Assembly: GCF_028649455.1 (NCBI RefSeq)
Contig: NZ_JAQSIO010000001.1
Location: forward strand, 1 to 64,000
Reading direction: 5' to 3'
Length of the DNA stretch: 64,000 nucleotides
From: Curvibacter microcysteis
Lineage (GTDB): Bacteria > Pseudomonadota > Gammaproteobacteria > Burkholderiales > Burkholderiaceae_C
A program made the translations under genes and the position numbers. This document shows positions 1 through 64,000 of this stretch, one piece after another. The notes beneath the pieces were generated by a model that did no database searches, was not told where the DNA came from, and saw only the letters and a list, made by a program, of their open reading frames with translations. The stretch's first letter is position 1. The number at the start of each line of letters is the position of its first letter.

Positions 1-70
1 TGGTAGGCCCCTGAACACCGCCCCGCCCCCGCGACTCCTACTCCCCCAACACCTGCCTCGGAGACCTGCC

Positions 71-667
71 ATGAACACCGCCGCCACCCTCGCCCAAGTC
101 GACGCCATCGCCGCCAAGGCCGCTCCCAAAGCCGCCCCCAAAAGCGTCCTCAACGAGTCGCGTCAGATCGAGCGCGCCGCCATGCTCATCCGCATGGGCG
201 CCCGCATGCAGGTCCTCGAGTCCGAAACCTCCCTCTCCTACGAGCGCCTCATCCGCCTCTACAAGGAAATCGCCGGCAAGTCCCCCTCCAAGGGCCAACT
301 CCCCTTCTCCACCGACTGGTTCCTCACCTGGCAGGAAAACGTCCACGCCTCGCTGTTCCTCAACATCTACGAGTACCTCTCCAAAGGCGCCGACATGGAC
401 AGCATCGACCTGCTCACCAAAGCCTGGCGCCTCTACAGCGAACAAGTCGACTCCGCTGACATCGAACCCCTGCTCTCCTTCACCCGCGCCTGGCGCCTGG
501 TCAAGTTCGTCGACGCCGACATGCTCACCATGACCGCCTGCTCCAAATGCACCGGCAAGTTCGTCACCGAACCCTATGAAAACGCACGCCACTTCCTTTG
601 CGGCCTGTGCAACCCGCCCGCCCGCGCCGGCAAGAGCAAGGTCGCCAAGAGCCTGATGGTGCACTGA
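71..667 (+). CDS. flhC: Flagellar transcriptional activator FlhC
   Basis: 198 aa. FlhC forms a complex with FlhD that activates flagellar class II promoters. The family signature is clear: an N-terminal helical region with the 'LNESRQIERAAMLI' segment and a C-terminal zinc site formed by Cys157, Cys160, Cys177 and Cys180 (CxxC...CxxC). The ATG is preceded by a GGAG ribosome binding site at the usual distance. The N-terminal 24 residues are Ala/Lys/Pro-rich and look like a lineage-specific extension. flhD would be expected just upstream, but only 70 bases precede this gene and they cannot be assigned. A strong terminator follows, so flhC is probably the last gene of its operon. Confidence 0.96.
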   Translation: MNTAATLAQVDAIAAKAAPKAAPKSVLNESRQIERAAMLIRMGARMQVLESETSLSYERLIRLYKEIAGKSPSKGQLPFSTDWFLTWQENVHASLFLNIYEYLSKGADMDSIDLLTKAWRLYSEQVDSADIEPLLSFTRAWRLVKFVDADMLTMTACSKCTGKFVTEPYENARHFLCGLCNPPARAGKSKVAKSLMVH

Positions 668-693
668 AGCGGCCCACCACACCGACCATGAAA

Positions 694-717
694 AAAGGCC
701 CGCTGCTGCGGGCCTTT
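694..717. terminator. Hairpin terminator between convergent flhC and yebC
   Basis: A perfect 10-bp stem (AAAGGCCCGC / GCGGGCCTTT) with a TGCT loop lies between two converging genes. Its A-tract and T-tract flanks allow it to work on both strands. Confidence 0.85.
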
Positions 718-747
718 GGCGTTGGGATGAGGCGTCAGCGCCGGGGC

Positions 748-1461
748 TCAGCCGCCCAGACCCACGTAGACGTGCTGCACGTCGTCGTTGCCGTCGATGG
801 CCGCCAGGAAGGCTTCCACTTCTTCGAGCTGCTCGGCGCTCAGGCTGGCCGGGTCGATCGGGTTCTTGGGCTTGTAGCCCAGCTTGGCGGTCAGCACGGT
901 GAAGCCATGGGTGGGCAAGGCACGGCTGACCAGGTCCAGGTCGGTCGGCGCGGTGATGAACAGGCTGCTGCCGTCTTCGTCGGCGGCTTCAAAGTCCTGC
1001 GCACCGGCTTCGATGGCGGCGAGTTCGGCGTCGGCGCCAGCCACCGCGGGTTCGGCCTCGATCAGGCCCACATGGTCGAAGTCCCAGGACACGGAGCCCG
1101 AGGTGCCCAGCTGGCCCTTGCGGAACAGCACGCGCATCTCAGGGGCGGTGCGGTTGACGTTGTCGGTCAGGCACTCGACCATCACCGCCACGCGGTGCGG
1201 GGCGTAGCCCTCGTAGATGACGTGCTCGAAGTTGACCGCATCGGCGCCAATGCCGGCCCCCTTCTTGATGGCCCGCTCCAGCGTGTCCTTGGGCATGGAG
1301 ACCTTGCGCGCCTGCTCCAGCACCAGACGCAGGCGCGAGTTCAGCGAGGGGTCAGCGCCGCTGCGCGCGGCCACCATGATTTCTTTGGCCAACTTGCCAA
1401 ACAGTTTGCCCTTGGCGTTGGCCGCCAATTCTTTGCCTTTTGCTTTCCACTGCGCGCCCAT
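748..1461 (-). CDS. yebC: YebC/PmpR (TACO1) family protein
   Basis: 237 aa, the usual family length. The start is placed at the ATG that begins [10 protein letters not shown]; the open frame extends upstream, but only this start gives the conserved YebC N-terminus. The family's N-terminal helical domain, the central segment with '[15 protein letters not shown]' and the acidic C-terminus are all present. Members are described as DNA-binding regulators (PmpR) or as factors that help ribosomes through proline-rich stretches. The sequence does not decide which applies here. It converges on flhC. Confidence 0.95.
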
Positions 1462-1681
1462 GTCTGATGTTCCTTGGATTGGTGTTGTCGCGCACCGGCC
1501 AGGCCGTGCCGGCCCCGGTGCGTGCAGGCCGGCCAGGCGTCCACGAGGACACCCGCGCCGGGCTGAGGGACACCGGTTATACACCGGCTGGCCCACCGGG
1601 ACCGGTGCCCGCGCAGGCCGCCTGAACCGCCAAGCGCCCGCGCAGCCGTGGACCAGCAGGTCGGCGCGGGCCGCTGCGGCC

Positions 1682-3766
1682 TCACCAGACACGCACCCGG
1701 TCAGCGGGTTGACGCCACATCGCGTCCCCCGGCCGGGTTGCAAAAGCCCGGTGGAAGGCATCGAGGTTCATCAGCGGGGCATAACCGCGCACGGCGCTGT
1801 TGGCGTGGTAGTCGACGGCGGCCAGGAAGCGGATGCGCTCCTCGCGGGCCTTGTAAATCCACAACTGGGACCAGGCCACAAAGCAGCGCTGGTCTGTGCT
1901 CAGGCCATCCACCGGGGGCAGCGATCGGCCCTTCAAGGTGCGGTGCAGCGCCGCATGGGCCAGGGTCAGGCCGCCCAGATCGGCCGTGTTCTCGCCCAGC
2001 GTCAGCGCCCCATCCAGCGGCAGGCCCGGCAGCAGTTGGATCTGGTTGAACTGCGCCACCAACTGCTGGTTGCGCTTCTTGAACTCGGCCGTGGCCCGGG
2101 GCGTCCACCAGTCACGCACATTGCCCTCGGCATCGAACTGGCGGCCCATGCTGTCAAAGCCGTGGGTCAGCTCATGACCCAGCACCGCCCCCATGGTGCA
2201 GTAGTTCACCACCGGGTCGGCCCCTGGTGTGAAGAAGGGCGGCTGCGAGATGGCGGCGGTGATGTCGATGCCATTGAGCTGCGGGTCATAGGCCGCGTTG
2301 ACTGAAATGGGCGTGGTGTGCCCCACTTCGGCAAAGCGCTGTCGCGTGGCCGGCTGGCCGACCTGATCAACCTCACGCTGCAGCTGGAAGGCCGCCAGAC
2401 GCTGCTGGTTGCCCAGGTGGTCGTCGGGGCGGATGTCCACGCGGCTGAAGTCAATCCAGCGCTGCGGGTAACCCACCTGGATGTCGACCTTGGCCAGCTT
2501 GGCCAGCGCAGCGGCGCGGGTGGGGGCGTCCAGCCAAGGGTTGGTCTTCAGCCGGCGGGCGAACTCGGCCTTGATGTGGCCCACCATATGGGTGATGTCG
2601 CGCCGGGTGGCTTCGCTGTAGTGCTGCTGCACGTACAGCTGCGACAGCGGGTGGTAGAGCTGCTGCGACAGCGCCTGCACCACCTGTCGCTCCAGGGGCA
2701 GCGGCGCGGCCAGGCCGTCGCGCTGGCGCTGGTAGTCCTGGCTGAGCTGGAGCCAGGGCTGGCCCAGGTGGTCGGCATTCAGCGCCAGCACCGACCAGCG
2801 CAGCAGGGTCTGCACCTCTGAAGGCGGGCGCTGCGCCAACAGCTGCTGCAAAGCCCGCAGGCCGGCCAGGTCCTTCACCTGCAGACGCTCGGGCAGGCTC
2901 AGCTTGGCGGCAGCGGCCATCGCCCGCAGGTCGATGCCAGGGATCAGGGCCTGCGCCTCGTCCACCGTCATCAGGTTGTAGATCATGGCCGGGTCGTAGG
3001 CCTGCAAGGGCGTCAGTCGGGGGGCGGCCAGCGCGGTCTCCAGGGCCAGGATGGTGCGGGCCTTGGCCGCGGCCACGTCGGGCGCGTCCCCCAGTTGCTG
3101 GTGCACCCGGGTGACGTAGTCGACGTACAGCTCACGGACCTTCTGACTGGCCGGGTCGCTGTACTGGTCTTTGGACAAGGACAGGGCGCCAAGCTGCAGG
3201 GTCAGCAACACGCGGCGGCTGTCCTTCAGGTCGGGCATGGTCACCCAATTGAGCAGGGGCGAGTTGCCCGTGCTGGCCTGCAGGCGCAGCGAGAGCTGCG
3301 CCAGTTCGACCGGGCCGATGACCCGCGCCGCCGACTCCAGGTCGGCTTGCAGCGCTTGCAAGCCCACAGCGTTGCGCTGCGTCAGGTCCATGGCCGCACG
3401 GTAATAGTCGCCCACCTGCTGCGCCGGACTGCCCCGGGGAGATGAGCGCTGGCTGGCTTGCACCGCCAGGCCTTGCAGCTGGGTGTCGAGGTGCTTGCCC
3501 AACAGGGAGAAGCCACCGATGTCGGATTCGGCATCGGGGATGGTGAGCTGCCGAAGCCATTGGCCGTTGGCGTAGGCATAGAAGTCCTGCCGAGGGTCGA
3601 CGCTGCGGTCCATGTGGCTGGGCGAGTACCCCAGCACCGCCGTCGGCGTCTGCGCGCTGGCGCGGACCGGCCGATGGATCCCATCGGCGAGCAGGGGCGG
3701 GCCCGCCTGCGCCAGAGCGCTGGACAAGGTCAGGACGGCAGCAGAAAGCAAGGGGCGCAAGGACAT
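1682..3766 (-). CDS. M13 (neprilysin-type) zinc metallopeptidase
   Basis: 694 aa. Zn-dependent endopeptidase of the PepO/neprilysin family. The first 22 or so residues ([21 protein letters not shown]) form a Sec signal peptide, so the enzyme is probably periplasmic. Visible motifs are the NAxY-type substrate-binding segment ([12 protein letters not shown]), the zinc site HELTH at 531-535 and the third ligand Glu592 in GENTAD, with Asp596. The usual near-C-terminal CxVW motif is present only as VRVW, without the Cys. The start was chosen because it alone gives a proper signal peptide. No good Shine-Dalgarno sequence is visible before it. It stands alone, with its promoter presumably in the AT-rich region above it. 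Confidence 0.93.
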
Positions 3767-3920
3767 GGCAGCGTTGAAGTGGGGCAAGAGGATCCGGCGT
3801 GGCGCGATACCGACACCGCGTGGCGCCACGATAACCCAGGCCCGGCGCTGCGCCACCCCGGCCGCCCGCAAAACGGGGGCCGGGGCGGCGCCCAAACCTG
3901 GCCAGCACAGGCCAAAAAAC

Positions 3921-3945
3921 ATTATTCAGGTTAACCCTGAATAAT
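3921..3945. promoter_or_regulatory. Perfect 10-bp inverted repeat, candidate operator
   Basis: ATTATTCAGG and CCTGAATAAT are separated by the 5-bp spacer TTAAC. The repeat is AT-rich, lies 155 bp upstream of the M13 peptidase start, and is followed by no T-tract in either direction that would make it a terminator. It looks like a binding site for a dimeric regulator, identity unknown. Confidence 0.55.
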
Positions 3946-4280
3946 TTCAAACTCGGTACACAGGCTTTAAAAAGACGCTACATCAAAATAGAGAATCAGC
4001 CCCTCCGCGGCGGGCCAGCCTCCATGCAGCCCCATTCACCTCGGGCGCCAGCGGACCGGCACCCACCGGCTGATTCAGACGCTTCAGCCCCATGGCCTGC
4101 GCCCATCCACCCAGACGGGCCCATGGTGGGCTTGGCCCGGGCTGCGGCCCAGCGGGCGCCGGGCCCAAGGCCGGGCATCACATCGCATCACATCACATCG
4201 CGCACGTTTAACCGATGTCAGCCTGTCATTCACCCCACCCAAGTGAACCCGAGGTAAATATTAATTAATTAATTTGCTTT

Positions 4281-4313
4281 GTACCCAAATCATGTTTGTT
4301 TGTATTTTGGTAC
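4281..4313. promoter_or_regulatory. Inverted repeat in the leader of the Ala/Ser-rich gene
   Basis: GTACCCAAAT (4281-4290) and ATTTTGGTAC (4304-4313) are complementary at 9 of 10 positions around a 13-bp spacer. It lies about 110 bp before the 4420 start in an AT-rich stretch. It may be an operator or an mRNA hairpin. Confidence 0.4.
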
Positions 4314-4419
4314 ATGCATTCTTCCGAGAAACAGAGCGATTTACTGGCGATTTATCAACCGCCTGCCCGGCGAAGCAAAACCTAGTATTCAGACACCACT
4401 CAACTCTCTGGAGAAACCC

Positions 4420-4965
4420 ATGAGCAGCATCAACACGAGCGCCATGACCTGGATGCAGACGCCGGGTCCGTATGAAATCAACAACAAGGCATTCGGCCCC
4501 GTGGTCGCCTCGGCGATTGGGGTGGCCCAGGCCGCCGCCGACTCGGTCAGTGCGGTGTACTCGTTCAGCGCCGAGAGCCTGGACAAGTTGGCTGCCGCCA
4601 CCGAAAACGGCTACGACTCGGTGGCGTCCACCGTCAACGACGCGGCCAGCGCCCTCAGCAGCGGGGTGGACAGCACCGTGTCGGCCCTGAGCAGCGCCGT
4701 GGACGAAGGCGGCAGCCTGATCAGCAGCCTGGGCGATGCCGCCAGCGAACTGGTGAGCGACATCGAAAGTGCCGCCTCCAGCGCGACCACCGCCGTCAGC
4801 GACGCGGCCAGCACCGTGACCAGCACGGTCAGTGATGCCGCGAACACGGTGTACGACGGCGCGGCCTCGGTGGTCGACGCCATCGGCGATGCGGCCTCCA
4901 GCACGGCGGCCTACCTGACCCTGGGCGCGCTGGGTGGCCAGCAACTGCTCCGGGAAATGGCCTGA
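4420..4965 (+). CDS. Ala/Ser-rich amphipathic protein of unknown function
   Basis: 181 aa; I do not recognise a family. After about 45 ordinary residues the protein becomes an Ala/Ser/Asp/Val-rich repeat-like region (roughly 45-165). Small hydrophobic residues recur every three to four positions and there are many DAAS/SDAAST motifs. This suggests a long amphipathic helix or coiled coil resembling phasin- or LEA-like proteins. It is very poor in Lys and Arg and so acidic. There is no signal peptide. The ATG has a GGAG site 6 bases upstream. It is followed after 39 and then 25 bases by a lipoprotein gene and a flgH-type gene on the same strand, so the three probably form an operon. Confidence 0.8.
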   Translation: MSSINTSAMTWMQTPGPYEINNKAFGPVVASAIGVAQAAADSVSAVYSFSAESLDKLAAATENGYDSVASTVNDAASALSSGVDSTVSALSSAVDEGGSLISSLGDAASELVSDIESAASSATTAVSDAASTVTSTVSDAANTVYDGAASVVDAIGDAASSTAAYLTLGALGGQQLLREMA

Positions 4966-5004
4966 CCCCTCACCCAGCCCAAACCAGTCCAGAAGGAGGC
5001 CCGC

Positions 5005-5580
5005 ATGACCCCCACCCCAAGCCCTTTGAAGACCCCCGCCCGCCCCGCTGCGCGTGTCCTGGCGGCCCTCAGCCTGGGCACCGCCTTGAGCGGCTGCTCC
5101 ATCATCAGCCCCCTTCCGCTGTGGGAGCTGACCAAGGCCACGGGCGAAGTCACCGGCGTGGCCCTGCAGTCGAGCAAGGGCAAGGCCAGCGACACCATCT
5201 ACCACCTGCACCCCACGGTCAAAACCGTCTGCATCGAATACAACCCCATGACCCAGGTGTCCGACGTGGTGCCGGCCCTGCAGGCCGAGCTGCGCCACCA
5301 CTCGGTCGAAAGCCGCGTCTACAGCAGCAATGCCTGGAGCGACCGCTGCCCCGTGTGGCTGCGCTACAGCGCTTTTGTGGACTGGGGCACCCCGCCCTTC
5401 AGCGACCAGCACAAGCCCTACTTGAACCGGGCCTCACTGACCCTGCAACGCGACAACGGCCAGGTGCTGTCCACCAGCCACTACAACGTGGACTCCAGCT
5501 TCAGCACCGGCAAATGGGCCACCACCCGCGACAAGCTGGGTCCGGTGGTCACCGCCCTGCTGACCGGCTTTGAGAACTGA
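5005..5580 (+). CDS. Putative lipoprotein of unknown function
   Basis: 191 aa. The N-terminus has a positively charged region, a hydrophobic stretch and the lipobox LSGC with Cys31, so the mature protein is probably an outer-membrane or periplasmic lipoprotein. The rest holds no domain I can name. Two Cys residues (in VCIEY and DRCPVW) could form a disulfide. A strong AGAAGGAGG ribosome binding site precedes the ATG. It sits between an Ala/Ser-rich protein gene and a flgH-type gene with short gaps, which suggests a shared cell-surface role. That is inference only. Confidence 0.82.
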   Translation: MTPTPSPLKTPARPAARVLAALSLGTALSGCSIISPLPLWELTKATGEVTGVALQSSKGKASDTIYHLHPTVKTVCIEYNPMTQVSDVVPALQAELRHHSVESRVYSSNAWSDRCPVWLRYSAFVDWGTPPFSDQHKPYLNRASLTLQRDNGQVLSTSHYNVDSSFSTGKWATTRDKLGPVVTALLTGFEN

Positions 5581-5605
5581 GCCGAGCCCCCTCCAAGGAT
5601 TCCCC

Positions 5606-6388
5606 ATGACACCGAACCAGCCCCTGTCCCTGAACCCGCTGCGCACGGCAGCCCCTCCCACCCGGCCCCGTGCCACGCGCGCGCGCCGCGCGCCGGCCTG
5701 GCGTCTGGCCGCGGCCACGCTGTGCCTGGCCGGCGCGGCCCTGCAAGGCTGCAGCAGCCCCCCGGTGAGCACCGTGACCGGCCCCATGAGCGCCCTGCCC
5801 GCGCCTGCACCGCTGAACCTGGAGCGGGTCAACAACGGCTCGCTGTTCCAGCCCGGCATGACCTCGGCCTCGATGTTCATGGACCGGCGCAAGCCGCGCA
5901 GCATTGGCGACACGCTGAAGGTGGACATCTCCGAAAGCATCAACGCCAGCAACGCACTGAGCACCGACAACAGCCGCGACAACGCCATGGCCGTCAAAGG
6001 CCCGGGCGTCAAGGGCGTGGGCAGCGGCATCATCCGCTCGCTGCTGAACCTGGACGCCTCGGCCTCGGGCAGCGACTCCTACAAGGGCACAGGCAAGACC
6101 ACCGACAGCAGCAGCTTCACGGGCCAGTTGGCGGCCACGGTGATCAACGTGCTGCCCAACGGCAATCTGGTGGTCGCGGGCGAACGCAGCGTGGCCCTGA
6201 ACGGCGGGGTCCGCACCCTGCGCTTCTCGGGCGTGGTCGACCCCAAGGACCTGAAGTCGGGCAATGTGGTGGCCTCCAGCGATGTGGTCAACGCCCGCCT
6301 GGAGATGGCCGGCCAGGGCGATGTGTCGGAGGCCGCGCAGCGCAACTGGTTGCAGCGCGTGCTGACCAACAGCCTGTCGGTGTGGTGA
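5606..6388 (+). CDS. flgH: FlgH-type flagellar L-ring lipoprotein
   Basis: 260 aa, slightly longer than typical FlgH. FlgH forms the outer-membrane L-ring around the flagellar rod. Family features seen are the GDTLKVDISESINAS segment, 'VINVLPNGNLVVAGE', 'LRFSGVVDPKDL' and the C-terminal 'AQRNWLQRVLTN'. The lipobox is LQGC with Cys49, after an unusually long Arg/Pro-rich n-region. It is not inside a flgBCDEFGHI operon: its neighbours are an unknown lipoprotein and an Ala/Ser-rich protein. It may therefore be either a displaced housekeeping gene or a paralogue. Confidence 0.9.
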   Translation: MTPNQPLSLNPLRTAAPPTRPRATRARRAPAWRLAAATLCLAGAALQGCSSPPVSTVTGPMSALPAPAPLNLERVNNGSLFQPGMTSASMFMDRRKPRSIGDTLKVDISESINASNALSTDNSRDNAMAVKGPGVKGVGSGIIRSLLNLDASASGSDSYKGTGKTTDSSSFTGQLAATVINVLPNGNLVVAGERSVALNGGVRTLRFSGVVDPKDLKSGNVVASSDVVNARLEMAGQGDVSEAAQRNWLQRVLTNSLSVW

Positions 6389-6397
6389 GCCCCAGGC

Positions 6398-8164
6398 TCA
6401 GGTCGGGCGCAGGCGCAGGGCTTGCGCCAGCGTGTCGCTGTCGTGGACGTCGGGGGGCGCGGCGACGTGGCGACCGGTGTCGCGCAGCTGGGCAAAGCCT
6501 TCTTGCTGACGCGCCCGGGCCGCCTCGCGGTCGCGGATGCGCAGCGCCAGCCCGCCGGCCGCGCGTTCGCCCTCCTGGCCCAGCATGGCACGCGCCGGGC
6601 CGATGCCACAGCGCTTGCGCAGCTGGTCGATCTGCTGCTGCAGTTCTGCATGCTGCGGGATGCGGGCCTGGTTGCGGGTCAGGATCTGCTGGCCCAGGTC
6701 CAGCAGCTTGGTGTTCATGGTCTCGTCGGCGCCGTCCAGCAACTGCTCCACCGCGCCAGTCACATCGCCGCCCAGGCTGCGGCCCATGGAGACCTCGGCC
6801 AGGCTGTTGATGTGGGCCAGGCTGGCCCGCACCACCTCGCCGTAGGGCGGGTGCAGCTGGCAGGCGTTGGCGATCAGCTCGGCCAGGCCGCGCGTGTTGG
6901 CAAAGCGCAAGCCCACGCTGCGCACCCAGCCTTCGGCTTCGTTGACGCGCAAGCCGACCACTTCCATCACCGCGAGCAGGTTGCACAGGTTGCAGGCGGC
7001 TTCAAAGTCAAAGTCGGGCTGCACCAGCTCCGCGGCCAAGGCGCTGACCCCGGCGGCCGCCTCGGCGTGGCGCAGGCTGTAGAGGTGGCTCAGCACCTGG
7101 GCCACTTCGCCAAAGCGGCGCACCCGGGCACTGCCCGCATGCCGGTGACCGATGCGGCCAAAGTCGGCCAGGCAGCGTTCCAAGCCGCGCCGGTCACGCT
7201 CGGCCAGGTAGCAAAACGCCAGCAGCACCAGGGACTGGAAGTCATAGAGCTTGGAGTTGAGGCCCAGGATGGTGGCGCGGGCCAGCCAGACCTTGGCGGT
7301 CCGCAGGTCGCCGGTGTAGTAGGCCATCATGCCGCTCTTTTGCAGCCGGGCCACGGACTCAGGCGTCAACTCGGTGGCGCGCCGGAAGGTGCCCATGGCG
7401 CCGCCAAAGTCGGCCACTTCGACCTGGGCCCGGCCCAGCACGTCGTAGGCGTCGGCAAAGCTGGCGTCGTCTTCGATCATTTGCGACAGCCCTGAAATGG
7501 CTTTCGAGGACTGGCCAGCCTCGATCTGGGCACGCGCAATGCCCAGGCGCGCCCAGGGCATGGCGCGCTCGGCCAGCACCGCCTTGTACAGGGTCTCGGC
7601 CTCGCGGTGGCGGCCCTGGCGCAGCAGCAGCTCGGCGCCAATGCGCGCGACGTACAGCCAGTAGGGCTCACGGGCCTGGAAGCGCTGCAGGCACAGGTCG
7701 GCCGCGTGCTCGAGCTGCTGGCGCTCCAGCGCCTCAAAAATCGGTTGCAGGTGGCGTTTGCGCAAGCGCGCCAGGCTCAGGCGCTCAAACAAGGTGGCGG
7801 GGGTGAAGGGCTTGAGCAGGTAGCCGTCCAAGGCCGATTCGGCGGCTTCGGCCACGGCGCCATAGGAGGCCTCGGCCGTGACCATGAAAAACACCGTGGA
7901 AAAAGGCAGCAAGTTGGCCCGCCGCAGGTCGTCCAGCAGGGTCTGGCCCGAGTAGTGGTGCTCGGCAAAGAACTGCTCGCACAGCACGAAGTCGAACACC
8001 GTGTGCTCGAGCCGGTTCCGGGCGTCCTGGATGCGGCTGCACTGCACAACCTGGCCCACGCCGTAATCGCGCAGCTGGCGCACCAGAATCGAGCGCGAGG
8101 TGGTGTTGCCATCGATCACCAAGGCCTGGGTGTCTGCGATATCGCGCGAAGAATCGAGGGCCAT
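6398..8164 (-). CDS. Receiver-domain response regulator with TPR repeats
   Basis: 588 aa from the chosen ATG (MALDSSRDI). An upstream in-frame ATG at 8230 would add 22 residues; neither start has a clear ribosome binding site, and the chosen one places the receiver domain right at the N-terminus. Residues 10-130 form a CheY-like domain (ALVIDGN..., FDFVLCEQ, FFMVTA, GYLLKPF). The second helix and acidic pocket are atypical, with Asp-Gly-Asn instead of DDxx. The rest is alpha-helical with tetratricopeptide-like units (EAETLYKAVL, AYDVLGRAQVEV, DLRTAKVWLARA), indicating a protein-protein scaffold rather than a DNA-binding output. It converges on flgH and may belong to a motility or signalling circuit. 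Confidence 0.82.
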   Translation of the reverse strand: MALDSSRDIADTQALVIDGNTTSRSILVRQLRDYGVGQVVQCSRIQDARNRLEHTVFDFVLCEQFFAEHHYSGQTLLDDLRRANLLPFSTVFFMVTAEASYGAVAEAAESALDGYLLKPFTPATLFERLSLARLRKRHLQPIFEALERQQLEHAADLCLQRFQAREPYWLYVARIGAELLLRQGRHREAETLYKAVLAERAMPWARLGIARAQIEAGQSSKAISGLSQMIEDDASFADAYDVLGRAQVEVADFGGAMGTFRRATELTPESVARLQKSGMMAYYTGDLRTAKVWLARATILGLNSKLYDFQSLVLLAFCYLAERDRRGLERCLADFGRIGHRHAGSARVRRFGEVAQVLSHLYSLRHAEAAAGVSALAAELVQPDFDFEAACNLCNLLAVMEVVGLRVNEAEGWVRSVGLRFANTRGLAELIANACQLHPPYGEVVRASLAHINSLAEVSMGRSLGGDVTGAVEQLLDGADETMNTKLLDLGQQILTRNQARIPQHAELQQQIDQLRKRCGIGPARAMLGQEGERAAGGLALRIRDREAARARQQEGFAQLRDTGRHVAAPPDVHDSDTLAQALRLRPT

Positions 8165-8323
8165 GAGGTGAGAATCGGAGCGGGAACGTAATTTGCTGAC
8201 CTGTTTGTAACAGGATTTAACAATACTCATCAGGGCCAAAGAAGCCCTGTGGTCGGAAATGGGGAAATATTGCCGCCAAGCCTGGTCGGCCTGCCCTGAC
8301 CGACGCCTTCAGGAGGTGTTCAA

Positions 8324-9490
8324 GTGAAATTTTTGACTGTGTTCGTGGTGTTGGTGCTGGCGGCGCTGGTGGTGGGGTGGCTGCTGCGCCGGGGCCGCCA
8401 AGCGCCCCAGGCGCGACCCGCCGCGCCCCCCAGCGTGCCGGCGCCCCGCCGGCCCGCGGGTTCAAGCAGCCCCTCGGGGCCCCAAGCCACCCCCGCGCCC
8501 ATGCCGGATCCGCACAGCGAGCCCCCGCCCCCACCAGCGCCGATGCCTGAGGCCCTGGCAGCCTTTCAATGGGTCAGCCGCAGCAGCCTGTCCGAAGCGC
8601 GCCAAAAAGCCATCATGGCGGCGCTGCAACGCCTGCCCGCCCCCTCGCGGGCCTTGCACCAGTTGGTGGCGCCCGACTTTCTGGCCCAGGCCAGCTCCAG
8701 CGACCTGGCCGAGCTGATTCAAGGCGAACCGCAAGTGGCCGCCAAGGTGCTGGCCACGGTCAACTCGCCCTTGTTTGGTCTGCAGGTGCCGGTGATGAGC
8801 ATCGGGCCGGCCGTCACCTACCTGGGCCTGAACACCGTGCGCGGCATCTGCCTGCGCTACATGCTGGAGGACGCCTTCCCCCACAGCGACCCGCAGGTGA
8901 AGCGCTACTTCGCCCAGGTCTGGGGGGCCAGCACCCTGGCCAGCGAACTGTGCCAACGCCTGGCCCCGGTGGGACACCAGGCCGACCCGGGCACGCTGTC
9001 GACCCAGGTCTTGCTGTCATTCCTGGGGCGCCTGGCCCTGGCCTCGCTGCTGCCCACGCCCACCTTGCTGGCCTTGGCCGACCAGGACTTGCTCAGCCGC
9101 TGCCAGCGCGAACAGGCCGAACTGGGCTTGAATGCCAGCGAGGTCGGCGCCCTGTTGATGCAGTCCTGGCAACTGCCTGAGGCGCTGATCCACAGCACCC
9201 AGGAGATTGACCGCCTGCTGATCAGCCCACCCCACCCGCCAAAGACCAAGGCAGACCAGCGCCGGGCCCTGACCTACCTCAGTGCGCGCCTGGGCGAACG
9301 CCTGATGTGGGGCCGGGCCACGCCGGCCCAAGCCCAGGCCTTGGTGATGGGCCCCGAGGCGGACTTCCACCACCTGCAGCAGCACCTGCACGGCCCCACC
9401 TTGGGCGGGGTGCCCGCGTGGCTGGCCACGGCGGACTGGCAGTGCCAGATCGGCCAGATGCAGCAACGCCTGCAAGCCGAGCTGCCCTGA
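8324..9490 (+). CDS. HDOD-domain protein with N-terminal membrane anchor
   Basis: 388 aa. The start is GTG, fixed by a strong AGGAGGTG ribosome binding site at 8311-8318. Residues 1-23 are a transmembrane segment, followed by a Pro/Arg-rich linker to about residue 75 and an HDOD domain (about 100-300, with 'LPAPSRALHQLV' and 'VAAKVLATVNSPLFGL'). HDOD domains resemble HD phosphohydrolases without catalytic residues and usually act in signal transduction. It is divergent from the receiver/TPR gene, so the two may share a promoter region. A second HDOD protein occurs near 58 kb. Confidence 0.88.
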   Translation: MKFLTVFVVLVLAALVVGWLLRRGRQAPQARPAAPPSVPAPRRPAGSSSPSGPQATPAPMPDPHSEPPPPPAPMPEALAAFQWVSRSSLSEARQKAIMAALQRLPAPSRALHQLVAPDFLAQASSSDLAELIQGEPQVAAKVLATVNSPLFGLQVPVMSIGPAVTYLGLNTVRGICLRYMLEDAFPHSDPQVKRYFAQVWGASTLASELCQRLAPVGHQADPGTLSTQVLLSFLGRLALASLLPTPTLLALADQDLLSRCQREQAELGLNASEVGALLMQSWQLPEALIHSTQEIDRLLISPPHPPKTKADQRRALTYLSARLGERLMWGRATPAQAQALVMGPEADFHHLQQHLHGPTLGGVPAWLATADWQCQIGQMQQRLQAELP

Positions 9491-9515
9491 GCACGGGCGG
9501 GCTGCAGCGCTGCGC

Positions 9516-10313
9516 TCAGCCCTGCCGATCGGCCGCCAGCTTGCTGAAGAACGGCGAACTCCCGCTGGCCGCCGCCAACTGGGCCGCGCAGGCCAGCAAC
9601 TCGGGGCCCAGGGCCTGCATGCGCTCAGGCGTGAAGCGCACGGCGGGGCCGGCAATGCTCAAGGTGCCCAAGGCTGCTTGCCCGGCCAGGCGCACGGGCG
9701 CCGCCATGGCGTTCAGGCCGGCGGTGTAGGTTTCAAAGCTCATGCTGTAGCCCCGCTCGCGCGTGGCGCGCAGGGCGGCGCGCACCGCCTCCAGGGTGGT
9801 CGGGGCCTGCGGGCCGTACTGGCCCAGCTGCGCCAAGCCTTGCTGGCTGACCCGGGCCAGCGCGTCTTCTTCGGGCAACACCGACAACCAGGCCAAGCCG
9901 GACGAGGTGCAGGCCAAGGGCGCGGTGCTGCCCATGTCGGGGTCATAACGCAGGCCTTGGCGAGCGCCCTGGGCGCGCGCCACCCACGTCAGGCCAGGGC
10001 CCTCGGCCACGGCCAGGCGCACCAGCTCGCCCGAGGTGGCGGCCAGCCGATCCAGCAGCGGCTGGGCAATGTCGATCACGCCGGAGTGGCTGAGAAAACT
10101 CAGGCCCAGGGCCACCAGCTTGGTGGTCAGCAGGTAGTCGCCGTGCTCGCGCGTCTGGCGCACATAGCCGCAGCGCACCAGGTCGGTCAGCAAGCGGTGC
10201 ACCGCGCTGCGCGGGATGTCCAGCTGATCGGCCACAAAGGCCAGCTCCACGCCATGCGCGTGCTGCGCCAGCAACTCCAGGATGCGCAAAGTCCGTTCCA
10301 ACACGCCGCTCAT
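9516..10313 (-). CDS. IclR-family transcriptional regulator
   Basis: 265 aa. The N-terminal winged HTH ('RTLRILELLAQHAHGVELAFVADQL...SAVHRLLTDLVRCGYV') is followed by the IclR effector domain, with characteristic 'LAWLSVLPEE' and 'RGYSMSFETYTAGLNAMAAPV' segments. It is divergent from the HPPD-like/3-dehydroshikimate dehydratase-like gene pair. The simplest reading is that it controls that pair in response to a hydroaromatic or aromatic acid. The 209-bp spacer between them contains several TGCGC/GCGCA elements but no repeat clear enough to call an operator. Confidence 0.92.
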   Translation of the reverse strand: MSGVLERTLRILELLAQHAHGVELAFVADQLDIPRSAVHRLLTDLVRCGYVRQTREHGDYLLTTKLVALGLSFLSHSGVIDIAQPLLDRLAATSGELVRLAVAEGPGLTWVARAQGARQGLRYDPDMGSTAPLACTSSGLAWLSVLPEEDALARVSQQGLAQLGQYGPQAPTTLEAVRAALRATRERGYSMSFETYTAGLNAMAAPVRLAGQAALGTLSIAGPAVRFTPERMQALGPELLACAAQLAAASGSSPFFSKLAADRQG

Positions 10314-10522
10314 GTCCGTTCACTCCAAGCCAAGCCGGCCGATAGGGTAACTGAGCCCAGGCCGGGGCCGGAGCGCGCGCCCTGCGCGCAAAACGTGCGC
10401 ACAGCGGCCAGGCTGCCGGGCCCGTGCCCGGCTGGCTTGCCGGCATACTCCACGGATCACTGAAGCCTTGGCATTTCCAGCGCAAAATCGGCGCAGTTGG
10501 ATGCGCAAGCAGAGAGGAACCC

Positions 10523-11404
10523 ATGACCGACGCCGGCCACGACCGCGAATCCGTGCCTGAGATGCCCAACCGGCTGGGCCTGGACGGGATCGAATTTGTT
10601 GAATACGCCACCACCCGCCCCCAAGCCCTGGGCCATGTGCTGGAGATGATGGGCTTTCGCCCCATCGCCCGCCACCGCTCGCGCGAGGTGACCCTGTACC
10701 GCCAAGGCGACATGAACGTGGTGGTCAACGCCCACCCCGACGACGCCCGGGTGAGCGCTGTGGTGGACAACAAGCCGGTGATCTCGGCGGTGGCCTTTCG
10801 GGTGCGGGACGCCTTGCGCGCGCACAGCCGCTGCGTCGAGCTCGGCGCGTGGTCCGTGCCCAGCCATGCCCAGGCCATGGAGCTGCACATCCCGGCCATC
10901 CACGGCCCCGGCGGCTGCCGCTTCTACCTGGTGGACCGCTGGCAGGAATTTTCGATCTACGACATCGACTTCAAGCCCATCCCCACCGTCGACCCGCACC
11001 CGCCCGCCATCGAAGGCATGAACTACTTTGGCCTGGTGCAGTACGTGAATGTGGGCCGCAGCGAAGACTGGATCCGCTATTACGAGAACATGTTCGACTT
11101 CAGCGTGATCCCCGAGGAAGAACGCTTCGGCATCCTGCCCAAGGGCAAGGTGCTCAAGAGCCCCTGCGGCCAGTTCATGTGGCAGCTGATCGAACCGGAC
11201 CCCTGGATGGAAAGCCACCAGGCGCCCGAAAGCCTGGAGCGCATCGGCCTGGGCGTGCCCGACGTGGGCGCCGCCGTGGCGGCCCTGAAGGCGCGCGGCA
11301 TCGAGTTCATCGAAACCAGCGCCCTGCACCCCGAAGACCGAGGTGCCCTGACCCGCAAGGTGCTGGGCTCGGTCTCGTTTGAGTTGGTCCACCGCAGCGT
11401 TTGA
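10523..11404 (+). CDS. HPPD-like (VOC) protein lacking metal ligands
   Basis: 293 aa. The two-module VOC fold resembles 4-hydroxyphenylpyruvate dioxygenase. In HPPD the iron is held by two His and one Glu. By eye alignment, the first His (in the IDH motif) corresponds here to Gly170 (NYFGLVQYV). The second His (QHIAL) corresponds to Arg240 (LERIGL). Only the Glu is kept (Glu287 in VSFELV). It is therefore unlikely to be an iron dioxygenase of the classical type. An AGAGAGGAA site precedes the ATG. The dehydratase-like gene starts 13 bases after its stop. In some bacteria these two domains are fused in QuiC-type 3-dehydroshikimate dehydratase, so this may be a separated partner domain. Confidence 0.85.
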   Translation: MTDAGHDRESVPEMPNRLGLDGIEFVEYATTRPQALGHVLEMMGFRPIARHRSREVTLYRQGDMNVVVNAHPDDARVSAVVDNKPVISAVAFRVRDALRAHSRCVELGAWSVPSHAQAMELHIPAIHGPGGCRFYLVDRWQEFSIYDIDFKPIPTVDPHPPAIEGMNYFGLVQYVNVGRSEDWIRYYENMFDFSVIPEEERFGILPKGKVLKSPCGQFMWQLIEPDPWMESHQAPESLERIGLGVPDVGAAVAALKARGIEFIETSALHPEDRGALTRKVLGSVSFELVHRSV

Positions 11405-11417
11405 ACAAGGGCCCCGC

Positions 11418-12299
11418 ATGAACTTGCTCGACCGCTACGGCATGGACACCAGCAGCCTGGCTGGCCCGCTGGAGGCCCGGCTGGCCGCCATGAAGGCGGC
11501 TGGCTTTTCGCAGGTGATGCTGCACGCCCACGACCTGGTCGGCCACCCCGGTGGCGTGGCCGAAGCCGTGCAGGCGGTGCAGGCCAGTGGCCTGCGCCCG
11601 ACCGGCTTGCAGGTGCTGCGCGACTACGAAGGCCTGAGCGGCGTGCTGCACGACTACAAGGTCGACATCGCCAAAAGCCTGTTGCAAACCTGCGCCCAGG
11701 CCGGCAGCCAGCTGTTGGTGCTGAGCTCCAGCACCTCGCCGCACGCGAGCGCCGACTGGGACACCCTGGCCGCCGACCTGCGCAAGCTGGCCATGCTGGC
11801 CGTGCCCCTGGGCATCCGCGTGGCCTACGAGGCCCTGTCCTGGGGCCGCACGGTGAACGACTTTGTGACCGCCTGGGACCTGGTCTGCGACGCCGACTGC
11901 CCCAACCTGGGCCTGTGCCTGGACACCTTCCACATCCTGGCGGCCAAGACGCCGCTGGACGCGCTGGCCGAGATCGACCCAGAGCGCATCTTCCTGGTCC
12001 AGCTGTCGGACTTCATGTGGCACGAAATCCCCACCGTAGAAGACCGCATGACCACGGCGCGCAGCCTGCGCGTGTTCCCCGGTGAGGGCGCGCACAGCGA
12101 GCCCCTGGCCGACCTGGCCCTGCGCCTGGACCGCCTGGGCTACACCGGCGACTACAGCTTTGAGGTCTTCAACGAGGACTACCAGCAGCTGCCCCTGGAC
12201 ACCGTGGCCGCCCGCGCCCGGCGCGCGGCCGGTTGGCTGCATGACGACGTGCTGCGCAAGGCGGCGCCGCTGCCCTTGTGGGCCACCCAGCGGCCCTGA
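11418..12299 (+). CDS. 3-dehydroshikimate dehydratase-like TIM-barrel protein
   Basis: 293 aa. Sugar phosphate isomerase/epimerase (AP endonuclease 2) fold. The expected metal ligands are visible: Glu138 (YEALSWG), Asp169 and His172 (LDTFHI), Gln195 (VQLSDF) and Glu249 (FEVFNE). The ALSWG and LSDF contexts match QuiC/AsbF-type 3-dehydroshikimate dehydratases, which convert 3-dehydroshikimate to protocatechuate. The upstream gene is HPPD-like, an IclR regulator is divergent, and a shikimate dehydrogenase paralogue lies nearby. Together these suggest a quinate/shikimate catabolic set. The precise substrate is inferred. Confidence 0.85.
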   Translation: MNLLDRYGMDTSSLAGPLEARLAAMKAAGFSQVMLHAHDLVGHPGGVAEAVQAVQASGLRPTGLQVLRDYEGLSGVLHDYKVDIAKSLLQTCAQAGSQLLVLSSSTSPHASADWDTLAADLRKLAMLAVPLGIRVAYEALSWGRTVNDFVTAWDLVCDADCPNLGLCLDTFHILAAKTPLDALAEIDPERIFLVQLSDFMWHEIPTVEDRMTTARSLRVFPGEGAHSEPLADLALRLDRLGYTGDYSFEVFNEDYQQLPLDTVAARARRAAGWLHDDVLRKAAPLPLWATQRP

Positions 12300-12328
12300 G
12301 CTGAGTCAGCGGCTGCGCGCGGGGCCGC

Positions 12329-13084
12329 TCACAGGACCTGGCGCAAGGTCTGCACCACCTCGGCCACGCGCGGCAGCAAGCGCGCCACCACTTCTTCGCG
12401 GCTGAGTTGCATGGTCATGGTCGAACCAATGGCCCCCACGCACTCGCCTTTGCGCGTCTTCACGGGCATGGCAAAGCCACGCAGGCCGGTGTTCAGGTGC
12501 TGCTCGGCCACCCAGTAGCCCTGCTCGCGGGCGGCGTGCACCTCGCGCAAAAAGGTCTCGGCGTCGGTGGGCGTGGTGGCGGTGAAGGCCGCGAATTCAT
12601 GCTGGCCGACCCAGGTTTGCAGCTCGGCCGCCCCCCAGGTCGACAAGATGGCAGCCCCGGGCGTGACCACATGGGCGGGCACACGGGCACCGACCGAGAA
12701 GCCGATCGACACCATGCGATTGCTCTGGCTGCGCGCCAGGTAGACCACCTCATGGCCGTCGAGCACGCTGAAGTTGAAGTTCTCGCCGCACTCATTGGCC
12801 AGGCGCTGAATGAAGGGCTGGACCAGGCGCGGCAGGCGTGCCGCGCTGAGGTAGCTTTGGCCCAGGCGCAGGATGCGCGGCGCCAGCCAGAAGCGCTTGC
12901 CATCGGTTTCCGCGTACCCAAAATGCACCAGGCTGAGCAGGTAGCGGCGCGCCGCTGTGCGCGACAGGTCGGCGCGGACCGCCGCCTCGGACGCGGTCAG
13001 GCGCGGCGTCTCGTCGTCAAAGGCCTCGATGACGCGCAGGCCCTTGCCCAGGCCTTCGATGATGTTCTGTCGGTCAATCTCCAT
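12329..13084 (-). CDS. IclR-family regulator, PcaR/PobR type
   Basis: 251 aa from the ATG giving MEIDRQNIIEGLGKGLRVIEAFD. That N-terminus is typical of the beta-ketoadipate-pathway branch of IclR regulators (PcaR, PcaU, PobR). The HTH covers about 25-75 and the effector domain follows ('GHEVVYLARSQSNRMVSIGF', 'GARVPAHVVTPGAAILS', 'LNTGLRGFAMPV'). It is divergent from the shikimate dehydrogenase-like gene, with an inverted repeat between them. Members usually respond to protocatechuate, 4-hydroxybenzoate or beta-ketoadipate, which fits the local hydroaromatic genes. The actual effector is unknown. Confidence 0.9.
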   Translation of the reverse strand: MEIDRQNIIEGLGKGLRVIEAFDDETPRLTASEAAVRADLSRTAARRYLLSLVHFGYAETDGKRFWLAPRILRLGQSYLSAARLPRLVQPFIQRLANECGENFNFSVLDGHEVVYLARSQSNRMVSIGFSVGARVPAHVVTPGAAILSTWGAAELQTWVGQHEFAAFTATTPTDAETFLREVHAAREQGYWVAEQHLNTGLRGFAMPVKTRKGECVGAIGSTMTMQLSREEVVARLLPRVAEVVQTLRQVL

Positions 13085-13148
13085 GGCGTGTTTGTAGCCG
13101 CCGATGCGCCGGCACCGAGTACGCAAAAACCCTATAAACACACTTATT

Positions 13149-13165
13149 TCGGACGTGGCGTCCGA
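13149..13165. promoter_or_regulatory. Inverted repeat in the IclR/aroE-like divergent region
   Basis: TCGGAC and GTCCGA flank a GTGGC spacer. The repeat lies 65 bp upstream of the PcaR-type gene and 105 bp upstream of the aroE-like gene. It overlaps where a -35 element would sit for a TATAGG -10 reading toward the regulator, consistent with autoregulation. It is a candidate operator only. Confidence 0.4.
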
Positions 13166-13269
13166 TTACCGCTCAAAAATCCCCGGTTTGGCTTGAGCTG
13201 AGGGCTGGGCCGCACCATAGTGCGGGCCATTCTTTGTTTTGCCGCTGCGCTGCTGCAGCCTTGTCATCC

Positions 13270-14121
13270 ATGTCCATCAACGGCCTGACCCGGGTCTTCT
13301 TCGTGCTCGGCGACCCGGTTGCCCAAGTGCGGGCCCCCCAGTTGTTCAACCCCTTGTTCCGGCGCTTTGGCGAGAACGCGGTGCTGGTGCCTGCCCATGT
13401 GGCGCCCGAACGCTGCGAAGCCTTTGTGCGCGGTGTGCTGGGCGCGGGCAACATGGACGGCCTGTGGCTGACCATCCCGCACAAGACCGCCGCGCTGGAC
13501 TGGCTGGACCACTGCAACCCGAGCGGGCGCCGGGCCGCCGCCGTGAACGCCGTGCGCCGGCGCCCCGATGCCAGCCTGGAAGGCGCGCTGTTCGACGGCC
13601 TGGGCCTGGCCAAGGCGCTGGACCACCAGGGCGTGGCCACCACCGGCCAGCGGGTGTTGCTGGTGGGCACGGGCGGGGCCGGGATGGCCATTGCGGCGGC
13701 CTTGTCAGAGCGCCCTCTGGCCGAGTTGGCCTTGTACGACGCCCAGCCAGGCCGCGCCAGCGCGCTGGCAGCGCGCCTGCAAGCCGACAGCGCCTGCCCG
13801 CTGAGCACCCCCGGCCAGCTGGACCCGGCCGGCTTCAGCCTGGTGGTGCACGCCACACCGCTGGGCCTGCGCGCCGACGACCCCCTGCCCTTCGCAGTGC
13901 AGGCGCTGGACCCAGGCGCCGTGGTGTTCGACATCCTCATGAAAACCGCAGGCACGCCGCTGCAGCGCGCCTGCGAGGCCGCCGGTGTGCGCTACCACCC
14001 GGGCTTTGACATGCTGGTGCAGCAGGTGCCCGACTACCTGCGCTTTTTCGGCTTTGAGTCCATGGCGGCCACACTGGAATGGGACCTGGCGCCGGTGCGG
14101 GCACTGATCACCAGCGACTGA
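13270..14121 (+). CDS. Shikimate/quinate dehydrogenase-family paralogue
   Basis: 283 aa. The AroE fold is clear: catalytic Lys in 'LTIPHK', Asp in 'FDGLG' and the NADP(H)-binding 'LLVGTGGAGMA'. The substrate motif GxPxxHSxSP of true AroE reads GDPVAQVRAP here, losing both Ser residues that hold the shikimate carboxylate. The NTDG motif is reduced to FDG. A canonical AroE is encoded at 63132, so this copy is probably catabolic or acts on another hydroaromatic compound. It sits beside an IclR-type regulator and near the dehydratase-like gene, consistent with quinate or shikimate use. No Shine-Dalgarno sequence is evident; the ATG was chosen for the conserved N-terminus. Confidence 0.86.
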   Translation: MSINGLTRVFFVLGDPVAQVRAPQLFNPLFRRFGENAVLVPAHVAPERCEAFVRGVLGAGNMDGLWLTIPHKTAALDWLDHCNPSGRRAAAVNAVRRRPDASLEGALFDGLGLAKALDHQGVATTGQRVLLVGTGGAGMAIAAALSERPLAELALYDAQPGRASALAARLQADSACPLSTPGQLDPAGFSLVVHATPLGLRADDPLPFAVQALDPGAVVFDILMKTAGTPLQRACEAAGVRYHPGFDMLVQQVPDYLRFFGFESMAATLEWDLAPVRALITSD

Positions 14122-14161
14122 AGGGCCGCACTGACGTCGCCTGGCTGAGCCCCACAAGGCC

Positions 14162-14362
14162 TCACAAGTCGCGCAAAGCCGCCTCGACCTGGGCTTGGAA
14201 CGCCTGTTCATCGCCCAAGGCCTGGGCTTGCAGCAGGGCCAGCTTGACCAGCAACAGCTCGATCTTGCCCGGCCCGGCCTGGTCGATGGCCTGGGCCAGG
14301 GTGTCGTAGACGGCCTCCAGGGCGCCAATGCCCAGGCCAGAAGTCATCGGTGCGGTGTTCAT
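14162..14362 (-). CDS. Small DUF2783-like protein
   Basis: 66 aa. The body 'LEAVYDTLAQAI...LLLVKLALLQAQALGD...AQVEAALRDL' matches what I remember of DUF2783, a small helical family found next to FAD monooxygenases of aromatic degradation. Its ATG overlaps the TGA stop of the upstream monooxygenase gene (ATGA), so translation is probably coupled. Its function is unknown; a partner or stabiliser of the monooxygenase is one possibility. Confidence 0.75.
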   Translation of the reverse strand: MNTAPMTSGLGIGALEAVYDTLAQAIDQAGPGKIELLLVKLALLQAQALGDEQAFQAQVEAALRDL

Positions 14363-16065
14363 GAGGCGACTCCGGTGGGGCCCAGCGCGCTGCGCAAGGC
14401 CGATTGCAAACGGTGGCCGTCCAGGCTGAGCCAGCGGGCGCACACATGCTGGTCGGGACGCAGCAGGTAGGCCGCCCCAGGACCACGCAGGCCCCATCGC
14501 TGGCGCACCCGGCCCGCGGCGTCGGCCAGGGTCTGGTCGGCGCCCGCCACCGGCTGGGCGCTGCCGATCGCGGTCACCCGCAGGGGCAGGCCCTGCGCGC
14601 GCGCCTGGGCCACCACGGCCTGCACGGTGTCGGGCAAGGCCTCGCCCGTGCTGGCGTAGAGCAGATGGAACACGGCACCCAGGTGGTCCAGCAGGTAATC
14701 ATCCGGCCCGAGGTTCACGTTCTGCGGTGTTGCGCCATGGCCTGGGCCGGCCTGGAACAAGGCGTTGTCGTCGCCCGCGCTGTTGAGCGCCGAGTGCCGG
14801 TACTCGTGCGGGCGCGAGGTGCGCCAGTGGTAGAGCGGCCCCACAAAAGGCTGGCTCAGCGAGAGCGAGAGCACCGCGTCGCGCAGCAGGCGGAAGCCGC
14901 GCGTGGGCGGGGTCATGAAGCGAGTGCTTTTGCCGGCCTCGTCGATGATCTCGCGTGCGGCGGCGACGCGCTCTTGGCTGTAGCTGTCCAGCAAGCGCTC
15001 CGAGGCCACGCCGCGCTGCACCAGGGCCAGGCGCCAGGCCAGGGCCTGGGCGTCCTGGAAGCCGGTGTTGGCGCCGCGCACGCCAAAGATGGGCAGCAAA
15101 TGCGCCGCGTCGCCGGCGAACAGCACGCGGCCGCAGCGGTAGTCCGGCAGGGTCAGGGTGCGGGCCGAGTAGACCGATGACCAGTCCATCTCCCAGGGCT
15201 GGCCGGCGTGGCCAATCTGCGCCAGCAAGGCGTTGATGCGCTGGGCCAGGGCCTCGGGCTGCAAGGCCTGCTCGGGGCTTTCATCGGCGGGCAGTTGGTA
15301 GTCGATGCGCCACAGGCCGTGCGGCTGGCGGTGCATGAGGACGGTGTTGCCGGGGTTCCAGTCGGGGTCAAAAAACGCCAGGCGCTCGGTGGGCAGGGGC
15401 AGGTCGATGCGGATGTCCGCGATCACAAAGCGCCCCTCGTAGGAGGCCCCTTCCAGCTTGAGGTTCAGCAGGCTGCGCAGGCCTGAACGGGCGCCGTCGG
15501 CTGCGATCAGCCAGTCACTGTCCAGGGTGTAAGGCCCCTCGGGGGTGTCGACCTCGATCTGCGCGTGGTCCGCCTGCTGGCGCACCTGGGTCACGCGATT
15601 GCCCCAGCGGAAGTCGATCAGCGGGTGGGCCAAGGCCGCGTCCACCAGATAGCCCTCGAGAAAGGGTTGCTGCAGGTTGATCAGGGGAAAGAAGCGGTCG
15701 TCGGGGTCGTGCGGTGCCTCCATGCGGTAGACCCGCTGCCCGCGGTAGAAGGAGTTGCCAAAGCGCCAGGGCAAGCCGTTTTGGCTGACCCGGTCGGCCA
15801 CACCGAGCTGCTGCAGGATCTCCATGGAGCGGCGCGTGAAGACGATGGCCCGGCTGCCCTCGGACACCTGCAACTCGCTCTCCAGCACCACGCAGCGCAC
15901 GCCAGCCTGGGCCAGGCCCAGGGCCGCCGTCAGCCCCACTGGGCCCGAGCCGACCACCACCACCGCTTGGCGCGCCTGAGGCCCGTGAGCGGAAGGGCGC
16001 CAGGCGGCATGCACCCGGTAGTCGTAATAAAGCGAGCGGCGCGCTTGTTCGCAAGGCTGGTGCAT
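14359..16065 (-). CDS. Class A FAD-dependent aromatic monooxygenase
   Basis: 568 aa. The FAD-binding GSGPVG is at 39-44, the DG motif at 190-191 (AADGARS) and the second FAD motif GDAAH at 318-322, followed by 'LLPIFGVRGANTGFQDA'. Its length and C-terminal thioredoxin-like extension match the MhpA/phenol-hydroxylase group, which add a hydroxyl to phenolic acids using NAD(P)H and O2. The substrate cannot be read from the sequence. The start is the ATG after an AGGAG site; an upstream in-frame ATG has no such site. It is followed, with a 4-base overlap, by the DUF2783-like gene. A large palindrome upstream suggests its own regulator. Confidence 0.88.
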   Translation of the reverse strand: MHQPCEQARRSLYYDYRVHAAWRPSAHGPQARQAVVVVGSGPVGLTAALGLAQAGVRCVVLESELQVSEGSRAIVFTRRSMEILQQLGVADRVSQNGLPWRFGNSFYRGQRVYRMEAPHDPDDRFFPLINLQQPFLEGYLVDAALAHPLIDFRWGNRVTQVRQQADHAQIEVDTPEGPYTLDSDWLIAADGARSGLRSLLNLKLEGASYEGRFVIADIRIDLPLPTERLAFFDPDWNPGNTVLMHRQPHGLWRIDYQLPADESPEQALQPEALAQRINALLAQIGHAGQPWEMDWSSVYSARTLTLPDYRCGRVLFAGDAAHLLPIFGVRGANTGFQDAQALAWRLALVQRGVASERLLDSYSQERVAAAREIIDEAGKSTRFMTPPTRGFRLLRDAVLSLSLSQPFVGPLYHWRTSRPHEYRHSALNSAGDDNALFQAGPGHGATPQNVNLGPDDYLLDHLGAVFHLLYASTGEALPDTVQAVVAQARAQGLPLRVTAIGSAQPVAGADQTLADAAGRVRQRWGLRGPGAAYLLRPDQHVCARWLSLDGHRLQSALRSALGPTGVAS

Positions 16066-16125
16066 GCAGGTCTCCTGGAGGGGCATCAGCCTCGGATTGG
16101 GCTGATGGGAATGCCCCTGATTCTA

Positions 16126-16158
16126 GGCTTTTTGGTTGCGCGCGCAACCTTTAAAGCC
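16126..16158. promoter_or_regulatory. Nested palindrome upstream of the monooxygenase gene
   Basis: A perfect 16-bp palindrome GGTTGCGCGCGCAACC (16134-16149) is framed by GGCTTT (16126-16131) and AAAGCC (16153-16158). It lies 60-95 bp before the monooxygenase start, where an operator would be expected. The TTGCGCGCAA-like core is compatible with MarR- or GntR-type sites. No regulator of those families is encoded next to it. Confidence 0.55.
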
Positions 16159-16196
16159 CAAATTGAATACGTGGTTCCACGCAGGGCTTCGCCTGC

Positions 16197-16302
16197 TTGA
16201 CATACACTTCCGTGTAACAAAACGAAAGCACACCCAAAGGGCTCATCGCCCTTTCAACGGCGTGCAGACAAACTACTCCCCCGGCGCGCAGCGGGGTTTT
16301 TC
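16197..16302 (+). promoter_or_regulatory. Structured 5' leader of the diguanylate cyclase gene
   Basis: A perfect -35 hexamer TTGACA (16197-16202) is followed by a poorly matched -10 region. The leader then has a 7-bp hairpin AAAGGGC-TCATC-GCCCTTT (16236-16254). A second hairpin, CCCCG (16279-16283) and CGGGG (16292-16296), runs into five T residues ending two bases before the ATG. The GGGG of the second stem is the only Shine-Dalgarno-like element. The structure could therefore stop transcription, hide the ribosome binding site, or be the end of a small RNA. Confidence 0.5.
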
Positions 16303-17325
16303 ATGAGATACACCGAAACCAAAGCGAGAAGTGCTGAGCTGCTCCGACTGACCCTGGCCCACATGGGGCATCACTCGGCTGCGTTCAACCCGCTGACCTT
16401 CACGCTTTGGTACGAGTACGCGTCGGGCATGAACCCCAAGCTCAATGCCGCCATTGAGTTGCGCCTGGGCCAGGCCCAGCCCGTGGACGACGCCACCGTG
16501 CTGAGCCTGTACCGCGAGCACATCGCCCCGGCCGACACCGAACAGGTCGAGCTGATCGCCCAGGAAATGCAGCGGCTGATGAAGACCGTGTCGGACTCGG
16601 CCTCGGAGACCGGCCACCAGGCAGGCACTTTTGGCGTGCAGCTCAATGAGCTCAGCGAGGTGCTGGAAACCCAAAGCGCCGACACCACCCTCAAGCCCCA
16701 CCTGGAGCGGGTGCGCGAAGGCACCGTGGGCATGAAGCTGGCGGTGGACACGCTGCAAAACCGGGTCAACCAAAGCCAGAGCGAAATCCAGCGCCTGCGC
16801 AGCGACTTGGAGCGCACGCGCGAAGAAGCCATGCTGGACCCGCTGACCGGCCTGCTCAACCGCAAAGGCTTTGACCAGCGCCTGCAAGCCCTGCTGAGCC
16901 ATCCGACCCAGCCTGGCGAGAGCCACTGCCTGCTGATGTTGGACATCGACCACTTCAAGAGCGTCAACGACACCCACGGCCACCTGATGGGCGACCGGGT
17001 GATCCAGGGCCTGAGCGAAATCTTGCGCACCTCGGTGACCCGCCCGACCCAGGCGGTGGCTCGCTATGGCGGTGAGGAATTTGCCATCGTGCTGCCGCAG
17101 ACCAGCAAGGCTGAAGCGGTCCAGATCGCCGAAACCATCCGCGCCCGCACCAAGGCCATGAAGCTGCGCAACCGCAGCACGCAAGAGGTGGTGCTGACGG
17201 TGACCATCTCCAGCGGCGTGGCCGAGTGGCGCCCCGGTGATGACGCGCACTCGCTGATCGCGCGCGCCGATGCGGCGTTGTACGCCTCCAAAAAGAACGG
17301 CCGCGACCGCGTCACCTGCCACTGA
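16303..17325 (+). CDS. Diguanylate cyclase (GGDEF domain)
   Basis: 340 aa. Residues 1-170 form a helical N-terminal region seen in many Burkholderiales cyclases (MRYTETKARSAELLRL...), ending in a coiled coil. Residues 175-340 form the GGDEF domain, with the signature GGEEF at 256-260, 'DPLTGLLNRKGF' and the Mg-binding 'LDIDHFKSVND'. It should make c-di-GMP from two GTP. The inhibitory I-site RxxD is RPTQ (247-250), so the Asp is lost and product inhibition is probably absent. There is no membrane segment, so it is cytoplasmic. Its leader carries two hairpins, described separately. Confidence 0.94.
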   Translation: MRYTETKARSAELLRLTLAHMGHHSAAFNPLTFTLWYEYASGMNPKLNAAIELRLGQAQPVDDATVLSLYREHIAPADTEQVELIAQEMQRLMKTVSDSASETGHQAGTFGVQLNELSEVLETQSADTTLKPHLERVREGTVGMKLAVDTLQNRVNQSQSEIQRLRSDLERTREEAMLDPLTGLLNRKGFDQRLQALLSHPTQPGESHCLLMLDIDHFKSVNDTHGHLMGDRVIQGLSEILRTSVTRPTQAVARYGGEEFAIVLPQTSKAEAVQIAETIRARTKAMKLRNRSTQEVVLTVTISSGVAEWRPGDDAHSLIARADAALYASKKNGRDRVTCH

Positions 17326-17367
17326 GGCGGGCCGCCGCCACGGGCCGGGGCCCGCCAGGGCGAAGAC

Positions 17368-17805
17368 TCAGGCGCTCAACTCAAACAGGCTGGTGGCTTC
17401 CAGGTCCAGCACCTCGGTGCCCAGCTGATTGAACAGCTGCCAACGCCAACGCAGGATGCCCAGCGTGGGCTGGCTTTGCGAGCGACGGGTTTCCAGCACC
17501 GTGGCGCGCAGGCGCAGGGCGTCGCCCGGGCGCACCGGGTGTGGCCATTTCACATAGGCCAGGCCCGGCGAGGCAAAGGACTCCGAGCCGCGCAGCGCGG
17601 TCTCCGCCACCAACTGCATGGCGATGCCGCAGGTCTGCCAGCCACTCGCAATCAAGCCGCCAAAGCGGCCGGCCTCGGCCCGCTCAGGCTCGGTGTGGAA
17701 CCACTGCGGGTCGTAGCGCTGGGCAAAGGCCAGCAGCTCGGTGCGCTCCAGCAGTCGCGGGCCGGCCTCGATGACCTGGCCCACGGAAAAGTCAGCAAAG
17801 CGCAT
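17368..17805 (-). CDS. MaoC-like hot-dog protein in the box operon
   Basis: 145 aa. MaoC-type fold, with 'FAQRYDPQWFHTEPERA' carrying the Asp/His pair of (R)-specific enoyl-CoA hydratases and 'YVKWPHPVRPGDALRLRATV' typical of the fold's second half. It starts two bases after the boxA stop and so is the last gene of the boxC-boxB-boxA arm. It may hydrate an unsaturated CoA ester made downstream of ring opening, or act as a thioesterase. The context supports a CoA-ester role, but the exact reaction is not known. Confidence 0.85.
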   Translation of the reverse strand: MRFADFSVGQVIEAGPRLLERTELLAFAQRYDPQWFHTEPERAEAGRFGGLIASGWQTCGIAMQLVAETALRGSESFASPGLAYVKWPHPVRPGDALRLRATVLETRRSQSQPTLGILRWRWQLFNQLGTEVLDLEATSLFELSA

Positions 17806-17807
17806 GC

Positions 17808-19079
17808 TCAGTAGGTCTCCAGGTGCAGGCGACCGCCCTGGCGCAAGGCCGGGCCCAGGGTGTCCCAGGACAGGCCGGCCTGTTGGGCCACATCCCGCAG
17901 CGCCAGCACCACGCCCTCTTCCATGCTCTTGAGGCCGCAGACATAGAAGAAGGTGTTGGGGTCGGCCAGCAGCGGGGCCAGGTCGGCGGCGCGCTGGCGG
18001 ATCAGGTCCTGCACATAGGTCTTGGGGCTCTGAGGCTGGCGCGAGAAAGCGAAGTTGGTGTCGATGAAGTCCTTGGGCAGGTTCTGCAGCGGGCCGAAGT
18101 ACGGCAGCTCTTCGGGCGTGCGGGCGCCGAAGAACAGCATCAACTTGCCCCCCTCGAACTTGCCCGACTGGCGCAGGCGGCGACGCCATTCGGTCATCGC
18201 TCGCATGGGCGCGCTGCCGGTACCGGTGCAGATCATCACGATGTTCGAACGCGGGTGGTTGGGCATCAGGAAGCTGGCGCCAAAGGGGCCAATCACCTGC
18301 ACTTTGTCACCCACCTGCAGGTCGCACATGTAGTTGCTGGCCACGCCGCGCACGGCCTGACCTTGCGGGTCCTGCAGCACGCGCTTGATGGTCAGGGAGA
18401 GGTTGTTGTAGCCGGGCCGCTCGCCGTTGCGCGGGCTGGCGATGCTGTACTGACGCGCATGGTGGGGTCGGCCTTGGGCGTCCACGCCCGGGGGCAAGAT
18501 GCCAATCGACTGGCCTTCGAGCACCGGGAAGGGCATCTGGCCAAAGTCCAGCACCACATGGTGGGTGTCGTAGTCGCGCCCCGCTTCGGTGACGCGCACA
18601 TTGCCCACCACGGTGGCGGTGACGAACTTCTCGGCCGCCTTGGGGCCGTAGAGGTTGGTGTAGGCGTGGGCCGCCGACCACGGCGGCACGGTGGCGCCGA
18701 ATTGGGCGCTGTTGAAGCGTTCGCCTTCAGGCGCACTGATGGCTTGAGGCGTCGGTACGGGCTCGGCCGCGGGCGCGCCGCCACCGGCGGCGGCGAGCTG
18801 CTCGGGGCTCAACTCGGCGGGCAGGCTGTCCCAGGTCAGCTGCACCTCGGGTGAATAGGCCAGTTGGCGCGGCATGTCGCGCCAGTTGTCGATCGAGCCG
18901 GTGGGGCACGGCGGCACACAGGCCATGCAGAGGTTGCACTTGTCGGCATCGACCACGTAATTGCGCGAATCGTGCGTGATGGCCCCCACCGGGCAGGTGG
19001 CCTCACAGGTGTTGCAGCGGATGCAGATCTCGGGGTCGATCAGGTGCTGGCGGATGACTTGGGGTTCGCTCAGGTCCAT
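17808..19079 (-). CDS. boxA: Benzoyl-CoA 2,3-epoxidase reductase subunit BoxA
   Basis: 423 aa. BoxA passes electrons from NADPH to the oxygenase BoxB. The N-terminus carries two [4Fe-4S] sites, Cys19/22/25/29 and Cys48/51/54/58. The remainder is a ferredoxin-NADP reductase-type module with the FAD motif 'RQYSIAS' and the NADPH-binding '[12 protein letters not shown]'. The start at MDLSEPQ gives the normal length; an upstream in-frame start would add 25 residues without family support. Unusually, 324 non-coding bases separate it from boxB. Confidence 0.95.
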
Positions 19080-19403
19080 GGCTTGTCTCGACGGGGTAAG
19101 TGGGGCTTGAAGGCTAGGGTCAAGGGAAACGGGGAGGCTGACAAGCGGGTTCACCCGGGTGCGGGCCCGCCGCAGCGGGCCCGGGGCGGATCACCCACCA
19201 CCTGGAAGGCAGGGCGTGACCCGCAGCGCACGACTGTGGTGGTCACCTCCAGCCGCCGCCGGGCCGCCCCAAGGCGGCTGGGGGCCCCTTGGGGCTGAGC
19301 CCTGCGGCTCCAGGCCTGCCTGCGCAGGCCTGGACAAGGCGAAGGGCGTGCGCGTCTCGCGCCCGCGACCAGGGAGTGACACGCAGTGCACGACCGTGGG
19401 GGC
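19080..19403. other. 324-bp spacer with repeats inside the box operon
   Basis: No gene is visible. It contains a GC-rich dispersed repeat (19249-19294), shared with the tldD-rodA spacer. It also holds an imperfect 29-base direct repeat (about 23 of 29 positions, 19213-19241 and 19373-19401). Such spacers are unusual inside a co-transcribed operon. A separate promoter for boxA or differential mRNA stability are both possible. Confidence 0.65.
19249..19294. repeat. Dispersed GC-rich inverted repeat, copy 1
   Basis: CCAGCCGCC and GGCGGCTGG arms lie around a short GC-rich centre, followed by a GGGGCCCC-like element. The same sequence, with few changes, occurs at 55943-55986. It is intergenic in both places. 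Confidence 0.7.
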
Positions 19404-20831
<1,428 letters not shown>

Positions 20832-20934
20832 GGATGTCTCCGTGATAAGACGAATTTCGGTGGAAGAACTGGGGTTGCGGCGCGCCACCCTGATCCGCGC
20901 CGCACAACCTGGTGTCAGTGGATGACGGCGCCGC

Positions 20935-22596
20935 TCACACGCGGTTCCAGTCGAAGGCGGCTTTGTTGCCCTTGCCGTAGACCTTGAGGGCGCCGTGTTC
21001 GCCGACCGCATTGGGGCGCTGGAAGATCCAGTTCTGCCAGGCAGTGAGGCGGCCGAAGATGCGGGTGAACATGTTCTCGGGCCCGTTGAAGCGCAGGTTG
21101 GCTTCCATGCCGGTCAGCGCATCGGGCGACATGGCCACGCGCTCTTCGATCACGATGCGGACCTCGTCGGCCCAGTCGATGTCGTCGGGGTTCAGCGTGA
21201 CCAGGCCCAGCGCGTAGGCGGCATCGGCGTCGAGCGGCTGGCCGGCTGCGGCGCGCACGGCTTCCAGCGGGGCCGTTTCGTCATAGAAGCGGCGGCCCAG
21301 GCGGCTTTGGCCGGTGACCATGGGGTAGAAGCCGAAGTTGGTCTCGCCCACGGTGATCTTGGGGGCGCGCGCTTCGTCGTCGGGCAGGGCCAGGTGGTAG
21401 CTGCGGTCGCAGGCCAGGGCCAGCTCCAGGAAGCTGCCGGCAAAGCAGGAGCCGGGCTCGATCAGCGCAAACAGGCTGCGGCTGGACACATCAAGGCGGC
21501 TGAAGGTGCGACGCAGCAGGCCGATGGTTTCACGCACCAGCCAGTGCTGGGCGTGGGCCACGAGCACCGCGTCCATGGCCAGCACGGCTGCGGCGTCGCC
21601 CTGGGTGGTGATCAGCCAGGTGCCGATGTCGAGTTCATTGGTGCGCATGGACAAGATGGCGTCTTCCAGCTCGCGCGCCAGGGCCAACGGGTACCAGTCG
21701 GCGCCGGCGGCCTCGATGGCCGCCACATCGCCGGGCTGGGCACCGGTGGGGGCTTTGACCACGAAGGTGGCGGTGCGCTTGCTGCGGTCGATGTTCACGC
21801 TGACGTGTGAATAGTGCAGCGCATCGGCCTCGACCGTGCGTTGCAGCGGGGTCAGCGTGACGCCACGGCCATCGGCGGGGCGGTCGCTCTTTTCGGCCAG
21901 TTGCAAGGCGCGCTCGCGCACCTTCTGGGCAAACACCGCGGGCTTGGCGATGTCGTCGACCAGGCGCCAGTCCTTGGCCTTCTGGCCACGCACGCCTTCG
22001 GTGGTGGTGCAGAAGATGTCGGCGAGGTCGTGGCGCACATGGCGCTTGTCGGTGACGCGGGTCAAGCCGCCGGTGCCGGGAAGCACGCCCAGCAGCGGCA
22101 CTTCGGGCAGGCTGACCGCGCTGGAGCGGTCGTCGACCAGGATGATCTCGTCGCAAGCCAGGGCCAGTTCATAACCGCCGCCGGCGCAGGCGCCGTTGAC
22201 GGCGGCCAGGAACTTCAGGCCGCTGTGGGCCGAGGAGTCTTCCAGGCCATTGCGGGTTTCGTTGGTGAATTTGCAGAAGTTGACCTTCCAGCCGTGGCTG
22301 GAGACGCCCAGCATGAAGATGTTGGCGCCCGAGCAGAACACCTTCTCCTTGGCGCTGGTGACCACCACGGTGCGCACTTCAGGGTGCTCGAAACGGATGC
22401 GGTTGATGGCGTCGTTGAGCTCAATGTCCACGCCCAGGTCGTAGCTGTTGAGCTTGAGCTTGTAGCCCGGGGCCAAGCCGCCGTTCTCGTCGAAATCCGC
22501 CGTCAAGGTGGCGATGGCGCCATCGAAGCTGAGCTTCCAGTGCCGGTACTGGGACGGGTGGGTCTGGTAGTCAACGCGGGGGGCGGCGTGGTTCAT
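20935..22596 (-). CDS. boxC: Benzoyl-CoA-dihydrodiol lyase BoxC
   Basis: 553 aa. BoxC belongs to the crotonase superfamily. It opens the hydrated epoxide ring to 3,4-dehydroadipyl-CoA semialdehyde with release of formate. Crotonase-type segments are seen in the first half ('VFCSGANIFMLG', 'NGACAGGGYELALACDEI', 'PEVPLLGVLPGTGG') and a second degenerate crotonase-like half follows. The ATG has a GGAG site. It is the first gene of the minus-strand arm, directly downstream of the promoter and TGCA operator region. Confidence 0.96.
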   Translation of the reverse strand: MNHAAPRVDYQTHPSQYRHWKLSFDGAIATLTADFDENGGLAPGYKLKLNSYDLGVDIELNDAINRIRFEHPEVRTVVVTSAKEKVFCSGANIFMLGVSSHGWKVNFCKFTNETRNGLEDSSAHSGLKFLAAVNGACAGGGYELALACDEIILVDDRSSAVSLPEVPLLGVLPGTGGLTRVTDKRHVRHDLADIFCTTTEGVRGQKAKDWRLVDDIAKPAVFAQKVRERALQLAEKSDRPADGRGVTLTPLQRTVEADALHYSHVSVNIDRSKRTATFVVKAPTGAQPGDVAAIEAAGADWYPLALARELEDAILSMRTNELDIGTWLITTQGDAAAVLAMDAVLVAHAQHWLVRETIGLLRRTFSRLDVSSRSLFALIEPGSCFAGSFLELALACDRSYHLALPDDEARAPKITVGETNFGFYPMVTGQSRLGRRFYDETAPLEAVRAAAGQPLDADAAYALGLVTLNPDDIDWADEVRIVIEERVAMSPDALTGMEANLRFNGPENMFTRIFGRLTAWQNWIFQRPNAVGEHGALKVYGKGNKAAFDWNRV

Positions 22597-22626
22597 GGTG
22601 TGTCTCCGACGGATGTGGAACGATAG

Positions 22627-22686
22627 TGCATTTTCCGAAAGTGACTGCAGTTTATTTCATGCAATAAACTGCGTCAAGCAAATGCA
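22627..22686. promoter_or_regulatory. BoxR-type operator with four TGCA half-sites
   Basis: TGCA occurs at 22627-22630, 22646-22649, 22660-22663 and 22683-22686. BoxR/BzdR regulators are known to recognise TGCA-containing palindromes. In addition, GCAGTTTATT (22647-22656) and AATAAACTGC (22663-22672) form a perfect 10-bp inverted repeat centred on TCATGC. The sites overlap the boxC promoter. Confidence 0.75.
22649..22677 (-). promoter_or_regulatory. Sigma-70 promoter of boxCBA
   Basis: On the minus strand, TTGACG (22672-22677) and TAAACT (22649-22654) are separated by exactly 17 bp and match the consensus at 5 and 4 of 6 positions. The boxC ATG lies about 50 bp downstream. The TGCA operator sits inside and around it, so repression by blocking RNA polymerase is expected. 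Confidence 0.75.
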
Positions 22687-22706
22687 CTAAATTTCCTATT
22701 CGGAGA

Positions 22707-23636
22707 TCACAGCGGCAGCTTCAAGGCCTCCCGCACCTGGGCGCGCAGCAACTCAAAGGTGGCTTGCAAGGGCTGTGAACTGGTGTCCAGGCGCAGGTCG
22801 GCCTTGGAGTAAAAGGCCGAGCGGCCCGCCAGGATCTGACGCAAATCCCCCATGGCCTCGGCACTGGCTGCCATCGGCCGCAAGTCCCCCTGGGCGGCGA
22901 CGCGCTGCATGTGGTCCTCGGGATCCGCCTGCAACCAAACGGTGGTGCAGTGCGAGAGCAGCAAATTGAAGGTGGCGGCGTCCGACACCAGACCGCCCGG
23001 CGTGGCAATCACGGCCTCGGGGTAGATCTGAATGGCCTCTTCGAGGGCCCTGCGCTCGTAGCGGCGGTAGGCATTCATGCCATAGAGGCCCTGGATTTCA
23101 GAGATGCTGCAACCCGCGAACTTCTCGATCTCCCGGCTCAGCTCGACAAAGGGGTATTCCAGGTCGTCGGCCAGCATCTGACCCAGCGTGGACTTGCCCG
23201 CGCCACGCAAGCCCACCAGCGCCACCCTCGGCCAGGCCGCACCCAAAGGCTTGCCGCTGACCCCACCGCCGCCCAACAAATCAGCCACCGCCACCCGCAC
23301 CCGGCGCAGCGTGGCCTCGTCGCAGTGGGCCAGCAGTTCACGGATCAGCACCCATTCGGGCGAGGACGCAGTGACATCCCCAATCAGCTCGGCCATGGAG
23401 CACTGCAGTGCAGCGGCCACCTGCTGCAACACCAGGAAGGATGCATTGCCGGTGCCGTATTCGAGGTTGGCCAAATGGCGCTCGGACACATCGGCCGCCA
23501 AGGCCACGGCCTTGCGCGTCATGCCGCGGCGCGCGCGCAGGGCGCGCACCCGCTCGCCCAGAGCCACCAAGGAGGCATGGCGCTCCTCAGCCTCGGCAGC
23601 AGGCCCGGCAGAAACAGGGTTGAGGGATTCTTGCAT
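22707..23636 (-). CDS. boxR: BoxR-type benzoyl-CoA-responsive regulator
   Basis: 309 aa. An N-terminal HTH of the XRE family (about 26-83: 'VRALRARRGMTRKAVALAADVSERHLANLEYG') is fused to a shikimate-kinase-like domain with a P-loop GLRGAGKST (142-150). This two-domain design is that of BoxR/BzdR, where the kinase-like part senses benzoyl-CoA and releases the DNA. It lies directly upstream of boxC and divergent from the DUF4863/boxD/bclA arm, so it can control both arms. Confidence 0.94.
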   Translation of the reverse strand: MQESLNPVSAGPAAEAEERHASLVALGERVRALRARRGMTRKAVALAADVSERHLANLEYGTGNASFLVLQQVAAALQCSMAELIGDVTASSPEWVLIRELLAHCDEATLRRVRVAVADLLGGGGVSGKPLGAAWPRVALVGLRGAGKSTLGQMLADDLEYPFVELSREIEKFAGCSISEIQGLYGMNAYRRYERRALEEAIQIYPEAVIATPGGLVSDAATFNLLLSHCTTVWLQADPEDHMQRVAAQGDLRPMAASAEAMGDLRQILAGRSAFYSKADLRLDTSSQPLQATFELLRAQVREALKLPL

Positions 23637-23737
23637 GTTGATGCTACGGGGAAACCCGGTGATATGAACTATATTGCTTGACGACGGGATGGGGTGGCAT
23701 TAGCCTTCGCAACATGCACAATACTTCACCACCCCAG

Positions 23738-23757
23738 GACACGCAAGCCTGCGTGTC
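23738..23757. promoter_or_regulatory. Stem-loop before the DUF4863 gene
   Basis: GACACGCA and TGCGTGTC form a perfect 8-bp inverted repeat around AGCC. It lies 16 bases upstream of the GTG start at 23774, within the boxR-DUF4863 spacer. It could be an operator or an mRNA hairpin. Confidence 0.4.
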
Positions 23758-23773
23758 AAACGGAGGCCCGACT

Positions 23774-24262
23774 GTGTCACAAAACACCTTCCGCCAAAAC
23801 CTCGCGCGCGTGACCGCCGAGATCGGCCAGCGCCCGCTGGACGCGGCCCTGGACCAGTGGCTCAATGCCGAGCACGGCGCAGGCAGCGCCAGCTACCAGG
23901 CGCTGCGCGCCGACTGCCTGCGCGGCGTGGCCGAAGGCTGGCTGTGCGAGCGCGAAGGCGGCGGTATCCGCTACGGGCGTATTTTCAAGCCGGCCGAAGA
24001 CCTGCACGGGTTTTCGGTCGATGTGGTGGACATGCAAGACATCGCCGGCCCCCACCACAGCCACCCGCTGGGCGAGATCGACCTGATCCTGCCCATCGAA
24101 GGGGAGGCCTTGTTTGACGGCCGCCCCGCCGGCTGGCTGGTCTGCCCGCCCGGCAGCGCCCACCGCCCCACCGTGAGCCAGGGCCGCGCCCTGGTTTTGT
24201 ACCTGCTGCCCGAAGGCCGCATCGACTTCACCCGAAACACCCCCACAAAGGCCGACGCATGA
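23774..24262 (+). CDS. DUF4863 protein of the box cluster
   Basis: 162 aa. The start is set at GTG because GGAGG lies 7 bases before it; an ATG at 23714 would add 20 residues that overlap a stem-loop. The family (DUF4863) contains 4-hydroxylaminobenzoate lyase and is often found in box clusters. The body has a cupin-like core with 'GPHHSHPLGEIDLILPI', whose His/Glu residues could bind metal, and 'VCPPGSAHRPTV'. Its function in benzoate degradation is not established. Its stop overlaps the boxD start (ATGA). Confidence 0.84.
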   Translation: MSQNTFRQNLARVTAEIGQRPLDAALDQWLNAEHGAGSASYQALRADCLRGVAEGWLCEREGGGIRYGRIFKPAEDLHGFSVDVVDMQDIAGPHHSHPLGEIDLILPIEGEALFDGRPAGWLVCPPGSAHRPTVSQGRALVLYLLPEGRIDFTRNTPTKADA

Positions 24263-25800
24263 GCACGATCGAACTGCTGCCCAACCACCTGGGCGGTCAA
24301 TGGCACCACGGCCAAGGCGCCGGCAGCACCTTGCTGGACCCGGTGCTGGGCACGCCCCTGGTGCGCGTGGACGCCACCGGCCTGGACCTCGCCGCGGGCT
24401 TTGCCCACGCCCGCCAACACGCCGGCCCGGCGCTGCGCGCGCTGAGCTATGCACAACGTGCTGACCTGCTGGCCCGGGCGGCCCAGGTGCTGCAATCCCA
24501 CCGCGACGACTACTACGCGATCGCCACCGCCAACAGCGGCACGGTGAAGAACGACTCGGCGGTCGACATCGACGGCGGCCTCTTCACACTGAGCACCTAC
24601 GCCAAGCTGGGCCAGAGCCTGGGCGAGCGCCACCACCTGCTGGACGGCGAGAGCGTGCGCCTGGGCAAGGACCCGCTGTTCCAGTCGCAACACATCCTGA
24701 GCCCCATCCGCGGCCTGGCCTTGTTCATCAACGCCTTCAACTTCCCCAGCTGGGGCTTGTGGGAGAAGGCCGCCCCGGCGCTGCTGTCGGGGGTGCCGGT
24801 GGTGGTCAAGCCCGCCACCGCCACCGCCTGGCTGACCCAGCGCATGGTGCAGGACGTGGTCAACGCAGGCATCTTCCCGCCCGGGGCGCTGTCGGTGGTG
24901 TGCGGCAGCTCGGCCGGGCTGCTGGACGCCCTGACCCCGTTTGACGTGCTGAGCTTCACCGGCTCGGCCGACACCGCTGGGGTGATCCGCCGCCATGCCG
25001 CGCTGGCCGAGCGCTCGGTGCGCAGCAACATCGAGGCCGACAGCGTCAACTCGGCCCTGCTGCTGCCCGACGCGGGCGACGAGGCGCTGGACCTGCTGGC
25101 CAAGGAAGTGGCCCGCGAGATGACCGTCAAGTCGGGTCAGAAGTGCACCGCCATCCGCCGCGTGTTCGTGCCCGACGCGCTGTACGAACGGGCCGCTCAG
25201 GCCATCAGCGCCCGCCTGGCCAAAACCACGGTGGGCAACCCGCGCAACGAGAGCGTGCGCATGGGCGCCCTGGTCAGCCGCAGCCAGTTCGAGGCCGTGC
25301 AAGCCGGCCTGGCCCAGCTGCAAACCCAGGCCCAGGTGCTGCACGACGGCGCCCAGCACGCCTTGATCGACGCCGACCCCGCCGTGGCCTGCTGCCTAGG
25401 CCCGACCCTGCTGGGCAGCCGCGACGCGGGCCCCGCCGTGCTGCACGACACCGAGGTGTTTGGACCGGTCGCCACCCTGCTGCCCTACGGCACGCTGGCC
25501 CAAGGCCTGGACCTGGTGCGCCGGGGCCAAGGCTCGCTGGTGGCCTCGGTCTATGGCCAGGCGGCGGACGCGCTGCGCCACGCGGCACTGGATCTGGCCG
25601 ACAGCCACGGCCGCGTGCATGTGATCTCGCCCGATGTCGCGGCCCTGCACACCGGCCACGGCAATGTGATGCCCCAGTCCCTGCACGGCGGCCCCGGCCG
25701 CGCGGGCGGCGGCGAGGAACTGGGCGGCCTGCGCGCCCTGGGCTTTTACCACCGGCGCAGCGCCATCCAGGCGGCCACGCCGGTGCTGGCTGGCCTCTGA
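24259..25800 (+). CDS. boxD: 3,4-dehydroadipyl-CoA semialdehyde dehydrogenase BoxD
   Basis: 513 aa. Aldehyde dehydrogenase of the PaaN/BoxD branch, which oxidises the semialdehyde produced by BoxC to 3,4-dehydroadipyl-CoA with NADP. The catalytic Cys296 (SGQKCTAIR) and Glu259 (SNIEADS) are present, and 'INAFNFPSWGLWEK' is typical of the subfamily. The start codon overlaps the preceding stop, implying coupled translation. It sits between the DUF4863 and benzoate-CoA ligase genes. Confidence 0.94.
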   Translation: MSTIELLPNHLGGQWHHGQGAGSTLLDPVLGTPLVRVDATGLDLAAGFAHARQHAGPALRALSYAQRADLLARAAQVLQSHRDDYYAIATANSGTVKNDSAVDIDGGLFTLSTYAKLGQSLGERHHLLDGESVRLGKDPLFQSQHILSPIRGLALFINAFNFPSWGLWEKAAPALLSGVPVVVKPATATAWLTQRMVQDVVNAGIFPPGALSVVCGSSAGLLDALTPFDVLSFTGSADTAGVIRRHAALAERSVRSNIEADSVNSALLLPDAGDEALDLLAKEVAREMTVKSGQKCTAIRRVFVPDALYERAAQAISARLAKTTVGNPRNESVRMGALVSRSQFEAVQAGLAQLQTQAQVLHDGAQHALIDADPAVACCLGPTLLGSRDAGPAVLHDTEVFGPVATLLPYGTLAQGLDLVRRGQGSLVASVYGQAADALRHAALDLADSHGRVHVISPDVAALHTGHGNVMPQSLHGGPGRAGGGEELGGLRALGFYHRRSAIQAATPVLAGL

Positions 25801-25861
25801 CGCCCAAGTCATAGCGGATGGCGCCAGAGAACACCCACAACAAGACCGAAGGAGACAAGCC

Positions 25862-27433
25862 TTGACCCCCACCCACGCTGTGCCGGCCCCCGGACCGGTC
25901 TTCAATTTTGCCCAGCACCTGATCGAGCGCAACGGGCGCCGCGCCGACAAGACGGCCTTCATCGACGACCTGGGCACCCTGAGCTACGGCAGCCTGGCCG
26001 AGCGCATCCGGCGCCTGGGTTCGGCCCTGCGCGCCTGCGGTGTGCACCGCGAAGAGCGGGTGCTGCTGCTGATGCACGACTGCAACGACTGGCCCGTGGC
26101 CTTCCTGGGCGCGCTGCACGCGGGCATCGTGCCGGTGGCCGTCAACACCTTGCTCACGCCCGACGACTACGCCTACATGCTGGCGCACAGCCGAGCCCAG
26201 GCGGTGCTGGTGTCGGCCGCGCTGCTGCCCACGCTGCAGTCGGCGCTGGCCCTGGCCAGCCACGAGGTCAAGAGCGTGATCGTGTCGCGGCCCACGGCGC
26301 CGCTGCCCGAGGGCGCAGTCGAGTTCGAGCAGTTCCTGCAACAAGGCCACCCCGCCGCCGCCCCCGCCGCCACGGGACCGGACGACCCCGGTTTCTGGCT
26401 CTATTCCTCGGGCTCCACCGGCCGCCCCAAGGGCGCGCTGCACACCCACGCCAACCCCTACTGGACGGCCGAGCTGTACGCCGGCCCGGTGCTGGGCCTG
26501 ACCGAGCAGGACATCTGCTTCTCGGCCGCCAAGCTGTTCTTTGCCTACGGCCTGGGCAACGCGCTGAGCTTCCCCTTGAGCGTGGGCGCCACCACCGTGC
26601 TGATGGCCGAACGGCCCACGCCCGACGCCACCTTCCAGCGCTGGGTGCAGCACCAACCGACCGTGTTCTTTGGCGCGCCCACGGGCTTTGCCGGCATGCT
26701 GAGCTCACCCCAGCTGCCCGCGCGCGGCCAAGTGTCGCTGCGCCTGGCCTCCTCGGCCGGCGAGGCCTTGCCGGCCGACATCGGCGAGCGCTTCACGCGC
26801 CACTACGGGGTGGAAATCATTGACGGCATCGGCTCCACCGAGATGCTGCACATCTTTTTGTCCAACCGCCCGGGCCAGGTGCGCTACGGCACCACGGGCA
26901 CGCCGGTGCCCGGCTACGACATCGAGCTGCGCGACGAACAAGGCGGCCCGGTGCCGGAAGGCGAACCGGGCGACCTGTACATCCGCGGCCCATCGGCTGC
27001 GCTGATGTACTGGGGCAACCGCGACAAGTCGCGCGACACCTTCCAGGGTGCGTGGACCAAGAGCGGTGACAAGTACGTGAAGAACGCCGACGGCACCTAC
27101 ACCTACTCGGGCCGCAGCGACGACATGCTCAAGGTCAGCGGCATCTACGTGTCACCCTTCGAGGTCGAAGCCACGCTGGTGCAGCACAGCGCGGTGCTGG
27201 AGGCCGCCGTCATTGGCGTGGCCGACGCGGAGGGCCTGACCAAGACCAAGGCCTTTGTGGTGCTGCGCCCCGGCGCCAGCGCGGACGAGGCCGAACTCAA
27301 GGCCTTTGTGAAAGACCGGCTCGCGCCCTACAAGTACCCGCGCCAGATCGAGTTCCTGGCCGAGCTGCCCAAGACCGCCACCGGCAAGATCCAGCGCTTC
27401 AAGCTGCGCGACCGCGAGCGGGCTGCCGCATGA
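25862..27433 (+). CDS. bclA: Benzoate-CoA ligase
   Basis: 523 aa. Activates benzoate to benzoyl-CoA with ATP, the entry step for the box pathway. Motifs of the adenylate-forming family are present: the P-loop 'YSSGSTGRPKG', 'STEMLH', 'YTYSGRSDDMLK' and the C-terminal catalytic Lys in 'PKTATGKIQRF'. The start is the rare codon TTG, fixed by AAGGAG (25849-25854) 7 bases before it and by the conserved N-terminus. The stop overlaps the start of the alpha/beta hydrolase gene. Confidence 0.95.
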   Translation: MTPTHAVPAPGPVFNFAQHLIERNGRRADKTAFIDDLGTLSYGSLAERIRRLGSALRACGVHREERVLLLMHDCNDWPVAFLGALHAGIVPVAVNTLLTPDDYAYMLAHSRAQAVLVSAALLPTLQSALALASHEVKSVIVSRPTAPLPEGAVEFEQFLQQGHPAAAPAATGPDDPGFWLYSSGSTGRPKGALHTHANPYWTAELYAGPVLGLTEQDICFSAAKLFFAYGLGNALSFPLSVGATTVLMAERPTPDATFQRWVQHQPTVFFGAPTGFAGMLSSPQLPARGQVSLRLASSAGEALPADIGERFTRHYGVEIIDGIGSTEMLHIFLSNRPGQVRYGTTGTPVPGYDIELRDEQGGPVPEGEPGDLYIRGPSAALMYWGNRDKSRDTFQGAWTKSGDKYVKNADGTYTYSGRSDDMLKVSGIYVSPFEVEATLVQHSAVLEAAVIGVADAEGLTKTKAFVVLRPGASADEAELKAFVKDRLAPYKYPRQIEFLAELPKTATGKIQRFKLRDRERAAA

Positions 27434-28266
27434 GCCCCGCCCTGCCGCCCCCGGAGCACCTGGCCCTGCGTTGGCGCGAGCGCACGGTGCAGATCGAGTA
27501 CCAATGGCTGCACCCGGAGCGACAGCAGGTGCCCTTGCTGGTGTTTTTGCACGAGGGCCTGGGGTCGGTGGCCATGTGGAAGGACTTCCCACAGCAGCTC
27601 TGCCAGGCCCTGGGCTGGCGGGGCCTGATGTACTCGCGCCCCGGTTATGGCCAGTCCAGCCCGCGCCCCGCGGACGAGCACTGGGGCCCCGACTTCTTGC
27701 ACCAGCAAGCGCACGAGGTGCTGCCCGCCTTGCTGCAGGCGCTGGACGCCGCCCCGGCCCCTGGCCGCGCGCCGGTTTGGTTGCTGGGCCACAGCGATGG
27801 CGGCTCCATCGCCCTGCTCTACGCCAGCCGCCCCGACGCGGGCCTGGGCGGCGCCATCGTGCTGGCCCCGCACATCCTGGTCGAAGCCATTTCGCTGACC
27901 AGCATTGAGCAGGCCCGCCAGGCCTACCTGGCGCCCGACAGCCCCCTGCGCGCGGGCTTGGCGCGCTACCACGCCGACGTGGACTCGGCCTTCTGGGGCT
28001 GGAACCGCATCTGGCTGGCGCCCGAGTTCCAGCCCTGGAACATTGAAAGTGAACTCGCCCCCATCGCCTGCCCCTTGCTCGCCATCCAGGGCCTGGACGA
28101 CCCCTATGGCACGCTGGCGCAAATCCGAGGCATTGCCCGCCGCGTCCCCCAGACCCAGTTGCTGGAAATCCCCCACTGCGGCCACTCCCCCCACCGCGAC
28201 CAGCCCCAAGCCTTGATCACCGCCATTGAGGCGTTTGTGCAAAACCAGTCCGCCCCCCAGGCTTGA
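27430..28266 (+). CDS. Alpha/beta hydrolase at the end of the box operon
   Basis: 278 aa. Ser-His-Asp hydrolase with nucleophile motif GHSDGG, acid in 'GLDDPYG' and His in 'CGHSPHRDQP'. The ATG overlaps the ligase stop (ATGA), so it belongs to the DUF4863-boxD-bclA operon. Homologous hydrolases in box clusters may act as thioesterases or lactonases that rescue stalled CoA esters. The substrate is not evident. Confidence 0.9.
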   Translation: MSPALPPPEHLALRWRERTVQIEYQWLHPERQQVPLLVFLHEGLGSVAMWKDFPQQLCQALGWRGLMYSRPGYGQSSPRPADEHWGPDFLHQQAHEVLPALLQALDAAPAPGRAPVWLLGHSDGGSIALLYASRPDAGLGGAIVLAPHILVEAISLTSIEQARQAYLAPDSPLRAGLARYHADVDSAFWGWNRIWLAPEFQPWNIESELAPIACPLLAIQGLDDPYGTLAQIRGIARRVPQTQLLEIPHCGHSPHRDQPQALITAIEAFVQNQSAPQA

Positions 28267-28287
28267 CCCCGCCCCCACCGCCTTGAG

Positions 28288-28674
28288 GGCGTAGCGGATG
28301 GGTGTCAGGCTAGGCGGACGGAGCGCAGGAACCGGAACGTACTTCCTGCACGTGAGGATCCTGAGCACCGCCCAACGACGCATGGCGCCCATCCGGTAGC
28401 CAGCCCCCCAACAGCGGCCTCAAGGGCGTAGCGGATGGGTGTCAGGCTAGGCGGACGGAGCGCAAGGACCGGAACGTACTTCCTGTACGTGAGGATCCTG
28501 AGCACCGCCCAACGACGCATGGCGCCCATCCGGTAGCCAGCCCCCAACAGCGGCCTCGAGGGCGTAGCGGATGGGTGTCAGGCTAGGCGGACGGAGCGCA
28601 AGGACCGGAACGTACTTCCTGTACGTGAGGATCCTGAGCACCGCCCAACGACGCATGGCGCCCATCCGGTAGCC
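28288..28674. repeat. Three tandem copies of a 114-bp structured repeat
   Basis: Units at 28288-28401, 28425-28538 and 28561-28674 are nearly identical, with a period of 136-137 bp. Each begins GGCGTAGCGGATGGG and ends CCCATCCGGTAGCC. The ends are complementary (CGGATGGG with CCCATCCG), and an inner hairpin ACGTAC-TTCCT-GTACGT is perfect in copies 2 and 3. Each unit can thus fold into a long hairpin. The spacers carry CAGCGGCCT. The array fills the gap after the box operon, and the third copy is partly coding. Confidence 0.9.
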
Positions 28675-29770
28675 AGTACACCACCGCGTCGAAGGCGAGG
28701 TGGTGCATGAACTCCCTCAGCACCAACAAGCGCGCCGCCAGCCCCCGCCCCCCAGGCCACCCCTCCAAAGACGCCGGCCGACCTTCCGCGACGAGGCACA
28801 GCCGGTTGAACACGCGCTCCACCGCCTCCAGGCTCAGCAGCGGCCCCGAGGCGCCCGCCAGCTCAGCGATCTGCGCCCACCCGGGGTCGTGGGCCAGGGC
28901 GTGCAAGCGCGAACCCACGGGCAGGCGCGGCACCAGGCGCATCAACGCGTCCTCGACCGTGGCGATGGCCTCTTCCAGTTCGATGGGGCGCGGTGGGTCA
29001 TGGCGGAAAAAGGTCTTCGCCAGGGCCTCGACCCCGACCGGCCAGGGCAGCACTTGGGCAGCCTCACGGCCGTCGCCAAAAATCACCTGACTGCCTTGTG
29101 CGCCCAGGTGCAGCAAGGTCACCAGACCAGACACAGGGCTGCCCGTTGCTGGGGGACGGCCCTGGGCCAGCAACTCGGCATGGCACTGCACCCAGTTGCC
29201 AGAGGGTGGCTCGGGCTCGGGCGGTGGCTGGACATCGGTGGCCGCCGGCTCCGGCTCTGCCGGGACCAGAGCCAGCCCCGCGTCCCCCGCCGTCTGCAAC
29301 AGGGCGCGAAGGTCTTCGCCATCCAGGGAGCGCGCTGCGCCCAAACCGCCCACATGGCGGGCCGCAAGGGGATGGAACCGCACCCAGCGGAAGTCAGCCA
29401 TCTTGGTCAGCGGCTCGGCCTCGGGAAAGCGGTCCAGGTAGACCTGACGCGCCCGGTTGGCCTCGGGGCTGTCGGCCGCCGGCCAGTCGGCCTGCAACTG
29501 CAGACTGACCCGGGCCAGGCCATGCACGGGCTCGCCCGCCTGCTCGGGCTCGGCGATCAGCAGCGAGGCCTCCGGGCGGGCGGCCAAATGCGCGGCATGC
29601 GCAGCCAGGCCACTGACCAGGATCACCAGCGCAGGCTGTTGGTGGTCGATGGCATAGGGCACCTGAGACACAAAAGGCGCCCCCGCATCGGTGCAGGTGC
29701 CCAGGGCGGCCACGCGGCGCTCGGTCAGCAAACGGCGCAAGGCCAAGTCGAGTCGGGATTCGTGGGTCAT
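28583..29770 (-). CDS. Pyridoxamine-phosphate-oxidase-like fusion protein
   Basis: 395 aa. Residues 1-150 or so look like an FMN-binding split barrel of the HugZ/pyridoxamine 5'-phosphate oxidase type ('RRVAALGTCTDAGAPFVSQVPYAIDHQQPALVILVS', 'FRWVRFHPLAARHVGGLGAA'). A Pro/Glu-rich linker leads to a C-terminal domain (about 200-365) that I do not recognise. The last 31 or so residues (from WLPDG on) and the stop are encoded by the neighbouring 114-bp repeat. The native end was probably replaced or extended when the repeat arrived. Confidence 0.75.
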   Translation of the reverse strand: MTHESRLDLALRRLLTERRVAALGTCTDAGAPFVSQVPYAIDHQQPALVILVSGLAAHAAHLAARPEASLLIAEPEQAGEPVHGLARVSLQLQADWPAADSPEANRARQVYLDRFPEAEPLTKMADFRWVRFHPLAARHVGGLGAARSLDGEDLRALLQTAGDAGLALVPAEPEPAATDVQPPPEPEPPSGNWVQCHAELLAQGRPPATGSPVSGLVTLLHLGAQGSQVIFGDGREAAQVLPWPVGVEALAKTFFRHDPPRPIELEEAIATVEDALMRLVPRLPVGSRLHALAHDPGWAQIAELAGASGPLLSLEAVERVFNRLCLVAEGRPASLEGWPGGRGLAARLLVLREFMHHLAFDAVVYWLPDGRHASLGGAQDPHVQEVRSGPCAPSA

Positions 29771-29830
29771 GTCAGGGCTTGCTGGGGCCGCTCAGGCACG
29801 GGCCTCGCAGGGTGGTCAACGTGGGAGGGT

Positions 29831-30205
29831 TCAGCGCTCCGGGTGCGGATGGTGGTGGTTGGCCAGGGCCGCATCGTCATGGCCCAAGGCTGTGGCGCGG
29901 CGCCGGTTCACATGGTAGGCCGTCACCACCTGGTGGGCCACCATGTCCAGCGACGGTCGGGTGTTGCCCTGTTTGTCGGTCCAGACGCGTGGCGTCAAGC
30001 TGCCCGACAAGGCCACCGAGTCGCCATCGCCCAGCGCCAACAAGCCTTCAACCACCTCGGCCTCAAAGGCGATCACATTGACAAACAGGTTCTCGCCCTC
30101 GCTGGAGGTGGCGCGCACCCGGGCCACGGCAAAGGGTTGGTTGTGCCGGTCCATTCGGGACTCGGCGGCGCCGTGCAGGCGCCCAGAAATCAATCCATCA
30201 ATCAT
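29831..30205 (-). CDS. Single-stranded DNA-binding-like OB-fold protein
   Basis: 124 aa. Resembles SSB: 'MIDGLISGRLHGAAESRMDRHNQPFAVARVRAT', 'LFVNVIAFEAEVVEGLLALGDGDSVALSGSLTPRVWTDKQGNTRPSLDMVAHQVV'. This covers one OB fold, and it lacks the long acidic C-terminal tail of housekeeping SSB, ending instead in a His-rich tail. An ATG at 30226 would add seven basic residues, and the choice between the two is open. It is probably an accessory SSB. Confidence 0.78.
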   Translation of the reverse strand: MIDGLISGRLHGAAESRMDRHNQPFAVARVRATSSEGENLFVNVIAFEAEVVEGLLALGDGDSVALSGSLTPRVWTDKQGNTRPSLDMVAHQVVTAYHVNRRRATALGHDDAALANHHHPHPER

Positions 30206-30503
30206 CGTCGAACGCTTTCTTTTCATGCGGCCGGCGCGTGCCAACGGCCCACGGACCGGCCTGGGGCTCCCCGGACGGGCATCACCGTCCGCCCCCCTGC
30301 CAAAGGTGTAGCTTACAGAGGCGCCCGGGGGCGGGAGCGCCGATGGCCACAAATCCTTATTTTGACGGACGACCTCACGGGTCTGGCACAATCCCGGCCT
30401 GCCCGAGCCACCCCCGTCGCTCAGGCTGCGGCCCGGTTGCTTCGGGCCGCCTGAGGCGGCACTTTCTCGCCGCCGTTCCCCCCACAGCCTCTGGATATAC
30501 ACC

Positions 30504-30881
30504 ATGAACCGCTGCTCTTCATTGCCCCGCCGCCGCTGTTTGGCGGGCCTGTGCCTGCTGCTGGCCAGCGCCACCGGCACCGCCCTGGCCCAGGTGCGCG
30601 ACTTCCCGGCCGCCGCCCTGCGCGGCACCCTGGTCGTGACCCAACCCCCGATCGTGCTGATGGATGGGGTGCAAACCCGGCTCTCCCCGGGCGCGCGCAT
30701 CCGCAATGCCGAGAACCTGATGGTGCTGTCGGCCAGTGTGCTGAATCAAAGCCTGACGGTGAACTACACCCGCGACACCCACGGCCTGGTGCACGAGGTC
30801 TGGATCCTGACCGCGGCCGAAGCCTCGCTCAAGCGTGGCACGGCCGCCCCCAGCAGCAACCTCGTCACCGAGCAGAAATAA
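30504..30881 (+). CDS. Small exported protein of unknown function
   Basis: 125 aa. A clear signal peptide (basic n-region [11 protein letters not shown], hydrophobic core, cleavage near ALA-Q at about residue 29) points to the periplasm. The mature part is about 95 residues ('[39 protein letters not shown]...') and contains no domain I can name. It precedes miaB by 91 bases. A GC-rich hairpin (30420-30455) and a possible TTGACG (30362-30367) lie upstream. Confidence 0.82.
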
Positions 30882-30972
30882 GCCGGTCGCGCCCCCGCCG
30901 GCCAGCCCCGACACCCCACAGCGGGCGCCGCCCCAGGTGCGGCCCCACCCCTGTATTTCGACGGAATTCGCC

Positions 30973-32331
30973 ATGAGCAAAAAAGTCTTCATCAAAACCT
31001 TTGGCTGCCAGATGAACGAGTACGACTCGGACAAGATGGCCGACGTGCTGGGCGCCGCCCAGGGCTACGAGCCCACGCAGAACGTGGACGAGGCCGACCT
31101 GATCCTGTTCAACACCTGCTCGGTGCGCGAAAAGGCGCAAGAAAAAGTGTTCTCTGACCTGGGCCGGGTGCAGCACCTGAAGAAAAAAGGCGTGCTGATT
31201 GGCGTGGGCGGCTGCGTGGCCAGCCAGGAAGGCGCCGAGATCATCAAGCGCGCGCCCTATGTGGACGTGGTGTTTGGCCCGCAAACCCTGCACCGCCTGC
31301 CCGAGATGCTGCAAGCGCGCCAGCGCCTGGAGCGCCCGCAGGTGGACATCAGCTTCCCCGAGATCGAGAAGTTCGACCACCTGCCGCCGGCGCGCGTGGA
31401 AGGCGTGACCGCTTTTGTCTCGATCATGGAAGGCTGCTCCAAGTACTGCAGCTACTGCGTGGTGCCCTACACCCGCGGTGAAGAAGTGAGTCGCCCCTTC
31501 GAGGACGTGCTGGTCGAGGTCGCCGGTCTGGCCGACCAGGGCGTGCGCGAGGTCACGCTGCTGGGGCAGAACGTGAACGCCTACCGCGGCAAGATGGGCG
31601 ACACCGCTGAGATCGCCGACTTCGCGCTGCTGATCGAGTACATCGCCGACATCCCCGGCATCGAGCGCATCCGCTACACCACCAGCCACCCCAATGAGTT
31701 CACGCCGCGCCTGATCGAGGCCTATGCCCGGGTGCCCAAGCTGGTCAGCCACCTGCACCTGCCGGTGCAGCACGGCAGCGACCGCATCCTGATGGCCATG
31801 AAGCGCGGCTACACCGCCATGGAATACAAGAGCACGATCCGCAAGCTGCGCGCCATCCGGCCCGAGATGGCCATGAGCAGCGACTTCATCGTGGGCTTCC
31901 CCGGCGAGACCGAGGAAGACTTCGGCAAGATGATGAAGCTGATCGAAGACATCGGCTACGACACCTCGTTCAGCTTCATCTTCAGCCCGCGCCCGGGCAC
32001 GCCGGCGGCCAACCTGAGCGACGACACACCGCACGAGGTCAAGCTCAAGCGCCTGCAGCACCTGCAAGCGGTGATCGAGGCCAACGTCAAGCGCATCGGC
32101 GAGAGCCGTGTGGGCACGGTGCAGCGCATCCTGGTCGAAGGCCCGTCGCGCAAGTCCACCCCCGAGGCGCCCGAGCTGATGGGCCGCACCGAATGCAACC
32201 GGGTGCTGAACTTCCCGGCCGGCCCGCAGGGCAGCCGCCTGGTGGGCCAGATGGTCGACGTGGCCGTGACCCAGTCGCTGGGCCACGCACTCAAGGGCGA
32301 ACTGCGCCTGCGCGAAACCAGCCTGGCCTGA
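30973..32331 (+). CDS. miaB: tRNA-2-methylthio-N6-dimethylallyladenosine synthase MiaB
   Basis: 452 aa. Radical SAM methylthiotransferase that modifies A37 of tRNAs reading UNN codons. The first [4Fe-4S] cluster is held by Cys12, Cys49 and Cys81; the SAM cluster by Cys155, Cys159 and Cys162 (CSKYCSYC). A C-terminal TRAM domain follows from about residue 380. The start [12 protein letters not shown] is the usual one. It converges on ffh with a terminator between. Confidence 0.97.
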
Positions 32332-32341
32332 GCACGGGGCG

Positions 32342-32368
32342 AAAAAAAAGCGCTCCCTCGGGAGCGCT
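32342..32368 (-). terminator. Rho-independent terminator of ffh
   Basis: AGCGCTCCC and GGGAGCGCT form a 9-bp stem with a very short loop. On the minus strand it is followed by eight T residues, so it ends the ffh transcript. It can also slow transcription coming from miaB. Confidence 0.85.
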
Positions 32369-32394
32369 GATTCGGTTCACCGGCCGCGGCCGGG

Positions 32395-33759
32395 TCAGAA
32401 CGGCATCTTGGGCATGCCCTTCATGCCGCCCATGCGCTTCATCATCTTCATGAGGCCGCCGCCCTTCATCTTCTTCATCATGGTCTGCATCTGGTCAAAC
32501 TCGTTGAGCAGGCGGTTGACCTCCTGCACCTGCACGCCGGCGCCGCTGGCAATGCGGCGCTTGCGCGTGGCCTTGATCAGCTCGGGCTTGCGGCGCTCGA
32601 GGGCGGTCATGCTGCAGATGATGCCTTCCTTGCGGCGGATGTCGCGTTCGGCCTTGTCCATGTCCATCTGACCGGCCTTGGCCGAGAGCTGGGCCGGCAG
32701 CTTGTCCATCAGGCTGGACAGGCCGCCCATTTGCTTCATTTGCTGGATCTGGGCCAGGAAGTCGTTGAGGTCAAAGCCGTCGCCACTCTTGACCTTGGCG
32801 GCCAGGCGCTGCGCGGCCTCGATGTCGACACCGGCCGTGACCTGCTCGACCAGGGCCACGATGTCGCCCATGCCCAGGATGCGGCCTGCGTGGCGCTCGG
32901 CGTCGAACACCTCCAGGCCGTCGATTTTTTCGGACACCCCCGCGAACTTGATCGGTGCACCGGTGATCTGGCGCACCGACAGGGCCGCACCGCCGCGCGA
33001 GTCGCCATCCAGCTTGGTCAGCACGATGCCGGTCAGCGGCAGGGCCTCCTTGAAGGCCTTGGCGGTGTTGATCGCGTCCTGGCCCTGCATGGCGTCGACC
33101 ACGAACAGGGTTTCGATGGGCTTGAGCGCGGCATGCAGTTGCTTGATTTCGGTCATCAAGACCTCGTCAATGGCCAGGCGGCCCGCCGTGTCGACCAGCA
33201 GCACGTCAAAAAAGTGCTTCTTGGCGTAGTCCAAAGCCGCATGGGCGATGTCCAGCGGCTTCTGGTCGGGCGAGCTGGGGAACCACTCGGCGCCGGCCTG
33301 GGCGGTGACGGTCTTGAGCTGTTCGATGGCCGCCGGGCGGTACACGTCGCCCGATACGGTCAGCACTTTCTTCTTGCGCTTCTCGATCAGGTGCTTGGCC
33401 AGCTTGGCCGTGGTGGTGGTCTTGCCCGCGCCCTGCAGGCCGGCCATCAGGATGACGGCGGGCGGCTGGGTGGCCAGGTTCAGGTCGGCCACGCCTTCAC
33501 CCATGGTGGCGGCGAGTTCGCGGTTGACGATGCCCACCAGGGCCTGGCCCGGCTTGAGCGAGCCCAGCACGTCTTGGCCCAGGGCCTTGTCTTTCACCCG
33601 CGCAATGAAGTCGCGCACCACCGGCAGGGCCACGTCGGCCTCCAGCAAGGCCATGCGGACTTCGCGCAGCATGTCGGCCACATTCGACTCGGTGATGCGG
33701 GCCTGGCCACTCATCTGCTTGACGAGGCGGGAAAGTTTGTCGGTAAGGGCGGAGGCCAT
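32395..33759 (-). CDS. ffh: Signal recognition particle protein Ffh
   Basis: 454 aa. GTPase that binds 4.5S RNA and signal sequences of nascent membrane proteins. It has an N domain, a G domain ('LMAGLQGAGKTTTTAKLA', 'DTAGRL', 'TKLDGDSRGG') and a Met-rich M domain ending in 'MMKRMGGMKGMPKMPF'. The start MASALTDKLSRL is the family start. It is divergent from ypjD. Confidence 0.97.
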   Translation of the reverse strand: MASALTDKLSRLVKQMSGQARITESNVADMLREVRMALLEADVALPVVRDFIARVKDKALGQDVLGSLKPGQALVGIVNRELAATMGEGVADLNLATQPPAVILMAGLQGAGKTTTTAKLAKHLIEKRKKKVLTVSGDVYRPAAIEQLKTVTAQAGAEWFPSSPDQKPLDIAHAALDYAKKHFFDVLLVDTAGRLAIDEVLMTEIKQLHAALKPIETLFVVDAMQGQDAINTAKAFKEALPLTGIVLTKLDGDSRGGAALSVRQITGAPIKFAGVSEKIDGLEVFDAERHAGRILGMGDIVALVEQVTAGVDIEAAQRLAAKVKSGDGFDLNDFLAQIQQMKQMGGLSSLMDKLPAQLSAKAGQMDMDKAERDIRRKEGIICSMTALERRKPELIKATRKRRIASGAGVQVQEVNRLLNEFDQMQTMMKKMKGGGLMKMMKRMGGMKGMPKMPF

Positions 33760-33869
33760 GTGAGATGTTCCGTGAAGGGTTGAGCGGGCTGGGCCAGCAA
33801 GGCCAAGGCCTTGCAAAGACGGCGGGCAGCGCGCCGGGCACCCGGGTGCAAGACGCTAAACTGTGACAC

Positions 33870-34673
33870 ATGATTTTATCCAGTGCGTCCACCGGTCAAG
33901 TGATGCTCGGCGTGGCCGCCGCCGCTGCCTATGCCGTGCCCGCGCTTCGGGCGGCCCGCAGCCACCCCCTGGCCGTGCGTTGCGCCCTGTTGGTCGCGTG
34001 GTTCTTGCACGCCCTGCTGCTGGTGCTGGGCCTGGTCGGCGACACGCCCCGCTTTGGTTTTGCCCCGGCGCTGTCCGTCACCGCCTGGCTGGTGCTGACG
34101 GTGTATGGCGTCGAAAGCCGGCTGTTCCCTCAATTGCAGGCGCGCTGGGCGCTGGCCGGACTGGGCGCGCTGGCCGTGGTGCTGGCTTTGCTGTTCCCGG
34201 GCCAGCCCCTGCATGTGGCGGCCTCGCCCTGGTTGCCCCTGCACTGGGCGCTGGGCATCGCCTCCTATGGTCTGTTTGGGGCCGCTGTGGTGCACGCCTG
34301 GCTGATGACGCGTGCCGAGCAACGCATTCGCCAGGCCGCCGACCCCCACAGCGGCGTGCCTTTGCTGACGCTGGAGCGGCTCACCTTCCGCTTTGTCAGT
34401 GCCGGCTTCGTGCTGCTCAGCGCCACCTTGCTGGCCGGCTGGCTGTTCGGCGAGACCCTGTACGGCCGGGCCTGGAAATGGGACCACAAATCGGTGTTCT
34501 CGGTGCTGTCCTGGCTGGCTTTTGCCACCTTGCTGCTGGGCCGGGCCCGCTTTGGCTGGCGCGGCAAGCGGGCCCTGCGCATGCTCTACATCGGCACAGG
34601 CCTCTTGCTGCTGGCCTATGTGGGTTCGCGCTTTGTGCTGGAGGTCTTGCTGACCCGTGGAGGGACGGCATGA
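33870..34673 (+). CDS. ypjD: YpjD/CcsA-like inner-membrane protein
   Basis: 267 aa with about eight transmembrane segments. The C-terminal half has the 'WDHKSVFSVLSWLAFATLL' pattern of the CcsA/HemX cytochrome c assembly superfamily, matching the YpjD family usually encoded next to ffh in proteobacteria. The WWD haem-handling motif of true CcsA is not obvious. Its stop overlaps the start of the next gene (ATGA), beginning a tightly packed run through pilS. Confidence 0.88.
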   Translation: MILSSASTGQVMLGVAAAAAYAVPALRAARSHPLAVRCALLVAWFLHALLLVLGLVGDTPRFGFAPALSVTAWLVLTVYGVESRLFPQLQARWALAGLGALAVVLALLFPGQPLHVAASPWLPLHWALGIASYGLFGAAVVHAWLMTRAEQRIRQAADPHSGVPLLTLERLTFRFVSAGFVLLSATLLAGWLFGETLYGRAWKWDHKSVFSVLSWLAFATLLLGRARFGWRGKRALRMLYIGTGLLLLAYVGSRFVLEVLLTRGGTA

Positions 34674-34927
34674 AATACCTGACCGTGATCGCCATTGCGC
34701 TGGGCGTGTACTGGTTCTGGCGCCAGGGCCGCCTGGCCGACAAGGCCGAGCGTGAGCGCACGGCCCAGCGCCCGCCCATGCCCCGGGGGGCCACACCGCC
34801 CCAGGACATGGTGGCCTGCGAGGTCTGTGGCCTGCACCTGCCGCGCAGCGACGCACTGGCCGACGGCCCGGGCGGCAGCGCCCCGTTTTACTGCAGCCCG
34901 GAGCACCGCCGGAGCCGCCGCGGCTGA
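34670..34927 (+). CDS. Small anchored zinc-ribbon-like protein (PP0621 type)
   Basis: 85 aa. One N-terminal transmembrane segment (residues 3-17, MKYLTVIAIALGVYWFW) is followed by a basic linker and a C-terminal domain with 'CEVCGLHLP' and 'FYCSPEHR', giving three Cys and one or two His for a zinc site. It corresponds to the PP0621 family commonly found between ypjD and pilS. It overlaps both neighbours by a few bases, so translation is coupled. Its function is unknown. Confidence 0.85.
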   Translation: MKYLTVIAIALGVYWFWRQGRLADKAERERTAQRPPMPRGATPPQDMVACEVCGLHLPRSDALADGPGGSAPFYCSPEHRRSRRG

Positions 34928-36660
34928 TGCACCCCAGCGACACCCCGTCGCCGTCGTGGTTCAGCCCTCTGGTTCTGGACGACCCCGAGTTGTTCTCGGA
35001 CCTGCGCACCCCTTCGCGCCTGTGGCATGGCTTCCTCACTGCACGCCTGATGCTGGCGCTGGCCATCCTGGCCTTGCAGCTGTTGGGCACCTTGCTGTCG
35101 CAGCCCCTGAACATCGGCCTCTTGCTGTTGGGCCTGGCCTACCTGGGCGCCACTTTGAGCAGCCGGCTGCTGGCCTCAGACCGCCCACCGACCCCGGTGC
35201 TGGGCCCCCACTGGCTGCCCACCATCGGCATGGACTTGCTGGTGTTTTCCTTGCTGCAGTGGTGGCAACCGGGCAATGTGAACTACACCCCGCTGCTGGG
35301 CATGCCGGTGCTGATGGCGGCAGCCCTGGGTTCGCGCCTGCTCACCTTGTCCAGCGCGGCGGCGGGCACCTTGATGCTGCTGGCGCAGGCCGGCCTGCAG
35401 CAGCACCTGCCAGGCACCGACGTGGCGGCCCTGTTCCTGCAGGCGGGGCTGACGGGCAGCGGCTACTTTGTCATTGGCCTGCTGGTGTTTCAGCTGGCGC
35501 AGCGCCTGGCCCGAGAGGAAAGGCTCTCGCACCGCAACCGCATGGCGGCCAAAGTGCAGGCGCAGGTGAATGCCCTGGTGATCGACAACCTGCACGATGG
35601 CCTGCTGGTCGTCGACGCACGCGAGACGGTGCGCGCCCTGAACCCGGCCGCCCGCGCCTTGCTGGGCCCGCAGGCCTCGGACCTGGCCACGGGTTTTTGG
35701 CTGGGCCGCCATGCCGACTGGCAAGCCCTGCTGGACCTGGCCCGAAGAACCTTCCTTGAGCAACAGGCCTTGGTGCAGGACGTCAGCCTGAAACGGCCCG
35801 TGCCCGGCACCGCCCAAGTGCACGTCCGCACGCGCCTGACCGCCAGCAGCGACCCGCTGGCCGGCAACCTGTGCGTGATGTTTTTGCAGGACCTGCGCGA
35901 ATTGGAAGCCCGCTTGCGCACCGAAAAGCTCGCCGCCATGGGCCGCATGTCGGCCGCCATGGCCCACGAAATCCGCAACCCCCTGGCCGCGATCGCCCAG
36001 GCCAATGCCTTGTTGGAAGAAGACGTGCAGGACCCGGCCCAGCGCCGCCTGGTGCTGATGGTGCAGCAAAACGCACAGCGCCTGACGCGCATCGTCGAAG
36101 ACATCCTGGACATCGCGCGCGTGCAACACCAGCAGCCGCAAGCGATGTCCAGCGCGGTGTCCCTGGACGAGCAAGTGGCCCTGAGCTGCCACGACTGGCA
36201 ACGCCAGGCGCCCGCGCAGCGGGCCTTCAAGCTGGACCTGCAAGCCACAGGCGCCTGGGTTGTGTTTGACAACGACCACCTGCGCCGGGTGCTGGTGAAC
36301 CTGCTGGACAACGCCTTGCGCTACCAGGGGCCACACAGCGACTCCTTGCAGATCAGCACCCGCTGTGTGCCTAGCGAAGGCGCCTCGCTGCAGGTCTGGA
36401 GCGATGGCCCGACCATGGAGGCCAGCGTGGAGCGGCACCTGTTCGAACCCTTTTTCTCTTCTGAGAGCCGCTCCACCGGCCTGGGCCTGTACATCTGCCG
36501 CCAGCTCTGCGAGCGCCATGGTGCCCAGATCCACTTCCAACGCGTGGACCAGGACACGGCCCGCGGCGCGCAGCCCGGGAACGCCTTCGTCCTGCGTTTG
36601 AACCTGCAGTCCGCCCCCGACGCCCCGTCGCAGCTGAGCTTTGACACAATGGCACGCTGA
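34927..36660 (+). CDS. pilS: Sensor histidine kinase PilS
   Basis: 577 aa. N-terminal membrane domain with about six transmembrane segments (30-190), a PAS-like domain (215-320) and a HisKA/HATPase module with phospho-acceptor His347 in 'MAHEIRNPL', N-box 'LVNLLDNALRY' and 'STGLGLYICRQL'. PilS senses pilin in the membrane and signals to PilR to set type IV pilin transcription. The start overlaps the preceding stop, and pilR follows after five bases. Confidence 0.94.
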   Translation: MHPSDTPSPSWFSPLVLDDPELFSDLRTPSRLWHGFLTARLMLALAILALQLLGTLLSQPLNIGLLLLGLAYLGATLSSRLLASDRPPTPVLGPHWLPTIGMDLLVFSLLQWWQPGNVNYTPLLGMPVLMAAALGSRLLTLSSAAAGTLMLLAQAGLQQHLPGTDVAALFLQAGLTGSGYFVIGLLVFQLAQRLAREERLSHRNRMAAKVQAQVNALVIDNLHDGLLVVDARETVRALNPAARALLGPQASDLATGFWLGRHADWQALLDLARRTFLEQQALVQDVSLKRPVPGTAQVHVRTRLTASSDPLAGNLCVMFLQDLRELEARLRTEKLAAMGRMSAAMAHEIRNPLAAIAQANALLEEDVQDPAQRRLVLMVQQNAQRLTRIVEDILDIARVQHQQPQAMSSAVSLDEQVALSCHDWQRQAPAQRAFKLDLQATGAWVVFDNDHLRRVLVNLLDNALRYQGPHSDSLQISTRCVPSEGASLQVWSDGPTMEASVERHLFEPFFSSESRSTGLGLYICRQLCERHGAQIHFQRVDQDTARGAQPGNAFVLRLNLQSAPDAPSQLSFDTMAR

Positions 36661-36665
36661 TCACC

Positions 36666-38174
36666 ATGGCAAGCACCGTCTCATCCCCCCTGCCCGCGCC
36701 GGCCCACATCCTGGTCGTTGACGACGAGCCCGACCTGCGCACGCTCTACGAGCTGACCCTGCTGCGCGAGGGCTACCGCGTGGAGGCCGCCGCCAGCGTG
36801 GCAGAAGCCCGCCGCTGCCTGGACGAGCGCGCCTTCGACGCCGTCATCACCGACATGCGCCTGCCCGACGGCTATGGGCTGGAGCTGCTCAAACTGCTCA
36901 AGTCCCTGCAGCGGCCCGAGCGCTGCGTCGTCATGACCGCCTATGGTTCGGCCGAAAACGCGGTCGAAGCCCTCAAAGCCGGCGCGTTTGACTACCTGAC
37001 CAAGCCTGTGGACCTGAAGCAGTTCCGCACAGTGGTGGCCTCGGCCATCCAGGGCCGCCAAGCCCCCTTGCCGGTGGCCCGTGCGCACAACCCAGCACTG
37101 AGTGACAGCCCCACCCCGGTGGCAGGCCAGCAGGCCTTGGAACGCTTGGTGGGTTTGTCCGAGGCCTTGCAAGCCGTCAAGCAACGCATCAGCAAGGTGG
37201 CACGCGGCATGGCGCCGATTCTGGTGCGCGGTGAATCAGGCACCGGCAAAGAACTGGTGGCCCAGGCCGTGCACGCCTGCAGCCAGCGCAGCGAAGGCCC
37301 CCTGGTCGCGGTGAATTGCGGCGCCATTCCGGAGAACCTGCTGGAGGCCGAATTCTTCGGCGCCCGCAAAGGCTCCTACACCGGCGCCCAGCAAGACCGC
37401 GAAGGCTACTTCCAGGCAGCCAGCGGCGGCACCCTGTTCCTGGACGAAATCGGCGACCTGCCGCTGGCCATGCAGTCCAAGCTGCTGCGCGCCATTCAGG
37501 AGCGCAGCATCCGCCCACTGGGTTCGACCCAGGAGGTGCCGGTGGACGTGCGCGTCGTCAGCGCCACCCACAAAGACCTGGCCGCCGATGTGCAGGCTGG
37601 CCGCTTCCGCCAGGACCTGTACTACCGCCTCAACGTGATCGAGGTCTTGGTGCCGCCCTTGCGCGAGCGCCGCGAAGACCTGCCCGCGCTGTCCCAGGCC
37701 CTGCTGGACCGCATCGGCCGCGAATCAGGCCTGCCCACCCCACGCCTGACCCCCGAAGCCCTGGCCCTGCTGCAAACCCACCCCTTGGCCGGCAATGTGC
37801 GCGAATTGGAAAACCTGCTGCACCGCGCCGTGGCCTTGAGCGATGGCGAGCACCTGGCCATGGACCAGGCCCTGTGGTTGAGCTGCAGTGCCCCCCCCGA
37901 CGCGCCAACGCCCCCCAGCGCCGAGCCGCCCATCGTCCACCAGCCCAAGGCCACCGAGGCGCCCCAGGCCCCACCGCCTCTTCCGCCCGATCTGCAGGCC
38001 TACCTCGACGAGCAAGAACGGGCCATCCTGGTGCGCGCACTGGAGCTCAGCAACTTCAACCGCACGGCCGCCGCAGGCCGCCTGGGTCTGAGCCTGCGCC
38101 AGATCCGCTACCGCATCGAGCGCCTCAACATCCCCATTCCGCAAGACGGTGACGCCCATGAACCCGCCGCCTGA
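36666..38174 (+). CDS. pilR: Sigma-54-dependent response regulator PilR
   Basis: 502 aa. Receiver domain (14-130, phospho-acceptor Asp63 in 'ITDMRLPDG'), AAA+ sigma-54 interaction domain (Walker A 'GESGTGKE') and a Fis-type HTH at the C-terminus ('AAAGRLGLSLRQIRYRIERL'). The sigma-54 contact loop is GSYTGA rather than GAFTGA. A Pro-rich linker precedes the HTH. It partners PilS to activate the pilA promoter, which is not in this window. Confidence 0.95.
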   Translation: MASTVSSPLPAPAHILVVDDEPDLRTLYELTLLREGYRVEAAASVAEARRCLDERAFDAVITDMRLPDGYGLELLKLLKSLQRPERCVVMTAYGSAENAVEALKAGAFDYLTKPVDLKQFRTVVASAIQGRQAPLPVARAHNPALSDSPTPVAGQQALERLVGLSEALQAVKQRISKVARGMAPILVRGESGTGKELVAQAVHACSQRSEGPLVAVNCGAIPENLLEAEFFGARKGSYTGAQQDREGYFQAASGGTLFLDEIGDLPLAMQSKLLRAIQERSIRPLGSTQEVPVDVRVVSATHKDLAADVQAGRFRQDLYYRLNVIEVLVPPLRERREDLPALSQALLDRIGRESGLPTPRLTPEALALLQTHPLAGNVRELENLLHRAVALSDGEHLAMDQALWLSCSAPPDAPTPPSAEPPIVHQPKATEAPQAPPPLPPDLQAYLDEQERAILVRALELSNFNRTAAAGRLGLSLRQIRYRIERLNIPIPQDGDAHEPAA

Positions 38175-38760
38175 AACCGAGCGGTGGCACCAGGGCTGGT
38201 ACGACGGCGCCCAGGCCCTGCCCTCACCCAATTTCGGGCCACGCCCGGCCCAGGCCCAGATCGATCTGCTGGTGCTGCATTCCATCAGCCTGCCCCCAGG
38301 GGAGTACGGCGGCGATGGCGTGCAACGCCTGTTCACCAACACCCTGGACTGGTCGGAGCACCCGTACTACGAGCAAATCAGGGGCCTGGAAGTATCTGCT
38401 CACTTCTTCATACGCCGTGACGGTGCCTTGTGGCAATTTGTCAGCACTGACGAGCGCGCCTGGCATGCCGGACGCTCGCACTACCGGGGTCGCGACAACT
38501 GCAACGACGACTCGATAGGCATAGAACTTGAGGGTATAGAAGGAAGCACTTTCACGGTGGCACAATACGCGACCCTGAGCGGGCTGTGCCAGGCGCTTCG
38601 GTGCCGTTACCCGATTGCCCATGTGGCCGGACATGAGCACATTGCCCCAGGCCGCAAATGCGATCCTGGCGCCGGTTTTTCCTGGCCCGAGCTGATCCAG
38701 CGGCTGGCCTGGCCTTCGGGGATTTTTCCTGCGGGCGTGGCGTCTGAGCCTCAGCCCTGA
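38158..38760 (+). CDS. ampD: N-acetyl-anhydromuramyl-L-alanine amidase AmpD
   Basis: 200 aa. Cytoplasmic zinc amidase of muropeptide recycling, which can influence AmpR-controlled beta-lactamase. Expected residues are seen: the first zinc His41 (LVLHSIS), Glu in 'GIELEG' and the C-terminal 'GHEHIAPGRKCDPG' with the second His and the Asp. The start at the ATG overlaps pilR by 17 bases; a GTG three codons upstream is an alternative. Confidence 0.94.
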   Translation: MNPPPETERWHQGWYDGAQALPSPNFGPRPAQAQIDLLVLHSISLPPGEYGGDGVQRLFTNTLDWSEHPYYEQIRGLEVSAHFFIRRDGALWQFVSTDERAWHAGRSHYRGRDNCNDDSIGIELEGIEGSTFTVAQYATLSGLCQALRCRYPIAHVAGHEHIAPGRKCDPGAGFSWPELIQRLAWPSGIFPAGVASEPQP

Positions 38761-38965
38761 TATTTTTTAACCGGACCTTCGCAGGTCCCCTCCCCCAGTC
38801 GACCCCAAGCCGCATGCGGCTTGCCAGCCCAAAACACCGTTTCGGGCTTGGCAGCATGCGCTTTTCCAGCTGGAAAGCCTGATTTTTCGGGCTTCGCCAG
38901 AGGGTGCTTTTGGGGTCTGTTCGACCATGAAATCAAAGCCGTGCAAAGTCAAGGGGGTTAGCGCC

Positions 38966-38994
38966 TTGATACACTACCGGTAGTGTCTTAAACT
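38966..38994 (+). promoter_or_regulatory. Sigma-70 promoter of nrdA
   Basis: TTGATA (38966-38971) and TAAACT (38989-38994) are separated by exactly 17 bp. The nrdA ATG is about 115 bases downstream. An NrdR-like palindrome fills the spacer between the two hexamers. Confidence 0.75.
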
Positions 38995-39018
38995 CTACCG
39001 ATACCCCAGATGTAGTGT
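38971..39018. promoter_or_regulatory. Pair of NrdR-like boxes
   Basis: Box 1 is the perfect 16-bp palindrome ACACTACCGGTAGTGT (38971-38986). Box 2 (39003-39018) starts 32 bp later, three helical turns. It keeps the right half GTAGTGT exactly while the left half is degenerate (11 of 16 positions match box 1). NrdR binds such pairs at ribonucleotide reductase promoters; the known consensus has an AT-rich centre instead of CCGG. Confidence 0.75.
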
Positions 39019-39110
39019 GCAGAGCCACCCAACCGGTAGCGTCTGCACCACCCCGTCCCATGCGATCCAAGTGACTCGCAGCCCCAAAAACAGCGAAAGA
39101 AGAGGAATCC

Positions 39111-42032
39111 ATGCAAGTGGCCCAGAACACATCCGCCGCAATCCCGAACAGCCCGGTGCAGCTCGGCGAAACCGCCAGCAACTCGGTGGTCCCTGCCCTG
39201 CTCGCGCACTACCAGATCATCCGCCGCAACGGCGCCGTGGTCCCGTTTGAGCCGCAAAAGATCGCCGTGGCGATGATGAAGGCCTTCCTGGCCGTGCACG
39301 GCACCCAGGGCGCGGCGTCGGCCAGCGTGCGCGAAGTGGTCGACACCCTGACCCAAGGCGTGGTGCGCGCCCTGGTGCGTTCGCGTCCGGGCGGCGGCAC
39401 CTTCCCGATCGAAGATGTGCAAGACCAAGTCGAACTGTGCTTGATGCGCGATGGCCACCACGAGATTGCCCGCGCCTACGTGCTGTACCGCGAACGCCGC
39501 ACCCAAGAGCGTGCCCGCCAAACCGAACAAACCGCCCCCAAGGCCCCTGACCTGCACGTGACCGACAACGGCCACAACAGCACCTTGGACGAAGGCTACC
39601 TGCGCTCGCTGATCGAATCCGCCTGCCAAGGCCTGAGCGCTGACGTCAAGCCCGAGCCGATCTTTGCCGAAACCATGCGCAACCTGTACGACGGCGTGCC
39701 CATGGAAGAGGTCTACAAAGCGTCGGTGCTGGCCGCTCGCACGCTGATCGAAAAAGACCCCGACTACACCTACGCCACCGCGCGCCTGCTGCTGCACACG
39801 ATCGCCAAAGAAGTGCTGGGCCGTGAAGTGAGCCCGGCCGAAATGGCCCAAAGCTACGCCAGCTATTTCCCGCAATTCATCAAGAAGGGTGTGGAAAACG
39901 AGCTGCTCGACGAGAAGCTGCTGCACTACGACCTGGAGCGCCTGGGCGCCGCCCTGAAGGCCGAACGCGATCTGCAGTTCGACTACCTGGGCCTGCAGAC
40001 CCTGTATGACCGCTACTTCCTGCACGTGCGCAAGACCCGCATCGAGCTGCCGCAGGCCTTCTTCATGCGCGTGGCCATGGGCCTGGCGCTCAATGAAATC
40101 GACCGCGAAGCGCGCGCCATCGAGTTCTACGAAGTGCTGTCTTCGTTCGACTTCATGTCCAGCACCCCCACGCTGTTCAACAGCGGCACGCTGCGTTCGC
40201 AGCTGTCCAGCTGCTACCTGACCACCGTGCCTGACGACCTGGACGGCATCTACGAATCCATCAAGGAAAACGCCTTGCTGTCCAAGTTCGCGGGCGGCCT
40301 GGGCAATGACTGGACCCGTGTGCGCGCTCTGGGCTCACACATCAAGGGCACCAACGGTGAATCGCAAGGCGTGGTGCCGTTCCTGAAGGTGGTCAACGAC
40401 ACCGCCGTGGCGGTGAACCAGGGCGGCAAGCGCAAGGGCGCGGTCTGCACCTACCTGGAAACCTGGCACTTGGACATCGAAGAGTTCCTGGAGCTGCGCA
40501 AGAACACCGGCGATGACCGCCGCCGCACCCACGACATGAACACGGCCAACTGGATCCCCGACCTGTTCATGCGCCGCGTGATGGAAAAGGGCACCTGGAC
40601 CCTGTTCTCGCCCTCCACCGTGCCCGACCTGCACGACCTGTTCGGTGCGGATTTCGAGAAGGCCTACGTGGCCTACGAACAAAAAGCCGCGCGTGGCGAA
40701 ATCAAGCCCAGCCGCACCCTGCAAGCCACGGACCTGTGGCGCAAGATGCTGACCATGCTGTTCGAAACCGGCCACCCTTGGATCACTTTCAAGGACGCTT
40801 GCAACGTGCGCTCGCCGCAGCAGCACGCTGGCGTGGTGCACTCCTCGAACCTGTGCACCGAAATCACGCTCAACACCAGCGACACCGAAACCGCCGTCTG
40901 CAACCTCGGCTCGGTCAACCTGCTGCAGCACATCAAGGACGGCCAGCTCGATCACGAGAAGCTCAAGAAGACCATCAAGGTCGCCATGCGCATGCTCGAC
41001 AACGTGATCGACATCAACTACTACGCCGTCAAGAAGGCGCGTGATTCGAACCTGCGCCACCGCCCGGTGGGCCTGGGCCTGATGGGCTTCCAGGACAGCC
41101 TGTACGAACTGCGCGTGCCTTACGCCTCCCAGGCCGCCGTTGAATTTGCCGACCAGTCGATGGAAGCGATCTGCTACTACGCTTACTGGGCCTCGTCCGA
41201 GCTGGCGCGTGAACGCGGCAAGTACTCGAGCTACAAGGGCTCGCTGTGGGACCGTGGCATCTTGCCCTTCGACACCATCGACATGCTGGAAAAGGCCCGT
41301 GGTGGCTATGTGGAAGTGGACCGTTCGTCCACGCTGGACTGGGATGCGCTGCGCCAGAAGATTGCCAAGGACGGCATGCGCAATTCCAACTGCGTGGCCA
41401 TCGCTCCCACGGCCACCATCTCCAACATCATTGGCGTGGATGCCTCCATCGAGCCCAGCTTCGGCAACCTCTCGGTGAAGTCCAATCTGTCGGGTGAATT
41501 CACCGTCATCAACAGCTACCTGGTGCGCGACCTCAAGAGCCTGGGCCTGTGGGACGACGTGATGGTCATGGACCTCAAGCACTTCGACGGTTCGCTGCGT
41601 CCCATCGACCGCGTGCCGCAAGAAGTGAAGGCCCTGTACTCGACCGCTTTTGAAATCGAAACCACCTGGTTGGTCGAAGCCGCAGCGCGCCGCCAAAAGT
41701 GGATCGACCAAGCTCAGTCCTTGAACATCTACATGGCAGGCGCCTCGGGCAAGAAGCTCGACGACACCTACAAGCTGGCCTGGCTGCGAGGCCTGAAGAC
41801 CACCTACTACCTGCGCACCGTCGGCGCCACACACGCGGAGAAATCCACCGTGGCATCGGGCCGCATGAACTCGGTGTCTTCGGGCAGCGATTCGTCTGCC
41901 TCGGCCAGTGCCGCCAAGCCCAGCGCACTGGAGGCTGCAGCTGCCGCCGCCCGTGCTCAGGCCGATGCACTGCCAGCCACGGACATCAAGTTCTGCGCGA
42001 TTGATGACCCCGGCTGCGAAGCCTGCCAGTAA
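39111..42032 (+). CDS. nrdA: Class Ia ribonucleotide reductase alpha subunit NrdA
   Basis: 973 aa. Reduces ribonucleoside diphosphates. An N-terminal ATP-cone (about 35-125, 'YQIIRRNGAVVPFEPQKI') provides overall activity control. The active site has Cys in 'SSCYLT' and 'SNLCTEI', and the C-terminal redox pair is Cys969/Cys972 (CEAC) at the end of an Ala/Ser-rich flexible tail. The ATG follows an AGAGGAA site. The gene sits behind the promoter with NrdR-like boxes and is followed by nrdB after a 219-base spacer. Confidence 0.97.
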   Translation: MQVAQNTSAAIPNSPVQLGETASNSVVPALLAHYQIIRRNGAVVPFEPQKIAVAMMKAFLAVHGTQGAASASVREVVDTLTQGVVRALVRSRPGGGTFPIEDVQDQVELCLMRDGHHEIARAYVLYRERRTQERARQTEQTAPKAPDLHVTDNGHNSTLDEGYLRSLIESACQGLSADVKPEPIFAETMRNLYDGVPMEEVYKASVLAARTLIEKDPDYTYATARLLLHTIAKEVLGREVSPAEMAQSYASYFPQFIKKGVENELLDEKLLHYDLERLGAALKAERDLQFDYLGLQTLYDRYFLHVRKTRIELPQAFFMRVAMGLALNEIDREARAIEFYEVLSSFDFMSSTPTLFNSGTLRSQLSSCYLTTVPDDLDGIYESIKENALLSKFAGGLGNDWTRVRALGSHIKGTNGESQGVVPFLKVVNDTAVAVNQGGKRKGAVCTYLETWHLDIEEFLELRKNTGDDRRRTHDMNTANWIPDLFMRRVMEKGTWTLFSPSTVPDLHDLFGADFEKAYVAYEQKAARGEIKPSRTLQATDLWRKMLTMLFETGHPWITFKDACNVRSPQQHAGVVHSSNLCTEITLNTSDTETAVCNLGSVNLLQHIKDGQLDHEKLKKTIKVAMRMLDNVIDINYYAVKKARDSNLRHRPVGLGLMGFQDSLYELRVPYASQAAVEFADQSMEAICYYAYWASSELARERGKYSSYKGSLWDRGILPFDTIDMLEKARGGYVEVDRSSTLDWDALRQKIAKDGMRNSNCVAIAPTATISNIIGVDASIEPSFGNLSVKSNLSGEFTVINSYLVRDLKSLGLWDDVMVMDLKHFDGSLRPIDRVPQEVKALYSTAFEIETTWLVEAAARRQKWIDQAQSLNIYMAGASGKKLDDTYKLAWLRGLKTTYYLRTVGATHAEKSTVASGRMNSVSSGSDSSASASAAKPSALEAAAAAARAQADALPATDIKFCAIDDPGCEACQ

Positions 42033-42040
42033 AGCGTTTT

Positions 42041-42074
42041 GGACACGCGTTCAGGTCAACCTGGCCGCGTGTCC
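42041..42074. other. Strong hairpin between nrdA and nrdB
   Basis: GGACACGCG (42041-42049) pairs with CGCGTGTCC (42066-42074), and an inner CAGGT/ACCTG stem is nested inside. No T-tract follows, so it is not a standard terminator. It may protect the nrdA mRNA end or adjust the ratio of the two subunits. Confidence 0.6.
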
Positions 42075-42251
42075 CACAAGGTGTTGTGACCGTGCAAAGC
42101 GAACGCACTGACCGCGCTGTCAGCCGATGCTGCGGGCCTGGCTTTGATCGATGCAATTGCACAACAAACCGCTCATAAACCAAGGCGCCACGCCCATTGG
42201 GTACTTTCCAATTTGCATGGCTGCTTTCATAATCCGGACATTGGAAAACTT

Positions 42252-43391
42252 ATGTTGACCTGGGACGAAGAAGTCAAGCCCTCCTCGCAAAATTCACTCG
42301 CCGGCGACCTGCAAAACAGCCGCACGGACGCAGCTACGTCTTCCGCATCCAGCGCAGACGATTCGGCCCCCAAGCGCCGCGTGAATGCTGCTGACAAACG
42401 CATCATCAACGGCCAAACCGACGTCAATCAACTCGTCCCCTTCAAGTACAAGTGGGCCTGGGAAAAGTACCTGGCCACCTGCGCCAACCACTGGATGCCG
42501 CAAGAGGTCAACATGACCCGCGACATCGCTTTGTGGAAAGACCCCAACGGCCTGACCGAAGACGAGCGTCGCATCATCAAGCGCAACCTCGGCTTCTTCG
42601 TGACCGCCGACTCGCTGGCCGCCAACAACATCGTGCTGGGCACCTACCGCCACATCACCGCGCCCGAGTGCCGTCAGTTCCTGCTGCGCCAGGCCTTTGA
42701 AGAAGCCATCCACACCCACGCCTACCAGTACATCGTGGAGTCGCTGGGCCTGGACGAGAGCGAGATCTTCAACGCCTACAACGAGGTCAAGTCGATCCGT
42801 GACAAGGACGAGTTCCTGATCCCCTTCATTGAGGCGATCATGGACCCCAACTTCAAGACCGGCACCACTGAAACCGATCAGACTTTGCTCAAGTCCCTGA
42901 TCGTGTTTGCCTGCTTGATGGAAGGCCTGTTCTTCTACGTCGGCTTCACCCAGATCCTGGCCCTGGGCCGACAAAACAAGATGACCGGCGCCGCCGAGCA
43001 GTACCAGTACATCCTGCGCGACGAGTCCATGCACTGCAATTTCGGCATCGACCTGATCAACCAGTTGAAGCTGGAAAACCCGCAGCTGTGGACAGCTGAT
43101 TTCAAGAACGAGATCAAGGCCTTGTTCATGAAGGCAGTCGAGCTGGAATACCGCTACGCCGAAGACACCATGCCGCGTGGCGTGCTGGGCCTGAACGCTT
43201 CCATGTTCAAGGGTTACCTGCGCTACATCGCCAACCGCCGTGCCACCCAAATCGGGCTGGAGCCGCTCTTCCCCAACGAGGAAAACCCCTTCCCCTGGAT
43301 GAGCGAAATGATCGACCTGAAGAAAGAGCGCAACTTCTTCGAAACCCGCGTGATTGAATACCAATCGGGCGGTGCGCTCTCCTGGGATTGA
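42252..43391 (+). CDS. nrdB: Class Ia ribonucleotide reductase beta subunit NrdB
   Basis: 379 aa. Provides the di-iron/tyrosyl radical. The radical Tyr and ligands lie in '[12 protein letters not shown]' (matching Glu115/His118/Tyr122 of the E. coli protein), with other ligands in '[10 protein letters not shown]', '[10 protein letters not shown]' and '[10 protein letters not shown]'. The start [10 protein letters not shown] was chosen because upstream codons are not conserved-looking. A Ser/Ala-rich N-terminal extension of about 45 residues precedes the core. It is probably co-transcribed with nrdA. Confidence 0.96.
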
Positions 43392-43480
43392 TCGACGCAA
43401 CGCCATGGCACACCTGTTCACGCCCACCGACCACACTGCTGCCGCCGATGCGCTGCAGGCTGTGGCGTTGCGCTCCCCTG

Positions 43481-43514
43481 TTCAGGGCCTTGGGCACGAG
43501 CCCAGGGCCCTGAA
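43481..43514. other. Strong hairpin between nrdB and the histone-like gene
   Basis: TTCAGGGCCTTGGGC and GCCCAGGGCCCTGAA pair at 14 of 15 positions, with one G-T pair, around an ACGA loop. No T-tract follows. It could be a processing or stability element at the end of the nrdAB transcript, or a Rho-independent end without a U-run. Confidence 0.6.
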
Positions 43515-43574
43515 TCGCTTGTCGCGCACCCCAGTGCGGCAAGTGCTCTTTGCAATCCGATCAAGGAGAAAATA

Positions 43575-44288
43575 ATGGCAACTGCGAAAAAACCGGCCGC
43601 CAAGAAGGCCGCTGCACCAGCAAAGAAAGCCGCTACCCCCAAGGTAGCCGCACCGGCCAAGAAGGCCGCTGCTCCCGCCAAGAAGGCTGCTGCCCCGGCT
43701 AAGAAGGCCGCTGCACCCGCCAAGGCTGCCGCACCTGCGAAAAAGGCCGCTGCGCCCGCCAAGAAGGCCGCCGCTCCTGCCAAGAAGGCTGCTGCACCCG
43801 CCAAGGCCGCCACCCCGGCGAAGAAGGCTGCCGCGCCCGCCAAGAAGGCCGCCGCTCCTGCCAAGAAGGCTGCTGCACCGGCCAAGAAGGCCGCCGCGCC
43901 TGCCAAGAAGGCTGCTGCACCGGCCAAGAAGGCCGCCGCTCCCGCCAAGAAGGCTGCTGCACCGGCCAATAAGGCCGCTGCACCGGCCAAGAAGGCCGCT
44001 GCGCCCGCCAAGAAGGCCGCCGCACCGGCCAAGAAGGCGGCAGCTCCTGCCAAGAAGGCCGCAGCTGCTCCTGCCAAGAAGGCCGCTGCACCCGCCAAGA
44101 AAGCTGCTGCGCCCGCCAAGAAGGCTGCAGCTCCCGCCAAGCCGGCTGCCGCGCCTGCCAAAAAGGCCGCTGCCAAGAAGGCCGCTGCCGCCAAGCCTGC
44201 AGCTGCCCCTGTGGCCGCTGCACCGGCTGCCCAAACCACGCTCAACCCGCAAGCTGCCTGGCCGTTTCCGACCGGCACCAAGCCCTGA
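43575..44288 (+). CDS. Histone H1-like Lys/Ala/Pro-rich protein
   Basis: 237 aa made almost wholly of Ala, Lys and Pro. More than 20 PAKKAA units occur, with variants PAKAA, TPAKK and PANKA, followed by a short conserved-looking C-terminus TTLNPQAAWPFPTGTKP. Such proteins resemble the C-terminal domain of eukaryotic histone H1 and AlgP/HctB-type bacterial proteins, and bind and condense DNA. A strong AAGGAG site precedes the ATG and a strong terminator follows, so it is its own unit. Repeat number is likely to vary between strains. Confidence 0.92.
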   Translation: MATAKKPAAKKAAAPAKKAATPKVAAPAKKAAAPAKKAAAPAKKAAAPAKAAAPAKKAAAPAKKAAAPAKKAAAPAKAATPAKKAAAPAKKAAAPAKKAAAPAKKAAAPAKKAAAPAKKAAAPAKKAAAPANKAAAPAKKAAAPAKKAAAPAKKAAAPAKKAAAAPAKKAAAPAKKAAAPAKKAAAPAKPAAAPAKKAAAKKAAAAKPAAAPVAAAPAAQTTLNPQAAWPFPTGTKP

Positions 44289-44318
44289 GCCTGACCTGCA
44301 TCGCCGTCCTCGGCATGC

Positions 44319-44355
44319 AAAAAAGCCCGATGCCTCACGGCCTCGGGCTTTTTTT
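44319..44355. terminator. Bidirectional terminator after the histone-like gene
   Basis: AAAAAAGCCCGA and TCGGGCTTTTTT form a 12-bp stem with an inner GCC/GGC pairing. A- and T-runs on the two sides allow it to end both the histone-like gene and the converging PfkB-family gene. Confidence 0.93.
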
Positions 44356-44405
44356 ATGGGGACAACCCCAGCGCTGTGGCGGCGCTCAGAATGCGAGTCC
44401 AGGGC

Positions 44406-45299
44406 TCAGACGCGGAAGTCGAGTTGGTAGTTCTGCGGCCCACGCTGCGCAATCTTCAAGGCGCCGACCCGACTGCCCAGCTCGGCGCAGCGCACCAAGT
44501 CCCAACCTTGCTCCAGCCCAAACAACAGCGCACCACGCCAGGCGTCACCACAGCCAGTGGGGTCTACCACAGCTTGGGCCTGTACCGGCGGCACATGGGT
44601 CTTTTGACCATCGACCCAGACCTCGCTGCCCTCGGCACCCAAGGTGATCACCAGGCCTTGTACGCGGCGGGAAATTTCGGCCGGTGACCAACCGGTGCGC
44701 TCGCACAGCATCTTGCCTTCGTAGTCGTTGACCGTGACCCAGGTGGCTTGCTCGATGAAGCGCGCCAACTCAGCCCCGTCGAACATGGGCAGGCCCTGGC
44801 CCGGGTCGAACACAAAGGGAATGCCCGCGGCATTGAACTGCGCGGCATGGGCCAGCATGGCGTCACGACCATCGGGCGAGATGATGCCCAGGCGCACATC
44901 CGAACGTGCCTCAATGGCCGTGTGATGGGCCTGCATCATGGCGCCAGGGTGGAAGGCGGTGATCTGGTTGTTGTCACGGTCGGTCATGATCATGGCCTGC
45001 GCCGTGTAGGTGTCGCTGACTTGGCGCACGTACTCGGTGCTGATGCCCAGGTCCTGCAGTCGCTGCAGGTAGTCCGCACCATCATTGCCCACCGTGGCCA
45101 TGGGCAGGGGCTGGCCACCCAGCAGCTTGAGGGCGTAGGCGATGTTGCCGGCACAGCCGCCAAAGTCGCGGCGCAGCGCGGGCACCAGGAAAGAGACGTT
45201 GAGGATGTGCAGTTGGTCGGGCAGGATCTGCTCCGCAAAACGCCCCTCGAAGGTCATGATGGTGTCGAAGGCCAAGGAGCCACAGATGATTGCTGCCAT
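44406..45299 (-). CDS. PfkB-family carbohydrate/nucleoside kinase
   Basis: 297 aa. Ribokinase/adenosine-kinase fold: N-terminal 'IICGSLAFDTIMTFEGRFAEQI', 'RDFGGCAGNIAYALKLLGG' (substrate lid), anion hole and catalytic base in 'DPTGCGDAWRGALL'. The sequence resembles adenosine kinases of betaproteobacteria. The substrate is most likely adenosine or a related nucleoside, but a sugar cannot be excluded. It shares its strand with the next three genes, with short gaps. Confidence 0.88.
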   Translation of the reverse strand: MAAIICGSLAFDTIMTFEGRFAEQILPDQLHILNVSFLVPALRRDFGGCAGNIAYALKLLGGQPLPMATVGNDGADYLQRLQDLGISTEYVRQVSDTYTAQAMIMTDRDNNQITAFHPGAMMQAHHTAIEARSDVRLGIISPDGRDAMLAHAAQFNAAGIPFVFDPGQGLPMFDGAELARFIEQATWVTVNDYEGKMLCERTGWSPAEISRRVQGLVITLGAEGSEVWVDGQKTHVPPVQAQAVVDPTGCGDAWRGALLFGLEQGWDLVRCAELGSRVGALKIAQRGPQNYQLDFRV

Positions 45300-45320
45300 G
45301 TTGAAAAGTAGTGATGAAAA

Positions 45321-46889
45321 TCAGGGATAAAAAACCAGCACGCGGTAACCCGCAATGCGCAAGCCTGAGGCGCCCGCCACACTGACAGGCCAGGAGCCCG
45401 ACCACTCCGCCCCAGCCGCCAAGGAGGCCGGCGCCCCCAACTCAGCGACCGGGAAAACACGCCGCAAAACCGGCTGGTCCTGGGCGTCCGTCAGGGTCAA
45501 TTCAGCGGCGGGCATGGCCAAGGGCACACCACTGGTGTTGTGCACCGTCAGCGCAAACTGGTAGGTGCCGCCGCGCGACTTGTTGAACGAGGAGCTCTCA
45601 ATCAACAAAGGCTCGATGCGGCGCCAAGGGGCCAATTCACAGGACAGGACCTGGCACATGGCCTGCAAGCCCGGCTTGAGCAGGGGTTCGCTGGCGGCCA
45701 GGCGGTCGCGTTCATGCCAGACCCACTGCAAAACCAATGCAGCGGTGGACAAAAGAATCAAAAGCACCAGGCTGAGGCGCACCCAGGTCTGGCGCCAGAA
45801 GGCTTGGCTGCGGGCGCGCTTCAAGAACTGAAGCTGCTGCAAATCGGGTCGACCATAGGCATCAACCTCGTCTTGCGCCGATAACGGGGCCTGGGGCGCC
45901 GGCGTGGCCAATGGAGCGGCGGTCGCCAGCACCGACTCGGCCGCCCATTGGGTGGACAAGTCCCCCGGGGTCTCACCCGCCTGCGATTCGGACAGCAAAC
46001 TCGGCGACACCTCGTCGGGCGGCAAAGGTCGCTCCCAGGTGCCGGCATCGAGCGCATCCGTCGTTGGCGGGAGGGCCTCCGTCTGCGCCGGCTTGGCCAC
46101 GCTGGGATCGCGCCCCTGGGCCGGGTCCCCGGGGAACTGCAAGGCCCCCAAGGTCACGCCGGCCGGCGCCGGGCGCGCTGCAGCGGCGGCACCGGGCAAC
46201 TCAAGATCCAGCTCTGGCACCGATAGCACGGGAAAGCGATCGCCTTCGGGCTGAGTGCGTGGCGTGGCCTGCAGGCTCAGCGGATCAGGCTGGAAGACGG
46301 GCACGTCCAGATCACGCTCGGGCACGATGTCGAAAATGCCATCGAGCGCTCGCAAAGCCTCGTCCACATCGTCCGTCGGCGGCAACTCGGGGCTGGGTTG
46401 GCTGAGGTTGAGGTCCAGCCGCGCCAACTGCGCCGCCAACAGCTCATCCGCCGACGGTGGCTTGGGCCGCGCTTCGGTGGCCTCCAACGCGTCAGGGGGC
46501 GTGGCCAGTGCACTGGGCAGGTTGGGCAAGCGCTCGGGCAGCGCCGGCATGGACGCTTCTTGAGCCCGGCGTTGCTCGGCCGCGTACTGACCCAGGCGAG
46601 GCTCCACCTCAGCGTGCGCAGAGGGCGAGGGGGCGGGCGCAGAACGGGTGTTGGCCGCAGGGGACTTCAAGAAAGCCGGTGGCTCGGCACGGGGCGGGGG
46701 CGACACCGGACTGGGTCGCCAAGGCAGCGCACTGGGTGCCGGCGTGGGCGGATCTGTCAGCAGATGGGCCGTGGCGTCAAACACTTCGGCGCATTGACCG
46801 CAGCGCACCCAGCCGTCGGAAATCCTCAATTGGTCGGCCACCACTTTGAAGGTGGTGGCACAGGCTGGGCAACGTGTGATGAGGCTCAT
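45321..46889 (-). CDS. Zinc-ribbon and DUF3426 membrane protein
   Basis: 522 aa. An N-terminal zinc ribbon of the MJ0042 type ('TRCPACATTFKVVADQLRISDGWVRCGQCAEVF') has four Cys. A long Pro/Ala/Glu-rich disordered region (about 55-340) leads to one transmembrane segment (about 368-388) and a C-terminal DUF3426 domain with 'TVHNTSGVPLAMPAAELTLTDAQ'. Its function is unknown. It is regularly encoded next to prmA in betaproteobacteria, as here. Confidence 0.9.
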   Translation of the reverse strand: MSLITRCPACATTFKVVADQLRISDGWVRCGQCAEVFDATAHLLTDPPTPAPSALPWRPSPVSPPPRAEPPAFLKSPAANTRSAPAPSPSAHAEVEPRLGQYAAEQRRAQEASMPALPERLPNLPSALATPPDALEATEARPKPPSADELLAAQLARLDLNLSQPSPELPPTDDVDEALRALDGIFDIVPERDLDVPVFQPDPLSLQATPRTQPEGDRFPVLSVPELDLELPGAAAAARPAPAGVTLGALQFPGDPAQGRDPSVAKPAQTEALPPTTDALDAGTWERPLPPDEVSPSLLSESQAGETPGDLSTQWAAESVLATAAPLATPAPQAPLSAQDEVDAYGRPDLQQLQFLKRARSQAFWRQTWVRLSLVLLILLSTAALVLQWVWHERDRLAASEPLLKPGLQAMCQVLSCELAPWRRIEPLLIESSSFNKSRGGTYQFALTVHNTSGVPLAMPAAELTLTDAQDQPVLRRVFPVAELGAPASLAAGAEWSGSWPVSVAGASGLRIAGYRVLVFYP

Positions 46890-46961
46890 GGATGGGCCTG
46901 ATTGTAGAGGGGCGCATGCACTTGTCACGCCCCGTCAGAGCCCCGACACCGGGGCCCGGGC

Positions 46962-47849
46962 TCAGCGCTGGGCCGTCATCAGAATCCAACCGTCTTCGGT
47001 GTCCGCCACCGAAAGTTGGATCCAGGGTGCGTAGGCCTCTTTGAGCTCCTCCGCCTGACGCTCCAGAATGCCCGCCAACACCAAGGCGCCACCATCGGCC
47101 ACGTGGGCGCACAGCAGCGGCGCCAGCACTTTGAGCGGCGTGGCCAGGATGTTGGCCAGGACCGTGTTGTAGACGCCTTGGGCGCGGTCGGGCAGACCAG
47201 CTTGCAGGGTCACTCGGTTGGCTTCGGCGTTGAGCACGGTGGACTGCACCGCCGCTTCATCAATGTCCACCGCGTCAATGTTCAAAGCACCATGCTTGGC
47301 CGCACCGATGGCCAAAATGCCCGAGCCACAGCCATAGTCCAGCACCCGCCCCAGGGGCGCGGTGGCGGAGCGGCGTGCGATCCAGCGCAGGCACATGCGG
47401 GTGGTGGGGTGGGTGCCTGTACCAAAGGCCAAGCCCGGATCCAGGCGGATGACCTCGCGCGCTTGCTCGGGCGGCTCGTGCCAAGTCGGCACGATCCAGA
47501 ATTCGGGGGTGATCTCAACCGGGGCAAACTGCGACTGCGTCAAACGAACCCAGTCTTCGTCAGGCACCTGGGCCACGCCCAGCAGGCGGCAATCCGCAAA
47601 AAAATCCTGCAGCTGCAGCAACTGCGCGGCTTCGGTGGCGGCCGTTTCATCGGGGAACAAGGCGATGATGCGCGAACGCTGCCAGCCCTCTTTGGGCGGC
47701 GGCATGCCGGGCTCACCAAACAGGGCTTGCTCGGCATCGGTCTGGGCGTCGGCATCTTCCACGCTGACGCTCAAGGCGTCGAGCGCATCGAGTGCGTCGC
47801 TCAGGGTTTCAACATGGTCTTCGGGGCACAGCAGCCGGAGTTCAAACAT
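46962..47849 (-). CDS. prmA: Ribosomal protein L11 methyltransferase PrmA
   Basis: 295 aa. SAM-dependent enzyme that trimethylates ribosomal protein L11. The SAM motif is 'VLDYGCGSGILAIGAAKHG' followed by 'DIDEAAV', and the later 'VLANILATPL' is typical of PrmA. An N-terminal substrate-binding domain precedes it. It lies between accC and the DUF3426 gene on the same strand, a common betaproteobacterial order. Confidence 0.95.
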   Translation of the reverse strand: MFELRLLCPEDHVETLSDALDALDALSVSVEDADAQTDAEQALFGEPGMPPPKEGWQRSRIIALFPDETAATEAAQLLQLQDFFADCRLLGVAQVPDEDWVRLTQSQFAPVEITPEFWIVPTWHEPPEQAREVIRLDPGLAFGTGTHPTTRMCLRWIARRSATAPLGRVLDYGCGSGILAIGAAKHGALNIDAVDIDEAAVQSTVLNAEANRVTLQAGLPDRAQGVYNTVLANILATPLKVLAPLLCAHVADGGALVLAGILERQAEELKEAYAPWIQLSVADTEDGWILMTAQR

Positions 47850-47928
47850 GACGGTCCTGGTGTTGGGAGTTTGAGGGCACAGGCTGCCGCAGGCGCCCCC
47901 GGCCTCATCGGCGGGGCGCCCAGGCCGC

Positions 47929-49278
47929 TCAACGCTTGTGGTGGCTCAGCCACTCCTCAAGGTAATGGATGTTGGTGCCACCGGCCATGAATTTGGCGTC
48001 CACCATCAGCTCGCGGTGCAGCGGGATGTTGGTGTTGATGCCTTCGACCACGGTCTCCAGCAAGGCGGTGCGCATGCGGGCCAGGGCCTGCTCGCGGGTG
48101 TCACCGTGCACGATGATCTTGCCGATCATCGAGTCGTAGTTCGGCGGCACGAAGTAGTTGGTGTAGACATGCGAATCCACACGCACACCCGGGCCACCCG
48201 GGGCATGCCACATGGTGATGCGACCCGGCGACGGCACAAACTTGTACGGGTCTTCGGCGTTCACTCGGCATTCGATGGCATGGCCACGGATCTCGATCTG
48301 GCGCTGGGTGAAGGGCAATTTTTCACCAGCGGCCACCATGATTTGCGTCTTCACGATGTCCACGCCAGTGATCAGCTCGGTCACCGGGTGCTCCACCTGC
48401 ACGCGGGTGTTCATTTCAATGAAGTAGAACTCGCCGTTCTCGTAGAGGAACTCAAAGGTGCCCGCGCCGCGGTAGCCGATCTTCTTGCAGGCGGCCGTGC
48501 AGCGCTCGCCGATCTTCTCGATCAGCTTGCGCGGGATGCCCGGGGCCGGCGCCTCTTCGATCACCTTTTGGTGGCGACGCTGCATGGAGCAGTCACGTTC
48601 ACCCAGGTAGACCGCGTTGCGGTGCTTGTCGGCCAGGATCTGGATTTCAATGTGGCGCGGGTTCTGCAGGAACTTTTCCATGTAGACCGCTGGATTGCCA
48701 AAGGCAGCACCCGCTTCAGCCTTGGTCATCTGCACCGCGTTGATCAGCGCTGCTTCGGTGTGCACCACGCGCATGCCGCGACCGCCGCCGCCGCCAGCGG
48801 CCTTGATGATCACAGGATAACCCACGCTCTTGGCGATGCGTCGGATTTGCACGGGGTCATCGGGCAACTCGCCTTCAGAGCCGGGCACGCAGGGAACGCC
48901 AGCACGGATCATGGCTTGCTTGGCCGAGACCTTGTCGCCCATGATGCGGATCGACTCGGGCGTCGGGCCAATGAATTGGAAACCGCTTTTCTCAACGCGT
49001 TCAGCGAAGTCGGCGTTCTCGCTCAGAAAGCCATACCCAGGGTGAATGGCTTCGGCATCGGTCACCTCGGCTGCCGAAATGATGGCCGGCATGTTGAGGT
49101 AGCTCTGACCCGAGGCGGCCGGGCCAATGCAGACCGCTTCTTCCGCCAGCTTCACGTATTTGGCGTCGCGGTCGGCTTCGGAATACACCATCACCGCCTT
49201 GACGCCCAGCTCACGGCACGCCCGCTGGATGCGCAGGGCAATTTCGCCACGGTTGGCGATCAGGATTTTCTTAAACAT
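47929..49278 (-). CDS. accC: Acetyl-CoA carboxylase biotin carboxylase subunit AccC
   Basis: 449 aa. ATP-grasp enzyme that carboxylates biotin on AccB. Seen are '[12 protein letters not shown]' (Gly-rich loop), '[13 protein letters not shown]', '[19 protein letters not shown]' and '[16 protein letters not shown]'. The start [14 protein letters not shown] is the family start. It follows accB with a 131-base gap. Confidence 0.98.
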
Positions 49279-49409
49279 CAGTGCTCCCGGGGCAGCAGGG
49301 CCCCGCACGCAAGGCGTGCACTTTCAAAGGTTGCCACGGCTGGAAGGCCCAACGCCCAATCACCCCCTCGGAGGTGACTGAAGCTGGGGCGCCCGAGCCG
49401 GGCTGCCAA

Positions 49410-49862
49410 TCATTCGATGACAAACAGCGGTTGGCCGTATTCGACGGCTTGGCCGTTCTCGCCCAGGATCTGGGTCACGGTACCGGACTTGTCGGCTTCG
49501 ATCTCGTTGAGGATCTTCATCGCTTCAATGATGCAGATGGTCTCGCCTTCTTTGATCTGGCTGCCCACTTCGACAAAGGCCTTGGCGCCCGGGCTGGAGG
49601 CACGGTAGAAAGTCCCCACCATGGGCGACTTGACCACGTGGCCCGTGGCTGCAGCCGGTGCAGCAGCGGCGGGTGCGGCAGCAGCAGCGGGCACAGCGGC
49701 GACCGGAGCGGCGCTGACCACCGGCGCAGCGACCAATTGCTGAACCACGGCCCCGCCCCCTTTGACGATGCGCACCTTGCCTTCGGCTTCGGTGATTTCG
49801 AGTTCTGACACATTGGATTCAGACACCAAATCAATCAGGGTCTTGAGTTTTCGCAGATCCAT
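49410..49862 (-). CDS. accB: Biotin carboxyl carrier protein AccB
   Basis: 150 aa. N-terminal helical part, an Ala/Pro-rich linker (about 40-72) and the biotinyl domain with the biotin-accepting Lys116 in EAMKI. GGAG precedes the ATG. It forms an accB-accC operon with AccC downstream, for the first step of fatty acid synthesis. Confidence 0.97.
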
Positions 49863-50045
49863 GAGGGCTCCAACAGCTAAAACGATAACAGGCGCGAATT
49901 TACTTCAAATGCACGCCAAAAATCGCGATCAGCAGATAAAAATAAGTCAAAACAGATGCCAAGTCACTCAGATGTGACCCAGCATCGGCCGGACAGACGC
50001 CCCTTTGTACGACGGTGGCACGAGGGGCAAGGGAGGGCTCCGGCC

Positions 50046-50624
50046 TCAGCCGGAGCGGGACCACAGCGCCAGTTCCTGGGGCGTGATCTGCCCCATTTTA
50101 CGCTGTATTACACGCCCATCCTCTGCGATCACCACGGTAAAGGGCAAACCTCCTGTCTCATTGCCCAGCGATCGCCCCAACTCCGAACCCTCCAAACCCG
50201 CCAAGCCCACCGGAAAACTCACCGGGGTCTTGCCCAGAAAACGAGCCACAGAACTCGGCTGATCGATGGCCAATCCCAGAACTTGCCAGCGTTTAGCAGA
50301 ATTCTCGCGTTGGAAGCGATCCAGCAGCGGCAGCTCCTCGACACAAGGGGGGCACCAGGTCGCCCAGAAGTTGATCAGCAGAGGCTTGCCTTTGAAATCC
50401 GCCAACGCCAGCTCACCACCGCCAGGACGCTCGAACTTCAGCGCCCACAGGGCCTGAGCCTGGGCGGGATCCAAAGCCCCTTCGCCTGCCCCAGGTCGAC
50501 GCCACCAACTGAAACCAGCGCCAGCGGCCACCGCCAGGCCCGCCACCCCGGCCCCCAACCAGCGCCGGCGACGCACACTGGCATCGACCGGAGCGCCTTG
50601 AGCGGAAGAAGAAGTCGTCGTCAT
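50046..50624 (-). CDS. TlpA-like thiol-disulfide reductase
   Basis: 192 aa. An N-terminal segment with RRRRWLGAG followed by hydrophobic residues is a membrane anchor or Tat-like signal. The thioredoxin fold carries the redox motif WCPPC (Cys91, Cys94) and 'GLPFTVVIAEDG' with the cis-Pro. It probably reduces disulfides in the periplasm, for example in cytochrome c maturation. Its start overlaps the stop of the preceding gene (ATGA). Confidence 0.9.
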   Translation of the reverse strand: MTTTSSSAQGAPVDASVRRRRWLGAGVAGLAVAAGAGFSWWRRPGAGEGALDPAQAQALWALKFERPGGGELALADFKGKPLLINFWATWCPPCVEELPLLDRFQRENSAKRWQVLGLAIDQPSSVARFLGKTPVSFPVGLAGLEGSELGRSLGNETGGLPFTVVIAEDGRVIQRKMGQITPQELALWSRSG

Positions 50625-51214
50625 GTGCTGCCCTCCTGGAGCAAATTTTGCAAGGCCACCAGGCTGCCACGCGGCACCCGGCCCTGGGCGTCGGGCACCA
50701 GGGCCCCGCGCAGGTCATCATGGTCGTAAATCATCAGGTGCACCCCCACCACCTCGCCCAGTCCGCGGCAGGGCGCCCCCAAGGACAAGGCCTCGACCGG
50801 TTCCCCGCGAAACCCGGTCACGGTCTGGGGCTCGTAGTCGACATGGTGGTCAATCAGGGCGATCTCGGCCGATTTGGGGTCATCGCAGAACAACTGAATA
50901 TAAACATCGGACAGTCGCGTGGCGGTGCCGCGCCACACCGCGCCGGTCAGGTGGGGGCGAAAGTCCTGCATGCGCTGCATCCAGACCAAGGCCAGTTCAC
51001 GCAAAGCCTTCAACTCGGCTGGTTGGGTGTCGGCGCAAAACAGCTCAATGTATTCACGCACCGAGGCTTCAACCAGGTCGTTGTCCGGTAAAGCGGTGCG
51101 CGCAGGCAAACCCAGTTGTTTCACGGCTCGGCGCTTGGCGCCGCCGTATTCCAAGCCCTCCTCCACCACCAGGCGGGCGGCGGTAGCGGCAATTTCTTCT
51201 TGAAGACTGTCCAT
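50621..51214 (-). CDS. Conserved-looking protein of unknown function
   Basis: 197 aa from the ATG giving MDSLQEEIAATAARLVVEEGLEYGG; an ATG two codons upstream is equally possible. I do not recognise the family. The N-terminal half is helical ('EYGGAKRRAVKQLGLPARTALPDNDLVEASVREYIELF'). The C-terminal half is mixed, with many acidic residues and 'YDHDDLRGALVPD'. There is no signal peptide. Its coupling to the TlpA-like gene and divergence from mpl do not settle the role. Confidence 0.82.
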   Translation of the reverse strand: MDSLQEEIAATAARLVVEEGLEYGGAKRRAVKQLGLPARTALPDNDLVEASVREYIELFCADTQPAELKALRELALVWMQRMQDFRPHLTGAVWRGTATRLSDVYIQLFCDDPKSAEIALIDHHVDYEPQTVTGFRGEPVEALSLGAPCRGLGEVVGVHLMIYDHDDLRGALVPDAQGRVPRGSLVALQNLLQEGST

Positions 51215-51383
51215 GCGCATCGATTCGGTTCCCACAGGCGCGCCAGAGTCGCCCAGTGAATTGAAGAGGCATTTTCCGCCTTTTCCAAAGTCAGCCCCGA
51301 TCGCTACGACTTTGATAGCTTCCCAGCCCACGAGCACGGGACCAGCAGACGCTTGCGCCATGACCCCACGTAAAATCGGGTTC

Positions 51384-52766
51384 ATGCATATTCACATTCT
51401 GGGTATTTGTGGCACGTTCATGGGGGGCCTGGCCGCCCTGGCGCGGGAGGCCGGCCACCGGGTCACAGGTTGCGACATGGGCGTCTACCCCCCCATGAGT
51501 GATCAGTTGCGCGCCCTGGGCATTGACCTGATCGAAGGCTTTGATGCCAACCAACTGGCCCTGAAGCCCGATGTCTTCGTGGTCGGCAACGTGGTCAGCC
51601 GCGCCCGACTGAGCGACGGCAGCCCCAAATTCCCCTTGATGGAAGCCATCCTGGACAGCGGCGCACGCTACAGCAGTGGCCCGCAGTGGCTGTCTGAGCA
51701 CTTGCTGCAAGGCCGCCATGTGCTGGCCGTGGCCGGCACGCACGGCAAGACCACCACCACCTCCATGCTGGCCTGGGTGCTCGACCAGGCTGGGCTGGAG
51801 CCCGGCTTTTTGGTGGGCGGGGTCCCGCTGAACTTTGGCGTTTCGGCGCGGCTGGGACAAGGGGCGCCATTTGTGATCGAAGCCGACGAGTACGACACGG
51901 CTTTCTTCGACAAGCGCAGCAAGTTCGTGCACTACCGTCCGCGCACAGCCGTTTTGAACAACCTGGAATTCGATCACGCCGACATTTTTGACAACCTGGC
52001 GGCCATTGAGCGCCAGTTCCACCACCTGTTGCGCACCGTGCCCGCCTCGGGCCGCGTGGTCTACAACGGCCTGGAAGAAAGCTTGACCCGCGTTCTGGCG
52101 ATGGGCTGCTGGAGCGAGCAACGCAGCTTCGGCAGCACGGTGAGCGACTTCTCGGCCGAAGGTGAGGCACATGACTTCCAAGTGCTGCGCCACGGTCAGC
52201 CCTCGGGCCGACTGCGCTGGTCGCTGACTGGCGTGCACAACCAGCTCAATGCCCTAGCGGCCATCGCGGCGGCCGATCACCTGGGGGTGGCGCCCGAAGT
52301 GGCGATCCAAGCCCTGAGCAGCTTTGAGAACGTCAAGCGCCGCATGGAAGTGCGCGGTCAGGCCCGCGGCGTGACGGTGTACGACGACTTTGCCCACCAC
52401 CCCACGGCCATCCGCACCACGCTGGACGGTCTGCGCCAGCGCCTGGGCGAAGGGGGCGGCCGCATCTTGGCGGTGTTTGAACCCCGCAGCAACACCATGA
52501 AGCTGGGCACCATGAAATCCCAATTGCCTTGGGCCTTGGCCCATGCCGACCTGGCGTTCTGCCACACCGGCGGCTTGGACTGGGACGCCGCCGAGGCCTT
52601 GACCCCGCTGGGGGAAAAGGCCCGCACCGCACCCGATATTGCCACCCTGGTTCAACAGGTTTGTGCGGTAGCCCAGCCCGGCGACCAAGTGGTCTGCATG
52701 AGCAACGGGGGCTTTGGTGGCGTGCACGGCAAGCTGCTGGACGCCTTGCGCGCCAGCGTGCCCTGA
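51384..52766 (+). CDS. mpl: Murein tripeptide ligase Mpl
   Basis: 460 aa. UDP-N-acetylmuramate:L-alanyl-gamma-D-glutamyl-meso-diaminopimelate ligase, which reuses tripeptide from peptidoglycan turnover. Mur ligase features are present: N-terminal 'MHIHILGICGTFMGGLA', ATP loop 'VAGTHGKTTTTSML', 'YDDFAHHPTA' and 'FEPRSNTMKLG'. The role complements AmpD, encoded at 38158. The start is the family start; an in-frame upstream extension is not conserved-looking. Confidence 0.96.
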   Translation: MHIHILGICGTFMGGLAALAREAGHRVTGCDMGVYPPMSDQLRALGIDLIEGFDANQLALKPDVFVVGNVVSRARLSDGSPKFPLMEAILDSGARYSSGPQWLSEHLLQGRHVLAVAGTHGKTTTTSMLAWVLDQAGLEPGFLVGGVPLNFGVSARLGQGAPFVIEADEYDTAFFDKRSKFVHYRPRTAVLNNLEFDHADIFDNLAAIERQFHHLLRTVPASGRVVYNGLEESLTRVLAMGCWSEQRSFGSTVSDFSAEGEAHDFQVLRHGQPSGRLRWSLTGVHNQLNALAAIAAADHLGVAPEVAIQALSSFENVKRRMEVRGQARGVTVYDDFAHHPTAIRTTLDGLRQRLGEGGGRILAVFEPRSNTMKLGTMKSQLPWALAHADLAFCHTGGLDWDAAEALTPLGEKARTAPDIATLVQQVCAVAQPGDQVVCMSNGGFGGVHGKLLDALRASVP

Positions 52767-52856
52767 GCCTGCGGCCCAGGGTCTGTGGGCGGGCGGAATC
52801 GCCCAACGCCAACCCCCATCCAAGGTGGCCGGGCGCCCTGCCCGGCCGCGGGCTGA

Positions 52857-53984
52857 TCAGGCCTTCAGGGCGCGACGGGCCTTGACGGCGTCCGACAGCA
52901 CCGCCAGCACGTCGGCTGAATCGTCCCAACCCAAGCAGGCATCGGTGATGCTCTGGCCATAGGCCAGGGCCTGCACGTCGTCCTTGCCCGGGGTGAACTT
53001 CTGCGCGCCCGCATTCAGGTGGCTTTCGACCATCAAGCCGAACACCTGGTGCGAACCACCGGCCACCTGGGCCGCAATGTCCTTGGCGACATCGATCTGG
53101 CGCTGGTGCTGCTTGCTGCTGTTGGCGTGGCTGCAATCCACCATCAGCGTGGCGGGCAGCTTGGCGGCAGCCAGTTCGGCGCAGGCAGCGCCCACGCTGG
53201 CGGCGTCGTAGTTCGGCGTCTTGCCACCGCGCAGGATGACGTGGCAATCCTTGTTGCCCTGGGTTTGAACAATCGCCACTTGGCCGTTTTTGTGCACCGA
53301 CAGGAAGTGGTGACCCCGGGCCGCTGCCTGAATGGCGTCGGTGGCAATGCGGATGTTGCCGTCGGTGCCGTTCTTGAAACCAATGGGGGCCGAAATGCCC
53401 GAGGCCAGTTCGCGGTGGACCTGGCTTTCGGTGGTACGAGCCCCGATGGCGCCCCAGCTGATCAAGTCGCCGATGTACTGAGGCGAAATCACGTCCAGGA
53501 ATTCGCTGCCGGCAGGCAATCCCAGGCGGTTGATCTCGATCAGCAGTTGGCGCGCGATGCGCAGGCCTTCGTCGATGCGGTAGCTTTCGTCGAGGTAGGG
53601 GTCGTTGATCAGCCCCTTCCAGCCCACCGTGGTGCGCGGCTTCTCGAAGTAGACACGCATCACGATTTCCAGCGTGTCAGCGTATTTTTCGCGCTCGGCC
53701 TTCAGGCGGCGGGCATATTCCACCGCGGCAGCCGGGTCATGGATGGAGCAAGGGCCAATCACCACCAGCAGGCGGTCATCCTGCGCCGCCATGATGTTGT
53801 GGATGTTGCGGCGGGTCTGGGTGATCAGCGACTCCACGGGCGTGCCGTGGATGGGGAAGAAGCGGATCAGATGTTCTGGGGGCGGGAGCACGGTGATGTC
53901 CTTGATGCGTTCGTCGTCGGTCTGGCTGGTTTTTTCGACGTGTGCGTACCAAGCATCGCTGGTGGTGGCGGCGGGCTTCTTCAT
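52857..53984 (-). CDS. aroG: DAHP synthase (AroG/AroF type I)
   Basis: 375 aa. 3-deoxy-D-arabino-heptulosonate 7-phosphate synthase, the first step of the shikimate pathway. Type I-alpha features are 'VVIGPCSIHDPAAAVEYARRL', 'MRVYFEKPRTTVGWKGLINDP', 'GFKNGTDG' and 'DCSHANSSKQHQRQ'. AGGAG precedes the ATG by 6 bases. The 5' leader contains an aromatic-rich leader peptide and a terminator, so transcription is probably attenuated by charged aromatic tRNAs. Which amino acid inhibits the enzyme itself cannot be told. Confidence 0.96.
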   Translation of the reverse strand: MKKPAATTSDAWYAHVEKTSQTDDERIKDITVLPPPEHLIRFFPIHGTPVESLITQTRRNIHNIMAAQDDRLLVVIGPCSIHDPAAAVEYARRLKAEREKYADTLEIVMRVYFEKPRTTVGWKGLINDPYLDESYRIDEGLRIARQLLIEINRLGLPAGSEFLDVISPQYIGDLISWGAIGARTTESQVHRELASGISAPIGFKNGTDGNIRIATDAIQAAARGHHFLSVHKNGQVAIVQTQGNKDCHVILRGGKTPNYDAASVGAACAELAAAKLPATLMVDCSHANSSKQHQRQIDVAKDIAAQVAGGSHQVFGLMVESHLNAGAQKFTPGKDDVQALAYGQSITDACLGWDDSADVLAVLSDAVKARRALKA

Positions 53985-54024
53985 CGGGGACTCCTGTGCA
54001 AGGGTTTGAGGTTTTGAAAGGGGC

Positions 54025-54063
54025 AAAAAAAAACCGCCGTGCTTTTCAGCTTCGGCGGTTTTT
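54025..54063 (-). terminator. Attenuator terminator upstream of aroG
   Basis: On the minus strand AAAAACCGCCG pairs with CGGCGGTTTTT and nine T residues end the hairpin. It lies 40 bases before the aroG start and 18 bases after the leader-peptide stop. It is not between two genes but inside the leader of one, as in amino-acid attenuators. Confidence 0.9.
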
Positions 54064-54081
54064 GGGAGGGTGTTCGTGCGC

Positions 54082-54153
54082 TTATGCGTTCGCCTCTCGT
54101 CCGCCTGGGACAGAGAACCAAAAGTAAAAGTAAAAGGCGGAACGCAGAGACAT
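54082..54153 (-). CDS. Aromatic-rich leader peptide of aroG
   Basis: 23 aa, too short for routine gene finding. Residues 7-13 are F-Y-F-Y-F-W-F, seven aromatic codons in a row, covering all three aromatic amino acids. GGCGGA-complementary segments flank them: TCCGCC in codons 5-6, GGCGGA in codons 17-18, and CCGCC of the terminator. These are the segments 1, 2 and 3 of a classical attenuator. A TTG at 54162 with a GGAG ten bases before it is an alternative start. Confidence 0.85.
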   Translation of the reverse strand: MSLRSAFYFYFWFSVPGGREANA

Positions 54154-54213
54154 GCCAAGCAATTTAGCACAGCTCCGGACAGGCCAAAGCCCAACTCAGA
54201 GCTTGTGGCAAAG

Positions 54214-54242
54214 AGAATACAAGTTCGAACCAGTTAGTACAA
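54214..54242 (-). promoter_or_regulatory. Possible promoter of the aroG leader transcript
   Basis: On the minus strand TTGTAC (54237-54242) and TATTCT (54214-54219) are 17 bp apart, matching the consensus at 3 and 4 of 6 positions. A start near 54207 would put the leader ATG about 54 bases into the transcript. The match is weak and the location is the main support. Confidence 0.4.
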
Positions 54243-54374
54243 AATGAATGCAGAAGCATTGCACCGCGCGAGGGAGCTGCCCCATCCACCCGTCAGAAGC
54301 ACCGCCCCCAGGTCAAACCAAGCTGATCGGGGGCGATCTTGGCGGTCCGCCTGGCAGCGGCCGCCTCACCGCAC

Positions 54375-55835
54375 TCAGGCAGTACCGCCCACCGTCATGC
54401 CATCGATGCGCAAAGTGGGCTGCCCCACGCCAACCGGCACACTCTGCCCCTCTTTGCCGCAAGTGCCGACACCGCTGTCCAAACGCATGTCGTTGCCGAT
54501 CATGCTGACGCGGGTCAGGGCGTCCGGGCCATTGCCCACCAGGGTGGCGCCCTTGACTGGGTATTGGATCTTGCCGTTTTCGACCCAGAAGGCTTCGCTG
54601 GCAGAGAACACGAACTTGCCCGAGGTGATGTCCACCTGACCTCCCCCGAAGTTGGTGGCGTACAAGCCCTTCTTGATGCTGGCCACGATTTCCTCGGGCG
54701 CCTTGTCGCCACCCAGCATGTAGGTGTTGGTCATGCGCGGCATGGGCACATGGGCGTAGCTTTCGCGGCGGCCATTGCCCGTGGGGGCCACGCCCATCAG
54801 GCGGGCGTTCATCGAGTCCTGGATGTAGCCCTTGAGGATGCCGTCTTCAATCAGCACGTTGCGCTGGCTGGCATGACCTTCGTCGTCCACATTGAGCGAG
54901 CCGCGGCGGTCCGCCAGGGTGCCGTCGTCGAGCACGGTGACCCCCTTGGCGGCCACGCGCTGGCCAATGCGGCCACTGAAAGCGCTCGAGCCCTTGCGGT
55001 TGAAGTCGCCCTCCAAGCCGTGACCAATCGCTTCGTGCAACAACACACCAGGCCAGCCCGGGCCGAGAACCACGGTCAGCTCGCCAGCCGGCGCGGGGCG
55101 TGACTCCAGGTTCGTCAACGCGGCCTTGACCGCATCGGTGACGTAGCCGTCGATGATCGCGTCGTCAAAATAGGCCAGGCCAAACCGCCCCCCACCGCCG
55201 CCCGAGCCCACCTCACGGCGGCCGTTTTGTTCGGCGATCACCGTCACCGACAAACGCACCAGCGGACGCACATCGGCGGCCAAGGTGCCGTCGGCTCGGG
55301 CCACCAGCACCACGTCGTATTCACCGGCCAGACCGGCCATGACCTGCACCACGCGCGGGTCACGCGCTCGGGCCAGTTGCTCGACCTTCTCCAGCAGGCG
55401 CACTTTGGCCGTGCTGTCCATGGTGGCGATGGGGTCCAGGCCTGGATAGAGCGAACGGCTGGCCGCGACCTTGCGGCTGGCCGCCTTGACGCGGGCACCG
55501 CCGCCCAGGCCCGAGATGGTGCGCACCGTGCGGGCAGCATCCAACAAGGACTCCAGAGAAATGTCATCGGAATAGGCAAATGCGGTCTTCTCGCCACTCA
55601 CCGCACGCACACCCACGCCCTGGTCGATGCTGAAGGAGCCCGTTTTGACGATGCCCTCTTCGAGGCTCCAGCCTTCGGCGCGGGTGTACTGGAAGTACAG
55701 ATCGGCGTCATCCACCCGATGGGCTCGGATCTCGGCCAAGGCTTTGGACAAATGGGTTTCGTCCAGGCCAAAGGGTTCGAGCAGCAGTTGCTTGGCGATC
55801 GCCAGGCGTTCGAGGGTGGGTTCGCGTGAAATCAT
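54375..55835 (-). CDS. tldD: Metalloprotease TldD
   Basis: 486 aa. Partner of TldE/PmbA in degrading unfolded or modified peptides. The zinc motif HEAIGHGLEGDF, 'GWPGVLLHEA' and the C-terminal 'GICGKEGQ'-like 'GTCGKEGQSVPVGVGQPTLRIDGMTVGG' identify the family. The start is the first ATG with family-like length. tldE is not in the window. Confidence 0.96.
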   Translation of the reverse strand: MISREPTLERLAIAKQLLLEPFGLDETHLSKALAEIRAHRVDDADLYFQYTRAEGWSLEEGIVKTGSFSIDQGVGVRAVSGEKTAFAYSDDISLESLLDAARTVRTISGLGGGARVKAASRKVAASRSLYPGLDPIATMDSTAKVRLLEKVEQLARARDPRVVQVMAGLAGEYDVVLVARADGTLAADVRPLVRLSVTVIAEQNGRREVGSGGGGGRFGLAYFDDAIIDGYVTDAVKAALTNLESRPAPAGELTVVLGPGWPGVLLHEAIGHGLEGDFNRKGSSAFSGRIGQRVAAKGVTVLDDGTLADRRGSLNVDDEGHASQRNVLIEDGILKGYIQDSMNARLMGVAPTGNGRRESYAHVPMPRMTNTYMLGGDKAPEEIVASIKKGLYATNFGGGQVDITSGKFVFSASEAFWVENGKIQYPVKGATLVGNGPDALTRVSMIGNDMRLDSGVGTCGKEGQSVPVGVGQPTLRIDGMTVGGTA

Positions 55836-55909
55836 CCGGCCATTTTAGGCCGCAGCCAATGCCCGCTGCAGCCACAAGGCCGCCCCGAGGCGGTGGCCCC
55901 CGCAACGAA

Positions 55910-56032
55910 CCACACGCCAGTGGGGGAGCGTGGGGGCCAGATCCAGCCGCCGCCAGGCCGCCCCAAGGCGGCTGGGGCCCCCTCGGGGGGCAGCGACCCA
56001 CACGCCAGTGGGGGAGCGTGGGGGCCAGATCC
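55910..56032. repeat. Dispersed GC-rich repeat, copy 2, with 35-bp direct repeats
   Basis: A 35-base sequence occurs at 55910-55944 and again, identical, at 55998-56032 (period 88). Between them lies the inverted repeat CCAGCCGCC...GGCGGCTGG also found at 19249. The second 35-base copy ends exactly at the base before the rodA stop codon. The block fills the spacer between tldD and rodA. Confidence 0.85.
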
Positions 56033-57187
56033 TTACGTCGGCACCAAACGCTTGGCGCGCGCCACGGACATCAAAATGCCCAGCCCCATGCCCAAGGTGA
56101 CCATGGCCGTGCCACCATAACTGATGAAGGGCAAGGGGACGCCCACCACGGGCAGGATGCCGCTCACCATGCCCATGTTCACAAATGCGTAGGTGAAAAA
56201 AATGAACGACATCGCCCCCGCCAGCAAGCGCGAGAACAAGGTGGGCGCGTCCAGCGCAATCATCAGGCCGCGCACGATCAAAAACAGAAAGGACGCGATC
56301 AGCAGCAAGTTGCCCAGCAGGCCGAACTCTTCGGAAAAGGCGGCAAAGATGAAGTCGGTGGTGCGCTCCGGGATGAACTCCAGGTGGGTCTGGGTGCCCG
56401 CCATGAACCCTTTGCCAAACACCCCGCCCGAGCCGATCGCGATCATGCCCTGGATGATGTGAAACCCTTTACCCAGGGGGTCGCGCGTGGGATCCAGCAA
56501 GGTGCAAATGCGCTGCTGTTGGTAGTCGTGCAGCACCGGCCAGCGAACGCCATCCGCACACAGGCGCGGCTCAAACCAGACGATCAGTGCAATGCCGATC
56601 ACGCCCAGCAGCATGGGCGGCAAAATCAAGCGCCAGCTCAGCCCCGCAAAAAAGATCACCGACAGACCCGAGGCCAGCACCAGCAGGGCGGTGCCCAGGT
56701 CGGGTTGCTTCATGATCAGACCGACCGGGATCAGCAGCAAGCCGCCAGCGGCCAGAAAATCCAGCGGGCGCAATTGGCCCTCGCGGCGCTGAAACCACCA
56801 GGCCAACATCAAGGGCATGGCGATTTTCAAAATCTCACTGGGCTGAATCACCACCCCCAGGTTGAGCCAACGCTTGGCCCCCTTTTTGGTCAGGCCAAAC
56901 ACGGCCACCGCGACCAGCAAGGCCACCCCGGTCAGGTACAAGGGCACGGCAAAACTCATCAAGCGCTGTGGCGGGATCTGCGCCACCACAAACAAGATAC
57001 CGCCCGCGATCACCATGTTGCGCGCGTGGTCGACGAAGCGCGTGCCATGGTCAAAGCCCGACGAATACATGGTCAGCAAGCCCGCGCACACCAGCATGAA
57101 AACGGCAAATGCCAGCGGCCCATCGAAGCCCTGGAACAAGGGGATCAGGCGCTGGCGCAGGGAGGGCTTTTCAAAGACGGCGGACAT
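56033..57187 (-). CDS. rodA: Rod-shape peptidoglycan polymerase RodA
   Basis: 384 aa with about ten transmembrane segments. SEDS-family glycosyltransferase that makes the side-wall glycan with a class B PBP. Conserved loops seen are 'GAKRWLNLGVVIQPSEILKI', 'KQPDLGTALL', 'HLEFIPERTTDFIFAAFSEEFG' and 'GVPLPFISYGGT'. mrdA (PBP2), often just upstream, is not here; an HDOD gene takes that place. Confidence 0.96.
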   Translation of the reverse strand: MSAVFEKPSLRQRLIPLFQGFDGPLAFAVFMLVCAGLLTMYSSGFDHGTRFVDHARNMVIAGGILFVVAQIPPQRLMSFAVPLYLTGVALLVAVAVFGLTKKGAKRWLNLGVVIQPSEILKIAMPLMLAWWFQRREGQLRPLDFLAAGGLLLIPVGLIMKQPDLGTALLVLASGLSVIFFAGLSWRLILPPMLLGVIGIALIVWFEPRLCADGVRWPVLHDYQQQRICTLLDPTRDPLGKGFHIIQGMIAIGSGGVFGKGFMAGTQTHLEFIPERTTDFIFAAFSEEFGLLGNLLLIASFLFLIVRGLMIALDAPTLFSRLLAGAMSFIFFTYAFVNMGMVSGILPVVGVPLPFISYGGTAMVTLGMGLGILMSVARAKRLVPT

Positions 57188-57247
57188 GCCGCGATTATCG
57201 GCCCTGCGCCGCTGGCTCGCCCAGGCTCGCCCGGATCGTCAGGCCGT

Positions 57248-59329
57248 TCAACGGCTTTGCCGTTGCCGAAACAGGGCCAACAAAAGCTGCCCCAGCTGCT
57301 GCAGCAATTCGCGCGACCCTGGGTCGATCATCAGGCGCTCGGACTCACCCACATCCGCATAGAGCAGCGCAAACACCGCATCACGGTGCACCAGGGGCAG
57401 CAGCCAGAAGCCGGCGGGCCGAAACTGCTCACGCAGCCACGCAGGCAGCCGAGCCTGGGTACCGGGCTCGAAAGCGTCCTGCACCCAAAGCTGGCGGCCT
57501 TGGTGGCAAGCCGTGGCCAACACATCGATCGAGCCAGCGCCCAAATCCACCCGAAACGCCGTCTGCAAGCTGGCCACGCCCAGGCCTTGCGCATGGCGTG
57601 CAGACAACACCGGCACAGCCGCTTCTCGCAGACAAAACAAGACCCGGTCTGCCCCCAGGGCTTGCTGCAGGCCCGCCACGCTGAGCTTGATGCCCTCCGC
57701 CAGGCTCAGGCCTTGGGCGGAGACCTCTTGCAAGCGTTGGGACAGGGCTTTGAGCGCCTCATGCTGGCGGGCCATGCGGGCCGCCCGTGCCTGCAGATCG
57801 CGGGCCCCGTCGGCGTCGGGGCGGCGGGTCAGGGATGGCGCCAGCGCCGGGGTGGCCACCGCAGGCGCCAGCGGCGCTGGGCGAGACGCCACGGGCACCG
57901 TCTCCGCCAAAGGTGCGGGGGCCGAAGCCGCTCCACGCTCGCGGGGCAGCACGGGTGGCGTCGCTGCGGGCTGCTTGGGTGAGGCCGGGACCGCCTGGGC
58001 CAAAGCAGCCTGGCCAGCCGACGCCCCCTGCGCAGGGACCGCGCTCAGCGAGCCCAAGGGCCGGGTCAAGGCCACCGTGGTCCCTGCCGGCAAGCCCATG
58101 GCCTCGGCCAGGGACTTCAGACGGGTTTGCGCGTGCACCACCGCATCGGCAAAGTCCTCGGGGGCCAAACCCAGCACGCGGGCATAGCGGTCGGTCACGG
58201 CTTTGACGCGCACCGCGGTGTCACCACCACCCGGCTCGATCAGGGCCGACGTGATTTCGTTGGCCGCCACCGCCAGCCAGCGCAGGTACTCGCGGGCGGC
58301 CTGCGGCCGGCGCGTCGGTGGGCGACCGAAAGGCCGCCGCATGCAATACAGGATGTCCTCGGGCAGGCCCCAGCTGCGCGCCACCCCTGTGCCAAAGTCT
58401 TCGTCACTGAGGCCCAGCAAGTGCACAAAAGCACTGGACTCGCCACCGGAAAAACGGCCATCGATCAGGGCCTGCTCGATCTGGGCCGCTTCTGCCGGGA
58501 AGTAAAAGCCGGTCAGCAAACGCCCCAGGTTCTGGAACAAGGCGCCCAAAAAAGCGTCCTCGCGCACCTGCGCCACCGTGCACAGCTCGGCCGCCAGCGA
58601 ACCCGCCATCAAAGCGCGCAAAAACTGCGCCTTGAGCTGCACGGCATGGGTCTGGTCAGGCATGTGCTCCAGCAGGCGCAGGCCCAGGGCCAGGTTGCGC
58701 ACCCCGTTGAAGCCAACCAGGCCCACGGCGCGCGACACCGTGGTCACCATGCCGCTGACCTGGGCGTATTGCGCGCTGTTGACCAGGCGCAGCAGCTGCT
58801 GGGTCAAGGCGACGTCGTGCAGCACCTCGCGCGTCAGATCCTCCAAGCTGTCGTCGTCCGAGTTGGCCACCTTGAGGATGCGGCCCATGGCGCTGGACAA
58901 GGCCGGGAAGTCGCCCTGGCGGCGCATGCGCGCGAGCAAGGTCTCCAGCGTGCGTGCTGCTGGCGTTCCGGCCCAGGCCGACAAGGCCTCCTTGAAGCCA
59001 TCGACATGGGCGAAACGGTCCTCGGGCTGCAGGCTCAGGGCGCGGCTGATCTGGGCTTGTAACGGGGGATCGATGTTGCGGCCCCAGTCCTCCGGCAGGT
59101 CGTGGTAGCGGCGCTCCAGGGCATCGGGCGAGCAATCAGCGGCCCGCTGGGCCGAGGCCTGGCCGCTGAGCATTTCTGCCAACAGCACCCCGGCCGCAAA
59201 CACGCCCTCCTCGGGCTGCTCGGCCAAGGCGGGCGCGGCCGGCCAAGCCAACACCGCCGCGACGGCCTCATGGGGCAGCAACCAGGCGCTGTCGGCCAGC
59301 GGGGCGGGGGCGGTGCTCGGGTCACGCAT
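57248..59329 (-). CDS. HDOD-GAF protein with N-terminal kinase remnant
   Basis: 693 aa. Residues 38-120 resemble the C-terminal end of a Ser/Thr kinase domain ('EEGVFAAGVLLAEMLSGQ', 'ISRALSLQPEDRFAHVDGFKEALSAW'). The P-loop, HRD and DFG motifs are absent and the upstream DNA belongs to a divergent gene. The kinase part is therefore truncated. An HDOD domain follows (about 138-340), then an Ala/Pro-rich linker (430-510) and a GAF-like domain (530-690). It is likely a signalling scaffold. It shares its promoter region with the YqiA-like gene. Confidence 0.85.
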   Translation of the reverse strand: MRDPSTAPAPLADSAWLLPHEAVAAVLAWPAAPALAEQPEEGVFAAGVLLAEMLSGQASAQRAADCSPDALERRYHDLPEDWGRNIDPPLQAQISRALSLQPEDRFAHVDGFKEALSAWAGTPAARTLETLLARMRRQGDFPALSSAMGRILKVANSDDDSLEDLTREVLHDVALTQQLLRLVNSAQYAQVSGMVTTVSRAVGLVGFNGVRNLALGLRLLEHMPDQTHAVQLKAQFLRALMAGSLAAELCTVAQVREDAFLGALFQNLGRLLTGFYFPAEAAQIEQALIDGRFSGGESSAFVHLLGLSDEDFGTGVARSWGLPEDILYCMRRPFGRPPTRRPQAAREYLRWLAVAANEITSALIEPGGGDTAVRVKAVTDRYARVLGLAPEDFADAVVHAQTRLKSLAEAMGLPAGTTVALTRPLGSLSAVPAQGASAGQAALAQAVPASPKQPAATPPVLPRERGAASAPAPLAETVPVASRPAPLAPAVATPALAPSLTRRPDADGARDLQARAARMARQHEALKALSQRLQEVSAQGLSLAEGIKLSVAGLQQALGADRVLFCLREAAVPVLSARHAQGLGVASLQTAFRVDLGAGSIDVLATACHQGRQLWVQDAFEPGTQARLPAWLREQFRPAGFWLLPLVHRDAVFALLYADVGESERLMIDPGSRELLQQLGQLLLALFRQRQSR

Positions 59330-59483
59330 GTCGCAAAATAGGAAGTGTCAAAGCGAAGGGGAGAGGTTCAGCCCAGCCAAAGCCAGTCCGACGGTCAGTT
59401 TAGGGCCTGTTGAGGCCGCCCAAGTGCCGATCAGCCCCTTTCCTGACCGGTGTTTTCTCCACCCCGCCCTTGCCAGGCCCCCC

Positions 59484-60083
59484 ATGCCCAACACGCCCCA
59501 CGCCACCACGCACCTGTTGTACCTGCACGGATTTCGCTCCTCCCCCCAATCGGCCAAGGCGCGCCAGATGGCCGAAGCCGTGCAAACACGGTACCCCCAT
59601 GTGCACTGGTGGTGCCCGCAGCTGCCCCCCTCGCCGCGCGCGGCGGTCGAGCTGCTGCGCCAGGGCCTGAGCCTTTGGCCGCATGAGTCGATGGCGGTGG
59701 TGGGCTCGTCCTTGGGCGGTTTTTATGCCTCCTGGGTGGCGCGTCAGACCGGGTGTCGCAGCGTGCTGATCAACCCGGCGGTGGACCCGGCGCGGGACTT
59801 GGCACGCTACATCGGCGAGCAAACTTTCTGGCACCAACCCGAAGCGCGCTTCTTCTTCGAGCCCCGCTACGTCGATGAACTGCGCGAACTGGCCCTGGAG
59901 GGCGAAGACACCCCGGGGCCGGAATTCGCCCTGATCGCCAAGGGCGACGAAGTCCTGGACTGGCGTGAAATGACCGCCCGCTACCCGCAAGCCCAACTCA
60001 CCCTGCTCGAAGGTGGGGACCATGCAGTGAGCGATTTCCACCAGCACCTGGACGCTGTATTGGCCTTTTTGCAGCTGGTCTGA
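59484..60083 (+). CDS. YqiA-like esterase
   Basis: 199 aa. UPF0227/YqiA-type alpha/beta hydrolase: 'LLYLHGFRSSPQSAKARQM' with the oxyanion region, nucleophile motif 'VVGSSLGGFYASWVA', Asp in 'AKGDEVLDWRE' and His in 'GGDHAVSDF'. Members hydrolyse short acyl esters; the natural substrate is unknown. The start MPNTPHATTHLL was chosen because the upstream extension is not conserved-looking. Confidence 0.9.
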   Translation: MPNTPHATTHLLYLHGFRSSPQSAKARQMAEAVQTRYPHVHWWCPQLPPSPRAAVELLRQGLSLWPHESMAVVGSSLGGFYASWVARQTGCRSVLINPAVDPARDLARYIGEQTFWHQPEARFFFEPRYVDELRELALEGEDTPGPEFALIAKGDEVLDWREMTARYPQAQLTLLEGGDHAVSDFHQHLDAVLAFLQLV

Positions 60084-60162
60084 GGGCCTGGTCCATGCGA
60101 CCTGCCAGGGCCGCCACCAGGGGCCGCGCCGGGTGGGCTCCGAGAATGGGACAATCAGGCCC

Positions 60163-62235
60163 ATGTATGCACTGTTTGATGAAGCCGGCAAATTTCAGGC
60201 CGGACGCGTTCTGTCGGAAGCGGAGAGCTCCCTGCAGGTGGAACTGGAATCCGGCAAACGGGTCAAGGTCAAGGCCGCCAACCTGCTGCTGAAGTTTGAC
60301 AAGCCCGCCCCGGCCGAGCTGATGGCCCAGGCGCAGGCCGCCGCCGACGGCATTGAGCTGGAACTGGCCTGGGAGTTCGCCCCCGAGGACGACTTCGGCT
60401 TTGCCGACCTGGCGCGCGACTACTTCAGCGAGCAAGCCACCCAAATCCAGCAGGTGGCCGCGCTGTTCCGACTGCACGACGCCCCCCACTATTTCCGCCG
60501 CGCCGGCAAGGGCCGCTACAAAAAGGCCCCGGCCGAAATCGTGCAGCAAGCCCTGCTGGCGATCGAGAAGAAGAAGCAGCAACTGCAGCAGATCGCCGAC
60601 TGGGCGGCCGCCCTGGGCCAGGGCGAGTGCCCAGCCGCCATCCGCGAGCAGCTCTACAAGATCCTGTTCCGCCCCGACAAGAACGCGCCTGAGTACAAGG
60701 CCGTGGTCGAGGCCTCACGCGCCACCCAGACTGCGCCGCTCGAGCTGCTGCGCCAGTCTGGCGCCATCGACTCGGCCTACCAGTTCCACTGGAAGCGCTT
60801 CCTGTTTGACAATTTCCCCAAGGGCACGGGCTTCCCGCCGCTGCAAGCGCCCGACATCACCGACGAGCTGCCCTTGGCCGAGGTCCAGGCCTACTCGATC
60901 GACGATTCGCAAACCACCGAAATCGACGATGCCCTGTCCGTTCAAGGCCTGGGCACGGGCCGCGTGACCCTGGGCGTGCACATTGCCGCCCCCGGCCTGG
61001 CGCTGGGCACGGGCACGCCCATCGACCAGGTGGCGCGCCACCGCCTGTCCACGGTCTACATGCCGGGCTACAAGATCACCATGCTGCCCGACGAGGTGGT
61101 GCAGCGCTACACCCTGGCCGAAGGCCGCGCCTGCCCCGCAGTGTCGCTGTACGTCACCTTTGACGAGGCCAGCCTGGAGGTGCAAGCCAGCGAGACCCGC
61201 CTGGAGCGAGTGCCCATGGCCGCCAACCTGCGCCATGACCAGCTCGACACCGTGGTCACCGAAGCCTGGCTGGAAAGCGACCAGCCCGAGCCCACCACCC
61301 TGCCCGGCGGCATGGACCACCGCACCATGGCCTTTTTGTTCCGCCTGGCCAAGGTGCTCAAGGGCCGACGCGAAGAAGTGCGCGGGAAGCCCGAGACCTT
61401 CAACCGCCCGGACTACAACTTCCGCCTGGTCGGCAACGAGGGCGCCGAGCCCACCGGCCAGGAAACCGTGCAGATCAGCGTGCGCCAGCGCGGCGCCCCA
61501 CTGGACCTGATCGTGGCCGAGGCCATGATCCTGGCCAACAGCACCTGGGGCCTGTGGCTGGCCGAATGCGGCGTGCCCGGCATCTACCGCAGCCAGGCCA
61601 GCCTGGCGCCCGGCGTCAAGGTGCGCATGGGCACCAAGGCCCAGCCGCACGCCGGCATCGGGGTCAAGGCCTATGCCTGGAGCACCTCGCCCCTGCGCCG
61701 CTACACCGACCTGGTCAACCAGTGGCAGATCATTGCCTGCGCCCGCCATGGCAAGACCGCGGCGCTGGCCGCGCCCTTCAAGCCCAAGGACGCTGAGCTG
61801 TTCTCCATCATCAGCGGCTTTGACGCCGCCTACAGCGCCTACAACGGCTACCAGGCCGGCATGGAGCGCTTCTGGACCCTCAAGTACGTGCAGCAAAACG
61901 GCCTGACCGAGCTGAACGCCACGGTGTTCAAGGAAGGCCCCAACGGCAGCGTGCTGGTGCGCGCCGACAGCCTGCCCCTGGTGCTGGCCGCCTCGGGCAT
62001 GAGCGGCCTGCCACGCGGTGCGCGGGTGCGCGTCAAGCTCGGCGAGATCGACGAGATCGCCCTCGACCTCACCGGCACCATCGTCGAGCGCCTGGATGCC
62101 GAGCTGCCGCTGGCGTCCGCCGACGAGGACGACGGTGAAGACGAGGCCGTGGCCGGCCCGATCGCGATTGCCGTGGATGTGAACGAAGCAGAGCCCACGG
62201 GCGGCGAGAATCGCCCCGATAATCCGGCCCCGTGA
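60163..62235 (+). CDS. RNase II/R-family exoribonuclease (RNB domain)
   Basis: 690 aa. Processive 3'-5' exoribonuclease. Catalytic acids of the RNB domain lie in 'YSIDDSQTTEIDDALSV'. 'HRLSTVYMPGYKITMLP', 'VAEAMILANSTWGLWLAE', 'AWSTSPLRRYTDLVNQWQ' and 'GFDAAYSAYNGYQ' are family blocks. A short C-terminal S1-like region ends in an acidic tail. It is smaller than RNase R and resembles the RNB proteins of betaproteobacteria located next to aroE. Its stop overlaps the GTG of the TonB-like gene. Confidence 0.93.
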   Translation: MYALFDEAGKFQAGRVLSEAESSLQVELESGKRVKVKAANLLLKFDKPAPAELMAQAQAAADGIELELAWEFAPEDDFGFADLARDYFSEQATQIQQVAALFRLHDAPHYFRRAGKGRYKKAPAEIVQQALLAIEKKKQQLQQIADWAAALGQGECPAAIREQLYKILFRPDKNAPEYKAVVEASRATQTAPLELLRQSGAIDSAYQFHWKRFLFDNFPKGTGFPPLQAPDITDELPLAEVQAYSIDDSQTTEIDDALSVQGLGTGRVTLGVHIAAPGLALGTGTPIDQVARHRLSTVYMPGYKITMLPDEVVQRYTLAEGRACPAVSLYVTFDEASLEVQASETRLERVPMAANLRHDQLDTVVTEAWLESDQPEPTTLPGGMDHRTMAFLFRLAKVLKGRREEVRGKPETFNRPDYNFRLVGNEGAEPTGQETVQISVRQRGAPLDLIVAEAMILANSTWGLWLAECGVPGIYRSQASLAPGVKVRMGTKAQPHAGIGVKAYAWSTSPLRRYTDLVNQWQIIACARHGKTAALAAPFKPKDAELFSIISGFDAAYSAYNGYQAGMERFWTLKYVQQNGLTELNATVFKEGPNGSVLVRADSLPLVLAASGMSGLPRGARVRVKLGEIDEIALDLTGTIVERLDAELPLASADEDDGEDEAVAGPIAIAVDVNEAEPTGGENRPDNPAP

Positions 62236-63092
62236 GCCCCCTCGCCTCTCTTCGTCGCCTGAGCACGCTGCAGATCACGCTGGCGCTGTCGCTGGCCGTG
62301 CACGCAGCGCTGCTGACGGTGCGCTTTGTCGACCCCGGCGCCTTCAACCGGGTGTTCCAGGACACGCCGCTGGAGGTGATCCTGGTCAACGCCAAGTCCA
62401 ATGCCCGACCTGACAAAGCCACCGCCATCGCCCAGGCCTCCCTGGCCGGTGGCGGCGAAGCCAGCCGCGGGCGCGCCACCTCCCCCTTGCCCAGCGCAGC
62501 GCTCAGCAGCGTCGGAGACACGCTCGAAGAGACCCAGCGCCAGCTCGCGGCGATGGAGCAGCAGCAGGCGCGCCTGCTGGCTGAAGTCCGCCGGCAGTTG
62601 GCGGCGCTGCCAGCGCCCCCCCCTGCGCGGGACAACACCCCGCAACCCGATACCGCCCAAGAAGAGAAGCGACGCCAACTCATCAAGCTGCTGGCGGAAA
62701 TCGAGCGCCGCGTGAACGAGGAAAACGCGCGTCCCAAGAAGCGATACATCAGTCCCGCCACCCGCGAAGAGGTCTACGCCACCTACTACGACCAACTGCG
62801 CCACAAGGTCGAAGACAAAGGCACGGAAAACTTCCCCGAACAAAACGGCAAGAAGCTGTATGGCGAACTCACCATGACCCTGACCATCGACGCCCAAGGC
62901 AAGCTGCTGGGCACGGAGATCGTGCAAAGCTCGGGCAATCGAACGCTGGACCGGCGTGCCGAGGCCATCGCCCGGTCGGCCCAGCCCTTTGGTGCCTTCA
63001 GCGCCGCGATGCGCCGGCAGGCCGATCAGATCGTGGTGGTGTCCCGCTTTCGCTTCACCCGCGACGAAACCCTGGAAGCCAAGGTCCAATAA
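62232..63092 (+). CDS. TonB-like energy transducer
   Basis: 286 aa. The start is GTG, overlapping the preceding stop (GTGA). One N-terminal transmembrane segment (about 13-30) leads to a long linker with a coiled coil (about 95-165) and a C-terminal TonB domain ('YYDQLRHKVEDKGTENFPEQNGKKLYGELTMTLTIDAQGKLLGTEIVQSSGNRTLDRRAEAI'). The linker is Glu/Gln-rich rather than Pro/Lys-rich. No exbBD gene is close, so the receptor it serves is unknown. Confidence 0.88.
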   Translation: MSPLASLRRLSTLQITLALSLAVHAALLTVRFVDPGAFNRVFQDTPLEVILVNAKSNARPDKATAIAQASLAGGGEASRGRATSPLPSAALSSVGDTLEETQRQLAAMEQQQARLLAEVRRQLAALPAPPPARDNTPQPDTAQEEKRRQLIKLLAEIERRVNEENARPKKRYISPATREEVYATYYDQLRHKVEDKGTENFPEQNGKKLYGELTMTLTIDAQGKLLGTEIVQSSGNRTLDRRAEAIARSAQPFGAFSAAMRRQADQIVVVSRFRFTRDETLEAKVQ

Positions 63093-63131
63093 CTTTCACC
63101 TCCCGGCCTGCTGGCGCAGGCCCGCATTGCC

Positions 63132-63962
63132 ATGAGCCAAGACACCTACTGCGTATTGGGCAACCCGGTTGAACACAGCCGCTCGCCCTGGATCCATGCC
63201 CGCTTTGCCGAGCTGACCGGCCAGGACCTGAGCTACGGCCGCCAGCGCATCGAACTGGGCCAATTTGCCCAGGACATCGCCGCCCTGCAAGCGGCGCAGT
63301 GCCGGGGTTGCAACGTCACGGTGCCCTTCAAGTTTGAAGCGGCTGAACTGGCCCAGCACCTGAGCCCACGCGCCCAACTGGCCGGGGCGGCCAACGTGCT
63401 GAGCCTGCGGGCCGACGGCATCCACGCGGACAACACCGACGGCATCGGCCTGGTCAAGGACATCGAACACAACGCAAACCGCCCCTTGGCGGGTCAGGAC
63501 GTGCTCCTGATCGGTGCCGGTGGCGCGGCCGCCGGGGTGCTGGGCCCCTTGCTGGACGCCCGCCCGGCCCGGCTGGTGGTGGTCAACCGCACGCATGCCA
63601 AGGCGCTGGACCTGGTGGCCCGCCACCAAACCCTGGCCGATCGCAACGGCTGCCAGCTCGAGGCCCCGCCCATCGACCAGATCAAAGGGGACTTTGCGGT
63701 GGTCATCAACGCCACGGCCAGCAGCTTGAGCGGCGCCGAGGTCCCCGTGCCCGCCAGCGTGCTGCGCCCGGGCAGCCTGGCACTGGACATGATGTACGGC
63801 CCGGCTGCCCAAGGCTTTTTGAGCTGGGCGGCCGCCCATGGCTCGCAAGGCCGCGATGGCCTGGGCATGCTGGTCGAACAGGCGGCCGAGGCGTTTGAGA
63901 TCTGGCGTGGCGTGCGTCCCCCCTCGGCCCAGGTGCTGGCCGAGTTGCGCGCCCTGCTCTGA
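63132..63962 (+). CDS. aroE: Shikimate dehydrogenase AroE
   Basis: 276 aa. NADP-dependent reduction of 3-dehydroshikimate in aromatic amino acid synthesis. All standard motifs are intact: 'GNPVEHSRSP' with the two Ser, 'VPFK' with the catalytic Lys, 'ADNTDGIG' and 'LIGAGGAAAG'. It contrasts with the divergent paralogue at 13270 and is the likely biosynthetic copy. Confidence 0.97.
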   Translation: MSQDTYCVLGNPVEHSRSPWIHARFAELTGQDLSYGRQRIELGQFAQDIAALQAAQCRGCNVTVPFKFEAAELAQHLSPRAQLAGAANVLSLRADGIHADNTDGIGLVKDIEHNANRPLAGQDVLLIGAGGAAAGVLGPLLDARPARLVVVNRTHAKALDLVARHQTLADRNGCQLEAPPIDQIKGDFAVVINATASSLSGAEVPVPASVLRPGSLALDMMYGPAAQGFLSWAAAHGSQGRDGLGMLVEQAAEAFEIWRGVRPPSAQVLAELRALL

Positions 63963-63967
63963 GCCGA

Positions 63968-64000
63968 GTGAGCGCTCAAGCGACCGCGCCGACCATGAAA
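63968..64000 (+). CDS. Possible start of a further gene, cut by window end
   Basis: GTG at 63968, or ATG at 63995 in the same frame, opens a frame that runs off the window. A transglycosylase gene (mtgA) commonly follows aroE in this group, so this may be its start. Only eleven codons are visible, so no identification is possible. Confidence 0.25.
   Translation, partial: MSAQATAPTMK

Follow-up and report, generated by a model that had tools for sequence, protein, structure and literature searches.

Leader and terminator upstream of aroG in Curvibacter microcysteis

The window analysed in this study is a stretch of 64,000 nucleotides from the C. microcysteis genome. On its minus strand lies aroG, which is predicted to encode a type I 3-deoxy-7-phosphoheptulonate (DAHP) synthase, preceded by a short reading frame rich in aromatic codons and by a terminator hairpin (Table 1). 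The aroG product scores far above the cut-off of the type I DAHP synthase model, and reaches 546 bits with the narrower AroG model NF006723, which is below the cut-off of 568 for that model. The tldD gene is encoded upstream on the same strand, at a distance of 221 nt from the leader ATG.

Table 1. Features of the aroG leader region in the window. All coordinates are positions of the window.
Feature	Position	Strand	Basis
tldD, metalloprotease gene (context, outside the switch)	54375..55835	minus	NF008006, 670 bits
Putative extended -10 promoter element TGTGC-TAAATT	54161..54171 (hexamer 54166-54161)	minus	sequence
Leader peptide gene, MSLRSAFYFYFWFSVPGGREANA and stop codon (ATG 54153-54151, TAA 54084-54082)	54082..54153	minus	ORF reading; predicted leaderless
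Segment 1, TCCGCCT	54135..54141	minus	7-bp complement of segment 2
Control codons F-Y-F-Y-F-W-F	54115..54135	minus	sequence
Segment 2, AGGCGGA (core GGCGG 54105-54101)	54100..54106	minus	complement of terminator left arm
Segment 3, terminator left arm AAAAACCGCCG (antiterminator partner core CCGCC 54058-54054)	54053..54063	minus	sequence, folding
Segment 4, terminator right arm (54039-54029) and nine-T tract (54033-54025)	54025..54039	minus	sequence, folding
aroG Shine-Dalgarno AGGAG	53995-53991	minus	sequence
aroG, type I DAHP synthase	52857..53984	minus	TIGR00034, 534 bits (cut-off 173)

The leader peptide has 23 residues, and its codons 7-13 (TTT TAC TTT TAC TTT TGG TTC) are seven consecutive aromatic codons. 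The extended -10 element ends 7 nt before the leader ATG. The intrinsic terminator AAAAACCGCCG..CGGCGGTTTTT spans 54063-54029, overlaps the tract of nine T and is separated by 40 nt from the aroG ATG. Thus the leader peptide with its aromatic run, the hairpin 40 bases before aroG and the identity of the downstream gene are all exactly as the original prediction had described them. The 50-nt terminator stretch has a folding energy of -19.3 kcal/mol. The predicted folding of the 141-nt leader is more stable than that of dinucleotide shuffles (z = -3.69), with none of 200 shuffles being equally stable. A simple promoter and terminator scan, which is limited in the loop length and the hexamers that it accepts, called neither a promoter nor the aroG leader terminator. 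The loop of this terminator has 13 nt, which exceeds the loop limit of 8 in that scan.

To see how unusual the aromatic run is, the pattern of five Phe/Tyr codons followed by TGG was searched on both strands of the 4,822,995-base genome. The only match is the aroG leader itself, and the reversed pattern has no match genome-wide. A pattern of six Phe/Tyr codons and TGG likewise has no match in the genome, since the run in the window holds five such codons. The same genome carries a second aroG-type gene, 56 percent identical to the aroG of the window, and no such leader was found upstream of it. Among the best 80 of at least 586 named loci, the closest aroG is that of Curvibacter sp. HBC61 with 97 percent identity.

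Distribution of the leader in Burkholderiales and beyond

We surveyed the sequences upstream of 239 aroG-type genes in Burkholderiales and found an aromatic leader combined with a terminator in 166 of them. In the 140 close orthologues, the window included, leader and terminator were present in 138. The close orthologues comprise 57 loci from 60 genomes drawn within the same family (window included; the other three genomes had no aroG match at the chosen level), three further same-family loci out of the order-wide draw, and the best 80 of at least 586 named loci, which by title are mostly Comamonadaceae and in some cases just 'Proteobacteria' or 'uncultured bacterium'. These sets overlap, so that some leaders are counted twice; the 166 leaders represent 156 distinct sequences after the run. 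The leader is missing from two close orthologues, L235, where the region is cut by the contig end, and L237, which has a group II intron at that place. In L237, from an uncultured betaproteobacterium, the intron end (positions 70-141; RF00029, 47.3 bits) is located directly upstream of aroG and near the contig start.

In the other Burkholderiales families the leader was detected in 28 of 96 genes, belonging to 12 of the families sampled, and 68 genes were without it. These 96 genes are a part of 136 out-of-family matches, taken from the top of the list together with a few distant copies, and many of them are second copies or belong to another branch. A search for the leader in related genomes had been proposed as a check in the original prediction. 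Second aroG copies within the family (L154, L156, L157) have the leader in none of three cases, and it was found upstream of neither of the large-replicon copies of Cupriavidus sp. EM10 (L291) and Burkholderia stagnalis (L292). Outside Burkholderiales, in a class-wide sample, one of the 48 loci inspected out of 88 matches has a leader. At locus L257 (G220:C33), outside the order, a Phe-Tyr-Trp leader RFYRWYYFPKPPAEEG with a matching terminator was found by eye upstream of aroG; either old inheritance or transfer could account for it.

All 166 called leaders have an intrinsic terminator, a number to be read with the calling procedure in mind, which had dropped eight frames without a matching terminator. 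These eight aromatic frames (L085, L089, L092, L098, L118, L138, L152, L157) lacked either a T run or a stable hairpin and were dismissed as chance; none is among the 140 close orthologues, and they remain among the 73 regions without a called leader. For L157, a looser search later found a hairpin. L104 was counted as a leader, and its T run was found. L021 and L066, with weak runs of 5 and 4 aromatic residues in 8 codons, were also counted as leaders. Among the loci outside the order, aromatic frames without a fitting terminator at L245, L248, L267 and L290 were taken as chance occurrences.

Leaders that keep the terminator and lose the aromatic codons would speak against attenuation, as the original prediction had pointed out. 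A hairpin resembling a terminator was found near aroG in three (L130, L146, L157) of the 73 regions in which no leader had been called, and of these L130 is a plausible real case. L130 (G188:C31) keeps the terminator AACCGCCAG..CTGGCGGTTTTTT upstream of aroG without a called aromatic reading frame, and is possibly a decayed leader in which the aromatic codons were lost and the terminator was kept.

Two further observations concern the sampled genomes. In L037, L038, L053 and L054, from genomes of about 1.7-2.2 Mb, the apparent end of tldD lies shortly before aroG and no leader was called. Several 'plasmid' records of 4-5 Mb (H63, H64, H67, H70, H90) contain three or four DAHP synthase places each and look like chromosomes mislabelled as plasmids.

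The 64-kb window contains no Rfam match at the gathering level. At E <= 1, four sub-threshold matches were obtained over 53960-54230, the best being ohsC_RNA (26.8 of 50 bits, E 0.033). In 14 relatives, no gathering-level match covers the leader, and there is one sub-threshold RNAI match in L086 (28.8 of 47 bits, E 0.1). Hence the Rfam search assigns the leader neither to the T-box nor to another Rfam family. In the open-licence PMC literature, searched by titles and abstract starts, we found no described report of this aroG leader in Burkholderiales among the matches listed.

Aromatic residues and codons of the run

The order and the length of the run differ between leaders, with four to eight aromatic residues within eight codons. 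Phe is present in all 166 runs. In the close set, Phe and Tyr occur together in 138 of 138 runs, and all three of Phe, Tyr and Trp in 127 of 138. The 28 leaders outside the close set are more mixed: 15 have all three residues, eight Phe and Tyr, two Phe and Trp, and three Phe only.

To compare the changes within the run with neutral expectation, we used 1700 close pairs of leaders that have between one and three differences over their last seven codons; the pairs reuse leaders and are not independent. Single-base codon changes in the run were synonymous in 1329 cases, aromatic-to-aromatic in 533 and aromatic-to-other in 230. The neutral shares for the same changes are 0.14, 0.07 and 0.79, respectively. 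This pattern indicates that the aromatic residues of the run are under purifying selection while their codons vary.

The Phe codons of the runs differ from those of aroG. TTT makes up 379 of the 561 Phe codons in the runs, compared with only 187 of 1070 in the aroG genes of loci present whole, where the other 883 are TTC (odds ratio 9.8 for the preference of TTT over TTC in the leaders of the window and its close orthologues). The preference for TTT may slow decoding or keep the run free of pairing.

Pairing of the leader segments

Two pairings had been proposed, one between segments 1 and 2 and one between segment 2 and the terminator left arm. The 1:2 pairing exists in the window with 7 bp (shuffle p = 0.01). 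Across the leaders it reaches p < 0.05 in only 10 of 166, and the 1:2 hairpin is therefore no conserved part of the element.

The 2:3 pairing, the putative antiterminator, consists in the window of five G-C pairs only (GGCGG 54105-54101 with CCGCC 54058-54054). In each of the 88 tabulated leaders, the post-run stretch is complementary to the terminator left arm. GGCGG follows the run in 152 of the 166 leaders, in the three reading frames 115, 32 and 5 times, and its occurrence in all three frames points to a constraint on the RNA. Complementarity of segment 2 beats that of shuffles at p < 0.05 in 129 of 166 leaders and fails to do so in 37.

Changes on the two sides of the helix go together. 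A left arm CCGTCGG is accompanied by the partner CCGACGG in L020, L023 and L069, while L071 retains a G-U pair; a left arm CCGCTGG has a partner ending in AGCGG (L077, L082), and CCGCCAG often has the partner CTGGCGG. For the seven-pair 2:3 helix, an alignment of the 156 distinct sequences gave 18 double-change cells; 1000 row shuffles, which ignore kinship, gave 3.8 on average and 10 at most. The fraction of paired cells is 0.920, with a shuffle maximum of 0.911. The seven-pair helix was picked after an analysis of eleven pairs had shown that the outer columns are unpaired; with eleven pairs the margin is thin, as 48 double changes were counted and 300 shuffles gave 34.2 on average and 46 at most. 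The leaders with the terminator class of the window, CCGCCGA (24 leaders), score nearly the same with their own as with swapped segments 2 (16.7 and 16.0). The stretch from segment 2 to the terminator is highly variable in the alignment. We conclude from the aligned sequences that the putative antiterminator covaries with the terminator left arm across leaders, which supports the predicted 2:3 pairing.

Model of ribosome stalling

In the stalling model, the emerged transcript was folded while the right arm of the terminator was yet unmade, and the 3' edge of the ribosome was set 11 nt downstream of the A-site codon's first base. For a ribosome that occupies the aromatic run, the mean antiterminator probability is 0.97, and the run mean exceeds 0.5 in 166 of 166 leaders. 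One codon after the run the modelled probability is 0.64, two codons on it is 0.30, and with the ribosome at the stop codon it is 0.13, exceeding 0.5 there in seven of 166 leaders. In the window, the first Phe gives 0.50, the codons between the first Tyr and the last Phe, both included, give 0.87-1.0, and the codon that follows gives 0.19; over codons 3-7, the first Phe included, the values are only about 0.5. When the post-run sequence was shuffled, the antiterminator probability was flat at 0.53-0.60 and the step was gone.

The step lies at or beside the run end for ribosome edges of about +8 to +13. With edges of +15, +16 and +18, the last aromatic codon reaches only 0.51, 0.39 and 0.25. 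A stall upstream of the run likewise favours the antiterminator (0.82-0.93), so the model fixes the downstream limit of stalling and not the upstream one. Without a ribosome, the modelled antiterminator probability is 0.04 in the window; over the 166 leaders it is below 0.3 in 48, above 0.5 in 99 and above 0.7 in 80. In these last 80 leaders, switching off would need a ribosome that covers segment 2. Within the model, the antiterminator is exclusive with the terminator and would be freed by stalling on the control codons, in agreement with what had been predicted for the aromatic run.

Predicted leaderless start

In 127 of the 138 close-set leaders, an extended -10 motif TGnTRnVnT (commonly TGTGCTACATT) ends 6-8 nt upstream of an ATG that is in frame. 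When only the called ATG is considered, 124 of 138 leaders have the motif, compared with a mean of 0.5 and a maximum of 3 of 138 after shuffling. Shine-Dalgarno-like 4-mers at -15..-4 are absent from the close-set leaders (0 of 138) and present in one of the 28 others, whereas aroG itself has such a 4-mer in 112 of 125 loci. The extended -10 at nearly fixed spacing together with the missing Shine-Dalgarno sequence predicts a leaderless transcript, whose putative start coincides with, or directly adjoins, the A of the leader ATG. Among the 28 leaders outside the close set, only five have the promoter motif, and other families may therefore differ.

A similar arrangement was seen at trpE. In the same genome (L293, G000:C1:728804-729256), an apparently leaderless Trp leader frame MFIHRTFITGCSDRGAWPWRKPVHVHH, whose peptide contains DRGAWPWR, has TTTGCTACACT 8 nt before its ATG. 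A simple script detected frames with AWPWR or AWLWR at 22 of 30 trpE loci (L293, L296-L324). Judged from the frame and the promoter motif, the trpE leader looks like a sister system of the aroG leader.

Comparison with known systems

The nearest known case that we found is the aroR leader of Corynebacterium glutamicum, for which Neshat et al. 2014 is reportedly the original study. The aroR leader peptide (Phe-Tyr-Phe) is described as attenuating the DAHP synthase gene aroF (PMC11802643, PMC4046766), with Phe limitation being effective and Tyr supply being without effect according to the account in PMC11802643. The likeness to the Burkholderiales leader, compared by description, lies in an aromatic leader peptide that attenuates, or would attenuate, a DAHP synthase gene. 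C. glutamicum, however, is an actinobacterium and no Trp codon is mentioned for aroR in these accounts, whereas the Burkholderiales runs mostly hold Trp.

By analogy, the aroG leader would work like the trp, his and pheA attenuators. In Escherichia coli, the pheL and trpL peptides are Shine-Dalgarno-led and their leaders have a conserved 1:2 hairpin. Control codons for the pathway product are described for the pheL-pheA and trpL-trpE attenuators (PMC11802643). Such product codons and the position upstream of a biosynthetic gene are shared with the aroG leader, but the two E. coli attenuators sense one amino acid each and control end-branch genes. A single leader with codons for several amino acids is known from thr and ilv. 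The enterobacterial thr and ilv operons are cited as having attenuators (PMC1183508). They share the multi-amino-acid leader with aroG, in the branched-chain and threonine pathways instead. Attenuators in proteobacteria are reportedly treated in a 2004 FEMS paper by Vitreschak and others. E. coli aroF and aroH, on the other hand, are described as being under control of TyrR and TrpR (PMC11802643).

In Shewanella, cis-regulatory RNAs were predicted by machine learning upstream of aroF and aroH, and the one at aroF is listed as 'Attenuator sensing tyr-tRNA' with reference to a 1980 paper on E. coli aroF-tyrA (PMC2659441). As in Burkholderiales, these are predicted RNAs upstream of DAHP synthase genes, here in a gammaproteobacterium, but their description in that source contains no leader peptide sequence or mixed run. 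In Sinorhizobium meliloti, the trpL attenuator RNA (rnTrpL) is described as beginning at the ATG of the peptide gene, i.e. as leaderless, and trans-acting products rnTrpL and peTrpL are reported as shown (PMC7298713). This matches the start predicted for the aroG leader; it is, however, a Trp-only system upstream of trpE in an alphaproteobacterium.

For Ralstonia solanacearum, aroG1 and aroG2 reporters are described as rising about 10- to 20-fold on deletion of the other gene, and as falling two- to threefold with Phe in the derepressed strains, with little change in the wild type (PMC6379268). The strings 'attenuat' and 'leader' are absent from the main text of that paper. Judged from the reporters, this behaviour would fit attenuation. 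What is new in the aroG leader is the leaderless look of the peptide gene, a feature that the original prediction had overlooked; the gene lacks a Shine-Dalgarno sequence and has its extended -10 at a distance of 6-8 nt from the ATG.

Proposed mechanism and alternative explanations

We propose that the element is a ribosome-mediated transcription attenuator of aroG, as the original prediction had it, with a probability of roughly 0.93. The existence of the attenuator as a conserved element is scarcely in doubt. The proposed mechanism is supported by the conservation of the leader, the selection on the aromatic residues, the 2:3 covariation and the modelled stalling; in its favour we also count the TTT preference of the runs and the second aroG of the genome, at which no such leader was found. 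Against it count the unconserved 1:2 hairpin, the antiterminator favoured without a ribosome in 99 of 166 leaders, the 37 leaders whose segment 2 does not beat shuffles, the five-pair antiterminator and the weak terminator-class signal of the window, the thin eleven-pair margin, L130, the low values for ribosome edges of +15 and beyond and at the first Phe of the window, the missing Tyr response in C. glutamicum, and the 68 genes of other families without the leader. RNA polymerase would start at, or a base or two from, the leader ATG, and a ribosome would load on the leaderless start. A shortage of charged tRNA-Phe, -Tyr or -Trp would halt the ribosome inside FYFYFWF, with its 3' edge ending just before segment 2 (GGCGG). 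Segment 2 could then pair with the terminator left arm (CCGCC) ahead of the synthesis of the right arm, the terminator would be blocked and aroG would be transcribed. With all three aromatic amino acids plentiful, the ribosome would run on and cover segment 2, and transcription would end at the terminator, about 130 nt downstream of its start. If no ribosome is present, segment 1 could also hold segment 2 in the window, which it could not do in many relatives. The basis of this proposal is in silico, namely the parts of the leader, their conservation, the 2:3 covariation, the selection for aromatic residues and the modelled stalling window, and from it we infer the transcription start, translation, termination and the response to each amino acid.

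A plain terminator that belongs to tldD, preceded by a reading frame arisen by chance, is an explanation that we regard as barely credible. The position of tldD on the same strand, 221 nt upstream of the leader, would suit it, but the leader is accompanied by the terminator in 138 of 140 close orthologues with no frame dropped there, a terminator without the leader is found in only 3 of 73 regions, and the aromatic run is unique in the genome. Nascent-peptide arrest of the TnaC type, in which the aromatic peptide itself would stall the ribosome on a free amino acid, is also very improbable. Many close relatives have similar residues after the run (such as SVPGGRE), as such a peptide would suggest; between families, however, these residues differ while GGCGG persists in all three frames, the run varies in order and length, and no conserved arresting peptide was found at the stall site. 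The terminated, leaderless RNA of about 130 nt or its peptide might in addition act in trans beyond the cis control of aroG, as rnTrpL and peTrpL do. This would go with a build like that of S. meliloti (PMC7298713), with an RNA predicted from the ATG, a small peptide and an intrinsic terminator, but the stretch between segment 2 and the terminator is highly variable in the alignment, and we consider trans action unlikely.

A more serious alternative concerns the amino acids sensed, and it is a possible, if still doubtful, one: in practice the attenuator might sense only Phe, the Tyr and Trp codons being tolerated as U-rich and unpaired. Phe is the sole residue found in every run, five of the 28 leaders outside the close set have Phe only (three) or Phe and Trp (two), C. 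glutamicum aroR is described as answering Phe and not Tyr (PMC11802643), and the derepressed Ralstonia reporters fall with Phe by about two- to threefold (PMC6379268). The C. glutamicum case, a Phe-Tyr-Phe leader without a Tyr response, also means that a mixed run is no proof that every residue is sensed. Against Phe-only sensing, Trp, a residue with a single codon, is kept in 127 of the 138 close-set leaders, and non-aromatic replacements are rare in the run. On the sequence evidence, Phe, Tyr and Trp are probably each sensed in the cell.

Returning to the attenuator, the fuller proposal would be a conserved OR-gate, in which a leaderless leader reports a shortage of any aromatic amino acid to the first committed enzyme of the shared pathway; untranslated leaders without a 1:2 pairing would read through, and only a ribosome that clears the run would switch aroG off. 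We see the chances for and against this complete scheme as evenly balanced. The attenuator itself would explain how many Burkholderiales control the entry into aromatic amino-acid synthesis differently from the TyrR/TrpR scheme of E. coli. With such a leader, nature would sense three amino acids through a single peptide, and it would offer a clean system for asking how a ribosome that translates a leaderless mRNA can keep up with RNA polymerase. Since the natural variants number more than 150 and differ in codon order, the relation between codon position and regulation would be directly testable.
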